The translations under genes and the position numbers were made by a program. A stretch of 58,494 nucleotides of DNA from Armatimonadota bacterium (GTDB lineage Bacteria > Sysuimicrobiota > Sysuimicrobiia > Sysuimicrobiales > Humicultoraceae): NCBI GenBank assembly GCA_031081715.1, contig JAVHMA010000021.1:1-58494 (forward strand), read 5' to 3'. Below are positions 1-58,494 of this stretch, piece after piece; the stretch's first letter is position 1; every line of letters starts with the position of its first letter. The notes below the pieces were generated by a model. It saw only the letters and a program-made list of their open reading frames with translations. It made no database searches and had not been told where the DNA came from.

Positions 1-40
1 TTCCGCCGATGGCGCCGGCGCCGACGATGGTCAGATCCAT
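1..40 (-). CDS. 2-dehydropantoate 2-reductase-like protein, N-terminal fragment
   Basis: Only the first 13 codons lie inside the window, reading leftwards off the edge. They give MDLTIVGAGAIGG, a beta strand followed by the GxGxxG dinucleotide-binding loop. The exact GAGAIGG form at the very N-terminus is typical of ketopantoate reductases (PanE/ApbA family), which reduce ketopantoate with NADPH in pantothenate synthesis. A purine-rich stretch upstream of the ATG can act as ribosome binding site. Other Rossmann dehydrogenases can start in a similar way, so the family call is tentative. Confidence 0.55.
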   Translation of the reverse strand, partial: MDLTIVGAGAIGG

Positions 41-91
41 GCGAGGAGGCCTTCCCTTCCGAGGGGAGCGGGTTCGGCGCCCCGGCGGGCG

Positions 92-232
92 GCTCCTCGT
101 GACGGCTTCGGGAATCTCTTCGTGGGCCTGTCCATCCTGCTGGCGGGCTGGGCGGTCACCGCGGGCGGCGGCGGCCTGAGCCCCGCGCTCGGCTGGTACG
201 GAGTCGTCGCGGGCGTGGTGGCCCGCGCCGGA
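92..232 (+). pseudogene. Possible remnant of a small membrane protein
   Basis: The stretch from 41 to 415 has no convincing intact gene. Within it, one plus-strand frame reads DGFGNLFVGLSILLAGWAV followed by a Gly-rich turn and a second hydrophobic segment with LGWYGVVAGVV. This resembles two adjacent helices of small polytopic membrane proteins. There is no plausible start codon with a ribosome binding site in front, and after about 232 the frame turns into low-quality sequence. It is either a decayed fragment or a chance hydrophobic frame in GC-rich DNA. I see no RNA gene or repeat in the rest of the stretch. Confidence 0.22.
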
Positions 233-415
233 GCACACGGGGAGAGGCCTGGGCAACCGGGCCTCCTCCGGCTTCACGAACTCTCCACAGAGCCTTGCAC
301 CGCCCTTCACCCGGTCTTGATGCACCATGCACAGCATGGAAGCCGTGCGGGGCCGGCGTGCCCCGCAGCCGTCCCCGCGGCGGCGCTGCACAATCGAGTC
401 GTGTACGCGTAGAGC

Positions 416-940
416 ATGGATGCAGGAACCGACCCGATCCACGAGCGGCGCCTCTCTTCGCCAGAGGGCTCGACCTACGCGCGGCGTCGCATCGGCCGCC
501 AGAAGCGCATCGCCCTCGTCGCCCACGACAACAAGAAGCGCGACTTGCTCGAGTGGGTGGCGTTCAACCGCGGTACGCTGAGCCAGCACCAGCTCTACGC
601 CACCGGCACCACGGGGGAGATCCTCCAACGGACGCTCGGGCTGCCGATCGTCCGGCTGCAGAGCGGACCGCTTGGCGGCGACCAGCAGATCGGGGCGAAG
701 ATCGCCGACGGCGAGATCGACTTCCTCATCTTCTTCTGGGACCCGCTCGAGCCGGTGCCACACGATCCCGACGTGAAGGCGCTGCTGCGGATCGCAGTCG
801 TGTGGAACATCCCCATCGCGTGCAACCGGGCCTCGGCGGACTTCATGATCTCCTCGGCGCTCATGCGGGAGGAATACGAGCGCCTGCTGCCCGACTACGA
901 CCACTACCGCACGCGCACCCGCGGGGAGCAGCTTGGCTAG
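416..940 (+). CDS. mgsA: Methylglyoxal synthase
   Basis: Converts dihydroxyacetone phosphate to methylglyoxal and phosphate, a cytoplasmic bypass of lower glycolysis. The 174-residue product matches the family almost end to end: VAHDNKK near residue 35, ATGTTG near 62-67, GPLGGDQQ with Asp89, FFWDPL with Asp109, and the HDPDVKALL block with His116 and Asp119. These correspond to Asp71, Asp91, His98 and Asp101 of the E. coli enzyme with a constant offset of 18. The offset reflects a longer N-terminus than E. coli (152 residues), so the true start could lie a little downstream; the chosen ATG has only a weak ribosome binding site. The gene converges on the next one and their stop codons overlap. 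Confidence 0.95.
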
Positions 941-1221
941 GGTTCGCAGAGCCGGAAGAACGCCAGGAGCACCAGCGTCAGGAACAGCGCGCTCGTGACC
1001 TTGTCCGCAAGCGCAATCCGGGGCTCGGGCGAGGCGGGGTGACGCCGGCGCACGAGCCAGACGAGCACCTCCTCGATCGGGCCCACGATCGCCACGGCCC
1101 AGGCGATGAGCAGCACCGCGAAGCGGTCCGGCGAGGCCGGACACCCGAAGAAGCCCTTCCAGAGCACCGCGGCCGCCAGCGCCAGGTTCAGGTAGTGCAG
1201 TCCCGTGAGGATCGTGGCCAT
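937..1221 (-). CDS. Small membrane protein of unknown function
   Basis: A 94-residue protein with three hydrophobic segments, roughly residues 3-22, 30-53 and 72-90, separated by short charged loops; the last loop is rich in Arg and Pro. I do not recognise the family. The start was placed at the internal ATG because it follows a strong GGGGGG-type ribosome binding site and clears the end of the hydantoinase gene by 20 bases; longer in-frame starts would overlap that gene. It is the last gene of a minus-strand run beginning with ferritin. Its stop overlaps that of mgsA on the other strand. Confidence 0.6.
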
Positions 1222-1241
1222 GCGCCCCCCAGGCGCCGCGC

Positions 1242-2624
1242 TCAGAGCCGCTCCGTGGGCCCGCGCCGTACCCACCGGCCGCGGCCGCGCGCGGCGGTCA
1301 CTGCGCCGCCCTCCATCACGACCTGGCCCCGGCTAATCGTCACGACCGGCCGGCCCTGGACCTCCCAGCCCTCGTACACCGAATACCCGGCGCGAGAGTG
1401 CATACTCGCACCGCGCACGGTCCACCGCGCCTGCGGGTCCCACACCACCAGGTCGGCGTCGCTGCCCACCGCGATGGTACCCTTCGTCGGGTAGAGGCCG
1501 AAGAGCCGCGCGACGTTTGTGGTGGTGAGCTCGACGAACCGGGCGAGCGAGATGCGGCCTCGCACCACGCCTTCCGAGAAAAGCATGGGCATCAGCGTCT
1601 CGAGATCGGCGACGCCCTGGCGGGTGGTGGTCGCGGTCAAGGCGGGGTCGAGCTTCTGCGCCAGCGTCCATGGCGCGTGATCGCTGCACACGCTCTGGAC
1701 CTCGCCGGCGCGCAGGCCGTGCCAGATCGCCTGCACGTCCGTGTGCTCGCGCAGCGGCGGGGCACCGGTGTACTTGGCCCCGTCCGGCTCGTCGAAGCGC
1801 TCACGCGTCAGGTACAGGTAGAGCGGCCGGGTCTCGACGTAGACGGCGCGGCCGGCGGCCCGCGCGCGCCGGCACCGCTCGAGCGCCTCGGCCGACGAGA
1901 GGTGCACCACGTAGATCGGTGCGCCGGTGGCCTCGCCAAAGGCGATGGCGCGCTCGACCGCCACGGCCTCGGAAACGACCGGCCGCGTCTCCGGGTACCA
2001 GCGGGTCGCGGTGCGGGCCTGCGCCAGCAGCTCGCGGCAGGCGCAGCGGACGACCGCGCCGTCCTCGCAGTGGACGAGCGTGAGCATCCCCGCGCGGCCG
2101 GCGGCCCGCATGGCGTCGAGATAGGCGTCCACCTGTCCGTCGAAACCGTCGAGCACCATGAAGATCTTGAGGCTGGTGTGCCCCTCCGCGGCGAGCGCGG
2201 GAATCTCGGCGAGCGCGGCGTCGGTCGGGTGCATGAGCACCGGGTGGAGGATGTAGTCGGCGACCGCGTCTCGCCGCGCGGCGGCCAGGTCGCGCTCCAG
2301 GGCCCCGCGCAGCGTCTCGCCCTCGCGCTGGAACGTCATGTTGCCGACCGTGGTCACCCCGCCGGCAAGGGCCGCCAGTGTGCCGCTGTAGAAGTCGTCG
2401 CACCAGACCTCGACGCCGGGCTTCGGCTCGACGGGCGGGGACAGGTGGACGTGCACGTCCACCCCGCCGGGCAGCACGTACCGGCCGCGCGCGTCGATCT
2501 CGCGCCAGCCGCGCAAGTCGCGCCCGAGCACGACGACGGTCTCGCCGGCGACGCCGACGTCGCAGTCGGCCTGTGTGCCGGCGGTCACCACGGTCCCGCC
2601 CTTGACGACGAGGTCCAGCGTCAC
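1242..2624 (-). CDS. Dihydropyrimidinase/hydantoinase family amidohydrolase
   Basis: A 460-residue cyclic amidohydrolase that hydrolyses dihydropyrimidines or hydantoins to N-carbamoyl amino acids. The binuclear metal site is complete: HVHL after the GGVDVH strand near residue 60, the carboxylated lysine in SLKIF near 150, HCED near 183, HLSS near 239 and SDHAP near 314. Length is normal for the family. Start is GTG within a GTGA overlap with the stop of the upstream debranching gene, preceded by AGGTGAGG, so the two are translationally coupled. Substrate cannot be read from sequence; allantoinase or phenylhydantoinase activity is equally possible. Its pairing with glycan enzymes is unexpected. 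Confidence 0.88.
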   Translation of the reverse strand: MTLDLVVKGGTVVTAGTQADCDVGVAGETVVVLGRDLRGWREIDARGRYVLPGGVDVHVHLSPPVEPKPGVEVWCDDFYSGTLAALAGGVTTVGNMTFQREGETLRGALERDLAAARRDAVADYILHPVLMHPTDAALAEIPALAAEGHTSLKIFMVLDGFDGQVDAYLDAMRAAGRAGMLTLVHCEDGAVVRCACRELLAQARTATRWYPETRPVVSEAVAVERAIAFGEATGAPIYVVHLSSAEALERCRRARAAGRAVYVETRPLYLYLTRERFDEPDGAKYTGAPPLREHTDVQAIWHGLRAGEVQSVCSDHAPWTLAQKLDPALTATTTRQGVADLETLMPMLFSEGVVRGRISLARFVELTTTNVARLFGLYPTKGTIAVGSDADLVVWDPQARWTVRGASMHSRAGYSVYEGWEVQGRPVVTISRGQVVMEGGAVTAARGRGRWVRRGPTERL

Positions 2625-4594
2625 GGCCTCACCTCGCTGATCAGACGCCAGGCGCGCAGCACCTCGGCCACGCTCCAGGCCTGCGCGATGCACCCGCGGG
2701 GTGCATGCGGCGCGTCGCCGTCCATGATCTCGGAGATCGTGCCCAGGCCCGCGTCGGTCAGGTGGTCAGCGAACGGCTCGAGCACGGCGCGCGCCGCGTC
2801 AGGGTCGCCGGTGACGCGGTAGCGCGCCTCGGCGAACGGCCCGGCCAGCCAGGCCCAGACGGTACCCTGGTGGTAGGCTTCGTCGCGCCGGGCCGGCGGG
2901 CCCTCGTAGCGGCCAACATAGGCCGGGGTCGCGGGGTCGAGCGTGCGCAGGCCGCAGGTCACCAGCAGCCGGCGGCCCACGACCTCGAGCAGCGCGGCGG
3001 CGTGCTCGCGGTCGAGCAAGGGATAGGGCAACGAGACCGCGAGCACCTGATTGGGCCGCAGGGTCATGTCGTCGCCGTCGGGCCCGTCCACCACGTCGGC
3101 GAGGTACGGCAGCCCGGGCCGCGCGAAGCGCGCGCGGAACGCAGCGTGGGCCCGGGCCGCCGCGCCCGCGTAGCGCGAGGCGGCTCCCGGCTCGGCCTCG
3201 GCGGTCAACTCGACCATCGCACGCAGGGCGTTGTACCACAACGCATTCAGCTCCACGGGTTTCCCGATGCGCGGGGTGATCACACGACCGCCCACCCGCG
3301 CGTCCATCCACGTGACCGCGACCCCGGGCTCGCCGGCCCGCAGCAGGCCGTCCGCGGGATCCGCGCCGATGCCGAATCGCGTCCCCAGCTCATAGTGGGC
3401 CATGATGCCGTGCAGCACCGGGAGCAGGTCGCGCAACAAGCCGCCCTCGCCGTTGGCCTCGCGGTAGGCGCGCACCGCGAGCACGTACCACAGCGCCGCG
3501 TCGGCGGTCTCGTAGCCAGACGCCCCGTTTCCACACTGGGAGAACCGGTTCGGCAGCAACCCGCCCTGCACGTGCGCGGCGAAAGCGCGCAACACCTCGG
3601 CCGCGTCCTCCGGCCGCCGGGTCGCGAGCGCGAGGCCCGGCAGCGCGAGCATGGTGTCACGGCCCCAGACGCCGAACCAGTGGTACCCCGCGATCACGCC
3701 GCGCTCTGCCCCGCCGGCAGGGGTGCACCGCACCAGGAACTGGTCGGCGGCCAGGGCGAGCTGGCGGGTCAGCGCGTCCGGCGACTCGGCGCGCGCGACA
3801 ATGCGCTCCTGGCGGGCGCGCGCCCTGTCCAGCGCCGAGGGGCCGTCGGCGTAGGTCAGGCTCTCCGTGGTGCAGATGAGCGTGAGGGCCTCCCCGGGGG
3901 CCAGACGGGCGGTGAAGGCACCAGGGGTGAACAGGTCGCTCTGGTCGTCGAGGCCGCGCGCGGCCTCCTCGCGGTGCCAAAAGCGCCAGTACCAGTCGGG
4001 CCGCGCGGTGAACTGACCCGACGACGCGACCAGGCGCACCCATGGCGCCTCCTGGTGCATGCGCACGTCCACGGCGCGCAAACCCGGCGCGATCGCCGGG
4101 CGCCCTCCCGCGCGGGCAAGCGTGTGCGCGTCGCGGCAGGTCACCAGCGGCACGAGCTCGAGGTCCACCGGCCGCGTCGCGCGCACCACGTGGTAGCGGA
4201 TATACGTGGTGTTGGCGCCGTCCTCCATCCACACGCGGCGCTCCAGACGGGCGTCGGCCAGCGCGAAGGTCCAGACCGGCAGCATGCCGTCGAGCGCGAA
4301 CGCTTCCAGGTGGCGGTAGCCGTCGGGATGGATCGTGCCGTCGGCGAACTCGTGCGCCGACAGCGGGTAGCGCCCCGCGTCGTAGGTGACCCACTCCACG
4401 AGCCCGGTCACCGTCACCGTCCGGCCCGCGGGCAGGGCCGCGACGAGCAGACCGTGATAGCGCCGCGTGTTCGGACCGGCGAGGGTGCCGGACGCGTAGC
4501 CGCCCAGTCCGTTGGTCACTAGCCACTCGCGCCGCAGCCCGGCGGCCAGGTCGCCACAGACCGCCCGCCCGAAGCGGATACGGACCCCGGGCAT
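2621..4594 (-). CDS. Glycogen debranching enzyme (amylo-alpha-1,6-glucosidase family)
   Basis: A 657-residue protein of the archaeal/bacterial debranching type, in which a beta-rich N-terminal domain (about 10-270) precedes an (alpha/alpha)6-barrel (about 290-655). Diagnostic blocks are EWLVTNGLGGYASGT with NTRRYHGLLVA at the N-terminus, GVWGRDTMLALPGLAL near 330, TWMDAR...TPR.GKPVELNALW near 430-455, and YHQGTVWAWLAGPFAEARY near 590. It removes alpha-1,6-linked glucose from limit dextrin. The ATG directly abuts the stop of the upstream glucosidase gene, and its own stop overlaps the hydantoinase start, so the three are one transcript. No maltooligosaccharide synthesis genes are in view. Confidence 0.9.
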   Translation of the reverse strand: MPGVRIRFGRAVCGDLAAGLRREWLVTNGLGGYASGTLAGPNTRRYHGLLVAALPAGRTVTVTGLVEWVTYDAGRYPLSAHEFADGTIHPDGYRHLEAFALDGMLPVWTFALADARLERRVWMEDGANTTYIRYHVVRATRPVDLELVPLVTCRDAHTLARAGGRPAIAPGLRAVDVRMHQEAPWVRLVASSGQFTARPDWYWRFWHREEAARGLDDQSDLFTPGAFTARLAPGEALTLICTTESLTYADGPSALDRARARQERIVARAESPDALTRQLALAADQFLVRCTPAGGAERGVIAGYHWFGVWGRDTMLALPGLALATRRPEDAAEVLRAFAAHVQGGLLPNRFSQCGNGASGYETADAALWYVLAVRAYREANGEGGLLRDLLPVLHGIMAHYELGTRFGIGADPADGLLRAGEPGVAVTWMDARVGGRVITPRIGKPVELNALWYNALRAMVELTAEAEPGAASRYAGAAARAHAAFRARFARPGLPYLADVVDGPDGDDMTLRPNQVLAVSLPYPLLDREHAAALLEVVGRRLLVTCGLRTLDPATPAYVGRYEGPPARRDEAYHQGTVWAWLAGPFAEARYRVTGDPDAARAVLEPFADHLTDAGLGTISEIMDGDAPHAPRGCIAQAWSVAEVLRAWRLISEVRP

Positions 4595-7276
4595 CTATCG
4601 GCCGCCGCTCTGCTCGAGCAGCTTGGCGACCAGCGCGGTCCACCCGGTCTGGTGGCTCGCGCCCAAGCCGGCGCCGGTCTCGCCGTGGAAGTACTCGTAA
4701 AAAAGGATGTGGTCGCGCCACAGCGGGTCGGTCTGGAGCAGCGTGTTGGCCCCGAACACCGGCCGCCGGCCGTCCGGCCCGCGCAGGAAGAGGCGTACCA
4801 GCCGGCGCTCCAGGTCCATCGCGATCTGCCACAGCGTCCGCTTCTGACCCGAGCCGGTCGGGTGCTCGACGAGGAAGTCGTCGCCGTAGTAGTGGTGGAA
4901 CTTCTGCAGCGCCTCGATGAGCAGGAAGTTGATCGGGAACCAGACTGGCCCGCGCCAGTTGGAGTTGCCGCCGAACAGCGCGGTGGCGGTTTCCGCAGGC
5001 TCGTAGGCGACGGCGTGCTCGGTGGCGTCCACCGCCAGCACGAACGGGTGGTCACGGTGGTAGCGGCTGAGCGACCGGACGCCGAAGTCGCTCAGCAACT
5101 CCTCGGGGTCGAGCATGCACCGCAGGACCCGCTTCATGCGATGCCCGCGCACGAGCGCGAGCAGCCGGCGCTCGCCCTCGCCGGGCTCGTTCCAGCGCGA
5201 CACCAGCGCGGCCAGGTCGGGCCGGTTCGCCAAGAACCAGTCCATGCGCTCGCGGAACCCGGGGAGGCGATCGAGCAGCGCCGGCTCGATGGTCTCGACC
5301 GCGAGCAGCGGGATCAGGCCCACCAGCGACCGGACGCGCAGGCGGACGCGCTGGCCGTCGGGGAGCCGCAGGACGTCGTAGAAGAACTCCTCCTCGTCAT
5401 CCCATAGCCCCATGCCGCCGCCCATATCGTTGAGCGCGCCCGCGATGTACATGAAGTGCTCGAAGAACTTCGTGGCCACGTCCTCGTAGACCGAGTTCGC
5501 GCCCGCGAGCTCCAGCGCGATCGCCAGCATGTTCAGGCAGTACATGCCCATCCACGCTGTGCCGTCGGCCTGCTCGAGGTAGCCGCCCGTGGGCAGCGGC
5601 TTGCTGCGGTCGAAGACCCCGATGTTGTCCAGCCCGAGGAAGCCGCCCTGGAACACGTTGCGCCCCTCCACGTCCTCCCGGTTCACCCACCAGGTGAAGT
5701 TGATGAGCAGCTTCTGGAACACGCGCTCGAGGAAGGGAAGGTCGGCGCGCCCGGTCACGCGCCGCTCGATCTTGTAGACGCGCCACGCGGCCCAGGCGTG
5801 CACCGGGGGGTTCACGTCGTCGAACGCCCACTCGTAGGCCGGGAGCTGTCCGTTGGGGTGCATGTACCACTCGCGGAGCAGCAGCAGGAGCTGCCGCTTG
5901 GCGAACTCGGGGTCTACGAGAGCGAGCGGGATGCAGTGGAAGGCCAGGTCCCACGCCGCGTACCAGGGGTACTCCCACGTGTCCGGCACCGAGAGCACGT
6001 CCCCGTTGTTCACGTGGCGCCACGCGGCGTTGCGACCCCGAAGTCGCTCCGTCGGGGGGGACGGCCCGGCCGGGTCACCCTGGAGCCACTGCTCGACGTC
6101 GTAATGGTAGGTCTGCTTGCTCCACAGCAGGCCCGCGAACGCCTGGCGCATCACCAGGCGCGCGTCGTCCGAGGCGAGCGGGTCCTCGAAGCGCCGGTAG
6201 AAGGCGTCGGCCTCGGCGCGGCGGCGGGCCAGCAGTTCGCCGGCACCCGCGAACGGCGCGGCGTGGCGCGCGGCGGACAGCCGGAGCAGCACGGCGTGCG
6301 ACGCACCGGCCGGTACGCGCAGCCCATAGTGCGCCGCTACCTTGGTGCCGGACGCGTCGGGGTTGACCGTCTCGCGCCGGCCCGAGACCACGGCCTCGTG
6401 GAAGGCGTCCTTCACGTACCGGGTACGGTTCGGCACGCCCCACAGGCGCCGCGCGTTGGTCTCGTTGTCCGTGAACAGCAGCTCGGGGGCCCCCTGGCAG
6501 GCGAGCCAGTACTCGCCGAGGGCGAAGTGCAGAGCGCGCACCAGACGGAAGGGCTCTCCGCCCCTCCCGCCCGGTCCCGGCGCCACCGCGCGCAGATGCG
6601 GCCGGCGGTCGTCGCGACCCCAGGCCCAGGTGTTTCGGAACCATAGCGTCGGCAGCAGCCTCAGCGGCGCCTCCTGCGGGCCGTGATTGGTCACGGTGAT
6701 GCGGATCACCAGGTCGTGCGGGTCAGCCTTGGCGTACTCGACCCCTATGTCGAAGAAGCGGTTCTCCGCGAACACGCCGGTGTCCACGAGCTCGAACTCC
6801 GGGTCGCCCCGGCCGCGGCGCCGGTTCTCCTCGACGAGCGCGGCGTACGGGTAGACACGCTGCGGATACCGGTACAGCGCCTTCATGTAGGCGTGCGACG
6901 GCACGTTGTCGAGAAAGACGTAGTACTCCTTCACGTCCTCGCCGTGGTTGCCCTCGGGCCCGGCCAGGCCGAACAGCCGCTCCTTGAGAATGGGGTCGGC
7001 CTCGTTCCACAGCGCGACGGCGAAGCAGAGCCACCCGTGGTCGTCACTGATCCCGAGCAGCCCGTCCTCGCCCCAGCGGTAGGCGCGCGAACGCGCGTGG
7101 TCGTGCGGGAAGTGGTCCCAGGCGGTGCCGTGCGCGGAGTAGTCTTCCCGCACGGTCCCCCACTGCCGCTCGGAGAGGTAGGGCCCCCAGCGATGCCAGG
7201 GAACATGGGCGACGCGCAGCTCATCGAGGCGCCGCCGCTCGGCCTCGGGGTCGAGACGCTCCGAGCCGTCCATCAC
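4595..7276 (-). CDS. GH63-like glucosidase (MGH1-type (alpha/alpha)6-barrel)
   Basis: An 893-residue cytoplasmic protein without signal peptide, matching the bacterial proteins usually annotated as glucosidase with a mannosyl-oligosaccharide-glucosidase-like barrel. Recognisable blocks include [19 protein letters not shown] near the N-terminus, [56 protein letters not shown] in the middle, and [23 protein letters not shown] near 770. Natural substrates of this subfamily are poorly known. The start is GTG followed at once by ATG, so either codon may be used. The gene lies 8 bases after the MFS gene and abuts the debranching gene, suggesting joint action on a stored or imported alpha-glucan or trehalose-type compound. 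Confidence 0.82.
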
Positions 7277-7284
7277 CTACGACT

Positions 7285-8445
7285 CTACGTCTCGTGGCGA
7301 GCCGTGGCCACTACCAGCCCGATGCCGGCCGCGGGCGCGAGCCCCGCCAGGACGAACATCGGCCCGAGGCCCACCGCGCGGGCCACGAGCCCGCCGCCGA
7401 TCGCGCCGAGCGCGATGCCGACCTCGAGGAGCACACCGACCGTGGCCATCGCGCTGCCACGCTCGTCGGCCGGGACGCGGTTCGCGACGAGCGCGTAGAC
7501 CATCGGTTGTGCGACGCCGAATCCCAGCCCCGAGGCCAGGCCGGCCAGCACCAGCCACCACCCGCCGAGCGCGGCGGCCGCCCACATTCCCCCGGCCGTG
7601 GCGCCGAGGCCCCAGGCGACGAGCGCGCGCAGGTTGCGTCCGGCCGAGAGCCGGCTGGCCGCGAGCAGACCCAGCAGCAGACCGACCGCCATCGCCGTGA
7701 ACACCACGCCGGGATTGTCGAGCCCGCGGCGGCTGGCATGCACGGCCAGGAGCGCCTGGTTCGTGCCGAACGGCAGCATGAGCAGCAGCATCCACACCCC
7801 GAACCGCAGCACCGCGCGGTGGAGCAGACGACGCGCGCGCGGTCGCGCGACTGGCGCGCGCGTGCGGAGCGGCCAGGCGAGCGCGAACCCGGCGACGCTG
7901 ACCGCGCTCACCGCCAGGAACAGCCCTGGATCGCCGAGCCAGCGGGCCACGGCCACGCCCACGGGCGGGCCGGCGAGCTGCACGACCGGCAGCGTGAGGC
8001 TGTAGAGGCTCAGTGCCTGGCTCAGCCGCTCGGGCGGGGCAAGGCCGACCGTCAGGGTCTGGCCCGCCGTGTGGAACAGGGCCACGGCCAGGCCCGTGAC
8101 GGCGCGGAAGACGAGCAGGCCGCTGACCGCGGCCCAGGCCCAGTAGCCCAGCGCCGCCACCACGTAGAGCGCGATGCCCGCGAGCAGCGCGGCCGGCGCG
8201 CCTCCCGCGTCGAGCCACGCGCCGACCCACGGCCGGCTCGCGAGCGAGACCAGCGCCACCGCGCCGGCCATCATCCCGAGCACCGCGTCGCTCGCGCCCA
8301 GCCGCGCGGCGTAGAGCGGCAGGCTCGCGGTGAGCATCTGGACCCCGAACATCACCGCGGCCGTCGCGGCGCATAGTAGCCAGAACGCGCGCGAAAATGC
8401 GCCCGGGGGACGCGGCAGCGGTCCCCCGGGCGGCAGGGCAGGCAT
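7285..8445 (-). CDS. MFS transporter
   Basis: A 386-residue polytopic inner-membrane protein with about 12 predicted helices. The loop between helices 2 and 3 carries a degenerate MFS motif (SRPWVGAWLDAGG), and the second half repeats the pattern (ALVAWGLGATAGG; VANRVPADERGSAM). The last feature is typical of drug or sugar efflux members that sense organisation as MFS_1. The gene sits 10 bases after ferritin and 8 bases before the glucosidase, so it may carry a sugar or glycoside for that operon, but the substrate is not readable. ATG start at the end of a GC-rich leader. Confidence 0.8.
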   Translation of the reverse strand: MPALPPGGPLPRPPGAFSRAFWLLCAATAAVMFGVQMLTASLPLYAARLGASDAVLGMMAGAVALVSLASRPWVGAWLDAGGAPAALLAGIALYVVAALGYWAWAAVSGLLVFRAVTGLAVALFHTAGQTLTVGLAPPERLSQALSLYSLTLPVVQLAGPPVGVAVARWLGDPGLFLAVSAVSVAGFALAWPLRTRAPVARPRARRLLHRAVLRFGVWMLLLMLPFGTNQALLAVHASRRGLDNPGVVFTAMAVGLLLGLLAASRLSAGRNLRALVAWGLGATAGGMWAAAALGGWWLVLAGLASGLGFGVAQPMVYALVANRVPADERGSAMATVGVLLEVGIALGAIGGGLVARAVGLGPMFVLAGLAPAAGIGLVVATARHET

Positions 8446-8455
8446 CGCGGCCGGG

Positions 8456-8959
8456 CTAGTCCTTGTCTTCGGGGTGTCCCTCGCGTGCGAGGTAGTCCTC
8501 GACGAGCAGCAGCCCGCCCTCGCCCGCGCGGCGGACGACGGTCAGCAGCTTCTCCATGCTGGAGACCTCCTCGAGCTGCTCGCTGATGAACCACTGCAGG
8601 AACTGCTGGGTCGTATAGTCGCTCTCCTTGATCGCGAGCTCCATGAGCCCGTAGATCTGCTTGGTAACCTCCTGCTCCCACCGCAGCGACAGCTTGACGC
8701 ACTCTTCGGCGGAGCCGAACTCGGCCTTCGGGCCCGAGACCGCGGGGATGTTCACCCCGGCGCCGGCGTCCAGCAGGTACCGAATGAAGCGCATCGCGTG
8801 GCCGCGCTCCTCGTCGGCCTGCTTGTAGAAGTACCGCGCGAGCTGCGGCAGGCTTTGCCCGTCGAAGTACGCGGCAATGGCGACGTACTGCAGTGACGCG
8901 CCGAACTCCCGACCGATCTGCTCGTTGATGGCCTTGTTCATCTTCTGGCTGATCTGCAT
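8456..8959 (-). CDS. ftn: Ferritin (bacterial non-haem type)
   Basis: A 167-residue iron-storage protein assembling as a 24-mer that oxidises Fe(II) and stores it as mineral. The four-helix bundle is clear: helix A with EFGASLQYVAIAAYF, helix B with ADEERGHAMRFI giving the paired Glu and His ferroxidase ligands, and helices C and D with ExxVxxxI and QFLQWFISEQLEE. An ATG with GGGAGGA directly upstream marks the start. It heads the minus-strand run that continues into the MFS and glycan genes; whether these are functionally linked is unclear. No Fur box could be identified by eye. Confidence 0.93.
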   Translation of the reverse strand: MQISQKMNKAINEQIGREFGASLQYVAIAAYFDGQSLPQLARYFYKQADEERGHAMRFIRYLLDAGAGVNIPAVSGPKAEFGSAEECVKLSLRWEQEVTKQIYGLMELAIKESDYTTQQFLQWFISEQLEEVSSMEKLLTVVRRAGEGGLLLVEDYLAREGHPEDKD

Positions 8960-9021
8960 GGTCCTCCCTCACGCCCAGTCCCGCATCCGCGGGCGGCCTC
9001 CCCATTATAGGGCTGCGCGGG

Positions 9022-10014
9022 TCAGACCCTCCACCCCTGGAGGACGCGGATGTAGTTCGCGCGCTCGAACGCGCCGGGGTCGGGCGAGCGCGACAGGCTG
9101 AGGCAGCCGCGCATCTCGTCCAGCGACGCGTAGCCGTGGTCGGCCATCCAGGCCTCCATCTCGCGGCGGACCCTCACCAGGTGCTCGGGACCGTGGCGCA
9201 GCAGCGCCGAGACGAGCTGGACGACGTCGGCGCCCGCCATGATGGCCTTGATGGCGTCCAGCGCCCCCTGGACGCCGCCGCTGGCCGCCAGCGAGCCGCC
9301 CGTCCGGTCGCGCAGGATGGCCAGCCAGCGCAGGCGCAACAGCAGCTCGGCGCCCGTGGAGAGCTCCAGGCGCGGAATCACCTCGAGCGCCTCGACGTCG
9401 AGCTCGGGCTGATAGAACCGGTTGAACAGGATCAGGCCGTCGGCGCCCGCCGCCCGCAGCGCCGCCGCGAAGTGGGCGAGCGACGAGTGGAACGGCGAGA
9501 GTTTCACCGCCACCGGGATCGCCACCTCGGCCCGCACCGCCGCCAGGATGTCGAGGGTGCGGCGTTCGACGTCGCCGGGCGACTCCGCCGGGTCGGTCGC
9601 CACGTAGTAGGTGTTGAGCTCGAGCGCGTCGGCGCCCGCCTCCTCCATGCGCCGCGCGTAGTCCACCCACCCGCCGGGCGTCACGCCGTTGAGCGAGGCG
9701 ATGACCGGCACCGCCACCGCGGCCTTGATGCGCGCGAGCTGACCGAGGTACTGCTCCGGCCCGAGCGCGAACTCGCTCGGCCGCGGGAAGTAGGAGACCG
9801 CCTCGGCGAACGACTCCGAGTGGACGTCCATGTAGTGCACCGTGGCGAGCTGCTCCTGGATGATCTGCTCCTCGAACAGCGAGTGCATCACGATCGCCGC
9901 GGCGCCGGCGTCCTCGAGGCGGCGCACCAGGTCGAGCCGATCCACCATGGGTGACGCGCCGGGCATCAGCGGGCTCGATAGCCGGAGCCCCAGGTAGGTC
10001 ACGGACAGGTCCAT
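9022..10014 (-). CDS. Dihydroorotate dehydrogenase-like flavoprotein
   Basis: A 330-residue TIM-barrel protein of the PyrD superfamily. Visible blocks are LSSPLMPGASPM at the N-terminus, VPVIASLNG, AGADALELNTYY, VAVKLSPF, GADGLILFNRF and SGGVQGALDAIKAIMAGADVVQ, which form the FMN pocket. It lies 10 bases after nifJ. Proteins of this dihydroorotate-dehydrogenase-like subgroup are often encoded beside pyruvate:ferredoxin oxidoreductase, so it probably works with reduced ferredoxin or in the same redox module rather than in pyrimidine synthesis. The usual PyrD catalytic Cys/Ser loop is not obvious. Start taken at the ATG just downstream of the nifJ stop; longer frames run inside nifJ. Confidence 0.85.
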   Translation of the reverse strand: MDLSVTYLGLRLSSPLMPGASPMVDRLDLVRRLEDAGAAAIVMHSLFEEQIIQEQLATVHYMDVHSESFAEAVSYFPRPSEFALGPEQYLGQLARIKAAVAVPVIASLNGVTPGGWVDYARRMEEAGADALELNTYYVATDPAESPGDVERRTLDILAAVRAEVAIPVAVKLSPFHSSLAHFAAALRAAGADGLILFNRFYQPELDVEALEVIPRLELSTGAELLLRLRWLAILRDRTGGSLAASGGVQGALDAIKAIMAGADVVQLVSALLRHGPEHLVRVRREMEAWMADHGYASLDEMRGCLSLSRSPDPGAFERANYIRVLQGWRV

Positions 10015-10024
10015 GCGCGTCCCC

Positions 10025-13636
<3,612 letters not shown>

Positions 13637-13749
13637 GCGCGACCTCCCCGTGCGGGCTCCTGGTACGAAGGTAGGGCGGTGGGAGCCGGGGAGGTATCAG
13701 TCCTCCGCCCGATGCGGCCTCGGGTGACGACCCGTGAGGAGGACGGCCT

Positions 13750-14607
13750 CTAGACTCTGGGGCCGGCGAGCGTGGCGTCGCGCGCAGGCACCGGGGCCGG
13801 CGGCACGGCCGCGCCGTAGCGGAGCTCAAGGCGGTGGAGGCCGAACGGCGGCTCGGTGAGCTCCTCGACCCGCACCACGGTCGCGGTGCGCGCCGGATCG
13901 CGCCCCCACAACGCCATCGTCACGGCGGTGCCTTCCGGGAAGCCCTGGGGCAGCAGCAGCGTGGCACCGTCGTCGCCGACGTCCTCGGTGATCGCCCAGG
14001 CCCCAACCCCCGCGGCCTCGACGCGGGCGGGCAGATGCACCGCCCGGCGGCCGCCACTGTCGCGTTGCCAGACGCGGGACGCGCTGAACGGCAGGACGTA
14101 GTGGGCCATCACCTCGGCGCTCTGCGCGGGCAACTGATCGAGCTCCAGGCCGAGGCGCAGGCCATCGGGTGTCTCCCGCATGTGCGCGACGCGGCCCTGC
14201 ATGCCGACGCGGTCGTCGAACCACAGGAACTGCATCCAGACACGGGGCGCATCGAAGCGGCCGAGCGGGATGAGCAGCCCGGCGCCGCGGCCAGAGATGT
14301 CCACGAGCGCCCCCACGCCGACGTCACCGTCCTCGGTGGCCCAACGAATCGGGATCGGCGCGGCGACGCGGGGCACCTGCCGGCGTTCGGCGCCGCGCCG
14401 GCCCGCGGGCCGCCAGACCAGCGCGACGTAGGCGATCCCGAGCACCAGGTAGGTCTCGACCACGAGCGCAGCCGCGACCCAGAGGGGCTCAACCCCGACG
14501 CTGGAGAGCACGCGCCAGGTCAGGACGTAGAGCGCGGCGACGGCCGTCGCGCCCAGCAGCGCGCGGGCCACCCGCGCGGGTCCGCGGTCCGGCAGCCGTT
14601 CCGGCAT
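13750..14607 (-). CDS. PilZ-domain membrane protein (orphan c-di-GMP receptor candidate)
   Basis: A 285-residue protein with two hydrophobic helices near residues 16-32 and 40-62, followed by a soluble part starting with ERRQVPRVAAPIPIRW. That motif and the later DISGRGAGLLIP block match the Arg-rich and D/NxSxxG elements of PilZ domains. The order helix-helix-PilZ resembles the end of bacterial cellulose synthase BcsA but with no glycosyltransferase domain. A second, weaker beta-barrel-like part follows (residues about 190-280). ATG follows GGGGAGGT. It may bind c-di-GMP; note that the first Arg pair is spaced as R-x-x-x-R. The partner is unknown. Confidence 0.72.
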   Translation of the reverse strand: MPERLPDRGPARVARALLGATAVAALYVLTWRVLSSVGVEPLWVAAALVVETYLVLGIAYVALVWRPAGRRGAERRQVPRVAAPIPIRWATEDGDVGVGALVDISGRGAGLLIPLGRFDAPRVWMQFLWFDDRVGMQGRVAHMRETPDGLRLGLELDQLPAQSAEVMAHYVLPFSASRVWQRDSGGRRAVHLPARVEAAGVGAWAITEDVGDDGATLLLPQGFPEGTAVTMALWGRDPARTATVVRVEELTEPPFGLHRLELRYGAAVPPAPVPARDATLAGPRV

Positions 14608-14758
14608 GATGACCTCCCCACAACCCCCGCGGCGCCCGCGAGGGCGCACCGACGTTATGCCCCCACGGACGGCGCGGCAGTCCACGGCAGGTCCGCGGCC
14701 GCGAGCCCTCGTATGCAAGGGACCGGGCCTCCACACACCAGCCCGCCGGGAGCGTGCC

Positions 14759-15673
14759 GTGACCGACACCCTGACCTTCGGCATCCTGACGATGCCGAGC
14801 CTCCCCTACCCCAGGCTCGTCGAGCGCTGGCGGCTGATCGAGGACCTGGGGTTCGACAGCATCTGGCTACCCGACCACTTCGTCAACCCGCGCGGGCCGA
14901 AGGACATCTGGTACGAGACCTGGACGCTGCTGGCCGCGATGGCGGGCCTCACGCGGCGCGTGCGCGTCGGGACGCTGGTCACCACCATGACCCTACGCAA
15001 CCCGGCGCTGCTGGCGAAGCAGGCGATGACGGTGGACCACATCTCCGACGGGCGGCTCGTGCTCGGCATCGGCGCGGGCGGCACGCCGCTCGACTACTCG
15101 ATGACCGGCCTGGAGCGCTGGGGCGACGCCGAGCGGTTCGGCCGCTTCCGCGAGTTCGCGGTGCTGCTGGACCGCATGCTCCGTCAGGAGCGAACGACCT
15201 ACGAGGGGCGCTACCACCGCATCGTGGACGCCATGATCAGCCCGCCGCCGATCCAGCGGCCGCGCCCCCCGATCCTCATCGGCGGCAAGAGCCGGACCGC
15301 GCTGCGCCTGACCGCGCGGCTGGGCGACGTTTGGAACACCAACGGCGGCCGCGACCTGCCGCCCGACGAGGCCTTCGCCGTCACACGCGCGCGGGGGGCG
15401 ATGCTGGACGAGTACTGCGCGGCGCGGGGCCGCGACCCCAGGACCGTTGTCCGGTCGTTCATGCTGGGCCAGACGCGCGAGGAGCCGCTGGCATCGCGCC
15501 AGGCGCTGGCCGACTTCGTCGGCCGCTACCGGGCGCTTGGCTTCACCGAGTTCATCCTGTTCTGGCTGCGCGACCCGGACCCCGACTACGCCCTCTACTC
15601 CTGGATCACCGACCGCCGGATGCTCGAGCAGGTCGCGACGGACTGGATCCCGGCGATCCGGCGCGCGGCCTAG
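14759..15673 (+). CDS. LLM-class flavin-dependent oxidoreductase
   Basis: A 304-residue luciferase-like TIM-barrel protein using FMN or F420. Evidence: FGILTMP at strand 1, the LIEDLGFDSIWLPDHF block near residues 25-40, RVGTLVTTMTLRNPALLAKQAMTVDHISDGRLVLGIGAGG near 75-110, and PILIGGKSRTALRLTARLGDVWN near 165-185. The GTG start was chosen because GGGAG lies 8 bases upstream and it sits just before the first beta strand; the longer in-frame ATG would run back into the divergent PilZ start. Likely a monooxygenase or hydride-transfer enzyme on a small organic substrate. Its stop overlaps that of the convergent peptidase gene by 4 bases. Confidence 0.88.
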   Translation: MTDTLTFGILTMPSLPYPRLVERWRLIEDLGFDSIWLPDHFVNPRGPKDIWYETWTLLAAMAGLTRRVRVGTLVTTMTLRNPALLAKQAMTVDHISDGRLVLGIGAGGTPLDYSMTGLERWGDAERFGRFREFAVLLDRMLRQERTTYEGRYHRIVDAMISPPPIQRPRPPILIGGKSRTALRLTARLGDVWNTNGGRDLPPDEAFAVTRARGAMLDEYCAARGRDPRTVVRSFMLGQTREEPLASRQALADFVGRYRALGFTEFILFWLRDPDPDYALYSWITDRRMLEQVATDWIPAIRRAA

Positions 15674-17079
15674 CGGCGGTCGCCCCGCTCCGTTCGAGGT
15701 CTCCGACGCAGCGCCCCCGCCCGGTCGGCCTCTCCGAGCGCGCGGAAGACCTCGGCGCTCACGTGGATACCGTCGTAGAACCGTTCCAGGCTCAAATTCT
15801 CGTTGGGGCTGTGGTTGTTCTCGTCGGCGTTGGCGTAGGGCACCGAGATGTGATCGGCGCCCAGGATGCGGGGCCACACCGCGCTCGGCAGGCTGCCGCC
15901 GGCACAGAGATTCACGTACGGCTCCAGCCCGCGCACGGCCCGGACGGCCTGCGCGACGACCGCCACCGCCGGGTGGTCGGGCGGGGTCCGGCTGGGTTCC
16001 ATCGCGCCGAAGCCGCGCGGCAGCACCTGCACCCGCGGGTCCACCCTCACCACGTGCGCGCGCACCTTCTCGAAGATCTCCTCGGTGGTCTGGTCCACGA
16101 CGAGCCGGAAGTCCATCCGGCACTCGGCCTTCGAGGGAATGATTGTCTTCGAGCCCGGGCCGACGTAGCCGCTGATGAACCCGTTGATGTTGACGTAGGG
16201 CTCGAGCATGATCCGGCGCCAGTATGTGGGACCGTCCATGGGCACCTCGGGCAGGCCCATGGTCCGGCCGAACGCCACCGGGTCGAAGTCGAGCCTGCCG
16301 AGCAGCGCCTCCTCTACCGCGCCCACCGGCCGCACCCGGTCGTAGAAGCCGTCGATCAGCACCCGGCCGCTCGCGTCCACCATGGTGGCGAGCACGTGCA
16401 CGAGCATCCAGACCGGGTTGGGTACCACGCCGCCCTTGTTCCCCGAGTGGTTGTCGCGGTCGGCGCCCTGCGCGACGAGGGTCACGCCGAGGATGCCGCG
16501 GTTGCCGAGCGTGATGACCGGCGCGCCGGAGGGGTGCAGACCGCCGTCGGAGATGTAGACCAGGTCGGCGGCCAGCCGCTCGCGGTGGGCGCGCACGAAC
16601 GCCGCGAGCCCGGGTGAGCCCGACTCTTCCTCGCCCTCGAAGATGAACTTGAGGTTGACCGGTGGCCCGCCTCCGGCCTCAAGCCAGGCGCGGGCGGCCA
16701 GGACGTGCGCGATGAGCTGGCCCTTGTTGTCGCCGGTGCCGCGGCCGTAGAGCCGGCCGTCGCGGATCGTCGGCTCGAACGGCGGGCTCTCCCACAGCTC
16801 GAGCGGCTCCGGCGGCTGGACGTCGTAGTGGCCGTAGCACAGCAGCGTGTAGGCCGCCGGGTCCCGCCGCACCTCGCCGAGCACCACCGGCCGCGTGGCC
16901 GTGGGCACCACCTCGGCGGCGATGCCCGCGTCTCGCAGGAGACCGGCCAGCAGCGCGGCGCACGCCTCGATGCCCACGCCCTGCGCGGAGATGCTCGGCT
17001 GCCGCACGAGGGTCGCAAGCACGTCCAGTGCCTCGTCGCGGTGGTCGTCGATGTACCGGTGGACCCGCTCGCTTGACAT
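15670..17079 (-). CDS. M20 family metallopeptidase (dipeptidase-like)
   Basis: A 469-residue zinc hydrolase of the M20 family. Residues in view: YGHYDVQPPEP with the first metal His and bridging-side Asp near 85-90, GRGTGDNKGQ near 114-120, FEGEEESGSPG with the catalytic Glu pair near 150, and the C-terminal metal His in ADENNHSPNE near 430. The insert between 190 and 320 is the dimerisation lid. It probably cleaves dipeptides or N-acylated amino acids in the cytoplasm. ATG is preceded by GGAGGG. It lies 65 bases downstream of the transposase-derived gene on the same strand, so transcripts starting at the c-di-GMP riboswitch could include it. Confidence 0.92.
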   Translation of the reverse strand: MSSERVHRYIDDHRDEALDVLATLVRQPSISAQGVGIEACAALLAGLLRDAGIAAEVVPTATRPVVLGEVRRDPAAYTLLCYGHYDVQPPEPLELWESPPFEPTIRDGRLYGRGTGDNKGQLIAHVLAARAWLEAGGGPPVNLKFIFEGEEESGSPGLAAFVRAHRERLAADLVYISDGGLHPSGAPVITLGNRGILGVTLVAQGADRDNHSGNKGGVVPNPVWMLVHVLATMVDASGRVLIDGFYDRVRPVGAVEEALLGRLDFDPVAFGRTMGLPEVPMDGPTYWRRIMLEPYVNINGFISGYVGPGSKTIIPSKAECRMDFRLVVDQTTEEIFEKVRAHVVRVDPRVQVLPRGFGAMEPSRTPPDHPAVAVVAQAVRAVRGLEPYVNLCAGGSLPSAVWPRILGADHISVPYANADENNHSPNENLSLERFYDGIHVSAEVFRALGEADRAGALRRRPRTERGDRR

Positions 17080-17144
17080 GCGTCCCTCCTGGACCGGCCG
17101 GCCTGGGCCGGTGTGGTCGTCGGGGATGGATTCGGTAGCCCCGG

Positions 17145-18338
17145 TCAGAACACGATCGCCGCCGCGATCCCGACAATCAGGCCCAGCAGGATGACCCAGA
17201 GGTGGGCGGCGAGCGCTTCGAGCGCGGCCCTGGTCCGCGAGACCTGACGCGCGGCCGGCAGGAACGGTGACGGGACCGAGCGGGCGAAGTCCACGTGATA
17301 GTGGAAGGGCGGCGCCGGCGCGCGCGGAACGGCGGTCGGGGCGGATGGGACGGGGGCGGTAGGCGCCGCCGGAATGGAGGGGGCTTCGACGGCCTGGAAC
17401 ACCTCGGCGGCCTGGGACGCCTCGACGGCCGGGGGCACCTCGGAGCCCCTGGCGGTCTCTGCCACCTCCAGCGCCAGCGTTTCCTCCGCGGACCGCTCGA
17501 GGACGGCGCCGTTCCCGGACGGGACGGGTGCCGGGAGCGTCGGCCCCTTGAACGTTGAACCCTCCACCCGCGCGCGCTCCTCGACCTCGACACCCACTCC
17601 TTCCGCCTGGACGGCAGCGGCGGCTTCCTGCTCCCAGGCCGGCGCCGGGAGCGTTCGCTCGGCCGGCGGCGGCTCCACCACGGGTGCCGGTGGCGCCAGG
17701 CGCCGGGCCTCGCGAAACGCGCGCTCGACCAGGTTCACGCTGCGGATCTTCGCCCACAACAGCGAGGGAAACCGGTAGAAGGTCAGGCAGAGCGCCAGAT
17801 CGGCCTCCAGGCTGCCAACGGCGCGCGCGGCGACCTGTCCCCAGCGCGCGCGCCAGTCGCGAAACCGGGCGACCGCCTCGTCCGGGTCGGCCGCCGAGAA
17901 GATCGTGCGCGCCTCGGCCATGCACGCGGCGCGGACGTCCGGGGGCACCTTGCGGGCGAGTGCCAGCAGCCGGTGCGGCACGCTGACCTGGACCGGCACA
18001 TCGGGAAAGACCTCTGCGACCGCGCGCAGCAGCGCCGGATGCCCGTCGCACCCGACCAGGAGCAGCCGCGGCCCGAGCCCGGCCGCGGCCAACTCGCGCA
18101 GCAGGGCGCGCCACGCGGCCTCGTTCTCGCGCGCGGCGACCCGCATACCCAGCGGCTGGGCGCGGCCATCACCGGTGAGGCCGAGCGCGCACAGGGCGAC
18201 ATCTGGCGCGCGCGCCGGCCGGGGCCGGCGCAGACCGTCCAGCAGGAGAAACGCGATATCCCGGTGCGCGACTGGCCAGGGCTCGCCGTCGGGCGCGCCC
18301 GAGACGCTGACCGTCATCGACCCGTCCGGTGTCGCCAC
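17145..18338 (-). CDS. Exapted IS256-type transposase core with C-terminal membrane anchor
   Basis: A 397-residue protein. Residues 25-213 align by eye with the catalytic region of IS256/Mutator transposases: LLLDG (Asp34), VGCDGHPALLRAVAEVFP (Asp98), the VPHRL...LARKVP segment, LTFYRFPSLLWAKIRSVN and NLVERAFREARR (Glu205). Spacing D-64-D-107-E fits the family (about 65 and 108). The N-terminal DNA-binding part (about 130-150 residues) is absent, and the Cys usually found before the VH of RCxVH is replaced (QVSVPH). After residue 213 the transposase tail is replaced by about 125 residues rich in Pro, Ala and Glu, then a conserved-looking segment and a terminal hydrophobic helix (about 379-397), as in tail-anchored proteins. 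No terminal inverted repeats were seen. GTG and an ATG at 18317 are both possible starts. A c-di-GMP-I aptamer ends 21 bases upstream. Confidence 0.8.
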   Translation of the reverse strand: MATPDGSMTVSVSGAPDGEPWPVAHRDIAFLLLDGLRRPRPARAPDVALCALGLTGDGRAQPLGMRVAARENEAAWRALLRELAAAGLGPRLLLVGCDGHPALLRAVAEVFPDVPVQVSVPHRLLALARKVPPDVRAACMAEARTIFSAADPDEAVARFRDWRARWGQVAARAVGSLEADLALCLTFYRFPSLLWAKIRSVNLVERAFREARRLAPPAPVVEPPPAERTLPAPAWEQEAAAAVQAEGVGVEVEERARVEGSTFKGPTLPAPVPSGNGAVLERSAEETLALEVAETARGSEVPPAVEASQAAEVFQAVEAPSIPAAPTAPVPSAPTAVPRAPAPPFHYHVDFARSVPSPFLPAARQVSRTRAALEALAAHLWVILLGLIVGIAAAIVF

Positions 18339-18359
18339 GCGCGGGCTACCGTGCGCGCA

Positions 18360-18435
18360 AACCGGCAGCCCGGCCGACCGATCGGGTCCCGAGGCTTTGC
18401 GTCCCCGGATTCCTCCGGGTTTGCCCTTGACGGTC
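18360..18435 (-). promoter_or_regulatory. Cyclic di-GMP-I (GEMM-I) riboswitch aptamer
   Basis: Read on the minus strand, the element has the GEMM-I signature almost perfectly. It contains GGGCAAACC, a P2 hairpin CGGA-GGAA-TCCG closed by a GNRA tetraloop, the invariant GGGACGCAAAGCC, a P3 region, and the closing GGGCTGCCGG. The outer P1 helix can form between GACCG (18435-18431) and CGGTT (18364-18360). The order and spacing match the Vc2-type aptamer. It ends 21 bases before the GTG of the transposase-derived gene. The linker can form a GCGCG hairpin without a T-run, which favours control of translation over termination, but the expression platform is not certain. Confidence 0.92.
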
Positions 18436-18572
18436 GGGAGGGGCCGACCATGCCCGTCCCCGCCGAAGTACGCCCGCCGAGCGGGATGCGCCGTTCCGCA
18501 CGGTAGTGTTGGCGATTCGCGCCAGGAACCCTTCGTCGCCGCCGGTCATCATCGCCCCGGTCTGGTGGGCGG

Positions 18573-19415
18573 CTAGCGGGCGCGTGCCGTCCGGTCGTAG
18601 AGCTTGCGGGCCGTACGCAGGTGCGTGATCGCCTGGGCGCGCCGACCCATCGCGTCGTAGAGGAGGCCCAGGTTGTAGTGGGCATCGGCGAACTCCGGGT
18701 CGCGCTCCAACGCGGTCCTGTACGCCTGGATCGCCTCGGCCCGCCGGCCGCGGTCCTCCAGCAGGACGCCCAGGTTGTAGTGCGGGACCGGGTCACGCGG
18801 CGCGTGGCGGGCCGCGGCGCGGTAGTGGGCCTCGGCCCGAGGGTAGTCACGCGCGTCGTGGTAGAGCCGTCCCAGGTTGACATGGGCCTCGACGTTGGCC
18901 GGTTCGAGCTCCAGGGCCTGGTGGTAGGCCTGCTGGGCCTCCTCGGGCGAGGCGGTCTCGAGCTCCGAGGCAATCTGCAGCCAGTGCGCGGCCGACAATG
19001 GGGCGCCGGCGCGCCGGCTGCCCGCGCGCGCCGCGGGCTTGGCGGCGGCCTTGCGGGCGACCGCATCGGCGTCGAAGTGCAGGAGGAACTGGCCGGAGTC
19101 CGGCTGCCAGCGCGCGGTGCCGTCCCAGGCGACCACGCGCCGGCCGTCGGCGTAGATGGTCACGCTCGCCAGGTTCTGGTCGGCCGGGAGCTGACGGCGC
19201 AGCGAGGTCAGCAGGCGGCGCAGCCGGCGCGGCGGCACGTCGGCGTCGAGCAGGTCCTTGGTCGTGCGGAGAACGAGCAGGTCCTGAAAGGAAAACGCGA
19301 TGCGGCCGCTTGGGCCGCGCGAGGGCGCCACAAAGCCGGCGCGCACCCAGGATCGGATGCGCGCGGCCGGCAGCTCGAGGATTTTCGCCACCTCGGCGGT
19401 GGTGAACGCCGTCAC
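18573..19415 (-). CDS. MerR-type HTH protein with TPR domain
   Basis: A 280-residue protein. Residues 1-70 form a MerR-like winged helix (TTAEVAKILELPAARIRSWVRAGFV; FSFQDLLVLRTTKDLLDADVPPRRLRRLL). A linker of about 90 residues follows, then about three to four tetratricopeptide repeats between 160 and 270 (for example AHVNLGRLYHDARDYPRAE and PHYNLGVLLEDRGRRAEAI). Its GTG start lies in a GTGA overlap with the stop of ku, so it is translationally coupled to it. This suggests a regulator or scaffold for the end-joining locus. Similar MerR-TPR proteins occur in several phyla, but I know of no described role in NHEJ. Confidence 0.8.
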   Translation of the reverse strand: MTAFTTAEVAKILELPAARIRSWVRAGFVAPSRGPSGRIAFSFQDLLVLRTTKDLLDADVPPRRLRRLLTSLRRQLPADQNLASVTIYADGRRVVAWDGTARWQPDSGQFLLHFDADAVARKAAAKPAARAGSRRAGAPLSAAHWLQIASELETASPEEAQQAYHQALELEPANVEAHVNLGRLYHDARDYPRAEAHYRAAARHAPRDPVPHYNLGVLLEDRGRRAEAIQAYRTALERDPEFADAHYNLGLLYDAMGRRAQAITHLRTARKLYDRTARAR

Positions 19416-20275
19416 TTCCTGGCGGCCTGCGCCTTCCGCTGCGGCCGTTCCGCCGGCTCCTCGGCGCGGCGGGCGCGCACGGCGGGTTTCTTCTCCCGCG
19501 GGACGCGCCGGGCCAAACTCTCCTTGAGCGCCTCCATCAGGTCGATCACCTGCGCGCGTTGGGCCTCGGGCGCGGGCGCGGTGATCTCCTTGCCTTCCAC
19601 CTTCATGGTCACCAGGTCGAGCACGCGCAGGCGGTAGTCGTCCTTGTACTGCTCGGGCCGGAACTCCGCGGCCGAGAGCTCGTCGATGAGCCGCAGCGCC
19701 AGGTCGAGCTCCCCGGCCTTGATCTTCGCGTCCTGCCCCTTGTCCACCTCGCCGAAGTCGCGCACCTCGTCGGCGAAGTACATGGTGTGCAGCATCAGTC
19801 CGCCCTGGGCGGGCCGGATGAGCACCAGGCTCTCCTTGCCGCGCATGACGAACTTGGCCAGCGCCACCCGGTCGGTCTTGGCCATCGCGTCGGCGAGCAG
19901 GCGGTAGGCCTTCTCGCCGCCCTTGTCCGGCCCCAGGTAGTACGTCTTCTCGAAGTAAATCGGGTCCACCTTGGGCAGCGGGACGAACTCGGCGATGTCG
20001 ATGATCTTGGACGCCTCGCCCTCGAGCCCCTTGAGCTCCTCGTCGGTGAGGCGCACGTACTGGTCCTTGGTGAACTCATAGCCTTTCACGATATCGCTGC
20101 GCGGGACGACCTCGTTGCACACCGGGCAGACGAGCTGCTGTCGGATGCGGGTCCCGCACTTCGCGTGGAGCTGGTTGAAGCCCACGGCCTCGGAGCTTGC
20201 GGCCACGTACATGCGCACGGGGATGGCCACGAGCCCGAAGGAGATCGTGCCGGATCCGATGGAATGTGGCGGCAT
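19412..20275 (-). CDS. ku: Ku protein (non-homologous end joining)
   Basis: A 287-residue bacterial Ku homodimer subunit that binds DNA double-strand ends and recruits LigD. It begins with the typical IGSGTISFGLVAIPVRMY, followed by FNQLHAKCGTRIRQQLVCPVCNEVVPRSDIVKGYEF with a zinc-like Cys pair, the FVPLPKVDPIYFEKTYYLGPD bridge segment and the VDLMEALKESL C-terminal block, then a Lys/Arg-rich tail. Length is standard. The ATG was chosen over longer starts because it follows GGAGGAGGGA and begins the family's conserved N-terminus. It is divergent from ligD and coupled to the MerR-TPR gene. Confidence 0.96.
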   Translation of the reverse strand: MPPHSIGSGTISFGLVAIPVRMYVAASSEAVGFNQLHAKCGTRIRQQLVCPVCNEVVPRSDIVKGYEFTKDQYVRLTDEELKGLEGEASKIIDIAEFVPLPKVDPIYFEKTYYLGPDKGGEKAYRLLADAMAKTDRVALAKFVMRGKESLVLIRPAQGGLMLHTMYFADEVRDFGEVDKGQDAKIKAGELDLALRLIDELSAAEFRPEQYKDDYRLRVLDLVTMKVEGKEITAPAPEAQRAQVIDLMEALKESLARRVPREKKPAVRARRAEEPAERPQRKAQAARK

Positions 20276-20311
20276 CGCCGATCCCTCCTCCCGCGACCGC
20301 GGGTGCCTTCG

Positions 20312-20341
20312 ACCATACCACGAACGCCGCCGCGGGCTCAA
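20312..20341 (-). promoter_or_regulatory. Candidate sigma-70-type promoter for ku
   Basis: On the minus strand TTGAGC (20341-20336) and TATGGT (20317-20312) are separated by 18 bases, 37 bases upstream of the ku ATG. Each hexamer matches four of six consensus positions. This is a prediction from one site in a GC-rich background. Confidence 0.35.
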
Positions 20342-20387
20342 CAGGAACGTCTCCCGCAGGGGGCACCCGCCGGCCCACGAATTGGGG

Positions 20388-20402
20388 CCGTACGTCGTAC
20401 GG
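20388..20402. promoter_or_regulatory. Palindrome overlapping the ligD ribosome binding region
   Basis: CCGTAC and GTACGG form perfect 6-base arms around GTC, ending in the GGAGG that precedes the ligD GTG start. The size fits an operator for a dimeric regulator such as a MerR-like protein, or a small hairpin masking the ribosome binding site. No second copy was noticed near ku. Confidence 0.35.
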
Positions 20403-20414
20403 AGGCCGCATCTC

Positions 20415-23051
20415 GTGACGACCGCGCACCACGCCCCGCTCGAGACGTACCGGCGCAAGCGCGACCCCGAGCGGACGCCCGAGCCGTTCGGCGGGCCGCC
20501 GCCGTGGGGTGGCAGCCGCTTCGTCGTGCAGAAACACGCGGCGCGGCGGCTCCACTACGACCTGCGTCTGGAGATGGACGGCGTGCTGAAGAGCTGGGCC
20601 GTGCCCAAGGGGCCGTCGTTCGTCCCGGAGGAGAAGCGCCTGGCGGTCCACGTCGAGGACCACCCGGTCGAGTACATCGACTTCGAGGGCACCATCCCCG
20701 AGGGCAACTACGGTGCGGGCGCGGTCATCGTGTGGGACCGGGGCACCTACCGGCCGCTTGGCGACGGCGATCCGCTCGCGGCGCTGGCCCGCGGCCGGCT
20801 GGAGCTCGTCCTCGCGGGCCACAAGATGCGCGGCATCTGGGCTCTGATCCGCACCTCGAGGTCACCGAGAGACTGGCTGCTGTTCCGCAAGGCCCAGCCA
20901 GGCGCGTCCTCCGCCGACCTGACCGCGCGCTACCCGCGGTCGGTGATCTCGGGGATGACGATCGAGGAGATGCGCGACGCCCCGGCCCGGCGCGAGACGC
21001 TGCGCCGGGCGGCGGCGGCCACCGGGGCGCCGGCGCGCGCGGTCGCGCCGGGCGCGCAGGGATTCATGCTCGCCGAGGCGGCGGAGCGCCCGTTCTCCGA
21101 CGACGCCTGGCTGTTCGAAATCAAGTACGACGGCGTGCGCGTGCTCGCCGCGCGCGAGGGCGACCGCGTAGCACTCTACGGCCGCACCCGCACGCGAATC
21201 ACCTCGCGCTACCCCGAGGTAGCGCAGGCGCTGGCGACGCTACCCGCCGGGCACTTTCTGCTCGACGGTGAGATCGTCGCGCTCGACGACGAGGGCAGGC
21301 CGAGCTTTCAGCGACTCCAGGCCCGCATGGGCCTGACCGCGCCGGCCGACGTCGCGCGCGGGGCAGCGGCGCTGCCGGTTGTCGGCGTCTTCTTCGACTG
21401 CCTGGCGCTGGAGGGCTACGACTTGCGGCGGTTTCCGCTCGAGGTGCGCAAGGCCCTGCTCGCCGAGCTCCTCCCGCCGCTGGGGACGGTGCGCTACGCC
21501 GACCACGTGCGCGGGCAGGGCGAGGCCTTCTACGAGGCCGCGAGCGAGCAGCACCTGGAGGGCATCGTAGCCAAGCGCGCCGCCAGCCCCTACGCCGCCG
21601 GCCGGTCGCGCGACTGGATCAAGATCAAGTGCCAGCGCCGGCAGGAGTTCGTGATCGGTGGTTACACCGACCCGCACGGCGCGCGTCGCCGCTTCGGCGC
21701 GCTGCACCTGGGCGTCTACGAGGGCGACCGGCTCGTCTACGTGGCGAAGGTGGGCACGGGATTCGACAAGGCGTCGCTCGACGCGGTGTGGAACGCGCTG
21801 CAACCGCTGCGGCGGCCGACCTCGCCGTTCGACGCCGGCGCGCCGGCGGGCGGGGGCCACCACTGGGTCGAACCGCGCCTGGTCTGCGAGGTGCGGTTCA
21901 GCGAGTGGACGGCCGACGGCGGCATCCGCCACCCCGCGTTCCTGGGCCTGCGCGCCGACAAGGACCCGGCCGGGGTCCGGCGCGAGGCGCCGGAGGTGCA
22001 GGGCGCGGGGACGCAAACGGGCCGCGGGGCGCGCCCGGCCGGAAGCCGGGCACCCGGCCAGGCCGGCGCCCGCGCGACGCGGCCGTCACGCGCGGCGGCC
22101 CCACCCGCCGCCCGCCAGGTCCGGCTGACCAACCTGGACAAGGTCTTCTGGCCAAAGGACGGCTACACCAAGCGCGACCTGATCGCCTACTACGACGCGG
22201 TCTCTCCCTGGCTGCTCCCCTACCTGCGCGACCGGCCGCTCGTCCTCACGCGCTATCCGGACGGCATCGCCGGCAAGTCGTTCTTCCAGAAGGACGCGCC
22301 GGAGTTCACCCCGGCGTGGGTGCGGACGGAGAAGATCTACTCGAAGGAGGCGGAGCGCGACGTCAACCACTTCATCGTGAACGACGCGGAGTCGCTGCGC
22401 TATGTGGCCAACATGGCCACGATCCCGCTGCACGTCTGGAGCGCGCACCTGGGCTCGCTGGAGCGGCCGGACTGGCTGGTCCTCGACCTGGACCCCAAGG
22501 GCGCGCCGTTCGCGCACGTGGTGCGAGTGGCGCGCGCGCTCCACGAGGTCCTCGACGACCTCCGGCTGCCAAACTACGTCAAGACCTCGGGCGGCAGCGG
22601 GCTGCACGTGCTGCTCCCGCTGGGCGCGCGCTACACCCACGAGCAGGCGCGCACCTTCGCACGGCTGCTGGCCCACCTGGCCGTGGAGGCGGAGCCCCAA
22701 GTCGCCACCCTGGCGCGGCCGCTGCACGCCCGCGAGGGCAAGGTGTACGTGGACTACGTCCAGAACGGGCACGGCCGGACCATCGCCGCGCCGTTCTCGC
22801 TGCGGCCGCTGCCCGGCGCGCCGGCGTCGTGCCCGCTGCGCTGGGAGGAGGTCGTGCCCGGGCTCGACCCGCGGGCGTTCACGCTCGTGACGGTGCCGCG
22901 CCGGTTCAAGACGGTGCGCGACCCGCTCCTGCCGGTGCTGCGCGGCGGAATCGACATGGCCGCGGCGATCGCTCGCGTCGAAGCGTGGCTCGGGCGGCCG
23001 GCGCGGCGAGGGCGGGGCGCGCACCGGCGCGGGGCGGGGAGGCGGGCCTGA
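20415..23051 (+). CDS. ligD: Multifunctional DNA ligase D (phosphoesterase-ligase-polymerase)
   Basis: An 878-residue end-joining enzyme. Domain order is 3'-phosphoesterase (about 10-190: RFVVQKHAARRLHYDLRLE, FEGTIPEGNYGAG), ATP-dependent ligase (about 215-530: the nucleotidyl lysine is K237 in FEIKYDGVR, then DGEIVALDD and KIKCQRRQEFVIGGYT), and primase-polymerase (about 566-860: VRLTNLDKVFWP, LVLDLDPKG with the metal aspartates near 690, KTSGGSGLHV). All three active sites look intact. A Pro/Ala/Arg-rich linker near 520-565 joins ligase and polymerase. GTG start chosen for GGAGG 9 bases upstream; longer frames overlap ku. It overlaps the DUF72 gene by one base (TGATG). Confidence 0.96.
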   Translation: MTTAHHAPLETYRRKRDPERTPEPFGGPPPWGGSRFVVQKHAARRLHYDLRLEMDGVLKSWAVPKGPSFVPEEKRLAVHVEDHPVEYIDFEGTIPEGNYGAGAVIVWDRGTYRPLGDGDPLAALARGRLELVLAGHKMRGIWALIRTSRSPRDWLLFRKAQPGASSADLTARYPRSVISGMTIEEMRDAPARRETLRRAAAATGAPARAVAPGAQGFMLAEAAERPFSDDAWLFEIKYDGVRVLAAREGDRVALYGRTRTRITSRYPEVAQALATLPAGHFLLDGEIVALDDEGRPSFQRLQARMGLTAPADVARGAAALPVVGVFFDCLALEGYDLRRFPLEVRKALLAELLPPLGTVRYADHVRGQGEAFYEAASEQHLEGIVAKRAASPYAAGRSRDWIKIKCQRRQEFVIGGYTDPHGARRRFGALHLGVYEGDRLVYVAKVGTGFDKASLDAVWNALQPLRRPTSPFDAGAPAGGGHHWVEPRLVCEVRFSEWTADGGIRHPAFLGLRADKDPAGVRREAPEVQGAGTQTGRGARPAGSRAPGQAGARATRPSRAAAPPAARQVRLTNLDKVFWPKDGYTKRDLIAYYDAVSPWLLPYLRDRPLVLTRYPDGIAGKSFFQKDAPEFTPAWVRTEKIYSKEAERDVNHFIVNDAESLRYVANMATIPLHVWSAHLGSLERPDWLVLDLDPKGAPFAHVVRVARALHEVLDDLRLPNYVKTSGGSGLHVLLPLGARYTHEQARTFARLLAHLAVEAEPQVATLARPLHAREGKVYVDYVQNGHGRTIAAPFSLRPLPGAPASCPLRWEEVVPGLDPRAFTLVTVPRRFKTVRDPLLPVLRGGIDMAAAIARVEAWLGRPARRGRGAHRRGAGRRA

Positions 23052-23755
23052 TGGCGACGCTGTACGCGGGCACCTCGGGCTTCAGCTATCCGGAATGGCG
23101 CGGCGGTTTCTACCCGGCCGACCTGCGCGCCGACGAGATGCTGGCGTATTACAGCCGCGCGCTTCGCACGGTGGAGCTGAACAACACCTTTTACCGGTTC
23201 CCGCGTGCCGAGCACGTGGCGCAGTGGCGGCAGGCGACGCCTGACGGATTCCGCTTCGCGGTCAAGGCGAACCGCGCCATCACCCACGTGCAGCGGCTCC
23301 GGGACGTGGCCGAGCTGGTGCGGGTGCAGCTCGAGCGGGTGGCGGGTCTGGCGGACCGGCGCGGGCCGCTGCTCTTCCAGCTCCCGCCGTCGGTGCGGCG
23401 CGACCTGGGGTTGCTGCGCGACTTCCTGGCCGGGCTCCCGCCGCTGCTGGGGGCGATCGAGTTCCGACACACCTCGTGGCAGGCCGACGAAACCTACACC
23501 GTGCTGGAGGAGCACCGGGTGGCGCTGACGATCATGGAATCAGACGACGACGAGCCCGTCCTGCGCTTCGTCGGGCCGTTCGCTTACCTGCGGCTGCACC
23601 GCTCCGCCTACCCGGCCGAGGCGCTGGCCGCGTGGGCCGCGCGCATCCGCGCGCAGCTGGCCGCCGGCAAGGACGTCTACGCCTATTTCACGCACGAGGA
23701 GGGCGCACCCGCCCCGGCCTACGCGATCGAGCTCGCCCGGCTGGTGGAGGGCTGA
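23051..23755 (+). CDS. DUF72 domain protein
   Basis: A 234-residue TIM-barrel-like protein of the DUF72 (YecE) family. Blocks in view: YAGTSGFSYPEWRGGFYP at the N-terminus, VELNNTFYRFP near 40-50, FRFAVKANRAITH near 68-80, LLFQLPPSV, AIEFRHTSW and FAYLRLHRSAYP in the last third. The biochemical role of this family is not established. Its ATG shares a base with the ligD stop, so the two are cotranscribed; DUF72 genes are frequently found beside DNA repair genes, which suggests but does not prove a repair link. Confidence 0.88.
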   Translation: MATLYAGTSGFSYPEWRGGFYPADLRADEMLAYYSRALRTVELNNTFYRFPRAEHVAQWRQATPDGFRFAVKANRAITHVQRLRDVAELVRVQLERVAGLADRRGPLLFQLPPSVRRDLGLLRDFLAGLPPLLGAIEFRHTSWQADETYTVLEEHRVALTIMESDDDEPVLRFVGPFAYLRLHRSAYPAEALAAWAARIRAQLAAGKDVYAYFTHEEGAPAPAYAIELARLVEG

Positions 23756-23799
23756 GCGCCAGGCGTGATACGGATCGGTCACCGCCGGGACGTGTACCG

Positions 23800-24660
23800 C
23801 TAACCCCCTCCGGCGAGGACGCGCGCCACGAACGCTTCGAACGAGGCCGGCGGGCGACCGAGGAGCATCGTCAGGACCCGGGGGCTGCCGTGGAAGCCGT
23901 AGCGAGCGTAGTACCGGAACATCGCGATCAGGGTGTCGATGGCGTCGTCGCGCATACCCGATGCGCGCGCGCGCTCGGCCCAGCCGTCGAGGCCGACCTC
24001 CTCGACCTCGACCTCGCGGTTCAGCGCGTGCCCCACGATCTCGGCGATCCGTTCGGGCGTGAGCGCTTCCGGCCCGGCGAGCTCGTAGGTCGCGCCGGCA
24101 TGCCCGTCCTCCGCCAGGACCGTCGCGGCGGCCTCGGCGACGTCGGCCAGGTCGACCATGCACAGCGGGGTCGTGGACGGGTACGGCACGCTGTAGAGCC
24201 CCCGCGCGGCAATCGCAGACCACTGCGGGAGCACGTTCTGCATGTAGGACGCCGGCTGCAGGATCGTGACCTCCAGCCCCGAGGCCAGCAACAGCTCCTC
24301 GACGCGCAGCTTGCGCCAGTGGTGCGGCATTGCCTCGATCTGCGGGTGCAGGACCGAGTGGAACACGAAGCGCCGGACCCCGGCGGCCCGCGCGGCCTCG
24401 ACGGCGGCGCGCCCGATCTTCACCTCGTCGGGGTGGACGTTGGGGCAGATGTGGTAGACGGCGTCCACGTCTTTGACCGCAAGCGCCAGGACCCCGGGGT
24501 CGCGGAGGTCGCCCGCGATGACATCGGCCGCGCCCGCGGCGCGCACCGCCTCGCCGTGTTCGGGGCGATGCACCATGGCCCGCGCATCGAGCCGGCGCGC
24601 CGCGGCGGCGCGCAGCACCGCCCGGCCCGTCTTGCCCCCGGCGCCGGTCACCAGGATCAC
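23800..24660 (-). CDS. NmrA-like NAD(P)-binding oxidoreductase
   Basis: A 286-residue atypical short-chain dehydrogenase. The N-terminal GAGGKTGRAVLRAA loop binds the dinucleotide, and AGDLRDPG, VDAVYHICPN, HSVLHP and LQPASYMQN follow as in NmrA/SDR a5-type proteins. The active-site Tyr-x-x-x-Lys pair of classical SDRs is not evident, which is usual for the NmrA branch, whose members act as redox sensors or quinone-type reductases. Start is GTG with GGAGGTGAGG upstream. Oriented tail to tail with the DUF72 gene. Confidence 0.82.
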   Translation of the reverse strand: MILVTGAGGKTGRAVLRAAAARRLDARAMVHRPEHGEAVRAAGAADVIAGDLRDPGVLALAVKDVDAVYHICPNVHPDEVKIGRAAVEAARAAGVRRFVFHSVLHPQIEAMPHHWRKLRVEELLLASGLEVTILQPASYMQNVLPQWSAIAARGLYSVPYPSTTPLCMVDLADVAEAAATVLAEDGHAGATYELAGPEALTPERIAEIVGHALNREVEVEEVGLDGWAERARASGMRDDAIDTLIAMFRYYARYGFHGSPRVLTMLLGRPPASFEAFVARVLAGGG

Positions 24661-24806
24661 GCCCGCCTCACCTCCCGTCGCGCGCGATCGGCGCGCGGGA
24701 TGCTCTTCGACACCGACCGCGACCCGGCCCCCCGGAGCACCCCGGATCGGCGGTGCGGCCCCGCGAACCTGCGCGCCGCCGCCAGCGTAGCCCAGGGGGA
24801 CGCGCG

Positions 24807-25580
24807 ATGAGCGACCTGCGGATCGAGGGACTCTCGGTAACGATCGACCACCCGCAGCGGCCGCTCGCCGTGCTGCGCGACGTCTCGCTGGAGGTGCCCG
24901 CGGGCGCCTCGGTCGCGCTCGTCGGCGAGTCGGGCGCCGGCAAGTCCATGACCGCGTACGCGATCATCCGGCTCTTCCCCACCGACGCCGCGCGCATCAC
25001 GAGCGGCCACGTCTGGTACGGCGACGTCGATCTGGCGGCCCTCCCCGAGGAGGCACTGCGCGCGTATCGGGGTGCCCGGATCGCCATCATCTTCCAGGAA
25101 CCCTCGGCCGCGCTGAACCCGGTGATGACCGTGGGCGAGCAGGTCATGGAGGGCATCGAGATCCACCATGGCCGGAAGGGGGCGCGCGAGCGCGCGCTCG
25201 AGGCGCTGCGCCTGGTCGGCCTGGACCCGTCGGTGTTCAAGCGGTACCCGCACCACCTTTCGGGCGGCCAGCGCCAGCGCGTGCTCATCGCGTCCGCGAT
25301 CGCGCCCGGACCGTCGCTGCTCATCGCCGACGAGCCGACCTCGGGCCTGGACGTCACGATTCAGGCGCAGATCCTGGATCTGATCTCGCGCCTCCAGCGC
25401 GACCTGCGCATGTCGCTACTGCTGATCACCCACAGCCTGGGCCTGGTGGCGCAGCGCACCGCGTTCACCTACGTCATGCGGCGCGGGGCGATCGTCGAGG
25501 GCGCGCCCACCGAGCGGCTCTTCCGGTTTCCGCAGCACCCCTACACACAGGCCCTCCTGCGCATGGCGACCCGGCTCTAG
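24807..25580 (+). CDS. Orphan peptide/opine-type ABC transporter ATPase
   Basis: A 257-residue nucleotide-binding subunit similar to DppD/OppD. All motifs are intact: Walker A GESGAGKS near 38, Q-loop IFQEPSAALNPVMTVGEQ near 95-110, signature LSGGQRQRV near 152, Walker B LLIADEPTSGLD near 172 and switch His in ITHSLG near 205. It lacks most of the C-terminal Cys-containing extension of full-length DppD (about 320-330 residues). No permease or solute-binding gene is adjacent on either side, so it either serves permeases encoded elsewhere or is left over from a lost operon. ATG with AGGGGGA upstream. Its stop overlaps that of the convergent amidohydrolase. Confidence 0.85.
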   Translation: MSDLRIEGLSVTIDHPQRPLAVLRDVSLEVPAGASVALVGESGAGKSMTAYAIIRLFPTDAARITSGHVWYGDVDLAALPEEALRAYRGARIAIIFQEPSAALNPVMTVGEQVMEGIEIHHGRKGARERALEALRLVGLDPSVFKRYPHHLSGGQRQRVLIASAIAPGPSLLIADEPTSGLDVTIQAQILDLISRLQRDLRMSLLLITHSLGLVAQRTAFTYVMRRGAIVEGAPTERLFRFPQHPYTQALLRMATRL

Positions 25581-26758
25581 GCGGCGGACAACCCGTCGAG
25601 TCGCCGGCCGGCCTGCATCAGGAACCCGACGCGCTGCAGGCAGGTCACGTCGGCGAGCGGGTCGCCGTGGACGCCGACCACGTCGGCGAGCTTGCCGGCT
25701 TCCAGGCTACCGACCTGGTCGCCCAGCCCGATCGCCTCGGCCGCGCGGCGGGTGGCCGCCAGCAACGCGTCGTGGGGAGTGGCGCCCCACTCGACGACCT
25801 GCGCGATCTCCCACCACATCAGGCCGTGCATCGAGTCGGTGCCCAGCGCCCAGCGCACGCCGCTGTCGAGCACCGCCGCGAAGTTCTCGCGGGCGCGCGC
25901 GCGGGCCTCGCGCAGCTTCGCCATGATCGCCGGGACGTGCGCGTCGCCCTTCTCGATTCCGTCCGGATGGCCCGAGACCGCGTTGTTGGTCACCAGCCAG
26001 ACGTGGCGCCGGCGCATCTCGATCAGGTCGTCGAGCTCGCATAGCTTGCCGTGCTCGATCGTGTCCACGCCGGCCTCCAGGCAGATGCGCACGCCGGGGC
26101 CGCCGTGCGCGTGGACGGCGACCGGCCGGTTGTTGCGGTGCGCCTCCTCGACGGCCACCTCGACCTCGCGGCGCGAGTAGGCGTACCAGCGCGCGGCGGT
26201 GCCCTGGCTGGAGACGCCGCCGGTCATGAACAGCTTGATCAGGTCCGCGCCGCGCGCCACGTTCTCGCGGATGTGCCGCCGGATCTCGTCCTCGCCGTCG
26301 GAGGTGGTCAGCGCGGCGCCGTGGCCGTGCCGCGCGGTGATCGGCCGTGTGGCGACCAGCAACCGCGGGCCGGGCAGCCGCCCCTCGGCGATCGCCGCCT
26401 TCAGGTCCACGTCGATGAAGTGCTCCTCGCCCACGACGCGCATGGTGGTCACGCCGGATCGCAGGTCGGCCCGCAGGTTGGCGACCGCGCGCAGCACCTG
26501 CGGGGCCGGCGGCTGGCGGAGCTGCCCGATCTGATCGCCGAGTCCCGGGACGATCGAGGCATGTGAATGGGCGTCTACCAAGCCGGGCATTACCGTCTGG
26601 TCGCCGCAGTCGACGACCGTCGCGCCCTCGGGCACGGCGATCTCGGCGCGGCGGCCCACGGCCCGGATGCGGTCTCCCTCGACGAGCACGATGCCGTCGA
26701 CGATGGGATCGCGGCCGGTCCCGTCGATGACGCGGCGTGCCAGGATGGCAGTGTACAC
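25577..26758 (-). CDS. Amidohydrolase family protein (imidazolonepropionase/prolidase-like)
   Basis: A 393-residue metal-dependent hydrolase. The metal ligands are visible: HSH in VDAHSHAS near 65, Lys in ADLIKLFMTGG near 178, HAHGG near 220, EHG near 240 and GTDS near 312. The SGVTTMRVVGE block after helix 1 and the C-terminal LEAGKLADVVGVHGDPL are typical of the branch that includes Xaa-Pro dipeptidase-like amidohydrolases. Substrate unknown. GTG start, 15 bases after the STAND ATPase stop; it is the last gene of a four-gene minus-strand operon. Confidence 0.88.
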   Translation of the reverse strand: MYTAILARRVIDGTGRDPIVDGIVLVEGDRIRAVGRRAEIAVPEGATVVDCGDQTVMPGLVDAHSHASIVPGLGDQIGQLRQPPAPQVLRAVANLRADLRSGVTTMRVVGEEHFIDVDLKAAIAEGRLPGPRLLVATRPITARHGHGAALTTSDGEDEIRRHIRENVARGADLIKLFMTGGVSSQGTAARWYAYSRREVEVAVEEAHRNNRPVAVHAHGGPGVRICLEAGVDTIEHGKLCELDDLIEMRRRHVWLVTNNAVSGHPDGIEKGDAHVPAIMAKLREARARARENFAAVLDSGVRWALGTDSMHGLMWWEIAQVVEWGATPHDALLAATRRAAEAIGLGDQVGSLEAGKLADVVGVHGDPLADVTCLQRVGFLMQAGRRLDGLSAA

Positions 26759-26773
26759 GGGTCGCTCACCTCA

Positions 26774-29638
26774 TCAGGCTCGGTCGGCGCCGGGGCCGCC
26801 GAGCGCCTCTTCGACCGCGCGGCGCGTCCCCATGCGCCGACCGGCGGTCCAGGCCTCCTCGTACCCCTGCGAGCCGAGGGCGCCGCGGGCCTCCTCCAGC
26901 AGATGACTGACCTGCGCCCGGTCGGCCTGCGGGAGGGGCACGCCGATCTCTGCGCGCAGCGCATCCGCGGCTGCGAGCAGCCGCGCAGCACGGGCGTGGC
27001 CCGCGCCGGCCGCGGCGACCGCGGCGAGCCGCTCCAGGTCCTCGGCGATGCCCTGCCGGTTGGAGAGCTCGGCGTTGGCCGCCAGGCTTTGGGCGTAGAG
27101 GCGGCGGGCGGTCTCGTGGTCGCCCTGCGCGGCGGCCATCTGCCCCTGCGCCGCGAGCACGTCCGCGACGCCGCGCCGGTCTCCGGCCTCGCGGAACGCC
27201 GCGAGCGCCTCGGCCAGCAGCGCGGCGGCGCGACCGTACTCGCCGCGCCGCACGGCCAGGTAGCCCAGGTTGCCGGTCGTGAAGGCAAAGAGCTCGTGGT
27301 TACCGATCTCCTTGAACAGGGCCAGCGCCTCTTCGTTGAGCGCGCGGGCGCGGTCGTCATCACCCCGCCGCAGGGCGACGCGGCCGAGGATGTAGAGCAC
27401 GGTGGCGACACCCCACCGGTCGCCCAGCATCCTGAAGATCGCCAGCGAGGCGTCGCAGCACCGCTGCGCGCCGTCGTAGTCGCCGCGCCGGTGGGCGATA
27501 TAGCCCAGGTTCTGCAGCGCCAGCGCCTCGCCCCACCGGTTACCCTCGCGGCGCCACAGCTCCAGGCTCCGCCGATGCAGGGGCTCGGCCCGATCCAGGT
27601 CGCCACGGTCGCGCGCCACGAGCGCCAGCACGTTGAGCGCGGCGGCCAGCCCGGTGGGGTCGCCGGCCTGCTCCGAGACCGCCGCGCCCTGCTCGGCGAG
27701 CGCCGCGGCGGCGGCGTAGTCGCGCTGACGCCAGGCGAGCAACCCGGCGCCGCTGATGGCGCGACCGCGGGCAACACGGCCACCCTCGGTGGCCGGGGTC
27801 AGGGCGATGGCGGCCGCGAGCATCTCGCGCCCCTCGCTGGCGTTGCCGCGCACCATCCAGAACCACCACAGCACGCATGCCAGACGGGCAACGTCGTCGT
27901 GCGCGTCGGGCGCCTCGCGCCCCCATGCGACCGCCGCGCGCAGGTTCTCGCGCTCGGGGTCGAGGCGTTCGAACCAGACGAGCTGCGCGCCGGTCCGCAG
28001 CAGCGGCTCGGCCTGCTCCGCCAGGCCCAGAAAGTAGCCGAGGTGCCGCCGCCGCACCTCGGCGACCTCGGCGGCGGCGAGCAGCGCCTCAGCCGCGTAC
28101 TCCCGGATCGACTCGAGCATCGCGAACCGCGCCGGCCCGGGCGCGCGCGGCGTCGGCCCCAGCACCAGCGACTTGTCCACGAGCCGCGACAGCAGGTCCA
28201 GCACCTCGATCGCCGGCAGGTCCGGCCCGGCACAGACCGCTTCCGCCGCCTCGAGCGTGAAGCCGCCGGCGAAGACAGCCAACCGCCGGAACAGCAGGCG
28301 CTCCCGGTCGGCCAGCAGCGCGTGGCTCCACTCGATCGTGGCGCGCAGGGTCTGCTGGCGCGGCAACGCGGTGCGCGCCCCACCCGCCAGCAGTCGGAAT
28401 CGGTCGCCCAGCCGGTCGGCGATCGCCTCGACCGGCAGCATCTTCAGGCGGGCGGCGGCGAGCTCGATCGCCAGGGGGATGCCATCGAGCCGCCGGCAGA
28501 TCTCCGCCACCCAGCGGGCGTTCGCGTCGGTGAGGACGAAGCCTGGGGCCGCGGCCGTCGCCCGGTCCACGAAGAGCCGCACTGCCTCCGCGCGCGCGAT
28601 CTCCCCCGCCCCGGCGCGGCCTGCCTCGGGCACCGCCAGCGGCCCCACGACGAGCGCGGTCTCGCCAGCGATGTGGAGCGGCTCGCGGCTCGTGGCCAGG
28701 ACCCGGAGCCCGGGACACTGGCGCAGGAGCCCCTCGGCCAGACGCGCGCAGCTGTCGAGCAGGTGCTCGCACTCGTCGAGCACGAGCAGCAGCTCGCGGC
28801 TGCGCAGGTAGTCTACCAGCGACACCTCCAGCGGCCGGCCCGGTACCTCCCGGGCCCCGAGCGCCGCGCTCACCGCGTGGGGCACGACGGCGCCGTCGGA
28901 GATGGACGCGAGCTCGACGAGCCAGACGCCGTCGCGAAAGGCGTCGATGAGGTCCGCCGCCACCTGCAGCGCCAGGCGTGTCTTGCCGCCGCCGCCCGGA
29001 CCGGTGAGCGTGAGCAACGGCGTCCGCCCGACTAGCTCGCGCACCCGGGCCATCTCGCGCTCGCGGCCCACGAAGCTCGTGAGCTGGCGCGGCAGGTTGT
29101 TGGGGAGGTGGTCCAGCGACCGCAGCGCCGGGAAGTGCGCAGGCAGGTCCGGGTGGCGCACCTGGAACAGACGCTGCGGCTCGCGCAGGTCCTTAAGCCG
29201 GTGCTCGCCCAGATCACGCAGGTCCATCGCCTCGGGGAGGTGTGCCGCCACGCGCTCCCGCGCGGCGTGCGACAGTAGCACCTGGCCGCCGTGGCCGACG
29301 CGCGCGATGCGCAGCGCGTGTCGGGCGAGCTCCGTAGGGTCGGGGGGCGGATCCTGCGGCCAGTCCACCACGTCGATCGCCACGCAGAGGACCGCGGCGC
29401 CGTCCGCGAGGTCGCGCTCGACCGCCAGCGCCGCGAGCAGCGCCGAGGGCGCCTCGGCGAACACCGCGACGGCCGCGGACGCCGGCGTCTCGATCACCTG
29501 CCCGCCCTTTCCGGCCAGCACCGCTCGCGCCGCCGCCAGGGTCTCGGCGGCCGCCTGCGCTGTCCCATCATCGGCAGGGATCTGACGCGGCGCATGCCCC
29601 ACCTGCGCCGCTACGAGGATGTACGGCGTGGAGTTCAC
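26774..29638 (-). CDS. STAND ATPase regulator: degenerate cyclase domain, NB-ARC, TPR
   Basis: A 954-residue protein with three parts. Residues 1-165 resemble a class III nucleotide cyclase homology domain, ending in GQVLLSHAARERVAAHLPEAMDLRDLGEHRLKDL, but the metal-binding aspartates and substrate residues are missing, so it is probably inactive. Residues 185-450 are an NB-ARC-type ATPase: FVGREREMARV, Walker A GPGGGGKT (213-220), LLLVLDECEHLL as Walker B, and LATSREPL as sensor motif. From about 560 to the end lie tandem TPR-like helices (for example ALQNLGYIAHRRGDYDGA). There is no C-terminal LuxR helix-turn-helix. GTG start in a GTGA overlap with the preceding small gene. It likely senses a signal and oligomerises; the output is unknown. 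Confidence 0.85.
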   Translation of the reverse strand: MNSTPYILVAAQVGHAPRQIPADDGTAQAAAETLAAARAVLAGKGGQVIETPASAAVAVFAEAPSALLAALAVERDLADGAAVLCVAIDVVDWPQDPPPDPTELARHALRIARVGHGGQVLLSHAARERVAAHLPEAMDLRDLGEHRLKDLREPQRLFQVRHPDLPAHFPALRSLDHLPNNLPRQLTSFVGREREMARVRELVGRTPLLTLTGPGGGGKTRLALQVAADLIDAFRDGVWLVELASISDGAVVPHAVSAALGAREVPGRPLEVSLVDYLRSRELLLVLDECEHLLDSCARLAEGLLRQCPGLRVLATSREPLHIAGETALVVGPLAVPEAGRAGAGEIARAEAVRLFVDRATAAAPGFVLTDANARWVAEICRRLDGIPLAIELAAARLKMLPVEAIADRLGDRFRLLAGGARTALPRQQTLRATIEWSHALLADRERLLFRRLAVFAGGFTLEAAEAVCAGPDLPAIEVLDLLSRLVDKSLVLGPTPRAPGPARFAMLESIREYAAEALLAAAEVAEVRRRHLGYFLGLAEQAEPLLRTGAQLVWFERLDPERENLRAAVAWGREAPDAHDDVARLACVLWWFWMVRGNASEGREMLAAAIALTPATEGGRVARGRAISGAGLLAWRQRDYAAAAALAEQGAAVSEQAGDPTGLAAALNVLALVARDRGDLDRAEPLHRRSLELWRREGNRWGEALALQNLGYIAHRRGDYDGAQRCCDASLAIFRMLGDRWGVATVLYILGRVALRRGDDDRARALNEEALALFKEIGNHELFAFTTGNLGYLAVRRGEYGRAAALLAEALAAFREAGDRRGVADVLAAQGQMAAAQGDHETARRLYAQSLAANAELSNRQGIAEDLERLAAVAAAGAGHARAARLLAAADALRAEIGVPLPQADRAQVSHLLEEARGALGSQGYEEAWTAGRRMGTRRAVEEALGGPGADRA

Positions 29639-30150
29639 CCCCCGGCGATGCTCCCGGCGAGCCGGCCGCCGACCCCGGCCTCCCCGCGCCCGCCGGCGTA
29701 GACGTGGTCGCCGGCGACGAAGATCGTGCGGCGCGTCCCCCGCGGGCCGTAGACCGGAACGGCCCAGGCCAAGCGCGCGGGATGCCGGTCGTAGGTCAGG
29801 TGCGGTCGCCCGGCGCGCTCACCCCGGCGCAGGTGGGGCGCCGCGCGCGCGGCCACCACCGTGGGGTCGATCCACGGCCCGGCCTCCGGACAGTCTTCCA
29901 GGTGCCCGGGCCGCCGCTGGAACGACGACGCCCGCGCGAGCGTCAGGTCGGGCAGCAACTGCAGGAACCCCGCCAGCCGTCCGCCGGCGGTGAGCGGCAC
30001 GAACCACGAATGGAGACGGCCGCCCGGCTCGCGCACCGGGATCGGCGTGCGCACCCGCCCCCCGCGCGGGAGCAGACCGGCGGCCGGCCCGCCCGGGGCC
30101 AGCAACCGCCCGGCCCGCTCCCGCACCGCCCGGCGTCGCTCGTAGAGCAC
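29635..30150 (-). CDS. Small protein with propeptide-like domain, unknown function
   Basis: A 171-residue product with an Arg-rich N-terminus and a central part reading WFVPLTAGGRLAGFLQL, then ASSFQR, WIDP and a C-terminal HLTYDRHPARLAWAVPVYG. The last segment (YDR.P.RLAW.V) resembles PepSY/FTP-type protease propeptides. The GTG start is two bases after the stop of the C39-like gene and its stop overlaps the next start (GTGA), which supports a real translated gene despite high GC. No signal peptide. It may act as inhibitor or chaperone of the neighbouring peptidase; this is inference from position. Confidence 0.6.
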   Translation of the reverse strand: MLYERRRAVRERAGRLLAPGGPAAGLLPRGGRVRTPIPVREPGGRLHSWFVPLTAGGRLAGFLQLLPDLTLARASSFQRRPGHLEDCPEAGPWIDPTVVAARAAPHLRRGERAGRPHLTYDRHPARLAWAVPVYGPRGTRRTIFVAGDHVYAGGRGEAGVGGRLAGSIAGG

Positions 30151-30152
30151 GG

Positions 30153-31328
30153 CTACACCAGGGTCACGACCGCCGTGTACGCGTACTGGTAGGTCTGCGT
30201 GTCGAAGTTCTCCCACCGCGTGATGACGCCTGCGTTCGGCGGCCAGGGATCGTATACCAGCAGCCCGCGGAAGCCCAGCGGCGCTGGGATGATCAGCGAC
30301 CGCGTGTAGCCCGCGATGGTCCGGGAGTGCCCGGGGATGAACGAGATGAGCGGCCGATTGGCGCGGATCTCGTTGCGGAAAACGCTCCATCCCGGGTTGG
30401 TGATCATCGTCGCGTCCAGCGCGTTCGAGCTCAGGTTCTCAATGACGGTCACCACGTCGCCCACACGCGAGTACGGCAGGCCGTTGGGGTTGGCCAGCGT
30501 GCCCAGCCCGAGTTCTTGTGCCAGGCGCACCTGGGTGTACTCGTAGCGGTAGAAGTCCAACAGCATCTGCACGCTGGCGCCCACGCACCACACGTTCGTC
30601 TGCTGGCCGCGCACCTCGTAGCAGGTGACGTGATCCGTGTTGCGGGTCGAGTAGTGCAGCTCCCGCGTGTCGATGAGCGGAAAGCGAACCAGGCGGGAGA
30701 AGCGGTCGATGGCGAGCACGGCCGGATCGAACCGCCGGAGCTTCAGCCGCCCCCACGCCCGCACCCGCCGGGCGAACGCGCGCATGTTGGCTCGCTTGCG
30801 ACGCTCCGGCAGTTCGTCGAGCAGGCTCCACCGTTCGAAGTTGGCGGGCTCCAGCGGCTTCCGTCGCTCCGGATGCCCTCGACCGACCGTCGCCCAGGTG
30901 CCGTACTCGAGCAGCAGCACTTCCTGGGAGCCACGCAGGAACTGCACGCCCACCTTCGGATAGCTGTACGCGACGAACCGCATGCGGTCGTAGCGCAGCC
31001 CCTTGCGGCGCTTGCGCGCGGCCCGCGCGGCCCCCGTGCGGATCGCGTCCTCGTTCCAGTCCAGCCCCTGCGTGGCCGCGAGCAGGGGCGCGCCGAGCGC
31101 CGGGTGCGCGGCGACGTCGGCGTAGCCCACCCGCGCCTGCCCGCGGGTCACCGGCACGCGGTGGAAGAGTAGCTCGCCGTTGAGGTCGTAGATCTCGGTG
31201 CCGGCGGTGCGCACGCGGGCGCCCTCGAACTGCTCCGCAGGGAGCACCCGGGCTGCGCGAAGCGCGTTGAGCTCGAGGCCCGCCAGGTGCTTTACCTGAT
31301 CGCGCGAGAGCCGGTCCACATCCTTCAT
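30153..31328 (-). CDS. C39-like papain-fold peptidase
   Basis: A 391-residue protein. Its C-terminal 150 residues form a papain-like peptidase of the C39 type: QQTNVWCVGASVQMLLDFY gives catalytic Cys248, FIPGHSRTIAGY gives His334 and LLVYDPWPPN gives Asp360. The N-terminal part (about 45-155) contains EIYDLNGELLFHRVPV, which looks like a propeptide domain. No signal peptide, transporter domain or transmembrane helix is seen, so it probably acts in the cytoplasm or leaves by an unusual route. ATG follows GGAGGTGA. First gene of the operon with the small protein, the STAND ATPase and the amidohydrolase. Confidence 0.8.
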   Translation of the reverse strand: MKDVDRLSRDQVKHLAGLELNALRAARVLPAEQFEGARVRTAGTEIYDLNGELLFHRVPVTRGQARVGYADVAAHPALGAPLLAATQGLDWNEDAIRTGAARAARKRRKGLRYDRMRFVAYSYPKVGVQFLRGSQEVLLLEYGTWATVGRGHPERRKPLEPANFERWSLLDELPERRKRANMRAFARRVRAWGRLKLRRFDPAVLAIDRFSRLVRFPLIDTRELHYSTRNTDHVTCYEVRGQQTNVWCVGASVQMLLDFYRYEYTQVRLAQELGLGTLANPNGLPYSRVGDVVTVIENLSSNALDATMITNPGWSVFRNEIRANRPLISFIPGHSRTIAGYTRSLIIPAPLGFRGLLVYDPWPPNAGVITRWENFDTQTYQYAYTAVVTLV

Positions 31329-31508
31329 AGATCACCTCCGAGGATGGTCTCCGGCCGCCTGGTCAGGCGTACAGCGGGGCGCGCGGCTGAGTCCGGGCAC
31401 GGACGCTCGGTCGCGAGAGGGTTGCGGTGAGAGTACCCGGCCGACCGGCCGATCTCCTCTATTACGCGCCTACCGTGGCGCGCCCACCGTCGCAGGCGTA
31501 GGGTAGCG

Positions 31509-32303
31509 TCAGGCCGCCGTCCACCCGCCGTCCACGACCAGCACGGCGCCGGTGACGTACGCCGCGGCGTCCGAAGCCAGGAACACGACCGCGCCCGCCA
31601 GGTCCTCGGGCTCGCCGAACCGGCCGAGCGGGATACGGTCCAGCATCTCGCGGGCGTACGCCACGTCCTGGATGAGTGGCTCGGTCAGCGCGGTACGGAT
31701 CACCCCGGGAACGATGGCGTTGGCGGTGATGCCGTGGGGCGCCAGCTCATAGGCCAGGCTCCGGGTGAGCTGGACGACCCCGGCCTTGCTGGCGCCGTAG
31801 GCTGCGGTCCGCGGCCGACCCAGCAGCGCGGTTAGCGACGCGATCGAGATGATGCGCCCCCACCGCCGCCCCCGCATATCGTGCGCCGCACGCTGCGCGC
31901 ACAGGAACGCGGCGCGCAGGTTGATCGCGAAGACGGCTTCCCACTCCTGGAGCGTCAGCTCCAGCACCGGCCGGCGGATGCTCGTCCCGGCGTTGTTGAC
32001 CAGGATGTCCACGCGGCCGAGCGCGCGGATGGCCTCATCCACGGCGGCGGGTGCCTGCGCCGCGTCGGCCAGGTCGGCCGCGACCACCGCGGCCCGCCGG
32101 CCCAGGGCGCCGATCTCCGCCGCGACCGCGTCCAGCTCCGGACGGGTCCGGCCAGCCACCGCGACGTCGGCGCCCGCGCTGGCGAGCGCGAGCGCCATCG
32201 CGCGCCCGAGCCCCCGGCCGGCGCCGGTGACGAGCGCGGTGCGGCCGTGCAGCGAGAACCGGGCGGCCGCCTCCACGGCTACGGGATCACCGCCAGCCGT
32301 CAC
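31509..32303 (-). CDS. SDR family oxidoreductase
   Basis: A 264-residue classical short-chain dehydrogenase. Cofactor loop TGAGRGLGRA near 28, NNAG near 105, catalytic Ser in ISIASLTA near 152, Tyr and Lys in YGASKAG near 168, and the C-terminal GAVLVVDGGW are all present. It resembles gluconate or 3-oxoacyl reductases and probably reduces or oxidises a small alcohol/ketone. A GTG start was used although no clear ribosome binding site precedes it; the next GTG at codon 9 is an alternative. The 180 bases after its stop hold only the leader of the C39-like gene. Confidence 0.9.
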   Translation of the reverse strand: MTAGGDPVAVEAAARFSLHGRTALVTGAGRGLGRAMALALASAGADVAVAGRTRPELDAVAAEIGALGRRAAVVAADLADAAQAPAAVDEAIRALGRVDILVNNAGTSIRRPVLELTLQEWEAVFAINLRAAFLCAQRAAHDMRGRRWGRIISIASLTALLGRPRTAAYGASKAGVVQLTRSLAYELAPHGITANAIVPGVIRTALTEPLIQDVAYAREMLDRIPLGRFGEPEDLAGAVVFLASDAAAYVTGAVLVVDGGWTAA

Positions 32304-32503
32304 GGGCCACAGCGGCCGCGGCCAGGCCGGCCATCAGCCATGTGGCGGTGTCGAACATCTGCGGCTTCTTCCCCGCGGGCCGACCTGACGCGCCGGACGC
32401 GGGCGCGAACCGTGCCGGGTGGGGCGTCACACCGGAGGGTTTCTGGGCCGGCGCGCGGTTCCCTGGAACGGCCTCACCCACGGGGCCCCGCGAGCGGCGG
32501 CGG

Positions 32504-33739
32504 TCAGTCCAGCGCCCGGACCTCGCGCACCATCAGTCCCGCGGTCGCCGATCCGACGATCAGCGCGCCGCCCGCGACGAAGAGCGTACGGACGCCCACC
32601 AGCTCCGATAGCCACCCCGCCAGCCCGTAGGAAACCGGGTAGAGCCCATAGATCCCGAACATCAGCATCCCCATCACCCGGCCCATGAACGCCGCCTCGG
32701 TGCGCTGCTGGACGATCGTAACGTAGGTGATGCCCACCCAGGCCATGGCCGCGCCGGAGACGCACAACAGCGCCGCCGCCTGCCACAGGTGCTGCGCGAG
32801 GGCGATGGCCGCCGTGGCCGCGCCGGTCAACCCGATGAGCGCTGCGCCCACGAGTCCCCGCCGGCCGACGTGCACGGTCCCGCCGGCGATCCCGCCGAGG
32901 AGCGCCCCGGCGCCGTACGCGGAGAACAACAGCCCCAACCCCTCGGGTCCGGCGCCGAGCGGGCCGCGCGCGAGCACCGGCAGCCCGACGTACGTCGCAC
33001 CCGAGTAACCGAAGAAGAACACCGAGGCCATGACGACGATGGTGAGCAGCAGCGGCCGCGCGCGGACGAACCTGACGCCGTCGGTGAAGTCGCGCCACGC
33101 GCTGCGGCCCCCTGCCGGCTCCAGCCGCGCGGGTGCAACGATGAGCATCAGGAACAGCGCCGAGGCCACGAAGCTCGCGGCGTCCACGGCGAACCCGCCA
33201 GCGGTGCCGATGGCCGCGATGACGAACCCGGCCGCGCCGGGCGCCGCGGCCAGCACGACCTGGTTGGTTATCTGGTTGAGGGCGTTGGCCTGCCGCAGCA
33301 TCCGGGCCGGGACGAGCTCGGGCATGATCGCAGAGGCGGCCGGGAAGAAGAACGCGTGCACGACGCCGAAGAGCAGCGCCAGCGCGTAGAGGTACGGCAT
33401 GGTGATCCCGCCCATGGCCGTCAGCGCGGCGATCGCCCCCACGATGACCGCGCGCAGGAGGTCGGACGCCACCATTAGCGTGCGCGGCCGCAGCCGGTCG
33501 CTCGCCACACCGCCCAGGAGCATCAGCACCGAGCGCGGGACGGCCTGCAGCATGAGCACGGTGCCGAGCGCGCCGCTGCGGCCGGTCAAGGAGAGCACGA
33601 GCCAGGAGAGCGCGACGAACTTAAACTGGTCGCCGGCCAGCGAGATGCTCTGCCCGGCCCAGAGCAGACGGAAGTTGCGGATCCGCAGCGGCGCGGCGAA
33701 CGAGGGGCGCGCCTCCGGGCCGTGCCCCGAGGTCGCCAT
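32504..33739 (-). CDS. MFS transporter (MFS_3, enterobactin-exporter-like)
   Basis: A 411-residue 12-helix inner-membrane transporter. It begins with IRNFRLLWAGQSISLAGDQFKFVALSWLV, the usual start of the MFS_3 group, has GGVASDRLRPRTLMVASDLLRA as the loop 2-3 motif, FFFPAASAIMPELVP in helix 5, and a C-terminal half with GRVMGMLMFGIYG. Members export siderophores, drugs or act with unknown substrates. ATG, directly downstream of the amine oxidase gene by 19 bases. The 200 bases after its stop carry no convincing gene; a 64-codon frame there was rejected. Confidence 0.86.
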   Translation of the reverse strand: MATSGHGPEARPSFAAPLRIRNFRLLWAGQSISLAGDQFKFVALSWLVLSLTGRSGALGTVLMLQAVPRSVLMLLGGVASDRLRPRTLMVASDLLRAVIVGAIAALTAMGGITMPYLYALALLFGVVHAFFFPAASAIMPELVPARMLRQANALNQITNQVVLAAAPGAAGFVIAAIGTAGGFAVDAASFVASALFLMLIVAPARLEPAGGRSAWRDFTDGVRFVRARPLLLTIVVMASVFFFGYSGATYVGLPVLARGPLGAGPEGLGLLFSAYGAGALLGGIAGGTVHVGRRGLVGAALIGLTGAATAAIALAQHLWQAAALLCVSGAAMAWVGITYVTIVQQRTEAAFMGRVMGMLMFGIYGLYPVSYGLAGWLSELVGVRTLFVAGGALIVGSATAGLMVREVRALD

Positions 33740-33758
33740 GCGGTACGCCGCCGGCGAC

Positions 33759-35366
33759 CTAGCGCCGGACGCCGAGCCGGCGCAACGCGGCCTCCGCGGC
33801 GAGCCGGCCCGTCTCCGCGCCGCCGTTCATGTAGCCCTGGTAGTCGAAGCTGCAGTGCTCGCCCGCGAAGAGCAGGTTGCCCACGGGCGCGACCTCGGCG
33901 CCGCGGATGGTCGTCCACTGCCCGGGCCGGTAGCACGCGTAGCTGGCCTTCGCGAAGGGGTACGTTGGCCAGTGCCACCGCGCGCCCGGACCGCTGCGGG
34001 CCGAGGTGACGCCGGGGAAGGTGCGCTCGACGCCCGGCAGCAACCGCGCGATCTGCTCGGCCACCGCGCCCCGGCCCACGGCCAGCCCGGGCGCGCCGCC
34101 GGAGAAGAGGGTGATCCCGCCAACCGGCCCCGGCTGCCCGCGGCTGTTGTCCCAGCACAACTGGTACGCCTCGTCGGTGTAGGCCGTGCCCGAGTGCCCG
34201 CGTCCCCGCCAGGGTCGCTCGAGCAACCCGAGCATCAACTTCGCGTTGGTGCCGTAGCCGAGCTCGCGGATCGCCTTCCACTTGTAGGCCGGCAGCTCGA
34301 CACCGATCTCGACCTCGCGCAGGAGGGTGAACGGGAGCGCCAGGACGACCAGGTCAGCTGTGACCTCGCGCACCCCGGCGCCGCGGCGCTCGAACGTGAG
34401 CGCGTACCCCCGACCCCGGCTGCGGACCGCCGTCAGGCGGTGGTCGGGGGCGATCTGCCCCTCGAGCCGCGCGGCCAGCCCGGCCGTGATCTGCTGGTTG
34501 CCGCCCCGCACCTTGTAGCGCTCGTCGCTATCGCCCACGATCTGGAACCCCTGGTTCAGGTCGGTGCCGACCAGGGTGATGAAGTTCAGCGCGGACTGCT
34601 CGTCCGCGTCCAGACCGAACTCGCACACATAGGCGACCTCGAGGAGCTCCCGCAGCCAGCCCGTGGCGCCGACCCGCCGCAGGTAGGCCGCCAGCGACTG
34701 CCGGTCCAGCGCCGTCGCGCCCCCGGGGTGTTGGAAGTCGATCTCGTCCCCCAGCGACTCCGCGTGCGCGCGGATGCGCCGGGCCACCGGCCGGAACGCG
34801 CGCACGATCTCCTCCTCGGTGTAGTGGCGGCCGTCGAAGTAGTACGTGTCGCGCAGCGCCGCCTCGCCGGGCGCCTCCATGTCCATCAACGACAGCCCGA
34901 AGGCACGCACGAGCCGCAGGACATCCTCGTGGTCGCTGTTGATGAACTCACCACCGAACTCGGTCACCAGGCCCGGGGCGATGGCGTTGGGCCGCGAGAA
35001 GATGCGGCCGCCGGTGCGCGAGGACGCCTCGTACACGGTCGCGCGCACGCCGGCACCGCGCAGGTAGTAGGCCGCGGTCAACCCGGCGATGCCCGCGCCG
35101 ACCACCGCCACGCGCGCCGCGGGCCGGGCCGCGGCGCCGAGCGCCGGCCCCAGCGGCCCGGCGATGGCCTGGGTGCCGACCGCGGCCGCGACCGCCGCGG
35201 AGGTCTTGAGGAAGCGGCGGCGCGTCATGCGCTCCCTGTGCAGGCCGACGAGCTCGTCGACCGGCGGCGCGCCAGGGGCGTCAGCCGAGGCGACGAGCCG
35301 CACCGCGCGCCGCAACGCGGCGAACAGCGGGGTTCGCGAAGCGGTGCGACGGATCCATCGTGGCAT
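33759..35366 (-). CDS. Tat-exported flavin monoamine oxidase family protein
   Basis: A 535-residue FAD amine oxidase. The dinucleotide loop VVGAGIAGLTAAYYLRGAG follows the signal region, then EASSRTGGRIFS, EFGGEFIN, and near the C-terminus LLFAGEHCSFDYQGYMNGGAETG, the FAD-binding signature. A twin-arginine motif TRRRFLK precedes an Ala-rich hydrophobic stretch, so the enzyme is exported folded. The motif lies 47 residues inside if the ATG at 35366 is used; the ATG at 35228 gives a normal Tat peptide and also has GGGAG in front, so either start is possible. Substrate could be an amine or a phytoene-like polyene. Confidence 0.88.
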   Translation of the reverse strand: MPRWIRRTASRTPLFAALRRAVRLVASADAPGAPPVDELVGLHRERMTRRRFLKTSAAVAAAVGTQAIAGPLGPALGAAARPAARVAVVGAGIAGLTAAYYLRGAGVRATVYEASSRTGGRIFSRPNAIAPGLVTEFGGEFINSDHEDVLRLVRAFGLSLMDMEAPGEAALRDTYYFDGRHYTEEEIVRAFRPVARRIRAHAESLGDEIDFQHPGGATALDRQSLAAYLRRVGATGWLRELLEVAYVCEFGLDADEQSALNFITLVGTDLNQGFQIVGDSDERYKVRGGNQQITAGLAARLEGQIAPDHRLTAVRSRGRGYALTFERRGAGVREVTADLVVLALPFTLLREVEIGVELPAYKWKAIRELGYGTNAKLMLGLLERPWRGRGHSGTAYTDEAYQLCWDNSRGQPGPVGGITLFSGGAPGLAVGRGAVAEQIARLLPGVERTFPGVTSARSGPGARWHWPTYPFAKASYACYRPGQWTTIRGAEVAPVGNLLFAGEHCSFDYQGYMNGGAETGRLAAEAALRRLGVRR

Positions 35367-35547
35367 GAGCGCCTCCCGGAAGCCGCCCGACCGCGGCGGG
35401 CGTTTCCCCTCATATATGGGGTCGCAGCGACGATCCCTTCCGTGCAGGGGCCGAACCCCGCCGGCAGGAGTCGCGTACCACGGGCGGAAGTGAGGCGCAA
35501 GGAACCGCGGTCGCGGGGCCGGAGCCGCGGCGAGGGGAGGGGTGCGA

Positions 35548-36114
35548 ATGCTCTGCGGACGGCACATCCACAGGCACCTGACCTGGGTCGCCTGCCTCGG
35601 CCTCGTGGGCAGCCTGTTGCTCGCCGCGCCCGCCGAGGCGCGGACCGCGCAGGAGATCGACGCGAGCGTGAACGCCGCGCTCGACCGCTTCACCAAGCAG
35701 GTCCAGGGTGCCAGCGGCTTGCTGCGGACGGCCCGGGGCGTGCTCACGTTCCCCGGCGTGATCAAGGCGGGCATCGGCGTGGGTGGCGAGTACGGCGAGG
35801 GGGCGCTGCGCATCGGCGGCCGGAGCGTGGCGTACTACAGCCTGGCCTCGGCCTCGATCGGGTTCCAGCTCGGCGCGCAGCGCAAGGACGTGATCATCGT
35901 CTTCCTGCAGGACGCCGCGCTCACCAAGTTTCGTGCCAGCTCCGGCTGGCAGATCGGCGTGGACGGCTCCGTCGTCCTGGTCGATGTCGGTGCCAACGCC
36001 GCGATCGACACGTCGAAGATCAACGAGCCCATCGTGGGCTTCGTCGTCGGGCAGCGCGGGTTGATGTACAACCTGACGCTGGAAGGGACGAAGATCACGA
36101 GGATCAACCGCTAG
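35548..36114 (+). CDS. Exported SYLF (YSC84-like) lipid-binding protein
   Basis: A 188-residue protein with a signal peptide (hydrophobic core near 14-28, cut after AEA near 32). The mature part carries the SYLF/Ysc84 fold: the conserved GLLRTARGVLTFPGVIKAGIGVGGEYGEGAL block near 60-90, then IGFQLGAQRKDVIIVFLQ near 110-125 and VGFVVGQRGLMYNLTLEG near the end. Such proteins bind phosphoinositide-like lipids in eukaryotes; in bacteria they are periplasmic proteins of unknown role. The ATG at 35548 lies 6 bases after GGAGGGG; a GTG two codons earlier is less well spaced. Its TAG is in frame with the next gene. Confidence 0.85.
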   Translation: MLCGRHIHRHLTWVACLGLVGSLLLAAPAEARTAQEIDASVNAALDRFTKQVQGASGLLRTARGVLTFPGVIKAGIGVGGEYGEGALRIGGRSVAYYSLASASIGFQLGAQRKDVIIVFLQDAALTKFRASSGWQIGVDGSVVLVDVGANAAIDTSKINEPIVGFVVGQRGLMYNLTLEGTKITRINR

Positions 36115-36135
36115 CCCGCGGCCGGAGGGCCGCCG

Positions 36136-37146
36136 CTGCCAACGCTCTACCTGGCCCTGGAGAATGCGCTGCTGGTCGCGCGCGAGCGCGCTGGCCGCTG
36201 GGACCTGATGCGGCAGCTCGAGGGCAGGCCCCTGCGGTGCGTGGCCGCCGACCCGCGCCACCCGGAGCGGATTTACGCCGGCACCGAGGGCCAGGGGCTC
36301 TGGCGCAGCACGGACGGCGGCCGCACGTGGGCGCCCTCGGGGGCGGGCGAGATCGGGCCGAACGTCACCGCGGTCGCGGCCGCCCCGGGCACGGACGACC
36401 GACCGGGCGCGGTGTACGCGGGCAGTGAGCCCAGCGCCGTCTTCCGCTCGACCGACGGCGGCGAGACCTGGCAGGAGTCGCGCGCGTTCAGGCGCCTGCC
36501 CTCGGCACGTACCTGGAGCTTTCCGCCCCGGCCCGAGACCCATCACGTCCGGTGGATCGCCGTGGACCCGCACGATGCGCGCCGCGTCTTCGTCGCGGTC
36601 GAGGCGGGTGCGCTCGTCCACTCCGAGGACGGCGGCGAGGTCTGGATCGACCGCACGCCCGACGGTCCCTACGACACCCACACGCTGGCGCTGCACCCGC
36701 TCGCGGCGGGACGCCTGTACTCGGCCGCGGGCGACGGGTACTACGAGAGCCGCGACGACGGCCGCTCGTGGCAGAGCCCCGAAGCCGGACTGCGGCACGG
36801 GTACCTGTTCGGGATCGCCGTGGATCCCGCCGACCCCGAAGCCGTCGTCGTCTCCGCCGCCTCCGGCCCGGGCCGGGCGTACACCGCAGCGGCGGCCTCA
36901 ACGTACATCTACGTCCGGCGAGGGAACGGCGCCTGGACTCTGGCCCGCGAGGGACTGCCCGACCCGACGGGCACGACCATCAGCGTGCTGGCGACCCACC
37001 GCGATCGACCCCACACGGTCTACGCGGCCAACAACCGCGGGCTGTTTCGCTCGCGGGACGCCGGCGCGCGGTGGGAGCCGATCGACGTGCCGTGGTCCGA
37101 GCCGTTCCGCCAGCAGCACGTGCAGGGCCTGGTGGTCGCGGAGTAG
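36136..37146 (+). CDS. BNR/WD40-like beta-propeller protein with apparent CTG start
   Basis: A 336-residue protein made of sialidase-type repeats: GLWRSTDGGRTW, AVFRSTDGGETW, ALVHSEDGGEVW, YYESRDDGRSW and GLFRSRDAGARW. The family normally starts with MPTLYLALENALLV; here that frame begins with CTG-CCA-ACG, GGAGG lies 7 bases before this CTG, and no ATG, GTG or TTG occurs between the previous in-frame TAG (36112) and 36208. The first ATG at 36208 would remove the first 24 conserved residues. So either CTG is the initiator or an ATG was mutated or misread. No signal peptide. Ligand unknown. Confidence 0.8.
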   Translation: MPTLYLALENALLVARERAGRWDLMRQLEGRPLRCVAADPRHPERIYAGTEGQGLWRSTDGGRTWAPSGAGEIGPNVTAVAAAPGTDDRPGAVYAGSEPSAVFRSTDGGETWQESRAFRRLPSARTWSFPPRPETHHVRWIAVDPHDARRVFVAVEAGALVHSEDGGEVWIDRTPDGPYDTHTLALHPLAAGRLYSAAGDGYYESRDDGRSWQSPEAGLRHGYLFGIAVDPADPEAVVVSAASGPGRAYTAAAASTYIYVRRGNGAWTLAREGLPDPTGTTISVLATHRDRPHTVYAANNRGLFRSRDAGARWEPIDVPWSEPFRQQHVQGLVVAE

Positions 37147-37194
37147 GCGCACGGCAGGGACACCCGCGGGGCGGGCGGAAGACAATGCCGCGCC

Positions 37195-38421
37195 TTGCGA
37201 ACTCCGCTTCCCACCGACACGTCCTCACGCACCGAGGCCGCGCATCGCCTCGCGCCGGCGGTGTCCGGCGCGCCGCTTGTCTCGGGCGCGCTGGCGCTGC
37301 TCATGGGCGCGCACTTCGTTAACGACCTCTACGTCAACTTCCTGCCGGCCCTGCTCCCGCTACTCGCGGAGGCGCACGGACTGAGCCTGGCCCAGGCCGG
37401 GTTGCTGGTCTCCATCTCCACGTTGACGGGCTCGCTCTGGCAGCCGGTCTTCGGCTACCTGGCGGACAACGCGCGGCCGCGCGCCGTGGCGGCCGCCGGG
37501 CTCGCGTGCACCGCGCTCGGCTCGGCGCTGCTGGGCGTGGCGCCGTCGTACCTGTGGCTCGCACTGGTAACGGTGCTCCACGGCATCGGGATGGCGGTCT
37601 TCCATCCCCAGTCGGCCGGGTTCGTCCACCTGCTGTCGGGCGAGCGCAAGGGCACCGGCATGGCTGTCTACACGATGGCGGGCCAGGCCGGCCAGGCGCT
37701 CAGCCCGATGATCGCGGCCTATGTCGCGGTGCGTGCCGGCCTACCGTGGGTAGCCGTCACCGCGGTGCCCGCGCTCGTCGTGGCGGCGGTGCTGGCGCGC
37801 GCCGTACCGTGGCACCAGCGCCTGACGCACGCGGCGGGCGGCCTCGCCGGGCTGCGCGGCGCGCTGCGCCAGAACCTCGGCGGGCTCTCCCGGCTGATGG
37901 CGCTGATCATGTCGCGCGCCACGATCGTTCACTGCATGCTCGCGCTGCTCCCGTTTCTCTATCGCGCCCGTGGGGCGCCGGCCACCGAGGGTGCGGCCGC
38001 GCTCACCGCGATGATCCTGGCCGGCGCGGCAGGCGGCATGATCGCGGGCTACCTCTCGGACCGCTACGGCCGCAGGCCGGTGCTCTTCATCTCGTTCGCC
38101 GCCGCCACGCCGCTGTTTCTCGGCGGGATCACCACCACCGGGCCGCTCGCGCTCCTGCTGCTGGCGGCCGGGGGCGGGGCGCTCTTCGGCTCGTCCTCGC
38201 TGGTCACCGTGGAGGCGCAGAGCCTGCTTCCCGGGCACGCCAGCATGGCCGCCGGCCTGATGATGGGCGTGAGCATGGGCATCGGCGGCGTGCTGGTCGG
38301 CCCGCTGAGCGCGCTCGCGCAGGCCTTCGGCATCGTTCCGGTGCTGACCGTGGTGAGCCTGCTGCCGCTGCCCGGCAGCTTGCTCACGCTCTCGCTCACG
38401 CGGCCGGCGCGCGCCGCCTAG
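37195..38421 (+). CDS. MFS transporter (fosmidomycin-resistance-like)
   Basis: A 408-residue, 12-helix transporter. [18 protein letters not shown] in helix 1 is the typical opening of the Fsr (fosmidomycin resistance) branch, followed by [10 protein letters not shown] in loop 2-3, [23 protein letters not shown] in loop 4-5, and [16 protein letters not shown] as the repeated motif in the second half. Likely a proton-driven exporter of small toxic compounds. The start is a TTG placed before a 25-residue hydrophilic leader; a GTG further in is an alternative. It follows the propeller gene by 48 bases. Confidence 0.84.
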
Positions 38422-38459
38422 CCGCGCGCCGCGGCTCCCGGGGCCCGGGCCGCGAGGGA

Positions 38460-38488
38460 TTGTGCTTTCCCACCGTCCGTGAGACAAT
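38460..38488 (+). promoter_or_regulatory. Candidate promoter of the cold-shock gene
   Basis: TTGTGC (38460-38465) and GACAAT (38483-38488) are separated by exactly 17 bases and lie 64 bases upstream of the ATG. This leaves a leader of about 57 bases, plausible for cold-shock mRNAs, although much shorter than that of E. coli cspA. Confidence 0.4.
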
Positions 38489-38552
38489 ACGCGGGCATCG
38501 CAGAAGGTATGCAGTCTCTGTGGTAGCCTGCACGACAAAGGTGGTTGGCAGC

Positions 38553-38759
38553 ATGGCAACAGGCACCGTGAAGTGGTTCAGCAGCGAGAAGGGGTACGGC
38601 TTCATCACCCCGGAGGACGGGTCGAAGGACCTGTTCGTGCACTTCAGCGGGATCGTCGGCGAGGGCTACAAGTCGCTCGTCGAGGGGCAGAAGGTCGAGT
38701 ACACGCAGACGCAGGGACAGAAGGGGCCGCAGGCGACCAACGTCCGGCCGATCGGCTAA
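38553..38759 (+). CDS. Cold-shock protein, CspA family
   Basis: A 68-residue single OB-fold protein that binds single-stranded nucleic acid and melts RNA structure. Both RNA-binding motifs are present: RNP1 as KGYGFITP (residues 13-20) and RNP2 as LFVHFS (27-32), with the aromatic residues Trp8, Phe17 and Phe28. Length and the closing [10 protein letters not shown] are normal. The ribosome binding site is weak. It has its own predicted promoter and ends in a strong hairpin terminator, so it is monocistronic. Confidence 0.96.
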
Positions 38760-38785
38760 CCCTCCTCACAATCGACACCGCGGGT

Positions 38786-38822
38786 GCGCGCGGGCCCGGG
38801 CGAGATGCCCGGGCCCGCGCGC
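38786..38822 (+). terminator. Strong hairpin terminator after the cold-shock gene
   Basis: A perfect 16-base-pair stem, GCGCGCGGGCCCGGGC paired with its complement, encloses a 5-base loop GAGAT. It is followed by GTCTTG rather than a long T-run, as is common in high-GC genomes. It begins 27 bases after the stop codon. Confidence 0.85.
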
Positions 38823-38960
38823 GTCTTGCCGCCCGGGCGCCACGGGCTCCCACCCACGGGGGAACAGGTGATCCCTGGTCGTCCCTCCGGGTTTCCCGCA
38901 TAATGGCAGCGAACCTCGCGCACGGCGACCGACGCGTCCAAACTTTAAGGAGGGACCCCC

Positions 38961-41684
38961 ATGAGCCGAGGCCGCCTCCTCATCCTCCTGATCTTCCTGA
39001 TCGTGTTCTGGGTCGGGCCTATGCTCCTGGGCCTGGTGACCGACTGGCTGTGGTTCGCCGATCTCGGCTTCCTCGGCGTGTACCGCACGCGACTGCTGAC
39101 CCAGGGGCTGCTGTTCCTGGCGGGCGGCGGGGCCGCGCTCGCCTTCATCTTGGGCAGCGCTCGGCTGGCCGACCGTCTCGGCCGGCAGGCCGTGGGCACG
39201 CTCGAGTTCGCCGGCAGCGCGTCGGTCCGCGCGATGGAACCGATGGTCCGGCTGGCGATCGTGGGCGGCAGCGGGTTCCTGGCCCTGATGGCCGCGGGCA
39301 CCCTGGCCGCCTCGTGGAGCGAGGTGCTCCTGTTCCTGCGCCCCACGCCCTTCGACGCCACCGATCCGTTGTTCGGCCGTGACATCAGCTTCTACGTCTT
39401 CACGCTGCCGGTCTACCGGCTCGCGCAGAGCTGGCTCGTCACCGTCACCCTAATGGCCTTGCTCGCCGCGGTCGGCGTCTACGCGGTGCGGACCTTGCTC
39501 CCGCAGCTTCCGCCGAGCCTGATGGACGCCGAGGAACTGCGCGCCCCGCAGGCGCAGATCCAGCTCTTCCTCACGCCCGCGATGCGCGCGCACCTCTTTG
39601 GGCTCGGTGCGCTCCTCTTTCTGTTGCTGGCATGGGGCTACCGCCTCAACATCTTCGACCTGGTCTACTCGACCCGCGGCGCCGCGTTCGGGGCCGGGTA
39701 CACCGACGTGGCCGCGCGGCTGCCGGCCCTGTGGTTCCTGCTGGTCGTCGCGGTCGGGGCTGCGGCGGCGCTGCTGGTCGGGACGCGCCGCGAAGGGTTC
39801 CGGCTGCCGGTGGCCGCCGCCGTCGTCTGGGCCATCTCCGCCTTCGTGGTCGGCGGCCTCTACCCGGCGGTGGTGCAGCGGCTGATCGTCCAGCCGCAGG
39901 AGCTGGAGCGCGAGCGTCCCTTCATCGAGCGGACGATCCGGATGACGCGCGAGGCGTTCGCGCTGGACCGCATCGAGGAGACGCCGATCGCCGGCGAGGA
40001 CATGGTTACCCCGGAGGCGATCGCCGCCAACCCAGGGACCATCGGCAACATCCGGCTGTGGGACCCCGAGCCGCTGCTGACGACCTACAACCAGATCCAG
40101 AGCATCCGGCTGTACTACGAGTTCGCCAACGTGGACGTGGACCGCTACACCATCGACGGCCGGTACCGGCAGGTGATGGTGGCCGCCCGCGAGCTGGTGC
40201 CCGAGCGCCTGCCGTCGCAGGCGCAGACGTGGGTCAACCGCCGGCTGCAGTTCACCCACGGCTACGGCGCGGCGATGAGCGCGGTCAACGAGGTGACGCC
40301 CGAGGGCCTGCCCACGCTCTTCCTGCAGGACGTCCCGCCGCGCGGCAAGCTGCCGGTGGATCGGCCCGAGATCTACTACAGCGAGCGCTCGCACGACTAC
40401 GTGATCGTGCGGACGCGGTTCCCCGAGTTCAGCTACCCACGGGGCGAGGAGAACGTCTACACGACCTACGAGGGGCGCACCGGCGTCGGGCTGGGCTCGC
40501 GCGCCCGTCGCGCGCTGTTCGCCTGGCGGTTCCGTGACGTGAACATCCTGCTCTCGGACGCGATCACCCGCGAGAGCGTCATCCTCTATCACCGCAACAT
40601 CGTCGAGCGCGTCGGCCGGGTGGCGCCCTTCCTCCGGCTGGATAGCGACCCCTACATCGTGGTCGCCGACGGGCGGCTGTTTTGGATCCTGGACGCGTAC
40701 ACGACCTCGAGCCGCTACCCCTACGCCCAGCCGCACCGCGACGGATTCAACTACATCCGCAACAGCGTCAAGGCCGTCGTGGACGCCTACCACGGCACCG
40801 TGTCGCTCTACGTCGCCGAACCGGACGATCCGATCATCCGCAGCTACGCCCGGATCTTCCCGGGCGTACTCCGGCCGATGGCCGACCTGCCCGCGGGGCT
40901 ACGGGCTCACTTGCGCTACCCGCAGGACATCTTCGCGGCGCAGGCCGAGATGTACCGTACCTTCCACATGCAGGACCCGCGCGTCTTCTACAACCGCGAG
41001 GATGTGTGGGTGTTCCCCGAGGAGATCTACATCGACCGGCCGCGCCAGATGACGCCGTACTACATCATCATGCGGCTACCCGGCGCGCCGCGCGAGGAGT
41101 TCGTCCTCATCCTGCCCTACACGCCGCCGGGCCGGCAGAACATGATCACCTGGCTGGCGGCGCGCTCGGACGGCGAGCACTACGGCCAGCTCAAGGCGTT
41201 CCGCTACCCGAAGGACAAACTGGTCTTCGGACCTATGCAGATCGAGGCGCGGCTCAACCAGGACCCCGCGATCTCGCAGCAGTTCACGCTGTGGAGCCAG
41301 GGCGGCAACCGCGTTATCCGGGGGAACTTGATCGTCATCCCGATCGGCGAGGCGAACCTCTACGTGGAGCCGATCTACCTGCAGGCCGAACAGGGCCGGC
41401 TGCCCGAGATGAAGCAGGTCGTGCTCGCGAGCGGGAACCGCATCGTGATGGAGGCCACGGTGGACCGCGCGCTGCGCGGGCTCTTCGCCGAGGTGCCGCC
41501 GCCGCGGCCGGTGGTCGGCCGCGTGATCCCCGCGCCGCAGGCGCCGCCCCCAGACGGCGCATCGCCCGCCGACCCCGCGGGGCTGCTCCGCTCGCTCCAG
41601 GAGCGCCACGCGCGGGTGGCCGAGGAGCTGCGCGTGATCGAGCGCGAGCTGCAACGGCTGCGGGAGGCGCTCGAGCGGCGCTAG
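38961..41684 (+). CDS. UPF0182 family integral membrane protein
   Basis: A 907-residue protein with about seven transmembrane helices in the first 320 residues (LLILLIFLIVFWVGPMLLG at the start, then WLWFADLGFLGVYRTRLL). A large soluble part follows, with conserved blocks RERPFIERTIRMTREAFAL, NIRLWDPEPLLTTYNQIQSIRLYYEF, HGYGAAMSAVNEV, PEIYYSE and ITRESVILYHRNI. The C-terminus is a Pro-rich linker and a short coiled coil (LRVIERELQRLREAL). This is the UPF0182/COG1615 family, full length, of unknown function. ATG with AAGGAGGG gives an excellent ribosome binding site. Confidence 0.93.
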   Translation: MSRGRLLILLIFLIVFWVGPMLLGLVTDWLWFADLGFLGVYRTRLLTQGLLFLAGGGAALAFILGSARLADRLGRQAVGTLEFAGSASVRAMEPMVRLAIVGGSGFLALMAAGTLAASWSEVLLFLRPTPFDATDPLFGRDISFYVFTLPVYRLAQSWLVTVTLMALLAAVGVYAVRTLLPQLPPSLMDAEELRAPQAQIQLFLTPAMRAHLFGLGALLFLLLAWGYRLNIFDLVYSTRGAAFGAGYTDVAARLPALWFLLVVAVGAAAALLVGTRREGFRLPVAAAVVWAISAFVVGGLYPAVVQRLIVQPQELERERPFIERTIRMTREAFALDRIEETPIAGEDMVTPEAIAANPGTIGNIRLWDPEPLLTTYNQIQSIRLYYEFANVDVDRYTIDGRYRQVMVAARELVPERLPSQAQTWVNRRLQFTHGYGAAMSAVNEVTPEGLPTLFLQDVPPRGKLPVDRPEIYYSERSHDYVIVRTRFPEFSYPRGEENVYTTYEGRTGVGLGSRARRALFAWRFRDVNILLSDAITRESVILYHRNIVERVGRVAPFLRLDSDPYIVVADGRLFWILDAYTTSSRYPYAQPHRDGFNYIRNSVKAVVDAYHGTVSLYVAEPDDPIIRSYARIFPGVLRPMADLPAGLRAHLRYPQDIFAAQAEMYRTFHMQDPRVFYNREDVWVFPEEIYIDRPRQMTPYYIIMRLPGAPREEFVLILPYTPPGRQNMITWLAARSDGEHYGQLKAFRYPKDKLVFGPMQIEARLNQDPAISQQFTLWSQGGNRVIRGNLIVIPIGEANLYVEPIYLQAEQGRLPEMKQVVLASGNRIVMEATVDRALRGLFAEVPPPRPVVGRVIPAPQAPPPDGASPADPAGLLRSLQERHARVAEELRVIERELQRLREALERR

Positions 41685-41709
41685 CGGGTCAGGCCTGTCG
41701 CGCAAGCGA

Positions 41710-41735
41710 AGCGGCCGCGCCAGCGCGCGGCCGCT
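41710..41735. terminator. Bidirectional hairpin between convergent genes
   Basis: AGCGGCCGCGC and GCGCGGCCGCT form an 11-base-pair perfect stem around CAGC. It stands between the stop of the UPF0182 gene and that of the GYD gene, so it can end transcription from both sides. There is no T-run. Confidence 0.7.
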
Positions 41736-41756
41736 CCCCAGGGGCCCGCGCGTGCG

Positions 41757-42077
41757 CTACTGTCCCGGCGCCCGGTAGCTGACGGCCTTCTTGGTGGCCT
41801 GGTCGATCTCTTCCGGTGTGAGCAGGACCGTCGTCCTGCCCGCGAACCCCCCGGCGGCGGCAACGGCCAGCGACACGGCGGCGACGCTCACGTTGTCCGG
41901 CGCGTCGAGCAGCAGCACGACGTCGTCCTTGCCGAACGTGAAGTAGAACGCCTCGACCTTACCGCCCACGCTCTCCACCGCGTGCTGCGCGGCGGCCCGC
42001 CGCCTGGAGCCACCGTCCTTCAACAGTCCCTTGACGCCCTCCAGCGTGTACGATCCCTGGAACAGGTACTTGGGCAT
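41757..42077 (-). CDS. GYD domain protein
   Basis: A 106-residue protein of the GYD family: MPKYLFQGSYTLEGVKGLLKDGGSRR at the N-terminus, FYFTFGKDDVVLLLDAPDN near 50-65 and TTVLLTPEEID near the end. The fold is a small dimeric alpha/beta barrel-like domain; function is unknown. ATG is preceded by AGGAGGTGG with a 4-base spacing. No partner gene is adjacent. Confidence 0.88.
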   Translation of the reverse strand: MPKYLFQGSYTLEGVKGLLKDGGSRRRAAAQHAVESVGGKVEAFYFTFGKDDVVLLLDAPDNVSVAAVSLAVAAAGGFAGRTTVLLTPEEIDQATKKAVSYRAPGQ

Positions 42078-42207
42078 GATGCCACCTCCTGGGAGATACG
42101 CGCTCACCTGTGCTGCTGCCACCGGAAGAAGAAGCGCGGCGCGTGCACGGCGGGTGCGGCCGGACACGGTCCCGGGTTCGCGGGGTGGTCGGGATTCCCT
42201 GCGCGGG

Positions 42208-42594
42208 CTATCCGAGGAGGGCTCGAAGCGACTCGCGAGCCAGGACCGCCATGTCCATCGCCTGCAGCGCCGTGCTCTCCACGAATCTCAGCCGTCGGTC
42301 GTCGTCGCGAGAGCACAGGAGGCGCCCGCGCACGGCCGCCATGCGCAACCCCGATGGCGCATCGTTGAGCACGACCACGTCGGCAGCAATCCCAATGGCA
42401 CGCTCGATGCGCGCCATGAGGTCGAGGCGCACTGCAAGCGTATCCGGTACACCGGCGGCATCCGGGGCGAGGAAGACGGCCACGTCGACGTCTGCGAAGG
42501 GACGGCCCTCGGCAAACGACCCGAAAAGGTAGGCGAAGACGACGTGCTCGACGTCCCTGAGACACTCGCCGACCCTTGCGATCAGCGCGTCGCT
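42208..42594 (-). pseudogene. MNT-type nucleotidyltransferase antitoxin, start lost
   Basis: About 128 residues of an MntA-like minimal nucleotidyltransferase, which in intact modules AMPylates and neutralises HepT. The active-site signature GSFAEGRPFADVDVAVFL is complete (GSx10DxD). However, no ATG, GTG or TTG in this frame lies near the natural N-terminus; the frame is open upstream only because it runs through hepT in another phase. It overlaps the truncated hepT by 13 bases. I infer a deletion that removed the hepT end and the mntA start. Translation could occur only by frameshifting or from a non-standard codon. Confidence 0.65.
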
Positions 42595-42794
42595 CTCGGC
42601 GCGAGGGAGCGAGTGCCGGACGCCGCCGCGGCCTCCACCACGACAATCAGGCCGTACCGGGCCGCCCTGACCTTCTCGGGGTCGTCCGCGAACGCGCCTT
42701 CCGGCATCTTTGCGTACGCGCGCAGCGCGCCGACCTCGCGGCGAATGTCGGCCGCTCGTGCGCGAATCAACTCGATGTTGAGGAACGCGAACAT
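42582..42794 (-). pseudogene. HepT-like ribonuclease toxin, C-terminally truncated
   Basis: The first 55-60 residues (MFAFLNIELIRARAADI, EVGALRAYAKMPEGAFADDPEKVRAARYGLIVVVEAA) match the N-terminal helices of HepT/DUF86 proteins. The frame then changes to SGTRSLAPRATR and stops at 70 residues, about half the normal length. The catalytic Rx4-6H motif in the missing part is gone, so no RNase activity is expected. The start is well marked by AGGAGG. The remaining DNA downstream is the antitoxin in another frame. Confidence 0.65.
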
Positions 42795-42916
42795 GAGTGC
42801 CTCCTGGCAACCGGCCCCCATCTTACCATCCGGGAAAGGCCACTGGCGCGGCGAGGCGTTCTAGACTGCACGGCTCGCCGGCGCTCGAGCACCTGGTCGA
42901 GGCGGACCGGCAGACC

Positions 42917-42944
42917 GTGGAGCCCGCGGATGCGCGGGCTCCAC
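42917..42944 (-). terminator. Hairpin terminator after the haloacid dehalogenase gene
   Basis: GTGGAGCCCGCG and CGCGGGCTCCAC form a perfect 12-base-pair stem with a 4-base loop, one base downstream of the dehalogenase stop codon on the minus strand. A short GGTCTG follows instead of a T-run. The remaining bases up to the hepT start hold nothing recognisable. Confidence 0.75.
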
Positions 42945-42945
42945 G

Positions 42946-43659
42946 TCACGTTAGGGCATCGGCCAGCTCGATGAAGTCGCGGACGACCAGGTCGGGCTGG
43001 TACGGCGTGTCCTCGTAGGGCAGCCCGTAGCGGTTCACGTATGCGCCGCGCATACCGCACGCACGCGCACCCACGACGTCGAACGAGTTCGCGGAGACCA
43101 TCAGGCACTCGTGCGTCTCCAGCCCCAGCTCCCGCGCCGCCCGGCGGTAGACCGCCGGGTGCGGCTTGAACACGCCGACCGACGACACCGAGAACACCGC
43201 GTCGAACGCCCACCGCACCTGGTGCGCCACCAGGTGGTCGAGGAACTCCGACTCGCCGTTGGAGAGGACGACGAGCCGGTAGCGGTCCCGTAGCCGCTCA
43301 AGCCCCGGCCGCACGTCGGGAAACGGCTCGAGCCCGCGCCACGCCGCCATGACGCGCGCGACCTCCTGCGGCGAGGCGTCGATGCCGTTCTGCCGCAACA
43401 CGTAGACCAGTGCACGCCGCGCGGTCTCCAAGTAGCCGCTGTGGCCGAGCATCATGAGCGTGTCCTGGAACTGCTCGAGCCTCTGCCGTGCGCGCCACTG
43501 CTCCCAGACCCGGTCGGCGGGGGCGGTGGCGCCCTTATCCGCGAGGAAGCGCCGCAGCGGCGGGGTGAGGCTGCCATCGAGGTCGAGGACGGTGCCGAAG
43601 ACGTCGAAGGTGAGCGCCCGCACCTGAGGGAGGTGCGGCGCCCGGCGAGCCGAACTCAT
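42946..43659 (-). CDS. Haloacid dehalogenase, type II
   Basis: A 237-residue HAD hydrolase of the L-2-haloacid dehalogenase type. LTFDVFGTVLDLDGSL holds the nucleophilic Asp near residue 19 of the chain; VVLSNGESEFL holds the motif II Ser-Asn near 130; FKPHPAVYRRA the motif III Lys; and MVSANSFDVVGARACGM the motif IV Ser-Asn-Asp. It replaces the halogen of short 2-haloalkanoic acids by hydroxyl. ATG chosen with GGAGGAG 9 bases upstream; the ATG seven codons earlier would place it on that site. It lies alone between the damaged HepT module and the frameshifted gene. Confidence 0.9.
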   Translation of the reverse strand: MSSARRAPHLPQVRALTFDVFGTVLDLDGSLTPPLRRFLADKGATAPADRVWEQWRARQRLEQFQDTLMMLGHSGYLETARRALVYVLRQNGIDASPQEVARVMAAWRGLEPFPDVRPGLERLRDRYRLVVLSNGESEFLDHLVAHQVRWAFDAVFSVSSVGVFKPHPAVYRRAARELGLETHECLMVSANSFDVVGARACGMRGAYVNRYGLPYEDTPYQPDLVVRDFIELADALT

Positions 43660-43706
43660 ACGATCCGCTCCTCCGTGCATCCTCAATTCCTGTGCTCGAC
43701 CACCCT

Positions 43707-45169
43707 CTACCGCTTGCGCCGCTTCGCCCGCGTCCCGGGGCGGGCTGCCGCTCGCGCCCACTCCACGGCACCCGGCGTCGTCCGCCACGCTCCGGCCAGC
43801 GCCCGGGCACAGATGATGGCCTCCTCCTCGCTGCCCAGCTCGTAGGCCGGCGGGTCCGCGCCCGGTAGCTGTTGCTCTCCCGTCAGGTAGTCGAGCACGT
43901 GGCGATTCGCGCGCAGCGCGCGGCGCAGGCTCGCGCGCGCAGCCGGGCTGTCGCCCTCCCGCCGAAACGCCAGCAGCGCCGCCCCATACCGCCACACCGC
44001 CGACGACTCGCCGCTGAACTGCCGGAGCAGCGCTCCGGCCTCCTCGTCGCGGCCTTGAACCAGCAGCGCCGGGAGGAGCCGGTCGCGGACGCCCTGGTTG
44101 TCGCCCGGGTTCAGGCGGAGGAGCTCCCGGTAGTGGTCAATCGCCTCGTCCGCCCGGCCCAGTGCCTCCAGGGTCTCCGCGAGCCCGAAGCGGGCGCGCA
44201 TGTAGGGCCGAGTGGTCATCAGGCCCCAGAAGTGGCCGGCTTCCTCCTCGAAGGCCTGCGGCCCGAGCGCGCGCTCACCGGCGGCGACGCCCTGCGCGTA
44301 CAGGTCGCGGGCCCGCTCGAGGTCGCCGGCGTGCTCGGCCAGGATCACGTAGGCATCGGCGCAGTCGCCCGACAACTCGATCGCCTTTCGGGCAAGCTGG
44401 ACGCGGCGGCGGCCGCGCGCGTCGAAGGCCCGATAGGCCATGTCCTGTGCCTGTTCCAGAGGCGTCGAGGCGGTCGACGGAATCGCGTCCAGCGAGCCAC
44501 TGAACCGCCGGCGGATCGCGTCCTGAACCTGCTCGAGGCTCTTGAACTCCGACTGCGCCACGAACCGTTGGAGTTCGGCCGTGGCGCGTTCCATGGCGCG
44601 GCGATCGAGAACCGGACGCCGGCTGGCAGGGCGCGCATCGAGCGGCTCGAGCAGGGCCGGGAGGGAGAGCCGGTAATCCACGCACCCGTCCAAGGTCTTC
44701 ACCTGACGCGACCAGCGCCCCTGGTCGATCTCGGCCTCGGTGGTCTCCGCGAGCACGCGGAGCAGGCCCTCCAGATAGGCGAGCACGTTGGCGTCCGGCC
44801 GGCGTATGCGTTCGCCCGGACCATAGCACAACGCCAGCGGGTACGCATCGTCGCCCGCCACGGGCAGATCGTGCTTCTTCCAGAAATCCGCATCACCGGG
44901 GGGATGTCCGAGGCCGCACTGTAGAGCACCGACCACCGCGGGCGTCCGGTAATGGCCTCCGGTCGCACCGCATCCGCCACGTCGGCATGATCGGCAGCCG
45001 ACTCGAAAAACCCGAGACCGAAGGTCTCACCGCCGGCACCGAGCACGACCACGTGCCGCAGGCCGCGCGCGATCGAGGGCGCTTCGACGTAGAGGAGATC
45101 CTCATCCGACAGATGACGCCAGGGCGCGGCCTCGTAGAAGCGCTTCGCCGCGTCTGCGAAGGCGCGCAT
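43707..45169 (-). pseudogene. TPR protein (ST7-like) split by a single-base frameshift
   Basis: Two frames together give one protein of about 486 residues. The first (from ATG 45169: MRAFADAAKRFYEAAPWRHL ... WSVLYSAASDIPP) continues in the other as GDADFWKKHDLPVAGDDAYPLALCYG and then runs to an Arg/Lys-rich end. The break is at a run of six C (minus strand; G at 44898-44903 on plus): seven would restore one frame. The C-terminal half has TPR-like helices (AHYRELLRLNPGDN-type; FGLAETLEALGRADEAIDHY) as in ST7-related proteins. Function unknown. It is either a sequencing/assembly error, a real mutation, or phase variation in the homopolymer. Confidence 0.7.
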
Positions 45170-45240
45170 GCGATCTACGGTTACACCTGGAACTGCCGCT
45201 GGGCCGGGCGGGAATGTGTCGCCAGGCCTGTGGGAGCGTT

Positions 45241-45654
45241 TCAAGGCCTGACCTCGTCCGGCAGGCGGGCGAGGATGGCGTCGTAGACTTCCCGGGCGAG
45301 CGCCAGGGCTCCCTCGGCCTCCTCGCGAGGCGGCTCGTGGGGTTCGCCGGGATACCGGAACTTCCACGCGTAGTCCGTGAGCTCAGCCGCACGACGTAGC
45401 GTCGGCTCGAGGCTGCCATCGATGCTCGCGCACAACTGCCCGATCTCAGCGCGGTTGTGCGTCTTCCGGAACACCTTGCTGTGCCAGGTGAGAAACGCCT
45501 TCATGGCCTTCTCCGCTGCCTGCTGTGCGTGAAACACGGCATCTCCAGTAAGGGCTGGGGCGGCGGCAAGATCGACCCGCCCACTGGCGAGATCGGCGCG
45601 CGCACGAACCAGCCATCCCCGCGTCTCGGCGACCAGCTCCGGGTCATGCGGCAT
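45241..45654 (-). CDS. HEPN domain protein (putative RNase toxin)
   Basis: A 137-residue all-helical HEPN protein: WLVRARADLASGRVDLA, DAVFHAQQAAEKAMKAFL and the family motif FRKTHNRAEIGQL, ending with YAWKFRYPGEPHEPPREEAEGALALA. This is the HEPN subgroup encoded beside minimal nucleotidyltransferases. The typical Rx4-6H RNase motif is not obvious; RYPGEPH (R-x5-H) could serve. The ATG lies inside the end of the upstream nucleotidyltransferase gene (11-base overlap), so they are coupled. Probably a toxin/antitoxin-like pair or a nucleotide-modifying module. Confidence 0.85.
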   Translation of the reverse strand: MPHDPELVAETRGWLVRARADLASGRVDLAAAPALTGDAVFHAQQAAEKAMKAFLTWHSKVFRKTHNRAEIGQLCASIDGSLEPTLRRAAELTDYAWKFRYPGEPHEPPREEAEGALALAREVYDAILARLPDEVRP

Positions 45655-45976
45655 AGAGGAGCGTGCCTTCGCGGAGCACGGTCGCGGGCAGCGAGCACAC
45701 CACACGGGCGCGCCGTTCGAAGCGCGACCGTTCCCAAACGATCACGTCCGCCGCCGTCGCGGTTCCCCAGAGGGCCCGGTAGGCGCGCTTGCTGTCCCGC
45801 CGCTCCTGCGGCACGCCATCGGGCACCACCACGAGAAGGTCGTAGTCGCTGTCGGGCCCGGACTCGCCGCGGGCGACCGATCCGAACAGGTAGATCCGTT
45901 CTGGCTGGTACGCGTCCACCAGCCGTCGGACGACCTCGGCGAGTTTCGGATCGCGGTCCAGGAGCGCGGTGTCCAT
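45644..45976 (-). CDS. Minimal nucleotidyltransferase (MNT), partner of HEPN
   Basis: A 110-residue nucleotidyltransferase. RIYLFGSVARGESGPDSDYDLLVVV contains the GSx10DxD metal and nucleotide motif, followed by RALWGTATAADVIVWERSRFE and an SLPATVLREGTLLY end. In characterised MNT-HEPN pairs such proteins add nucleotides to the toxin to silence it. It precedes the HEPN gene with 11 bases of overlap, the reverse of the order seen in the damaged hepT/mnt module 3 kb away. It lies 57 bases downstream of the tRNA-Lys gene. Confidence 0.9.
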   Translation of the reverse strand: MDTALLDRDPKLAEVVRRLVDAYQPERIYLFGSVARGESGPDSDYDLLVVVPDGVPQERRDSKRAYRALWGTATAADVIVWERSRFERRARVVCSLPATVLREGTLLYAA

Positions 45977-46033
45977 GGGTCATGGCTCCGATGGGGCGTA
46001 CGCCTCGCAGCACCCGCTCGGGATGGGATTGGC

Positions 46034-46109
46034 TGGTGGGCCCTGAGGGACTCGAACCCCCGACGCGCGGGTTAAAAGCCCGCCGCTCTGCCCGCTGAGC
46101 TAAGGGCCC
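46034..46109 (-). tRNA. tRNA-Lys (anticodon UUU)
   Basis: A 76-base cloverleaf: acceptor GGGCCCT pairs with AGGGCCC, D arm GCTC...GAGC-type stem with AGCGGGCAGA, anticodon stem GCGGG/CCCGC around CTTTTAA, five-base variable loop GCGTC, and T arm GGGGG-TTCGAGT-CCCTC. The anticodon TTT specifies lysine. The terminal CCA is encoded. It is transcribed alone from a probable promoter about 45 bases upstream. Confidence 0.98.
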
Positions 46110-46153
46110 ACCGACGGCGCGGACGCCCCGAGCGGAGCGTCCTCGACATCCGT

Positions 46154-46159
46154 AGTATA
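46154..46159 (-). promoter_or_regulatory. Candidate -10 box for tRNA-Lys
   Basis: TATACT on the minus strand, five of six matches to the consensus, lies 44 bases before the tRNA 5' end. No good -35 hexamer stands at the right distance. The rest of the interval 46110-46401 shows no further gene. Confidence 0.4.
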
Positions 46160-46401
46160 CCATCCGAGTTCCCACGCTGGCGTTCCTGTGGTACCATACG
46201 CACCAAGCCATGGACGCCGAGCCGGTCCGCGCCCGCACGTTCCCGCCGGCGCCTCTCCCGCGCAAATGCATCTGTCCCCGGGCGGAGGCCGCGAGGTCTT
46301 CGCCGTCTCGTACCAGCACACACTGACGACGGCCACCGTTTAGTCGCCCGCGCCCCACATCGCAGCGGGGCGCCGCCGTGGCTGTCCTGGGGGGACAGAC
46401 G

Positions 46402-47451
46402 ATGCAGGCACCATCCGCACCAATCGGCATCCTGTACGAGCATCCAGAGTGGTTCCGGCCGCTGTTCGCCGAGCTCGACCGCCGGGGTCTCCGCTACGAG
46501 CGCGTGCACGCGCAGGCCCTCGTGTTCGACCCCGCGCGCCGCCCGTCGTACGGCCTGGTGCTCAACCGCATGAGCCCGTCGGCTTACCTGCGCGGGCACG
46601 GGCATGCCATCTTCGCGTCGCTGGCGTTCCTCGACGCGCTCGAGCGCCACGGGGTGCCCACGGTCAACGGCGCGGCGGCGTTCCGGCTGGAGCTGTCGAA
46701 AGCCGCCCAGCTCGCCCTGCTGGCGCGGTTGGACCTGCCGCACCCGCGCTCGCGCGTCATCAACCACCCGTCGCGCGCGCTGGAGGCGGCCGACGACCTG
46801 GTCTTCCCGCTCATGGTGAAACCGAACATCGGTGGCAGCGGCGCGAAGATCCAGCGGTTCGAGACGCGCGCGGCGCTGGAGGAAGCGGTCGCGGCGGGCA
46901 CGCTGGACCTGGGCATCGACGAGACGGCGCTGGTGCAGGAGTACCACCCGCCGGCCGACGGCGCGATCGTGCGTGTGGAGGTGCTGGACGGCCTGCTGCT
47001 GTACGCGATCCGCATCTACCCGAACCCGGACGAGGGCTTCAACCTGTGCCCCGCGGACATCTGCCGGGACCCGGCGGCGACCGGAGACGCGCGCGGGGTT
47101 GTCGCTTCCACCACGGGCGCCCCATCCTCCGATGTGGACTTCTGTCCCGTCGACTTGCCCAGGACCTCGCTCAAGGTGGAAGGCTACAGTCCGCCACAGG
47201 ACGTCATAGACGACGTGGTGAACATCGCCCGCGCGGCGGGGATCGACGTCGGAGGGATCGAGTACCTCACCAGCGCCCGCGACGGTCGGCGCTACTACTA
47301 CGACATCAACGCGCTCTCGAACTTCGTCAGCGACGCGCCGGCGGTCGTCGGGTTCGATCCCGTGCCGGTGTTCGCGGACTACCTGCAACGGCGGGCGGCC
47401 CAGGCGCCGGCGGGCGCCGGGCGTGGGGCCCGCCGGGCCGCGCGCGGCTGA
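46402..47451 (+). CDS. ATP-grasp (RimK-like) ligase family protein
   Basis: A 349-residue ATP-grasp enzyme. After a Rossmann-like N-terminal domain (IGILYEHPEWFRPLFAELDRRGL; GLVLNRMSPSAYLRGHGHA), the ATP-binding core shows LVFPLMVKPNIGGSGAKIQRF near 140, the VQEYHPPADGAIVRVEVLDG loop near 175-195, and the metal-binding RRYYYDINALSNFV near 300. It probably joins an amine to a carboxylate with ATP; RimK-type members modify proteins or build small peptides. The ATG has GGGGGGAC upstream; the earlier GTG at 46378 is less likely. The two following genes are close and probably cotranscribed. Confidence 0.82.
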   Translation: MQAPSAPIGILYEHPEWFRPLFAELDRRGLRYERVHAQALVFDPARRPSYGLVLNRMSPSAYLRGHGHAIFASLAFLDALERHGVPTVNGAAAFRLELSKAAQLALLARLDLPHPRSRVINHPSRALEAADDLVFPLMVKPNIGGSGAKIQRFETRAALEEAVAAGTLDLGIDETALVQEYHPPADGAIVRVEVLDGLLLYAIRIYPNPDEGFNLCPADICRDPAATGDARGVVASTTGAPSSDVDFCPVDLPRTSLKVEGYSPPQDVIDDVVNIARAAGIDVGGIEYLTSARDGRRYYYDINALSNFVSDAPAVVGFDPVPVFADYLQRRAAQAPAGAGRGARRAARG

Positions 47452-47461
47452 GGAGGCCTGC

Positions 47462-47686
47462 ATGGTGACCCGCAAGGACGTGAAGCGGCTGGTCGGACAG
47501 ACCGTGACGCTGCGCCTGACGCCGCAGGCCCCGGGCGGGCCCACGGTCACCGGGAAGCTCGTGGGCGTGCTCGAGGCCGCCGACGGGCTCGTGGTCACGC
47601 TCGAGCCCGCCGGGGTGCCGGGCGCACGCGTCACCTATCACTACCACTACATCCTGGCCGTCGAGCCGGGGACCACCGGGGGGTGA
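47462..47686 (+). CDS. Small conserved-looking protein, SH3/Sm-like
   Basis: A 74-residue product with a beta-rich pattern: VKRLVGQTVTLRLTP, then GKLVGVLEAADGLVVTLEPAG and ARVTYHYHYILAVEP. The alternation and GKLVGV turn are reminiscent of LSm or SH3-like barrels, but no family is recognised. ATG is preceded by GAGGAGG. It sits 10 bases after the ATP-grasp gene and 6 bases before the sulfurtransferase, so it belongs to that operon. Confidence 0.65.
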   Translation: MVTRKDVKRLVGQTVTLRLTPQAPGGPTVTGKLVGVLEAADGLVVTLEPAGVPGARVTYHYHYILAVEPGTTGG

Positions 47687-47692
47687 TTGTAA

Positions 47693-48532
47693 GTGGGATA
47701 CGCCAAGCCTGACGTGCTCGTCGAGACCGCGTGGGTCGCCGACCACCTGAAGGACCCCACCGTCCGCATCGTCGAGGTGGACGTGGACACCACGGCCTAC
47801 GCGCAGGGACACGTGCCCGGCGCCATCGGGTTCGACTGGAAGTCCGACATCCAGAACCCATTGCGGCGCGACTTCGTGGACAGGGCCGCGTTCGAGGCGC
47901 TGGCCAGCCGCGCGGGCATCGCCAACGATCACACGGTGGTCTTCTACGGCGACAACAACAACTGGTTCGCCACCTGGGCGTACTGGCTGTTCAAGTACTA
48001 CGGGCACCGCGACACGCGCGTGATGAACGGCGGCCGGAAGAAGTGGATCGACGAGGGCCGGCCGCTGGACACCGCGGCATCGTCGTACCCAAAGACGACC
48101 TACCGGGCGCAGGAGCCCGACCAGGCCATCCGCGCGTTCCGCCAGCAGGTTCTCGAGCGGCTCGGGCAGCCGGGCGTGGGCCTGGTGGACGTCCGCTCGC
48201 CCAAGGAGTTCACCGGCGAGCTGCTGGCACCGGAGAACCTGCCGCAGGAGGGCGCGCAGCGCGGCGGGCACATCCCGGGCGCGGCGAACGTGCCCTGGGC
48301 GACCGCGGTGCGCGAGGACGGCACGTTCAAATCGGCCGAGGAGTTGCGCGCAATTTACGAGCCGAAGGGCATCACGGCCGACAAAGAGATCGTCGCCTAC
48401 TGCCGCATCGGCGAGCGCTCGTCGCACACCTGGTTCGTGCTGCGCGAGCTGCTCGGCTACCCGCGGGTGCGCAACTACGACGGCTCGTGGACCGAGTGGG
48501 GCAGCCTGGTGGACGTGCCGATCGAGCGGTAG
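47693..48532 (+). CDS. Thiosulfate/3-mercaptopyruvate sulfurtransferase (rhodanese)
   Basis: A 279-residue protein of two rhodanese domains. The inactive N-terminal domain has [23 protein letters not shown] and [24 protein letters not shown]; the C-terminal domain has [28 protein letters not shown] and the active-site loop [17 protein letters not shown] with the persulfide Cys near residue 238. It transfers sulfur from thiosulfate or mercaptopyruvate to cyanide or thiol acceptors. The GTG start has GGGGGGTGA 5 bases upstream. It is followed by hairpin repeats acting as terminator. Confidence 0.92.
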
Positions 48533-48547
48533 ACGCCGGCGGCGGCG

Positions 48548-48628
48548 GGGGCGCTCCGGGCGGGCGCCCTTTGCCGCGTCGTCTCGCGGGGACGCTCCGG
48601 ACGGGGCGCCCTCGTCGCGTGGTCCCGC
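48548..48628 (+). terminator. Tandem pair of hairpin repeats, probable terminator
   Basis: Two consecutive copies (48548-48587 and 48588-48628) about 80% identical, period 40-41 bases. The first contains GGGCGC...GCGCCC followed by TTT; the second a weaker version. It follows the sulfurtransferase stop by 15 bases. The rest of the interval before the DUF305 gene shows nothing else. Confidence 0.6.
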
Positions 48629-48705
48629 GGGTGCGCCGGGAAGGGCATATACGGGGTGATCCGAATTACTAGGGGAGCCGGAAGGCTCGCCCGTCGAGGT
48701 GCACC

Positions 48706-49281
48706 ATGCGGAACCGTCACGCCCTCGCACTCGTCGCCCTTGCCCTTCTGGCCGTCGGGGCCCTGCCCGCGGGCGGGGCGCCCCGGCCGGTCCCGACGCC
48801 GACGCCCCATCCGACCGTGGCCCGGCTCGGCGCGCTGAACGGCCCGGCGTTCGACGTCGCGTTCATGCGCGAGCTCATCCCGGTGCACGAGGAGGCGGTG
48901 GAGATCGCGATGGCGGCGACCCTCAATGCCGATCACACCGAGCTGCTCCGCTGGAACCAGGTCATGATTGACCGAAAGACCGGCGAGGTCAAGCGCATGC
49001 TGGCCATGCTCAAAGAGGCGGGGGCCTCCGAGGGTCGCCGCGGCGCGGGCGTGGCCACCGACGCAGTGAAGCGCATGCGCCAACTGCGGGGCGCGGCGCT
49101 CGAGAAGGCGTACATCCCGCTGATCGCCGCCCACCTCGAGCACAGCGCGAGCTTGGCCGCGCTCGCCGCGACGCGGGCCGCGCGCGCCGAGGTACGCAAG
49201 CTGGCTGCGGACGTCATGCGCGTCGAACGGGCCGAGGTCGCGACCCTGCGGGCCTGGCACAAGAAGTGGTACGGCAACTAG
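48706..49281 (+). CDS. Exported DUF305 protein
   Basis: A 191-residue protein with a signal peptide (ALALVALALLAVGALPAGG, cut near residue 25), a Pro/Thr-rich spacer and a four-helix DUF305 domain. AFMRELIPVHEEAVEIAMAA supplies the conserved M-x-x-H-HxxA-like helix (here HEEA replaces HHQMA), and KLAADVMRVERAEVATLRAWHKKWY ends it. DUF305 proteins of this type are periplasmic and sometimes metal-related; the His-Met-rich metal motif is reduced here. ATG with GAGGTG upstream. Confidence 0.75.
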   Translation: MRNRHALALVALALLAVGALPAGGAPRPVPTPTPHPTVARLGALNGPAFDVAFMRELIPVHEEAVEIAMAATLNADHTELLRWNQVMIDRKTGEVKRMLAMLKEAGASEGRRGAGVATDAVKRMRQLRGAALEKAYIPLIAAHLEHSASLAALAATRAARAEVRKLAADVMRVERAEVATLRAWHKKWYGN

Positions 49282-49302
49282 CCTTCCCGGCCGAGGTGTA
49301 GC

Positions 49303-50118
49303 GTGCTGCTCCAGGGGAAGCGCGCCCTGGTCATGGGCGTGGCCAACAACCGCAGCATCGCGTGGGGGATTGCCCGCGCCTTCCACCGTGAGGGCGCCGA
49401 ACTGGCGTTCACCTACCAGGGCGAGCGGCTCAAGGAGAACCTTGTCGGCCTGCTGGCCGAGCTCGGCGGCGCCGATCGGTTCCCGATCTTCCCCTGCGAC
49501 GTCACCTCGGATGCGGAGATCGCCGCGGTCTTCGACGGCCTGCGCGCCCGGTGGGGCGCGCTCGAGGTGCTGGTCCACTGCTTGGCGTTCGCGGGCCGGG
49601 ATGAGCTGACGCGACCGTTCGTCGAGATCTCGCGCGGCGGCTACGCGCAGGCCCTGGACATCAGCGCGTACTCGCTGATCCGCTGCACGGCCGCGGCCAG
49701 GCCGCTGCTGGAGGCCGCCGGCGGCGGCAGCGTGATGACCCTCACCTACAACGCGGTCGAGCGGGTCGTGCCGTCCTACGGCGTGATGGCCATCGCGAAG
49801 GCCGCGCTGGAGGCCGAGGTCCGCTACCTGGCCGCGGAGCTCGGCCCGGCCAACATCCGCGTCAACGCCATCTCCGCCGGGCCGATCCGCACGCTCGCGG
49901 CGAGCGCGGTGCGGGGCATCTCCGGGTTCCGCGACGCCATGGACGAGGTGGCGCCACTGAGGCGGAACGTCACCACCGAGGAGGTCGGGGACGTCGCGGT
50001 GTTCCTGGCGAGCGACCTGGCGCGCGCGGTCACGGGCAACTTGATCTTCGCCGACAGCGGCTTCCACGTCATGAGCGCGGCGGGCATGCTCGAGCTGCGG
50101 CGCAAGGACGGCGGCTAG
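49303..50118 (+). CDS. fabI: Enoyl-[acyl-carrier-protein] reductase (NADH)
   Basis: A 271-residue enzyme catalysing the last step of each fatty-acid elongation round, reducing enoyl-ACP. The FabI hallmarks are seen: GVANNRSIAWGIARAF at the cofactor site, LAFTYQGERLKENL near 35, FPCDVTSDAEI, VHCLAFAGRDEL and the active-site Tyr-x6-Lys in PSYGVMAIAKAALE near 152-159, then INAISAGPIRTLAASAV. GTG start with GAGGTG upstream. It converges with the CPBP gene, stops overlapping by 4 bases. Confidence 0.95.
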   Translation: MLLQGKRALVMGVANNRSIAWGIARAFHREGAELAFTYQGERLKENLVGLLAELGGADRFPIFPCDVTSDAEIAAVFDGLRARWGALEVLVHCLAFAGRDELTRPFVEISRGGYAQALDISAYSLIRCTAAARPLLEAAGGGSVMTLTYNAVERVVPSYGVMAIAKAALEAEVRYLAAELGPANIRVNAISAGPIRTLAASAVRGISGFRDAMDEVAPLRRNVTTEEVGDVAVFLASDLARAVTGNLIFADSGFHVMSAAGMLELRRKDGG

Positions 50119-50945
50119 AGGCCCCAGCCGTACCAGGCGGAGAGCACGGCGATCACGTTGTGCGCCGCGTGCGCGATGACCGGCGGCAGCAGGCTGCCGG
50201 TGCGCGCGTAGAGCCAGGCGAGCAGCAGCCCGAGCGCGAAAATCGGCACGCCGTGCACGAGCTGCAGGTGCACGGCCGCGAAGAACAGGCCGCTGGCGAC
50301 CGCGGCGAGCCGAGGACCCCACCGCGCGCGCAGGCCGCCGTACACGAAGCCCCGGAAGAAGACCTCCTCGCCCACCGGCACCACGACCGCCAGCAGGACG
50401 AAGAACCAGGCGAGCTCCGGCCCGGCGCCGAGCGTGTTGAGGATCGGCAGCAGTGGGTCGTCCGCGTGCTCGGCGGCGGCGGCGGCCTCGGCCCGAGCCG
50501 GCCCGATCACGAGCCCAAGCAGGTAGACCACCAAGCGCTCCATGCCCACCGCCACCAGCATCGCGGCCGCCGCGCCGAGCAGCCCCACCGCCCCCAGCCG
50601 GGGCCAGCCCTCGGCGCGCAGCCCGAGCGTCGCCGCGGGCAGGCGATAGCGCGCCAGCGCCACGTAGGCCGGCACCGCCACGAACATCGCGTTCTGCGCG
50701 AGCGCGACTACGGTCAGGTCGGCCAGGGTGAACGGGAGCCCGATCCCCGCCAGGTGCGCGGCCGCGGGCAGCGTCAGCACGAAGAGCAGCGTGACCGCGA
50801 ACATCTCGCCCAGTCCCCACAGCCCGCCGCCCGAGACCGGACGGATCGCGAGCAGGTAGGCGGCCAGCGCCCCGCTGAAGGCGAGCATCATCAACAGCGC
50901 GGTCGTCTGGGAGTCCGGGACGGGGTAGACGGCGGCCGGGACCAT
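50115..50945 (-). CDS. CPBP family intramembrane metalloprotease
   Basis: A 276-residue membrane protein with about eight helices. The glutamic intramembrane protease signature is present: VVPVGEEVFFRGFVYGGLRARWG (EExxxR) near 190, FAAVHL near 225 and IAHAAHNVI near 258, which supply the Glu and His residues. Members process or regulate membrane proteins, CAAX-like substrates or bacteriocins. ATG start. It is divergently placed 104 bases from dnaX; that gap was checked for a signal recognition particle RNA and has none. Confidence 0.88.
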   Translation of the reverse strand: MVPAAVYPVPDSQTTALLMMLAFSGALAAYLLAIRPVSGGGLWGLGEMFAVTLLFVLTLPAAAHLAGIGLPFTLADLTVVALAQNAMFVAVPAYVALARYRLPAATLGLRAEGWPRLGAVGLLGAAAAMLVAVGMERLVVYLLGLVIGPARAEAAAAAEHADDPLLPILNTLGAGPELAWFFVLLAVVVPVGEEVFFRGFVYGGLRARWGPRLAAVASGLFFAAVHLQLVHGVPIFALGLLLAWLYARTGSLLPPVIAHAAHNVIAVLSAWYGWGL

Positions 50946-51049
50946 GAACGCCCTACGGGGGTTCGTCGGCGCGCCGCGGACTTCCTACGCCCGCCGGCGT
51001 GGCAAGGAGGGCCCCGGCGCGCGCCGAAGTACACCGGGCCGAGGTGTTC

Positions 51050-52771
51050 ATGGTGTCCCACGTATCGGTCTACCGTCGCTGGCGCCCCAAGACGTTCGAG
51101 GAGATCATCGGCCAGGAGCGGATCACGCGGACGCTCCAGAACGCCATCCGCGCCGGCCGAACCTCGCATGCCTACCTCTTCGCCGGGCACCGCGGCACCG
51201 GGAAGACCACGACCGCGCGCATCCTGGCGAAGGCGCTCAACTGTGCGCAGGGGCCCACGCCCACGCCGGACAACACCTGCCCGCAGTGCGTGGCGATCGC
51301 GAAGGGCGTCAGCATGGACGTCATCGAGATCGACGGCGCGAGCAACACGAGCGTGGACGACGTCCGCGACCTCAAAGAGAAGATCGTGCTGGCGCCGACC
51401 GAGAGCCGCTACAAGGTCTACATCATCGACGAGGTCCACATGCTCTCGACCAGCGCCTTCAACGCGCTGCTGAAGACGCTGGAGGAACCGCCGGCGCACG
51501 CCGTGTTCGTGCTGGTGACCACCGAGCCGCACCGCATTCCGGCCACCGTGCTGTCGCGCTGCCAGCGCTTTGACTTCCGGCGGGTGTCGTTCGCCGAGAT
51601 CCTCGGCCGACTGCGAACCATCGCGGCGCAGGACGGCATCGCGATCGACGAGGCGGCGCTGGCGCAGATCGCGCGGGTCGCCGACGGCTCGGTGCGCGAC
51701 GCGGAGTCGGTCCTCGACCAGCTCAGCGCCTACGCCGGCGGGACGATCGACCGCGCGCTCGTCACCGAGGTGCTCGGGCTCGTGGACGAAGACGCGGCCG
51801 CGGCGTTCGCCGAGGCCGCGCTGCGCCGGGACGTCGCCGCGGCCCTGCGGCTCGCGCAAGAGGCCGCCGACGCGGGCAAGGACATCCGCCAGGTCCTGCG
51901 CGCGCTGCTCGAGCACTTCCGCGACCTGCTGCTGGTGAAGACCTGTGGGCCGCAGGCCGCGGAGATCCTCGACGCGCCTCGGGAGCACTACGAGCGGCTC
52001 GCCCAGCAGGCCGACGGCGTGGCCGTCTCCGACCTGCTGCGCGCGGTGCGCGTGCTCAACGACGCCGCCAACGACGCGCGCTGGAGCACGCAGCCGCGGC
52101 TGGCGCTGGAGGTCGCGCTGGTGCGCGTGGCGCGGCCGGACATGGATCCCTCGATGGAGGGTGTGCTGGCGCGGCTCGAGCGGCTGGAGAGCGGCGGCGC
52201 GCCGGCCGCCCAGGGTCCGCCGCGGGACGAGCCGCGCCAGACCGCCGACGCGCCGGCACCCCCGGCGAGGCAGCCGCGCGAACGCACGGGCGACCCCAAG
52301 GCGACCGCGCCGGCCCCACCGCTCGCGCCCCCCTTGCTGGCCACGCCGCCGGCACTCGCCACCCCCCCCGCCGGCGCGCCGCTCGTCTCGATCGACGACG
52401 TCCGCCGCCAGTGGGCCCGCGTGCTCGAGCACGTCAAGCGTCAGAAGATGATCTGCCACGCGCTCCTCATCGACGGTACTCCGCTGGAGGTAAGCGGCGA
52501 CGTGCTCACCGTGGGGCTGCGCTCCGCCTACGCGTTCCACATGGAGAACCTGAACCGGCCGGAGAACCGCGAGGTCGTCGAGCGCGCCCTCTCCACCGTA
52601 CTGGCGCAGCCGCTGCGGTTCCGCTGCCGGCTGTTCGACGCGCCGGGCGAGGTACCGGCCCCGGCGTCGGCGGAGCGGGTGGACGCCCCGTCCGGCCACG
52701 CCGGCGCGTTCCTGGAGCGCGCCCGGCAGCTCTTCGGCGCGCAGATCGTCGACGACCCGTCGGCCGGGTAG
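51050..52771 (+). CDS. dnaX: DNA polymerase III subunits gamma/tau
   Basis: A 573-residue clamp-loader ATPase. YRRWRPKTFEEIIGQE opens it, then Walker A GHRGTGKTTTARILAKALNC near 45, the zinc-binding Cys with CPQC, Walker B IIDEVHMLS near 127, sensor LVTTEPHRIPATVLSRCQRF, and the domain III helices. A Pro/Ala-rich linker (about 375-450) leads to the tau domain with VRRQWARVLEHVKRQKM. ATG was placed at the conserved start. No A-rich slippery heptamer for the gamma frameshift was seen. First gene of dnaX-ybaB-recR. Confidence 0.96.
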   Translation: MVSHVSVYRRWRPKTFEEIIGQERITRTLQNAIRAGRTSHAYLFAGHRGTGKTTTARILAKALNCAQGPTPTPDNTCPQCVAIAKGVSMDVIEIDGASNTSVDDVRDLKEKIVLAPTESRYKVYIIDEVHMLSTSAFNALLKTLEEPPAHAVFVLVTTEPHRIPATVLSRCQRFDFRRVSFAEILGRLRTIAAQDGIAIDEAALAQIARVADGSVRDAESVLDQLSAYAGGTIDRALVTEVLGLVDEDAAAAFAEAALRRDVAAALRLAQEAADAGKDIRQVLRALLEHFRDLLLVKTCGPQAAEILDAPREHYERLAQQADGVAVSDLLRAVRVLNDAANDARWSTQPRLALEVALVRVARPDMDPSMEGVLARLERLESGGAPAAQGPPRDEPRQTADAPAPPARQPRERTGDPKATAPAPPLAPPLLATPPALATPPAGAPLVSIDDVRRQWARVLEHVKRQKMICHALLIDGTPLEVSGDVLTVGLRSAYAFHMENLNRPENREVVERALSTVLAQPLRFRCRLFDAPGEVPAPASAERVDAPSGHAGAFLERARQLFGAQIVDDPSAG

Positions 52772-52805
52772 CGGCCGTCGCCACGCAAGCCCCGGAGGCC
52801 TCCCC

Positions 52806-53117
52806 GTGCGCATGGGCGATCTCAACAAGATGATGAAACAGGCCCAGAAGCTGCAGGCCGAGATGGCTCGCGTGCAAGAGGCGCTCGGCGCGGAGCGCGT
52901 GGAGGCGACCGCGGGCGGCGGGGTCGTGCGCGCGCTCTGCGACGGCCACGGCGAGTTGGTCGAACTGGCCATCGACCCGGCGGTGGTCGATCCTGGCGAT
53001 GTCGCCATGCTGGCGGACCTCATCCGCGCCGCGGTCAACGAGGCCCAGCGCAGCGCCCGCGCGCTGGCCGAGCGCCGGATGCGCGAGGTGACCGGGGGCC
53101 TGCAGCTCCCCTTCTGA
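52806..53117 (+). CDS. YbaB/EbfC nucleoid-associated protein
   Basis: A 103-residue DNA-binding dimer: MNKMMKQAQKLQAEM-type N-terminal helix, the VEATAGGGVVRALCDGHGELVELAIDPAVV strand pair and a C-terminal helix ending RRMREVTGGLQLPF. The GTG at 52806 fits GGAGG 7 bases upstream better than the ATG two codons later. It lies between dnaX and recR as in most bacteria and abuts recR. Confidence 0.95.
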   Translation: MRMGDLNKMMKQAQKLQAEMARVQEALGAERVEATAGGGVVRALCDGHGELVELAIDPAVVDPGDVAMLADLIRAAVNEAQRSARALAERRMREVTGGLQLPF

Positions 53118-53714
53118 ATGGACTACCCGGGGCCTCTGGCCCGCCTGATCGACGAGCTCTCGAAGATGCCGACCGTGGGACCCAAGACGGCCCAGCGGCT
53201 CGCGTTCCACATCCTGCGCCTGCCGCCCGAGGAGGCCCGCGCGCTCGCCGAGGCCATCGTGGACGTCAAGGCGAAGATGCGGTACTGTTCGGTCTGCTTC
53301 ACCATCACCGACGTCGATCCGTGCGCCACCTGCGCCGACCCCGCACGCCGCGACGACGTGCTCTGCGTGGTCGAGGACCCGCGCGACGTGCTGGCGCTGG
53401 AGCGCACACGCGAGTTTCGCGGCCGCTACCACGTACTGCACGGCGCCATCTCGCCGCTGGACGGCATCGGCCCCGACGACTTGAAGATCGCCGAGCTGCT
53501 GGCGCGGGTGCGCGACGGCGCGGTACGCGAGGTCATCGTGGCGACGAACCCGCGCGTCGAGGGCGAGGCCACCGCAATCTACCTGGCGCGCCTGCTCAAG
53601 CCGCTCGGGCTGCGGGTCACGCGCATCGCCCACGGCCTGCCGGTGGGCGGCGACCTGGAGTACGCCGACGAGGTGACGCTGGCCCGCGCGCTGGAGGGGC
53701 GGCGCGACCTGTAA
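53118..53714 (+). CDS. recR: Recombination protein RecR
   Basis: A 198-residue recombination mediator. The HhH segment [17 protein letters not shown] near 17-33, the four-Cys zinc site [16 protein letters not shown] near 57-72, the Toprim domain [28 protein letters not shown] near 82-110 with [12 protein letters not shown], and the C-terminal [23 protein letters not shown] are all intact. With RecO/RecF it loads RecA at gaps. ATG directly after the ybaB stop. Confidence 0.97.
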
Positions 53715-54941
53715 ATGGGCGCGCAGCCGCCGGCCCGACCGGCGCGCGGCGGCGCGCTGCGGCACCGGCGGTTCGCGCTGTTCTGGCTGGGCCTGCTCAC
53801 CGCCCACACGGGCGTCTGGATGCAGACCGTCGGCCAGGGCTGGCTCGTCTACCAGCTCACCAATACCCCGATCTGGCTCGGGATCACCAGCCTGGCGTTT
53901 GCGCTGCCGACGATCGTCGTCCCGCTCGCCACCGGCGCGCTGGCCGACCGCACCGACCGGCTGGCGCTCGTGCGCGCCACGCAGGTGTTCTCCGCGGCCG
54001 CGGTCGGCGTGCTCGCGCTCCTGACGTACCTCGGCGTGGTACAGGCCTGGCATGTCGCGGCCTACACGCTGGTGGCGGGCCTCTCGCTCGCGTTCGAGGG
54101 ACCGGCGCGCCATGCGGTGATCCCCTCGCTGGTGGACCGCGACTCGCTGCTGGGCGCGGTCTCGCTGAGCCAGTCCTCCTACCAGATCGGGGGCTTCATC
54201 GGCCCGGCGCTCGCAGGCCTGCTACTCGGCGCCTTCGGCACCGGGCGCCTCTACCTGCTCTTCGTGGCGAACGCGTGCGCCTTTCTGGTCTTCGCCGCCG
54301 CGATCACGGCGATCCGCGCCGCTCCGGCCGCGACCGCCGCCGAACCGGCGTCGGCGGGCTCGGTCGTCGAGGGGCTGCGCTACGTGTGGGGTCGCGACGC
54401 GCTGCGCGCGTTGCTCCTGCTCGTCACCGTGGTCGCGATCTTCGGCCGCTCCTACGTGACGCTGCTCCCGGTGTTCGCGCGGGACGTGTTGCGCACGACG
54501 GCCGAGGGCCTGGGGTTCCTCACCGCGGCGCCCGGGGTGGGCGTGATCGCCGGCGCCGCGGTGCTCTCCACGGCGACCACGCGCGCGCGGCCAGGGCGAC
54601 TCTTCGTCGTCGCGGCCGTGCTCTACGCCGCCCTGCTGGCCGCGTTCACCCTGGCGCGCGCGCTGCCGGTGGCGATGGCGATCCTGGTGGCCCACGGCTT
54701 CGTGAGCGTCACGCTCATCGCGTCGCTGTCGGCGGCGCTCCAGCTCGCCTCGCCGGACGCGCTGCGCGGCCGGGTGATGAGCCTGTGGACCATCGCGAAC
54801 GTGGGCCTGCAGTCGGCGGGCGCGATGGTCACCGCGGGCGCCGCGGCCCTGGTGGGGGCACCGCTCGCGGTGGCGGGCGGCGCGGCGCTGGTTGCGGCCA
54901 CCGCGCTCGCACTCGCGCGACCGCTGCGCCGGTTGGAGTAG
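53715..54941 (+). CDS. MFS transporter (MFS_3)
   Basis: A 408-residue transporter of the enterobactin exporter-like group: ALRHRRFALFWLGLLTAHTGVWMQTVGQGWLVYQLT at the start, ATGALADRTDRLALVRATQ as loop 2-3 motif, EGPARHAVIPSLVDRDSLLGAVSLSQSSYQIGGFIGPALAG in helices 4-6, and RGRVMSLWTIANVG near 345. ATG lies directly after the recR stop, so it is probably read from the same mRNA. Substrate unknown. Confidence 0.88.
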   Translation: MGAQPPARPARGGALRHRRFALFWLGLLTAHTGVWMQTVGQGWLVYQLTNTPIWLGITSLAFALPTIVVPLATGALADRTDRLALVRATQVFSAAAVGVLALLTYLGVVQAWHVAAYTLVAGLSLAFEGPARHAVIPSLVDRDSLLGAVSLSQSSYQIGGFIGPALAGLLLGAFGTGRLYLLFVANACAFLVFAAAITAIRAAPAATAAEPASAGSVVEGLRYVWGRDALRALLLLVTVVAIFGRSYVTLLPVFARDVLRTTAEGLGFLTAAPGVGVIAGAAVLSTATTRARPGRLFVVAAVLYAALLAAFTLARALPVAMAILVAHGFVSVTLIASLSAALQLASPDALRGRVMSLWTIANVGLQSAGAMVTAGAAALVGAPLAVAGGAALVAATALALARPLRRLE

Positions 54942-55003
54942 CCCCGACGGCTGCCGCAGTCCCACGGCCGGCGCAGCCCTGGGCGGGCCTCAGCCGGTTC
55001 GGG

Positions 55004-55009
55004 TATACT
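55004..55009 (+). promoter_or_regulatory. Candidate -10 box for the ykuK-like gene
   Basis: TATACT lies 19 bases before the ATG of the next gene, which would give a leader of about a dozen bases. No clear -35 element precedes it. Confidence 0.4.
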
Positions 55010-55028
55010 GGATCGGGGCGGGAGTGCG

Positions 55029-55499
55029 ATGGAGTTCGTGAGCCCGACCAAGGGCCGCCTGACATTCGAGCAGATGTTCAAGCAGCTGGTGGGGTACATC
55101 AAGGACGAACCCGACCAGCACTACCACTTGATCATCGGCACCGACTCGCTGCTCTCCGACGACACCACGTTTGTCACCGCGGTGATCGTCCACAAGGTGG
55201 GCCGGGGCGGCCGGTACTTCTACCGGAAGTTCCGCAACCGCAAGATCGAGAGCCTGCGCCAGCGGATCCTGTTCGAGACCTCGCTGTCGCTCGAGACGGC
55301 CCACCTGATCACGACCGAGCTGGCCCGCAACGGCTACTCCCGGCTGCCGGTGGAGATCCACCTGGACGTGGGCCCCAACGGCGAGACCAAGCGCATCGTC
55401 CGCGAGGTCGTGGGCATGGTGTCCGGATCGGGCTACGCTGCGGTCATCAAGCCGGACGCCTACGGCGCCACCAAGGTCGCCGACAAGCACTCGAAGTAG
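55029..55499 (+). CDS. YkuK family ribonuclease H-like protein
   Basis: A 156-residue protein of the DUF458 (YkuK) family with an RNase H-like fold: FVSPTKGRLTFEQMFKQLVGYI at the start, LIIGTDSLL near 36-42 supplying an Asp in the first strand, FVTAVIVHKVGRGGRYFY, PVEIHLDVGPNGETKRIVREVVGMV near 115-135 and IKPDAYGATKVADKHS at the end. Length is typical. Function in the cell is unknown; nuclease activity is inferred from the fold. ATG with GGGAG upstream. Confidence 0.88.
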   Translation: MEFVSPTKGRLTFEQMFKQLVGYIKDEPDQHYHLIIGTDSLLSDDTTFVTAVIVHKVGRGGRYFYRKFRNRKIESLRQRILFETSLSLETAHLITTELARNGYSRLPVEIHLDVGPNGETKRIVREVVGMVSGSGYAAVIKPDAYGATKVADKHSK

Positions 55500-55555
55500 C
55501 CGGCGGTGAGGCTCGATCGACGCCCGGCGGCGGGGTAGCGCGGCCTGCGGGCTCC

Positions 55556-56380
55556 TCAGCGCGACCGCCGGCGCCCCCCGGCACCCGCGGGAAAGGCCGC
55601 ATCGATGCGCCGGATCTCGTCCGTGGTGAGGGTGAGCGCGCCGGCCGCCGCGTTCTCCTCGACATGCGCGAGCCGGGTAGCCTTGGGAATCGTGAAGGTC
55701 GCGGGGTGCCGTACCAGGAACGCCAGCGCCACCTGCCGGGCCGTGGCGCCGCGCGCCCGGGCGATCTCCTCCAGGACCGGGTGCGACCGAAATCGACCCG
55801 CCCCGAAGGGGCTGTAGCCGACGACCGCGACGCCATGCCGCTCGCAGGCGGGCAGCAACGTGCCCTCGATGCCCCGGTCCTCGAGGTGATAGAGCACTTG
55901 GTTGCAGGCGACGCGGCCCGGACCGGCGATCCGCACGGCCTCCTCCAGGTCGGCGGTGTCGAAGTTGGAGATACCCCAGCTGCGGACCTTGCCGTGCTGC
56001 GCGAGCGCCTCGAACGCCGCGATCGTGTCGGCGAGCGGGTGCTCGCCCGGCCAGTGCAGCAGGTAGCAGTCCAGCCGGTCGGTCCGCAGCCGGCGCAGGC
56101 TCGCCTCGCACGCCCGCCGCGTTCCCGCGCGCGTCGCGTTGTGGGGCCAGACCTTGGACACGAGGAACACTTCATCACGGCGACCCTCGATCGCCTCGGC
56201 GACGATCTCCTCGACGCGCCCGTTGCCATACATCTCGGCGGTGTCGATGTGGGTGAGCCCGAGGTCGAGCCCGCGCCGCAGGGCTGCCACCGCGCTGTGC
56301 CGGTCGCGTTCCATGCGCCAGGTGCCCTGGCCGATGACCGGGACCGCCACGCCGGTCGGACCGAACGGCCGGAGGATCAC
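55556..56380 (-). CDS. Aldo/keto reductase
   Basis: A 274-residue NADPH-dependent carbonyl reductase. The catalytic tetrad is visible: Asp and Tyr in HIDTAEMYGNG near 44-50, Lys in FLVSKVWP near 75 and His in DCYLLHWPG near 107. Cofactor-binding blocks WGISNF near 135, GYSPFGAGR near 190 and FTIPKAT near 230 follow. It probably reduces aldehydes or ketones of sugars or xenobiotics. GTG start, 29 bases after the serS stop, so it may be the last gene of serA-serS. Confidence 0.92.
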   Translation of the reverse strand: MILRPFGPTGVAVPVIGQGTWRMERDRHSAVAALRRGLDLGLTHIDTAEMYGNGRVEEIVAEAIEGRRDEVFLVSKVWPHNATRAGTRRACEASLRRLRTDRLDCYLLHWPGEHPLADTIAAFEALAQHGKVRSWGISNFDTADLEEAVRIAGPGRVACNQVLYHLEDRGIEGTLLPACERHGVAVVGYSPFGAGRFRSHPVLEEIARARGATARQVALAFLVRHPATFTIPKATRLAHVEENAAAGALTLTTDEIRRIDAAFPAGAGGRRRSR

Positions 56381-56409
56381 GCGATCACCTCACCGGCTCA
56401 CGAGCCGCC

Positions 56410-57690
56410 TCACGCCCGGCTGGCGCGTAGCTCGGTCCGGCCACCCATGTAGGGGACCAGCGCCTCCGGCAGCCGGACGCTTCCGTCGGCCTGCTGGCCA
56501 TTCTCGAGCACCGCGATGAGCGCGCGGCTGGTCGCGACCAGCGTCCCGTTGAGGGTGTGTACGAACTCGGTCGCGCCCTTGGCGCCGACGCGGAAGCGGA
56601 TGCCCAGGCGCCGCGCCTGGAAGTCGCCGGCGTTGGAGCAGGAGTGGGTCTCGCCGTAGCCGCCGCGGCCCGGCATCCACGTTTCCACGTCGTACGTCTT
56701 GGTCATGGCCAGGCCCAGGTCGCCCGCGCACAGCAGCGCCACGCGGTGCGGGAGGCCGAGCGCGCGCACGAACCGCTCCTCGAGCCCGACCAGAAACTCG
56801 TGCTCCTCGGCCGAGCGATCGGGGTGCGCGAACGAGAACATCTCCACCTTGTAGAACTGGTGGACCCGGTACAGGCCGCGGATGTCGCGGCCGTAGGAGC
56901 CCGCCTCGCGCCGGAAGCAATAGGACAGCCCGGCGTACCGCAGCGGCAGCGCCGCGGCGTCAAGCGTCTCCTCCATGTGATAGGCCGCCACGCTCTGCTC
57001 GCTCGTCCCGATGAGCGCCAGGTCCTCGCCTTCGATCTTGTAGGTCTGCTGGGCATCAAGCGCGGTGCCGCCCCACGCGCCGGTAATGACGCCGCTCCGC
57101 ACGAGCACGGGCGTCGAGAGCAGGATGAAGCCCTCGTCGCGCAGCAGGTCGAGCGCCAGGCGCACGAGCGCCATCTCCAGCAGGACGCCGTCGCCCTTCA
57201 GGTAGTAGAAGCGCGACCCCGACGCCCGGGCGCCGCGCTCGAAGTCGAGCAGGTCGAGGCGCACGCCGAGGTCCACGTGATCCAGTGGTGGGAACGCGAA
57301 TGCGGGCGGGGTGCCCCAGGTGCGGACGATCACGTTGTCGGAGGCGTCACGGCCGTCGGGAACCGAGTCATCGGGCTGGTTCGGCAGCGCGCGTACCAGC
57401 GCGTCGAGCTCGGCCTCGACCTGGGCGACCGCGGGCTCCAGCGCGCGGATCCGCTCGGCGAGCGCCCGCGTCTCCGCGATGCGCGCCTCGCGCGCCTGGC
57501 CCTGGAGCTTCGGAATCTCTGCGGAGAGCCGGTTCTGGTCGGCGCGCAGCCTCTCGATCTCGGCCAGCGCGCCGCGGCGCCGGCGGTCAGCCTCGAGCAC
57601 GGCGTCGATCGCCGCGGGGTCGAGCCCGCGCCGTCGCAGCCCGGTACGGAAGGCATCGGGGTGCTCGCGGATCTTTCGCAGGTCGAGCAT
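56410..57690 (-). CDS. serS: Serine-tRNA ligase
   Basis: A 426-residue class II synthetase. The N-terminal coiled coil (residues about 30-100, with RRRGALAEIERLRADQNRLSAEI) binds the long variable arm of tRNA-Ser. Motif 2 is GLSYCFRREAGSYGRDIRGLYRVHQFYKVEMF near 250-280; motif 3 is the TLNGTLVATSRALIAVLE near 380-400; the serine pocket is GETHSCSNAGDFQARRLGIRF. ATG start. It lies 12 bases after serA on the same strand. Confidence 0.97.
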   Translation of the reverse strand: MLDLRKIREHPDAFRTGLRRRGLDPAAIDAVLEADRRRRGALAEIERLRADQNRLSAEIPKLQGQAREARIAETRALAERIRALEPAVAQVEAELDALVRALPNQPDDSVPDGRDASDNVIVRTWGTPPAFAFPPLDHVDLGVRLDLLDFERGARASGSRFYYLKGDGVLLEMALVRLALDLLRDEGFILLSTPVLVRSGVITGAWGGTALDAQQTYKIEGEDLALIGTSEQSVAAYHMEETLDAAALPLRYAGLSYCFRREAGSYGRDIRGLYRVHQFYKVEMFSFAHPDRSAEEHEFLVGLEERFVRALGLPHRVALLCAGDLGLAMTKTYDVETWMPGRGGYGETHSCSNAGDFQARRLGIRFRVGAKGATEFVHTLNGTLVATSRALIAVLENGQQADGSVRLPEALVPYMGGRTELRASRA

Positions 57691-57702
57691 CGGCGCCCCC
57701 GA

Positions 57703-58494
57703 TCAGTCCAGGCGCACGGCGCGGACGTCGCTGATGCCGTCGATCGCGGCCAGCTCGGCGAGCACCGGCGCGGGAGGGGCGGCGTCCACGGTCAGCACCA
57801 TCAACGCGGTACCGCCGGGGGTGATGCGGCCCACGTGCATGTTCGCGATATTGACCGCGTGCGCGCCGAGCACCGAGCCGACCCGACCGATCATCCCTGG
57901 CCGGTCGGTGTTCCAGACGAGGAGCAGATGCGGCGCGGGGATGAGGTCGAGGCGGTAGTCGTCCACCTGAACGATGCGCGGCTCGCGCCGGCCGAAGAGC
58001 GTCCCGGCCAGGCGCAGCGGCCCGCCGCCGGCGATCAGGCTGACGGCCACCAGGCTCTGAAAGTCCTCGCTCTCCTCGCGGCGCACCTCGCTGATCGCCA
58101 GCCCGCGGTCGCGCGCCAGCGCCGGCGCGCTGATCATGTTGACCGGCCGCGTCGAGGTACCCGCGAACAGGCCGGCCAGGAAGGCCGCGGTCAGCGGCGC
58201 CGGCTCCTCGGCCGCGACCTCGCCCGCGTAGAGGAGCTCGACCGACGCCACCGGGCCGCGCGCGAGCTGCTGCGCGACGCTGCCCAGGTGGCGCGTGAGC
58301 GCCAGGAACGGGCCGAGCCGCTGCCAGGCTTCGTCGAGGACCGCGGGCGCGTTCACCGCGCCACGCACGGGCCGCCCCTCGAGCGCCGCCAGCACCTGGT
58401 CGGCCGCCTCGAGCGCCACCGACCGCTGCGCCTCCCGCGTGGAGGCGCCCAGGTGCGGCGTGGCCACCACGCGCGGGTGCCCGACCAGCGGTGA
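57703..58494 (-). CDS. serA: D-3-phosphoglycerate dehydrogenase, C-terminal part
   Basis: 264 codons of the 3' part; the 5' end lies beyond the window. The visible part begins within the nucleotide domain (VVATPHLGASTREAQRSVA, with the active-site His), continues with the intervening domain (VNAPAVLDEAWQRLGPFLALTRHLG, LAGLFAGTSTRPVNMISAPALARDRGL) and ends with an ACT domain (LVWNTDRPGMIGRVGSVLGAHAVNIANMHVGR) that usually binds serine for feedback control. It converts 3-phosphoglycerate to 3-phosphohydroxypyruvate, first step of serine synthesis. Its place before serS links serine supply and charging. Confidence 0.93.
   Translation of the reverse strand, partial: SPLVGHPRVVATPHLGASTREAQRSVALEAADQVLAALEGRPVRGAVNAPAVLDEAWQRLGPFLALTRHLGSVAQQLARGPVASVELLYAGEVAAEEPAPLTAAFLAGLFAGTSTRPVNMISAPALARDRGLAISEVRREESEDFQSLVAVSLIAGGGPLRLAGTLFGRREPRIVQVDDYRLDLIPAPHLLLVWNTDRPGMIGRVGSVLGAHAVNIANMHVGRITPGGTALMVLTVDAAPPAPVLAELAAIDGISDVRAVRLD

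Follow-up and report, generated by a model that had tools for sequence, protein, structure and literature searches.

A c-di-GMP-I-GGC riboswitch aptamer precedes a probably domesticated, predicted membrane-tethered DDE domain in a family of Sysuimicrobiota

The gene described here lies behind a c-di-GMP-I-GGC riboswitch aptamer and probably encodes a domesticated, membrane-tethered DDE domain that belongs to a c-di-GMP, SigBFG and type IV pilus programme in one family of the uncultured group CSP1-3 (Sysuimicrobiota). The best-supported part of this reading is regulatory and topological, and would describe a DDE fold that a membrane anchor holds facing the cytoplasm and that is produced when c-di-GMP is high and the cell is piliated. 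CSP1-3 is a candidate phylum which also carries the name Sysuimicrobiota (PMC11604079). The window, the whole stretch of 58,494 nucleotides that was analysed, is contig C44 of a 2.98 Mb genome that is 97% complete. The genomes compared appear to be metagenome-assembled, and the family set comprises 11 of them. Four orthologues of the window gene, with a common architecture, are present in three other genera (g3, g4 and g5): L014 in G003, L016 in G005, and L013 and L015, the orthologues of G004 and G002. The window gene, these four and three divergent paralogues make up a headless set of eight. A scan of the genome contigs with A1 returned two records only, those of G003 and G005, and none from outside the family at that sensitivity.

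Table 1. Features of the riboswitch leader and of the transposase-derived gene, in window coordinates
Feature	Position	Strand	Basis or remark
c-di-GMP-I-GGC riboswitch aptamer (RF03167)	18360..18434	-	64.8 bits, gathering cut-off 59
Alternative hairpin, 5' arm CGGGCTGCCG, overlapping the aptamer 3' end	18363..18372	-	Helix of 10 bp, one of them G-U; L014 and L016 have homologous hairpins
Alternative hairpin, 3' arm CGGTAGCCCG	18342..18351	-	No U-tract after it; TTTTT in L014, TTT in L016
Weak Shine-Dalgarno-like GGACGGG ahead of ATG 18317	18321..18327	-	Sequence; putative
Headless IS256-type transposase-derived protein, 390 aa from ATG	17145..18317	-	Alternative start GTG 18338 gives 397 aa
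RNase H-like DDE core with helical insertion domain; D27, D91, E198, H115 (from ATG)	17697..18257	-	Pfam, A2 alignment, AF2 pLDDT about 97, Foldseek ISCth4
Pro/Ala/Glu-rich low-confidence linker	17205..17696	-	165 aa, 16% Pro; pLDDT mostly below 60
C-terminal transmembrane segment HLWVILLGLIVGIAAAIVF (predicted tail anchor)	17148..17204	-	Kyte-Doolittle 2.58; zero residues after it

The aptamer was recovered by cmscan of the whole window with an E-value of 4.5e-13, and is the sole riboswitch found there by the Rfam scan. The GGC-variant model scores above the overlapping relatives from its own clan at the same position. A preliminary description of this DNA had placed a GEMM-I-type aptamer at 18360-18435 of the minus strand, with invariant blocks and a GNRA-capped P2. 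The Infernal check bears this out at 18360-18434; the sequence contains GGGCAAACC and GGGACGCAAAGCC, and P2 is capped by a GGAA (GNRA) loop. The presumed ligand is c-di-GMP, a signal of the surface lifestyle. The aptamer was correctly said to stand upstream of the gene; the distance of 21 bases given to its start counts to GTG 18338, and from the alignment of orthologues the in-frame ATG at 18317 is the likelier start. This ATG is preferred because it gives the same N-terminal length as in L014 (22 residues before FLLLDG in both proteins) and an aptamer-to-ATG distance of 42 nt, close to the 45-49 nt or so of the relatives L014 and L016.

Neither outcome named beforehand as a refutation came about: the covariance score exceeds its threshold, and the pairing recurs in related genomes, where its conservation is partial. 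The aptamer lies upstream of the gene in three genera (the window, L014 and L016; three of the five orthologues) and was not found upstream of L013 or L015, even at an E-value of 0.5. One of these two aptamer-less orthologues belongs to the genus of the aptamer-bearing L014. An aptamer ahead of every orthologue is thus ruled out, and direct riboswitch control is therefore not obligatory.

The open reading frame at 17145-18338 of the minus strand matches the Pfam family Transposase_mut with an E-value of 1.9e-27 and contains the DDE residues, in agreement with the IS256-like catalytic core first claimed for it. The match begins at profile position 183 of 379 (162 in L015) and so covers the catalytic half only; the match to ISCth4 begins at residue 194 of that protein. 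It has been reported that ISCth4 has its active site at D175-D241-E348, its N-terminal domains within residues 1-165 and its insertion domain at 261-325 (PMC7780238). The spacings within the DDE triad are 64 and 107 residues in the window protein, compared with 66 and 107 in ISCth4. In the AlphaFold2 model the high pLDDT extends across the core, the linker is disordered and a C-terminal helix (352-389) is again at high pLDDT. The top Foldseek hits of the core model are chains of the ISCth4 transposase (E-value 4e-11). A fragment of an IS256/Mutator transposase would have become a host protein, with the DDE core and insertion domain kept and the dimerisation, DNA-binding and HTH domains lost.

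The C-terminal half is common to all five orthologues. Their linkers are Pro/Ala/Glu-rich and 144-213 residues long. Each protein has a single transmembrane segment at its extreme C-terminus, in the manner of a C-tail anchor, with the 19-mer of highest hydrophobicity 0-3 residues from the end. These predicted segments favour the membrane-linked function originally proposed. The protein would be tethered to the inner membrane (N-in), the disordered linker and the C-terminal anchor placing the core toward the cytoplasm.

The regulatory setting extends well beyond this gene. The window genome contains 11 c-di-GMP-I-GGC aptamers, six of them above the cut-off. Further ones stand ahead of a SigBFG sigma gene, of HD-GYP and prepilin genes, and of genes for a PilB-like ATPase and an SCP-like protein, the SCP, prepilin and PilB labels being read off the translations without a profile search. 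The pair of aptamer and SigBFG sigma gene is present in 10 of the 11 family genomes, so that an alternative sigma factor is apparently under direct c-di-GMP control. The SigB/SigF/SigG-type sigma gene behind the aptamer occurs at L002 1501-2451 (G000:C41:29077 onward), L024 and L026-L033. Another conserved aptamer target, in four genomes (L034, L036, L038 and L039), is a protein with VGVQSDIQPD / VGFGVQSDLQPD that is perhaps glycoside hydrolase-like. PilZ is the usual c-di-GMP receptor domain, and a PilZ-domain protein (E-value 7.8e-13) is encoded at 13750-14784 of the minus strand of the window, downstream of the transposase-derived gene by about 2.4 kb.

The consensus of SigB-type promoters is GTTTAA-N12-14-GGGTAT. 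A motif which resembles them, G(T/A)CT(A/G)-N15-GGG(C/T)A, whose spacer is exactly 15 nt, is located at most 150 nt upstream of 15 of the 34 evaluable aptamers, where about 0.3 would be expected. Mis-indexed loci at contig edges (L026, L037, L039 and L046) were left out of the promoter counts. The aptamers with this motif include L001, L002, L005, L007 and L008. Seven of the eight headless-transposase genes, the aptamer-less ones included, have G(T/A)CTA-N15-GGG(C/T)A ahead of them (0.0045 expected); the strict motif was not found upstream of the window gene. Each headless gene has the aptamer, the SigB-type promoter or both, and every known member is thereby linked to the c-di-GMP network. 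Within the window genome, GTCTA-N15-GGGYA occurs at 15 sites (G000 sites L103-L117) versus 5 for the reversed control, and these 15 include four aptamer leaders, a PilT-type ATPase, two pilin-like genes and a GAF-HD gene. The SigBFG sigma factor presumably reads the GGG(C/T)A motif. The arrangement points to a feed-forward scheme: c-di-GMP would control a SigB-type sigma factor, and the promoters of that factor would in turn drive more genes that stand behind c-di-GMP riboswitches. The cell-surface link of the preliminary description gains support from this regulation, which type IV pilus genes and HD-GYP genes share.

In the orthologues, the transcript would start at the SigB-type promoter, and in two of the four it would be controlled by the c-di-GMP-I-GGC aptamer in its leader. 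The 3' arm of the aptamer can pair as GGGTTGCC/GGCAACCC in G003 (L014), followed by TTTTTCTTC, and as GGGCTGCC/GGCAGCCC in G005 (L016), followed by TTTCT. As the aptamer and the terminator-like hairpin compete for one strand, the ligand should favour read-through, which suggests ligand-ON control in G003 and G005. By this mechanism c-di-GMP binding would hold the 3' arm within the aptamer and block the overlapping terminator. The hairpin of the window is followed by CGCGTGG; the aptamer is kept there, but neither the promoter motif nor a U-tract is recognisable. The alternative helix was equalled in 230, 1157 and 185 of 3000 shuffles and is not rare at any single locus, for which reason it was rejected as strong statistical evidence. 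Single hairpins are not remarkable by shuffling; the terminator-like reading rests on the recurring position of the hairpin and on the U-tracts. A switch by sequestration of the ribosome-binding site in the window was rejected for want of support from the folding model, in which formation of the aptamer leaves the presumed site unexposed (0.25 free, 0.14 bound).

At the inner membrane the protein may act on or bind nucleic acid in the piliated or surface state. A serious competitor, if somewhat short of an even one, is that the DDE core is only a non-catalytic scaffold, a folded module for interactions in the cytoplasm that is held on a membrane anchor like the HTH domain of RodZ. Consistent with this, a paralogue in G001 (L017 / L077:6352-7725) joins a headless core and a transmembrane segment to a RodZ_C domain (E-value 5e-16). 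All three divergent paralogues lack at least one DDE residue and their frames are still open. Two of them, L020 (G004:C18) and L021 (G002:C28), each carry the SigB-type promoter motif. Among the orthologues, the CxxH cysteine is replaced by serine in four of five. Against the scaffold, none of the five orthologues departs from the DDE residues or from the histidine of the insertion domain, which lie inside the best-conserved blocks (FLLLDGLR, DGHPAL and VE..FR..RR).

DNA cutting has evidence on both sides: the DDE residues and their flanking blocks are invariant in the orthologues, and against it stand the paralogues that have lost DDE residues and the replacement of the CxxH cysteine. Retention of the triad is modest evidence for catalysis, since roughly 45% of the core columns are invariant anyway. 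A bolder reading, of low probability, would make the protein a DDE nuclease or strand-transferase, tethered to the membrane and switched by c-di-GMP. It would work on DNA at the inner membrane while type IV pili are produced, for example on DNA imported through the pilus and ComEC, and so would be a domesticated bacterial transposase in the service of DNA uptake or of life on surfaces. Nine of the 11 family genomes have ComEC. A role in DNA uptake is possible and is singled out by no evidence.

The aptamer might be real and yet serve the M20 peptidase gene that lies downstream, either alongside the transposase-derived gene or in preference to it, as the two are perhaps on a single transcript in the window. 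The M20 gene starts at about 17079, 65 nt past the stop codon, and has a good ribosome-binding site. This target is distinctly unlikely, given that in L014 and L016 aptamer and gene form a unit which converges with yraN and is followed by no M20 gene. On the other side of the window gene, a MerR-HTH and TPR gene stands beside Ku and LigD (18573-20458 minus, 20115-23051 plus). The order LigD-Ku-MerR/TPR is kept in G001 without the gene, so a local origin at this locus was rejected and the location of the gene therefore differs between g1 and g3-g5.

A decayed insertion sequence fragment, which landed behind a riboswitch leader or was fused by chance to a membrane-protein gene and has no selected function, is disfavoured and very unlikely. 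The aptamer is present in only three of the five orthologues, and the window gene, between the MerR/TPR gene and the M20 peptidase, is placed elsewhere than its relatives, both of which would fit decay. Against this, the frames are open in five genomes of four genera, and the C-terminal anchor is common to all. In the three other genera the orthologues adjoin yraN in a trmD-rplS-lepB-yraN stretch, the yraN-side loci of G004 and G002 lying on comM-dprA-topA contigs. No terminal inverted repeats beyond GC-rich noise flank the window gene. In every orthologue pair dS exceeds dN, with dN/dS values of 0.15/0.72 in the closest pair and 0.29-0.36/0.89-0.98 in pairs with the window, and this shows purifying selection on the core. 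The tree sets the eight headless proteins apart from 13 IS256 sequences of the phylum, at a support of 100/100. A single origin of the headless set is not proven by this, as the three paralogues are long branches. Recruitment as a host protein, already claimed in the preliminary description, is well supported by the retained DDE residues, the synteny, the excess of dS over dN and the split in the tree.

A functional IS256-type transposase with a regulatory riboswitch can be virtually dismissed, and an active insertion sequence was rejected: despite the Transposase_mut match and intact DDE residues, the N-terminal domains (1-165 in ISCth4) are missing, the gene is single copy without terminal inverted repeats, a membrane anchor is predicted and the NCBIfam IS256 equivalog model scores 116.2 bits, below its cut-off of 150.

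Domesticated transposases with a host role are rare in bacteria, and in a limited literature search no description came up of one that has a membrane anchor or that a c-di-GMP riboswitch controls. If correct, the domesticated, membrane-tethered DDE domain would be an unexpected new output of c-di-GMP signalling and a concrete, testable protein, with a soluble core and three active-site residues. The aptamer resembles the c-di-GMP-I-GGC riboswitches (RF03167, GEMM-I clan CL00126) in its full-length model match above the gathering score, its conserved core blocks and its leader position, and differs from others in its transposase-derived target and in an expression platform without a recognisable terminator U-tract. 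The protein is similar to the IS256 / Mutator-type ISCth4 TnpA (PDB 6xg8, 6xgw, 6xgx) in its RNase H-like core, helical insertion domain and the histidine of CxxH. Unlike ISCth4, it is without the dimerisation, NDB and HTH domains and without terminal inverted repeats, is single copy, and has an added linker and C-terminal anchor. The likeness to RodZ, a RodZ_C domain behind a transmembrane segment, is confined to the distant G001 paralogue; both the RodZ HTH and RodZ_C are absent from the window protein. In eukaryotes, the FHY3/FAR1 family, domesticated and MULE-derived, are plant transcription factors (PMC13306707). There, as here, a transposase core appears to have been recruited as a host protein, although the window protein, unlike FHY3/FAR1, is bacterial, headless and predicted to be membrane-anchored.
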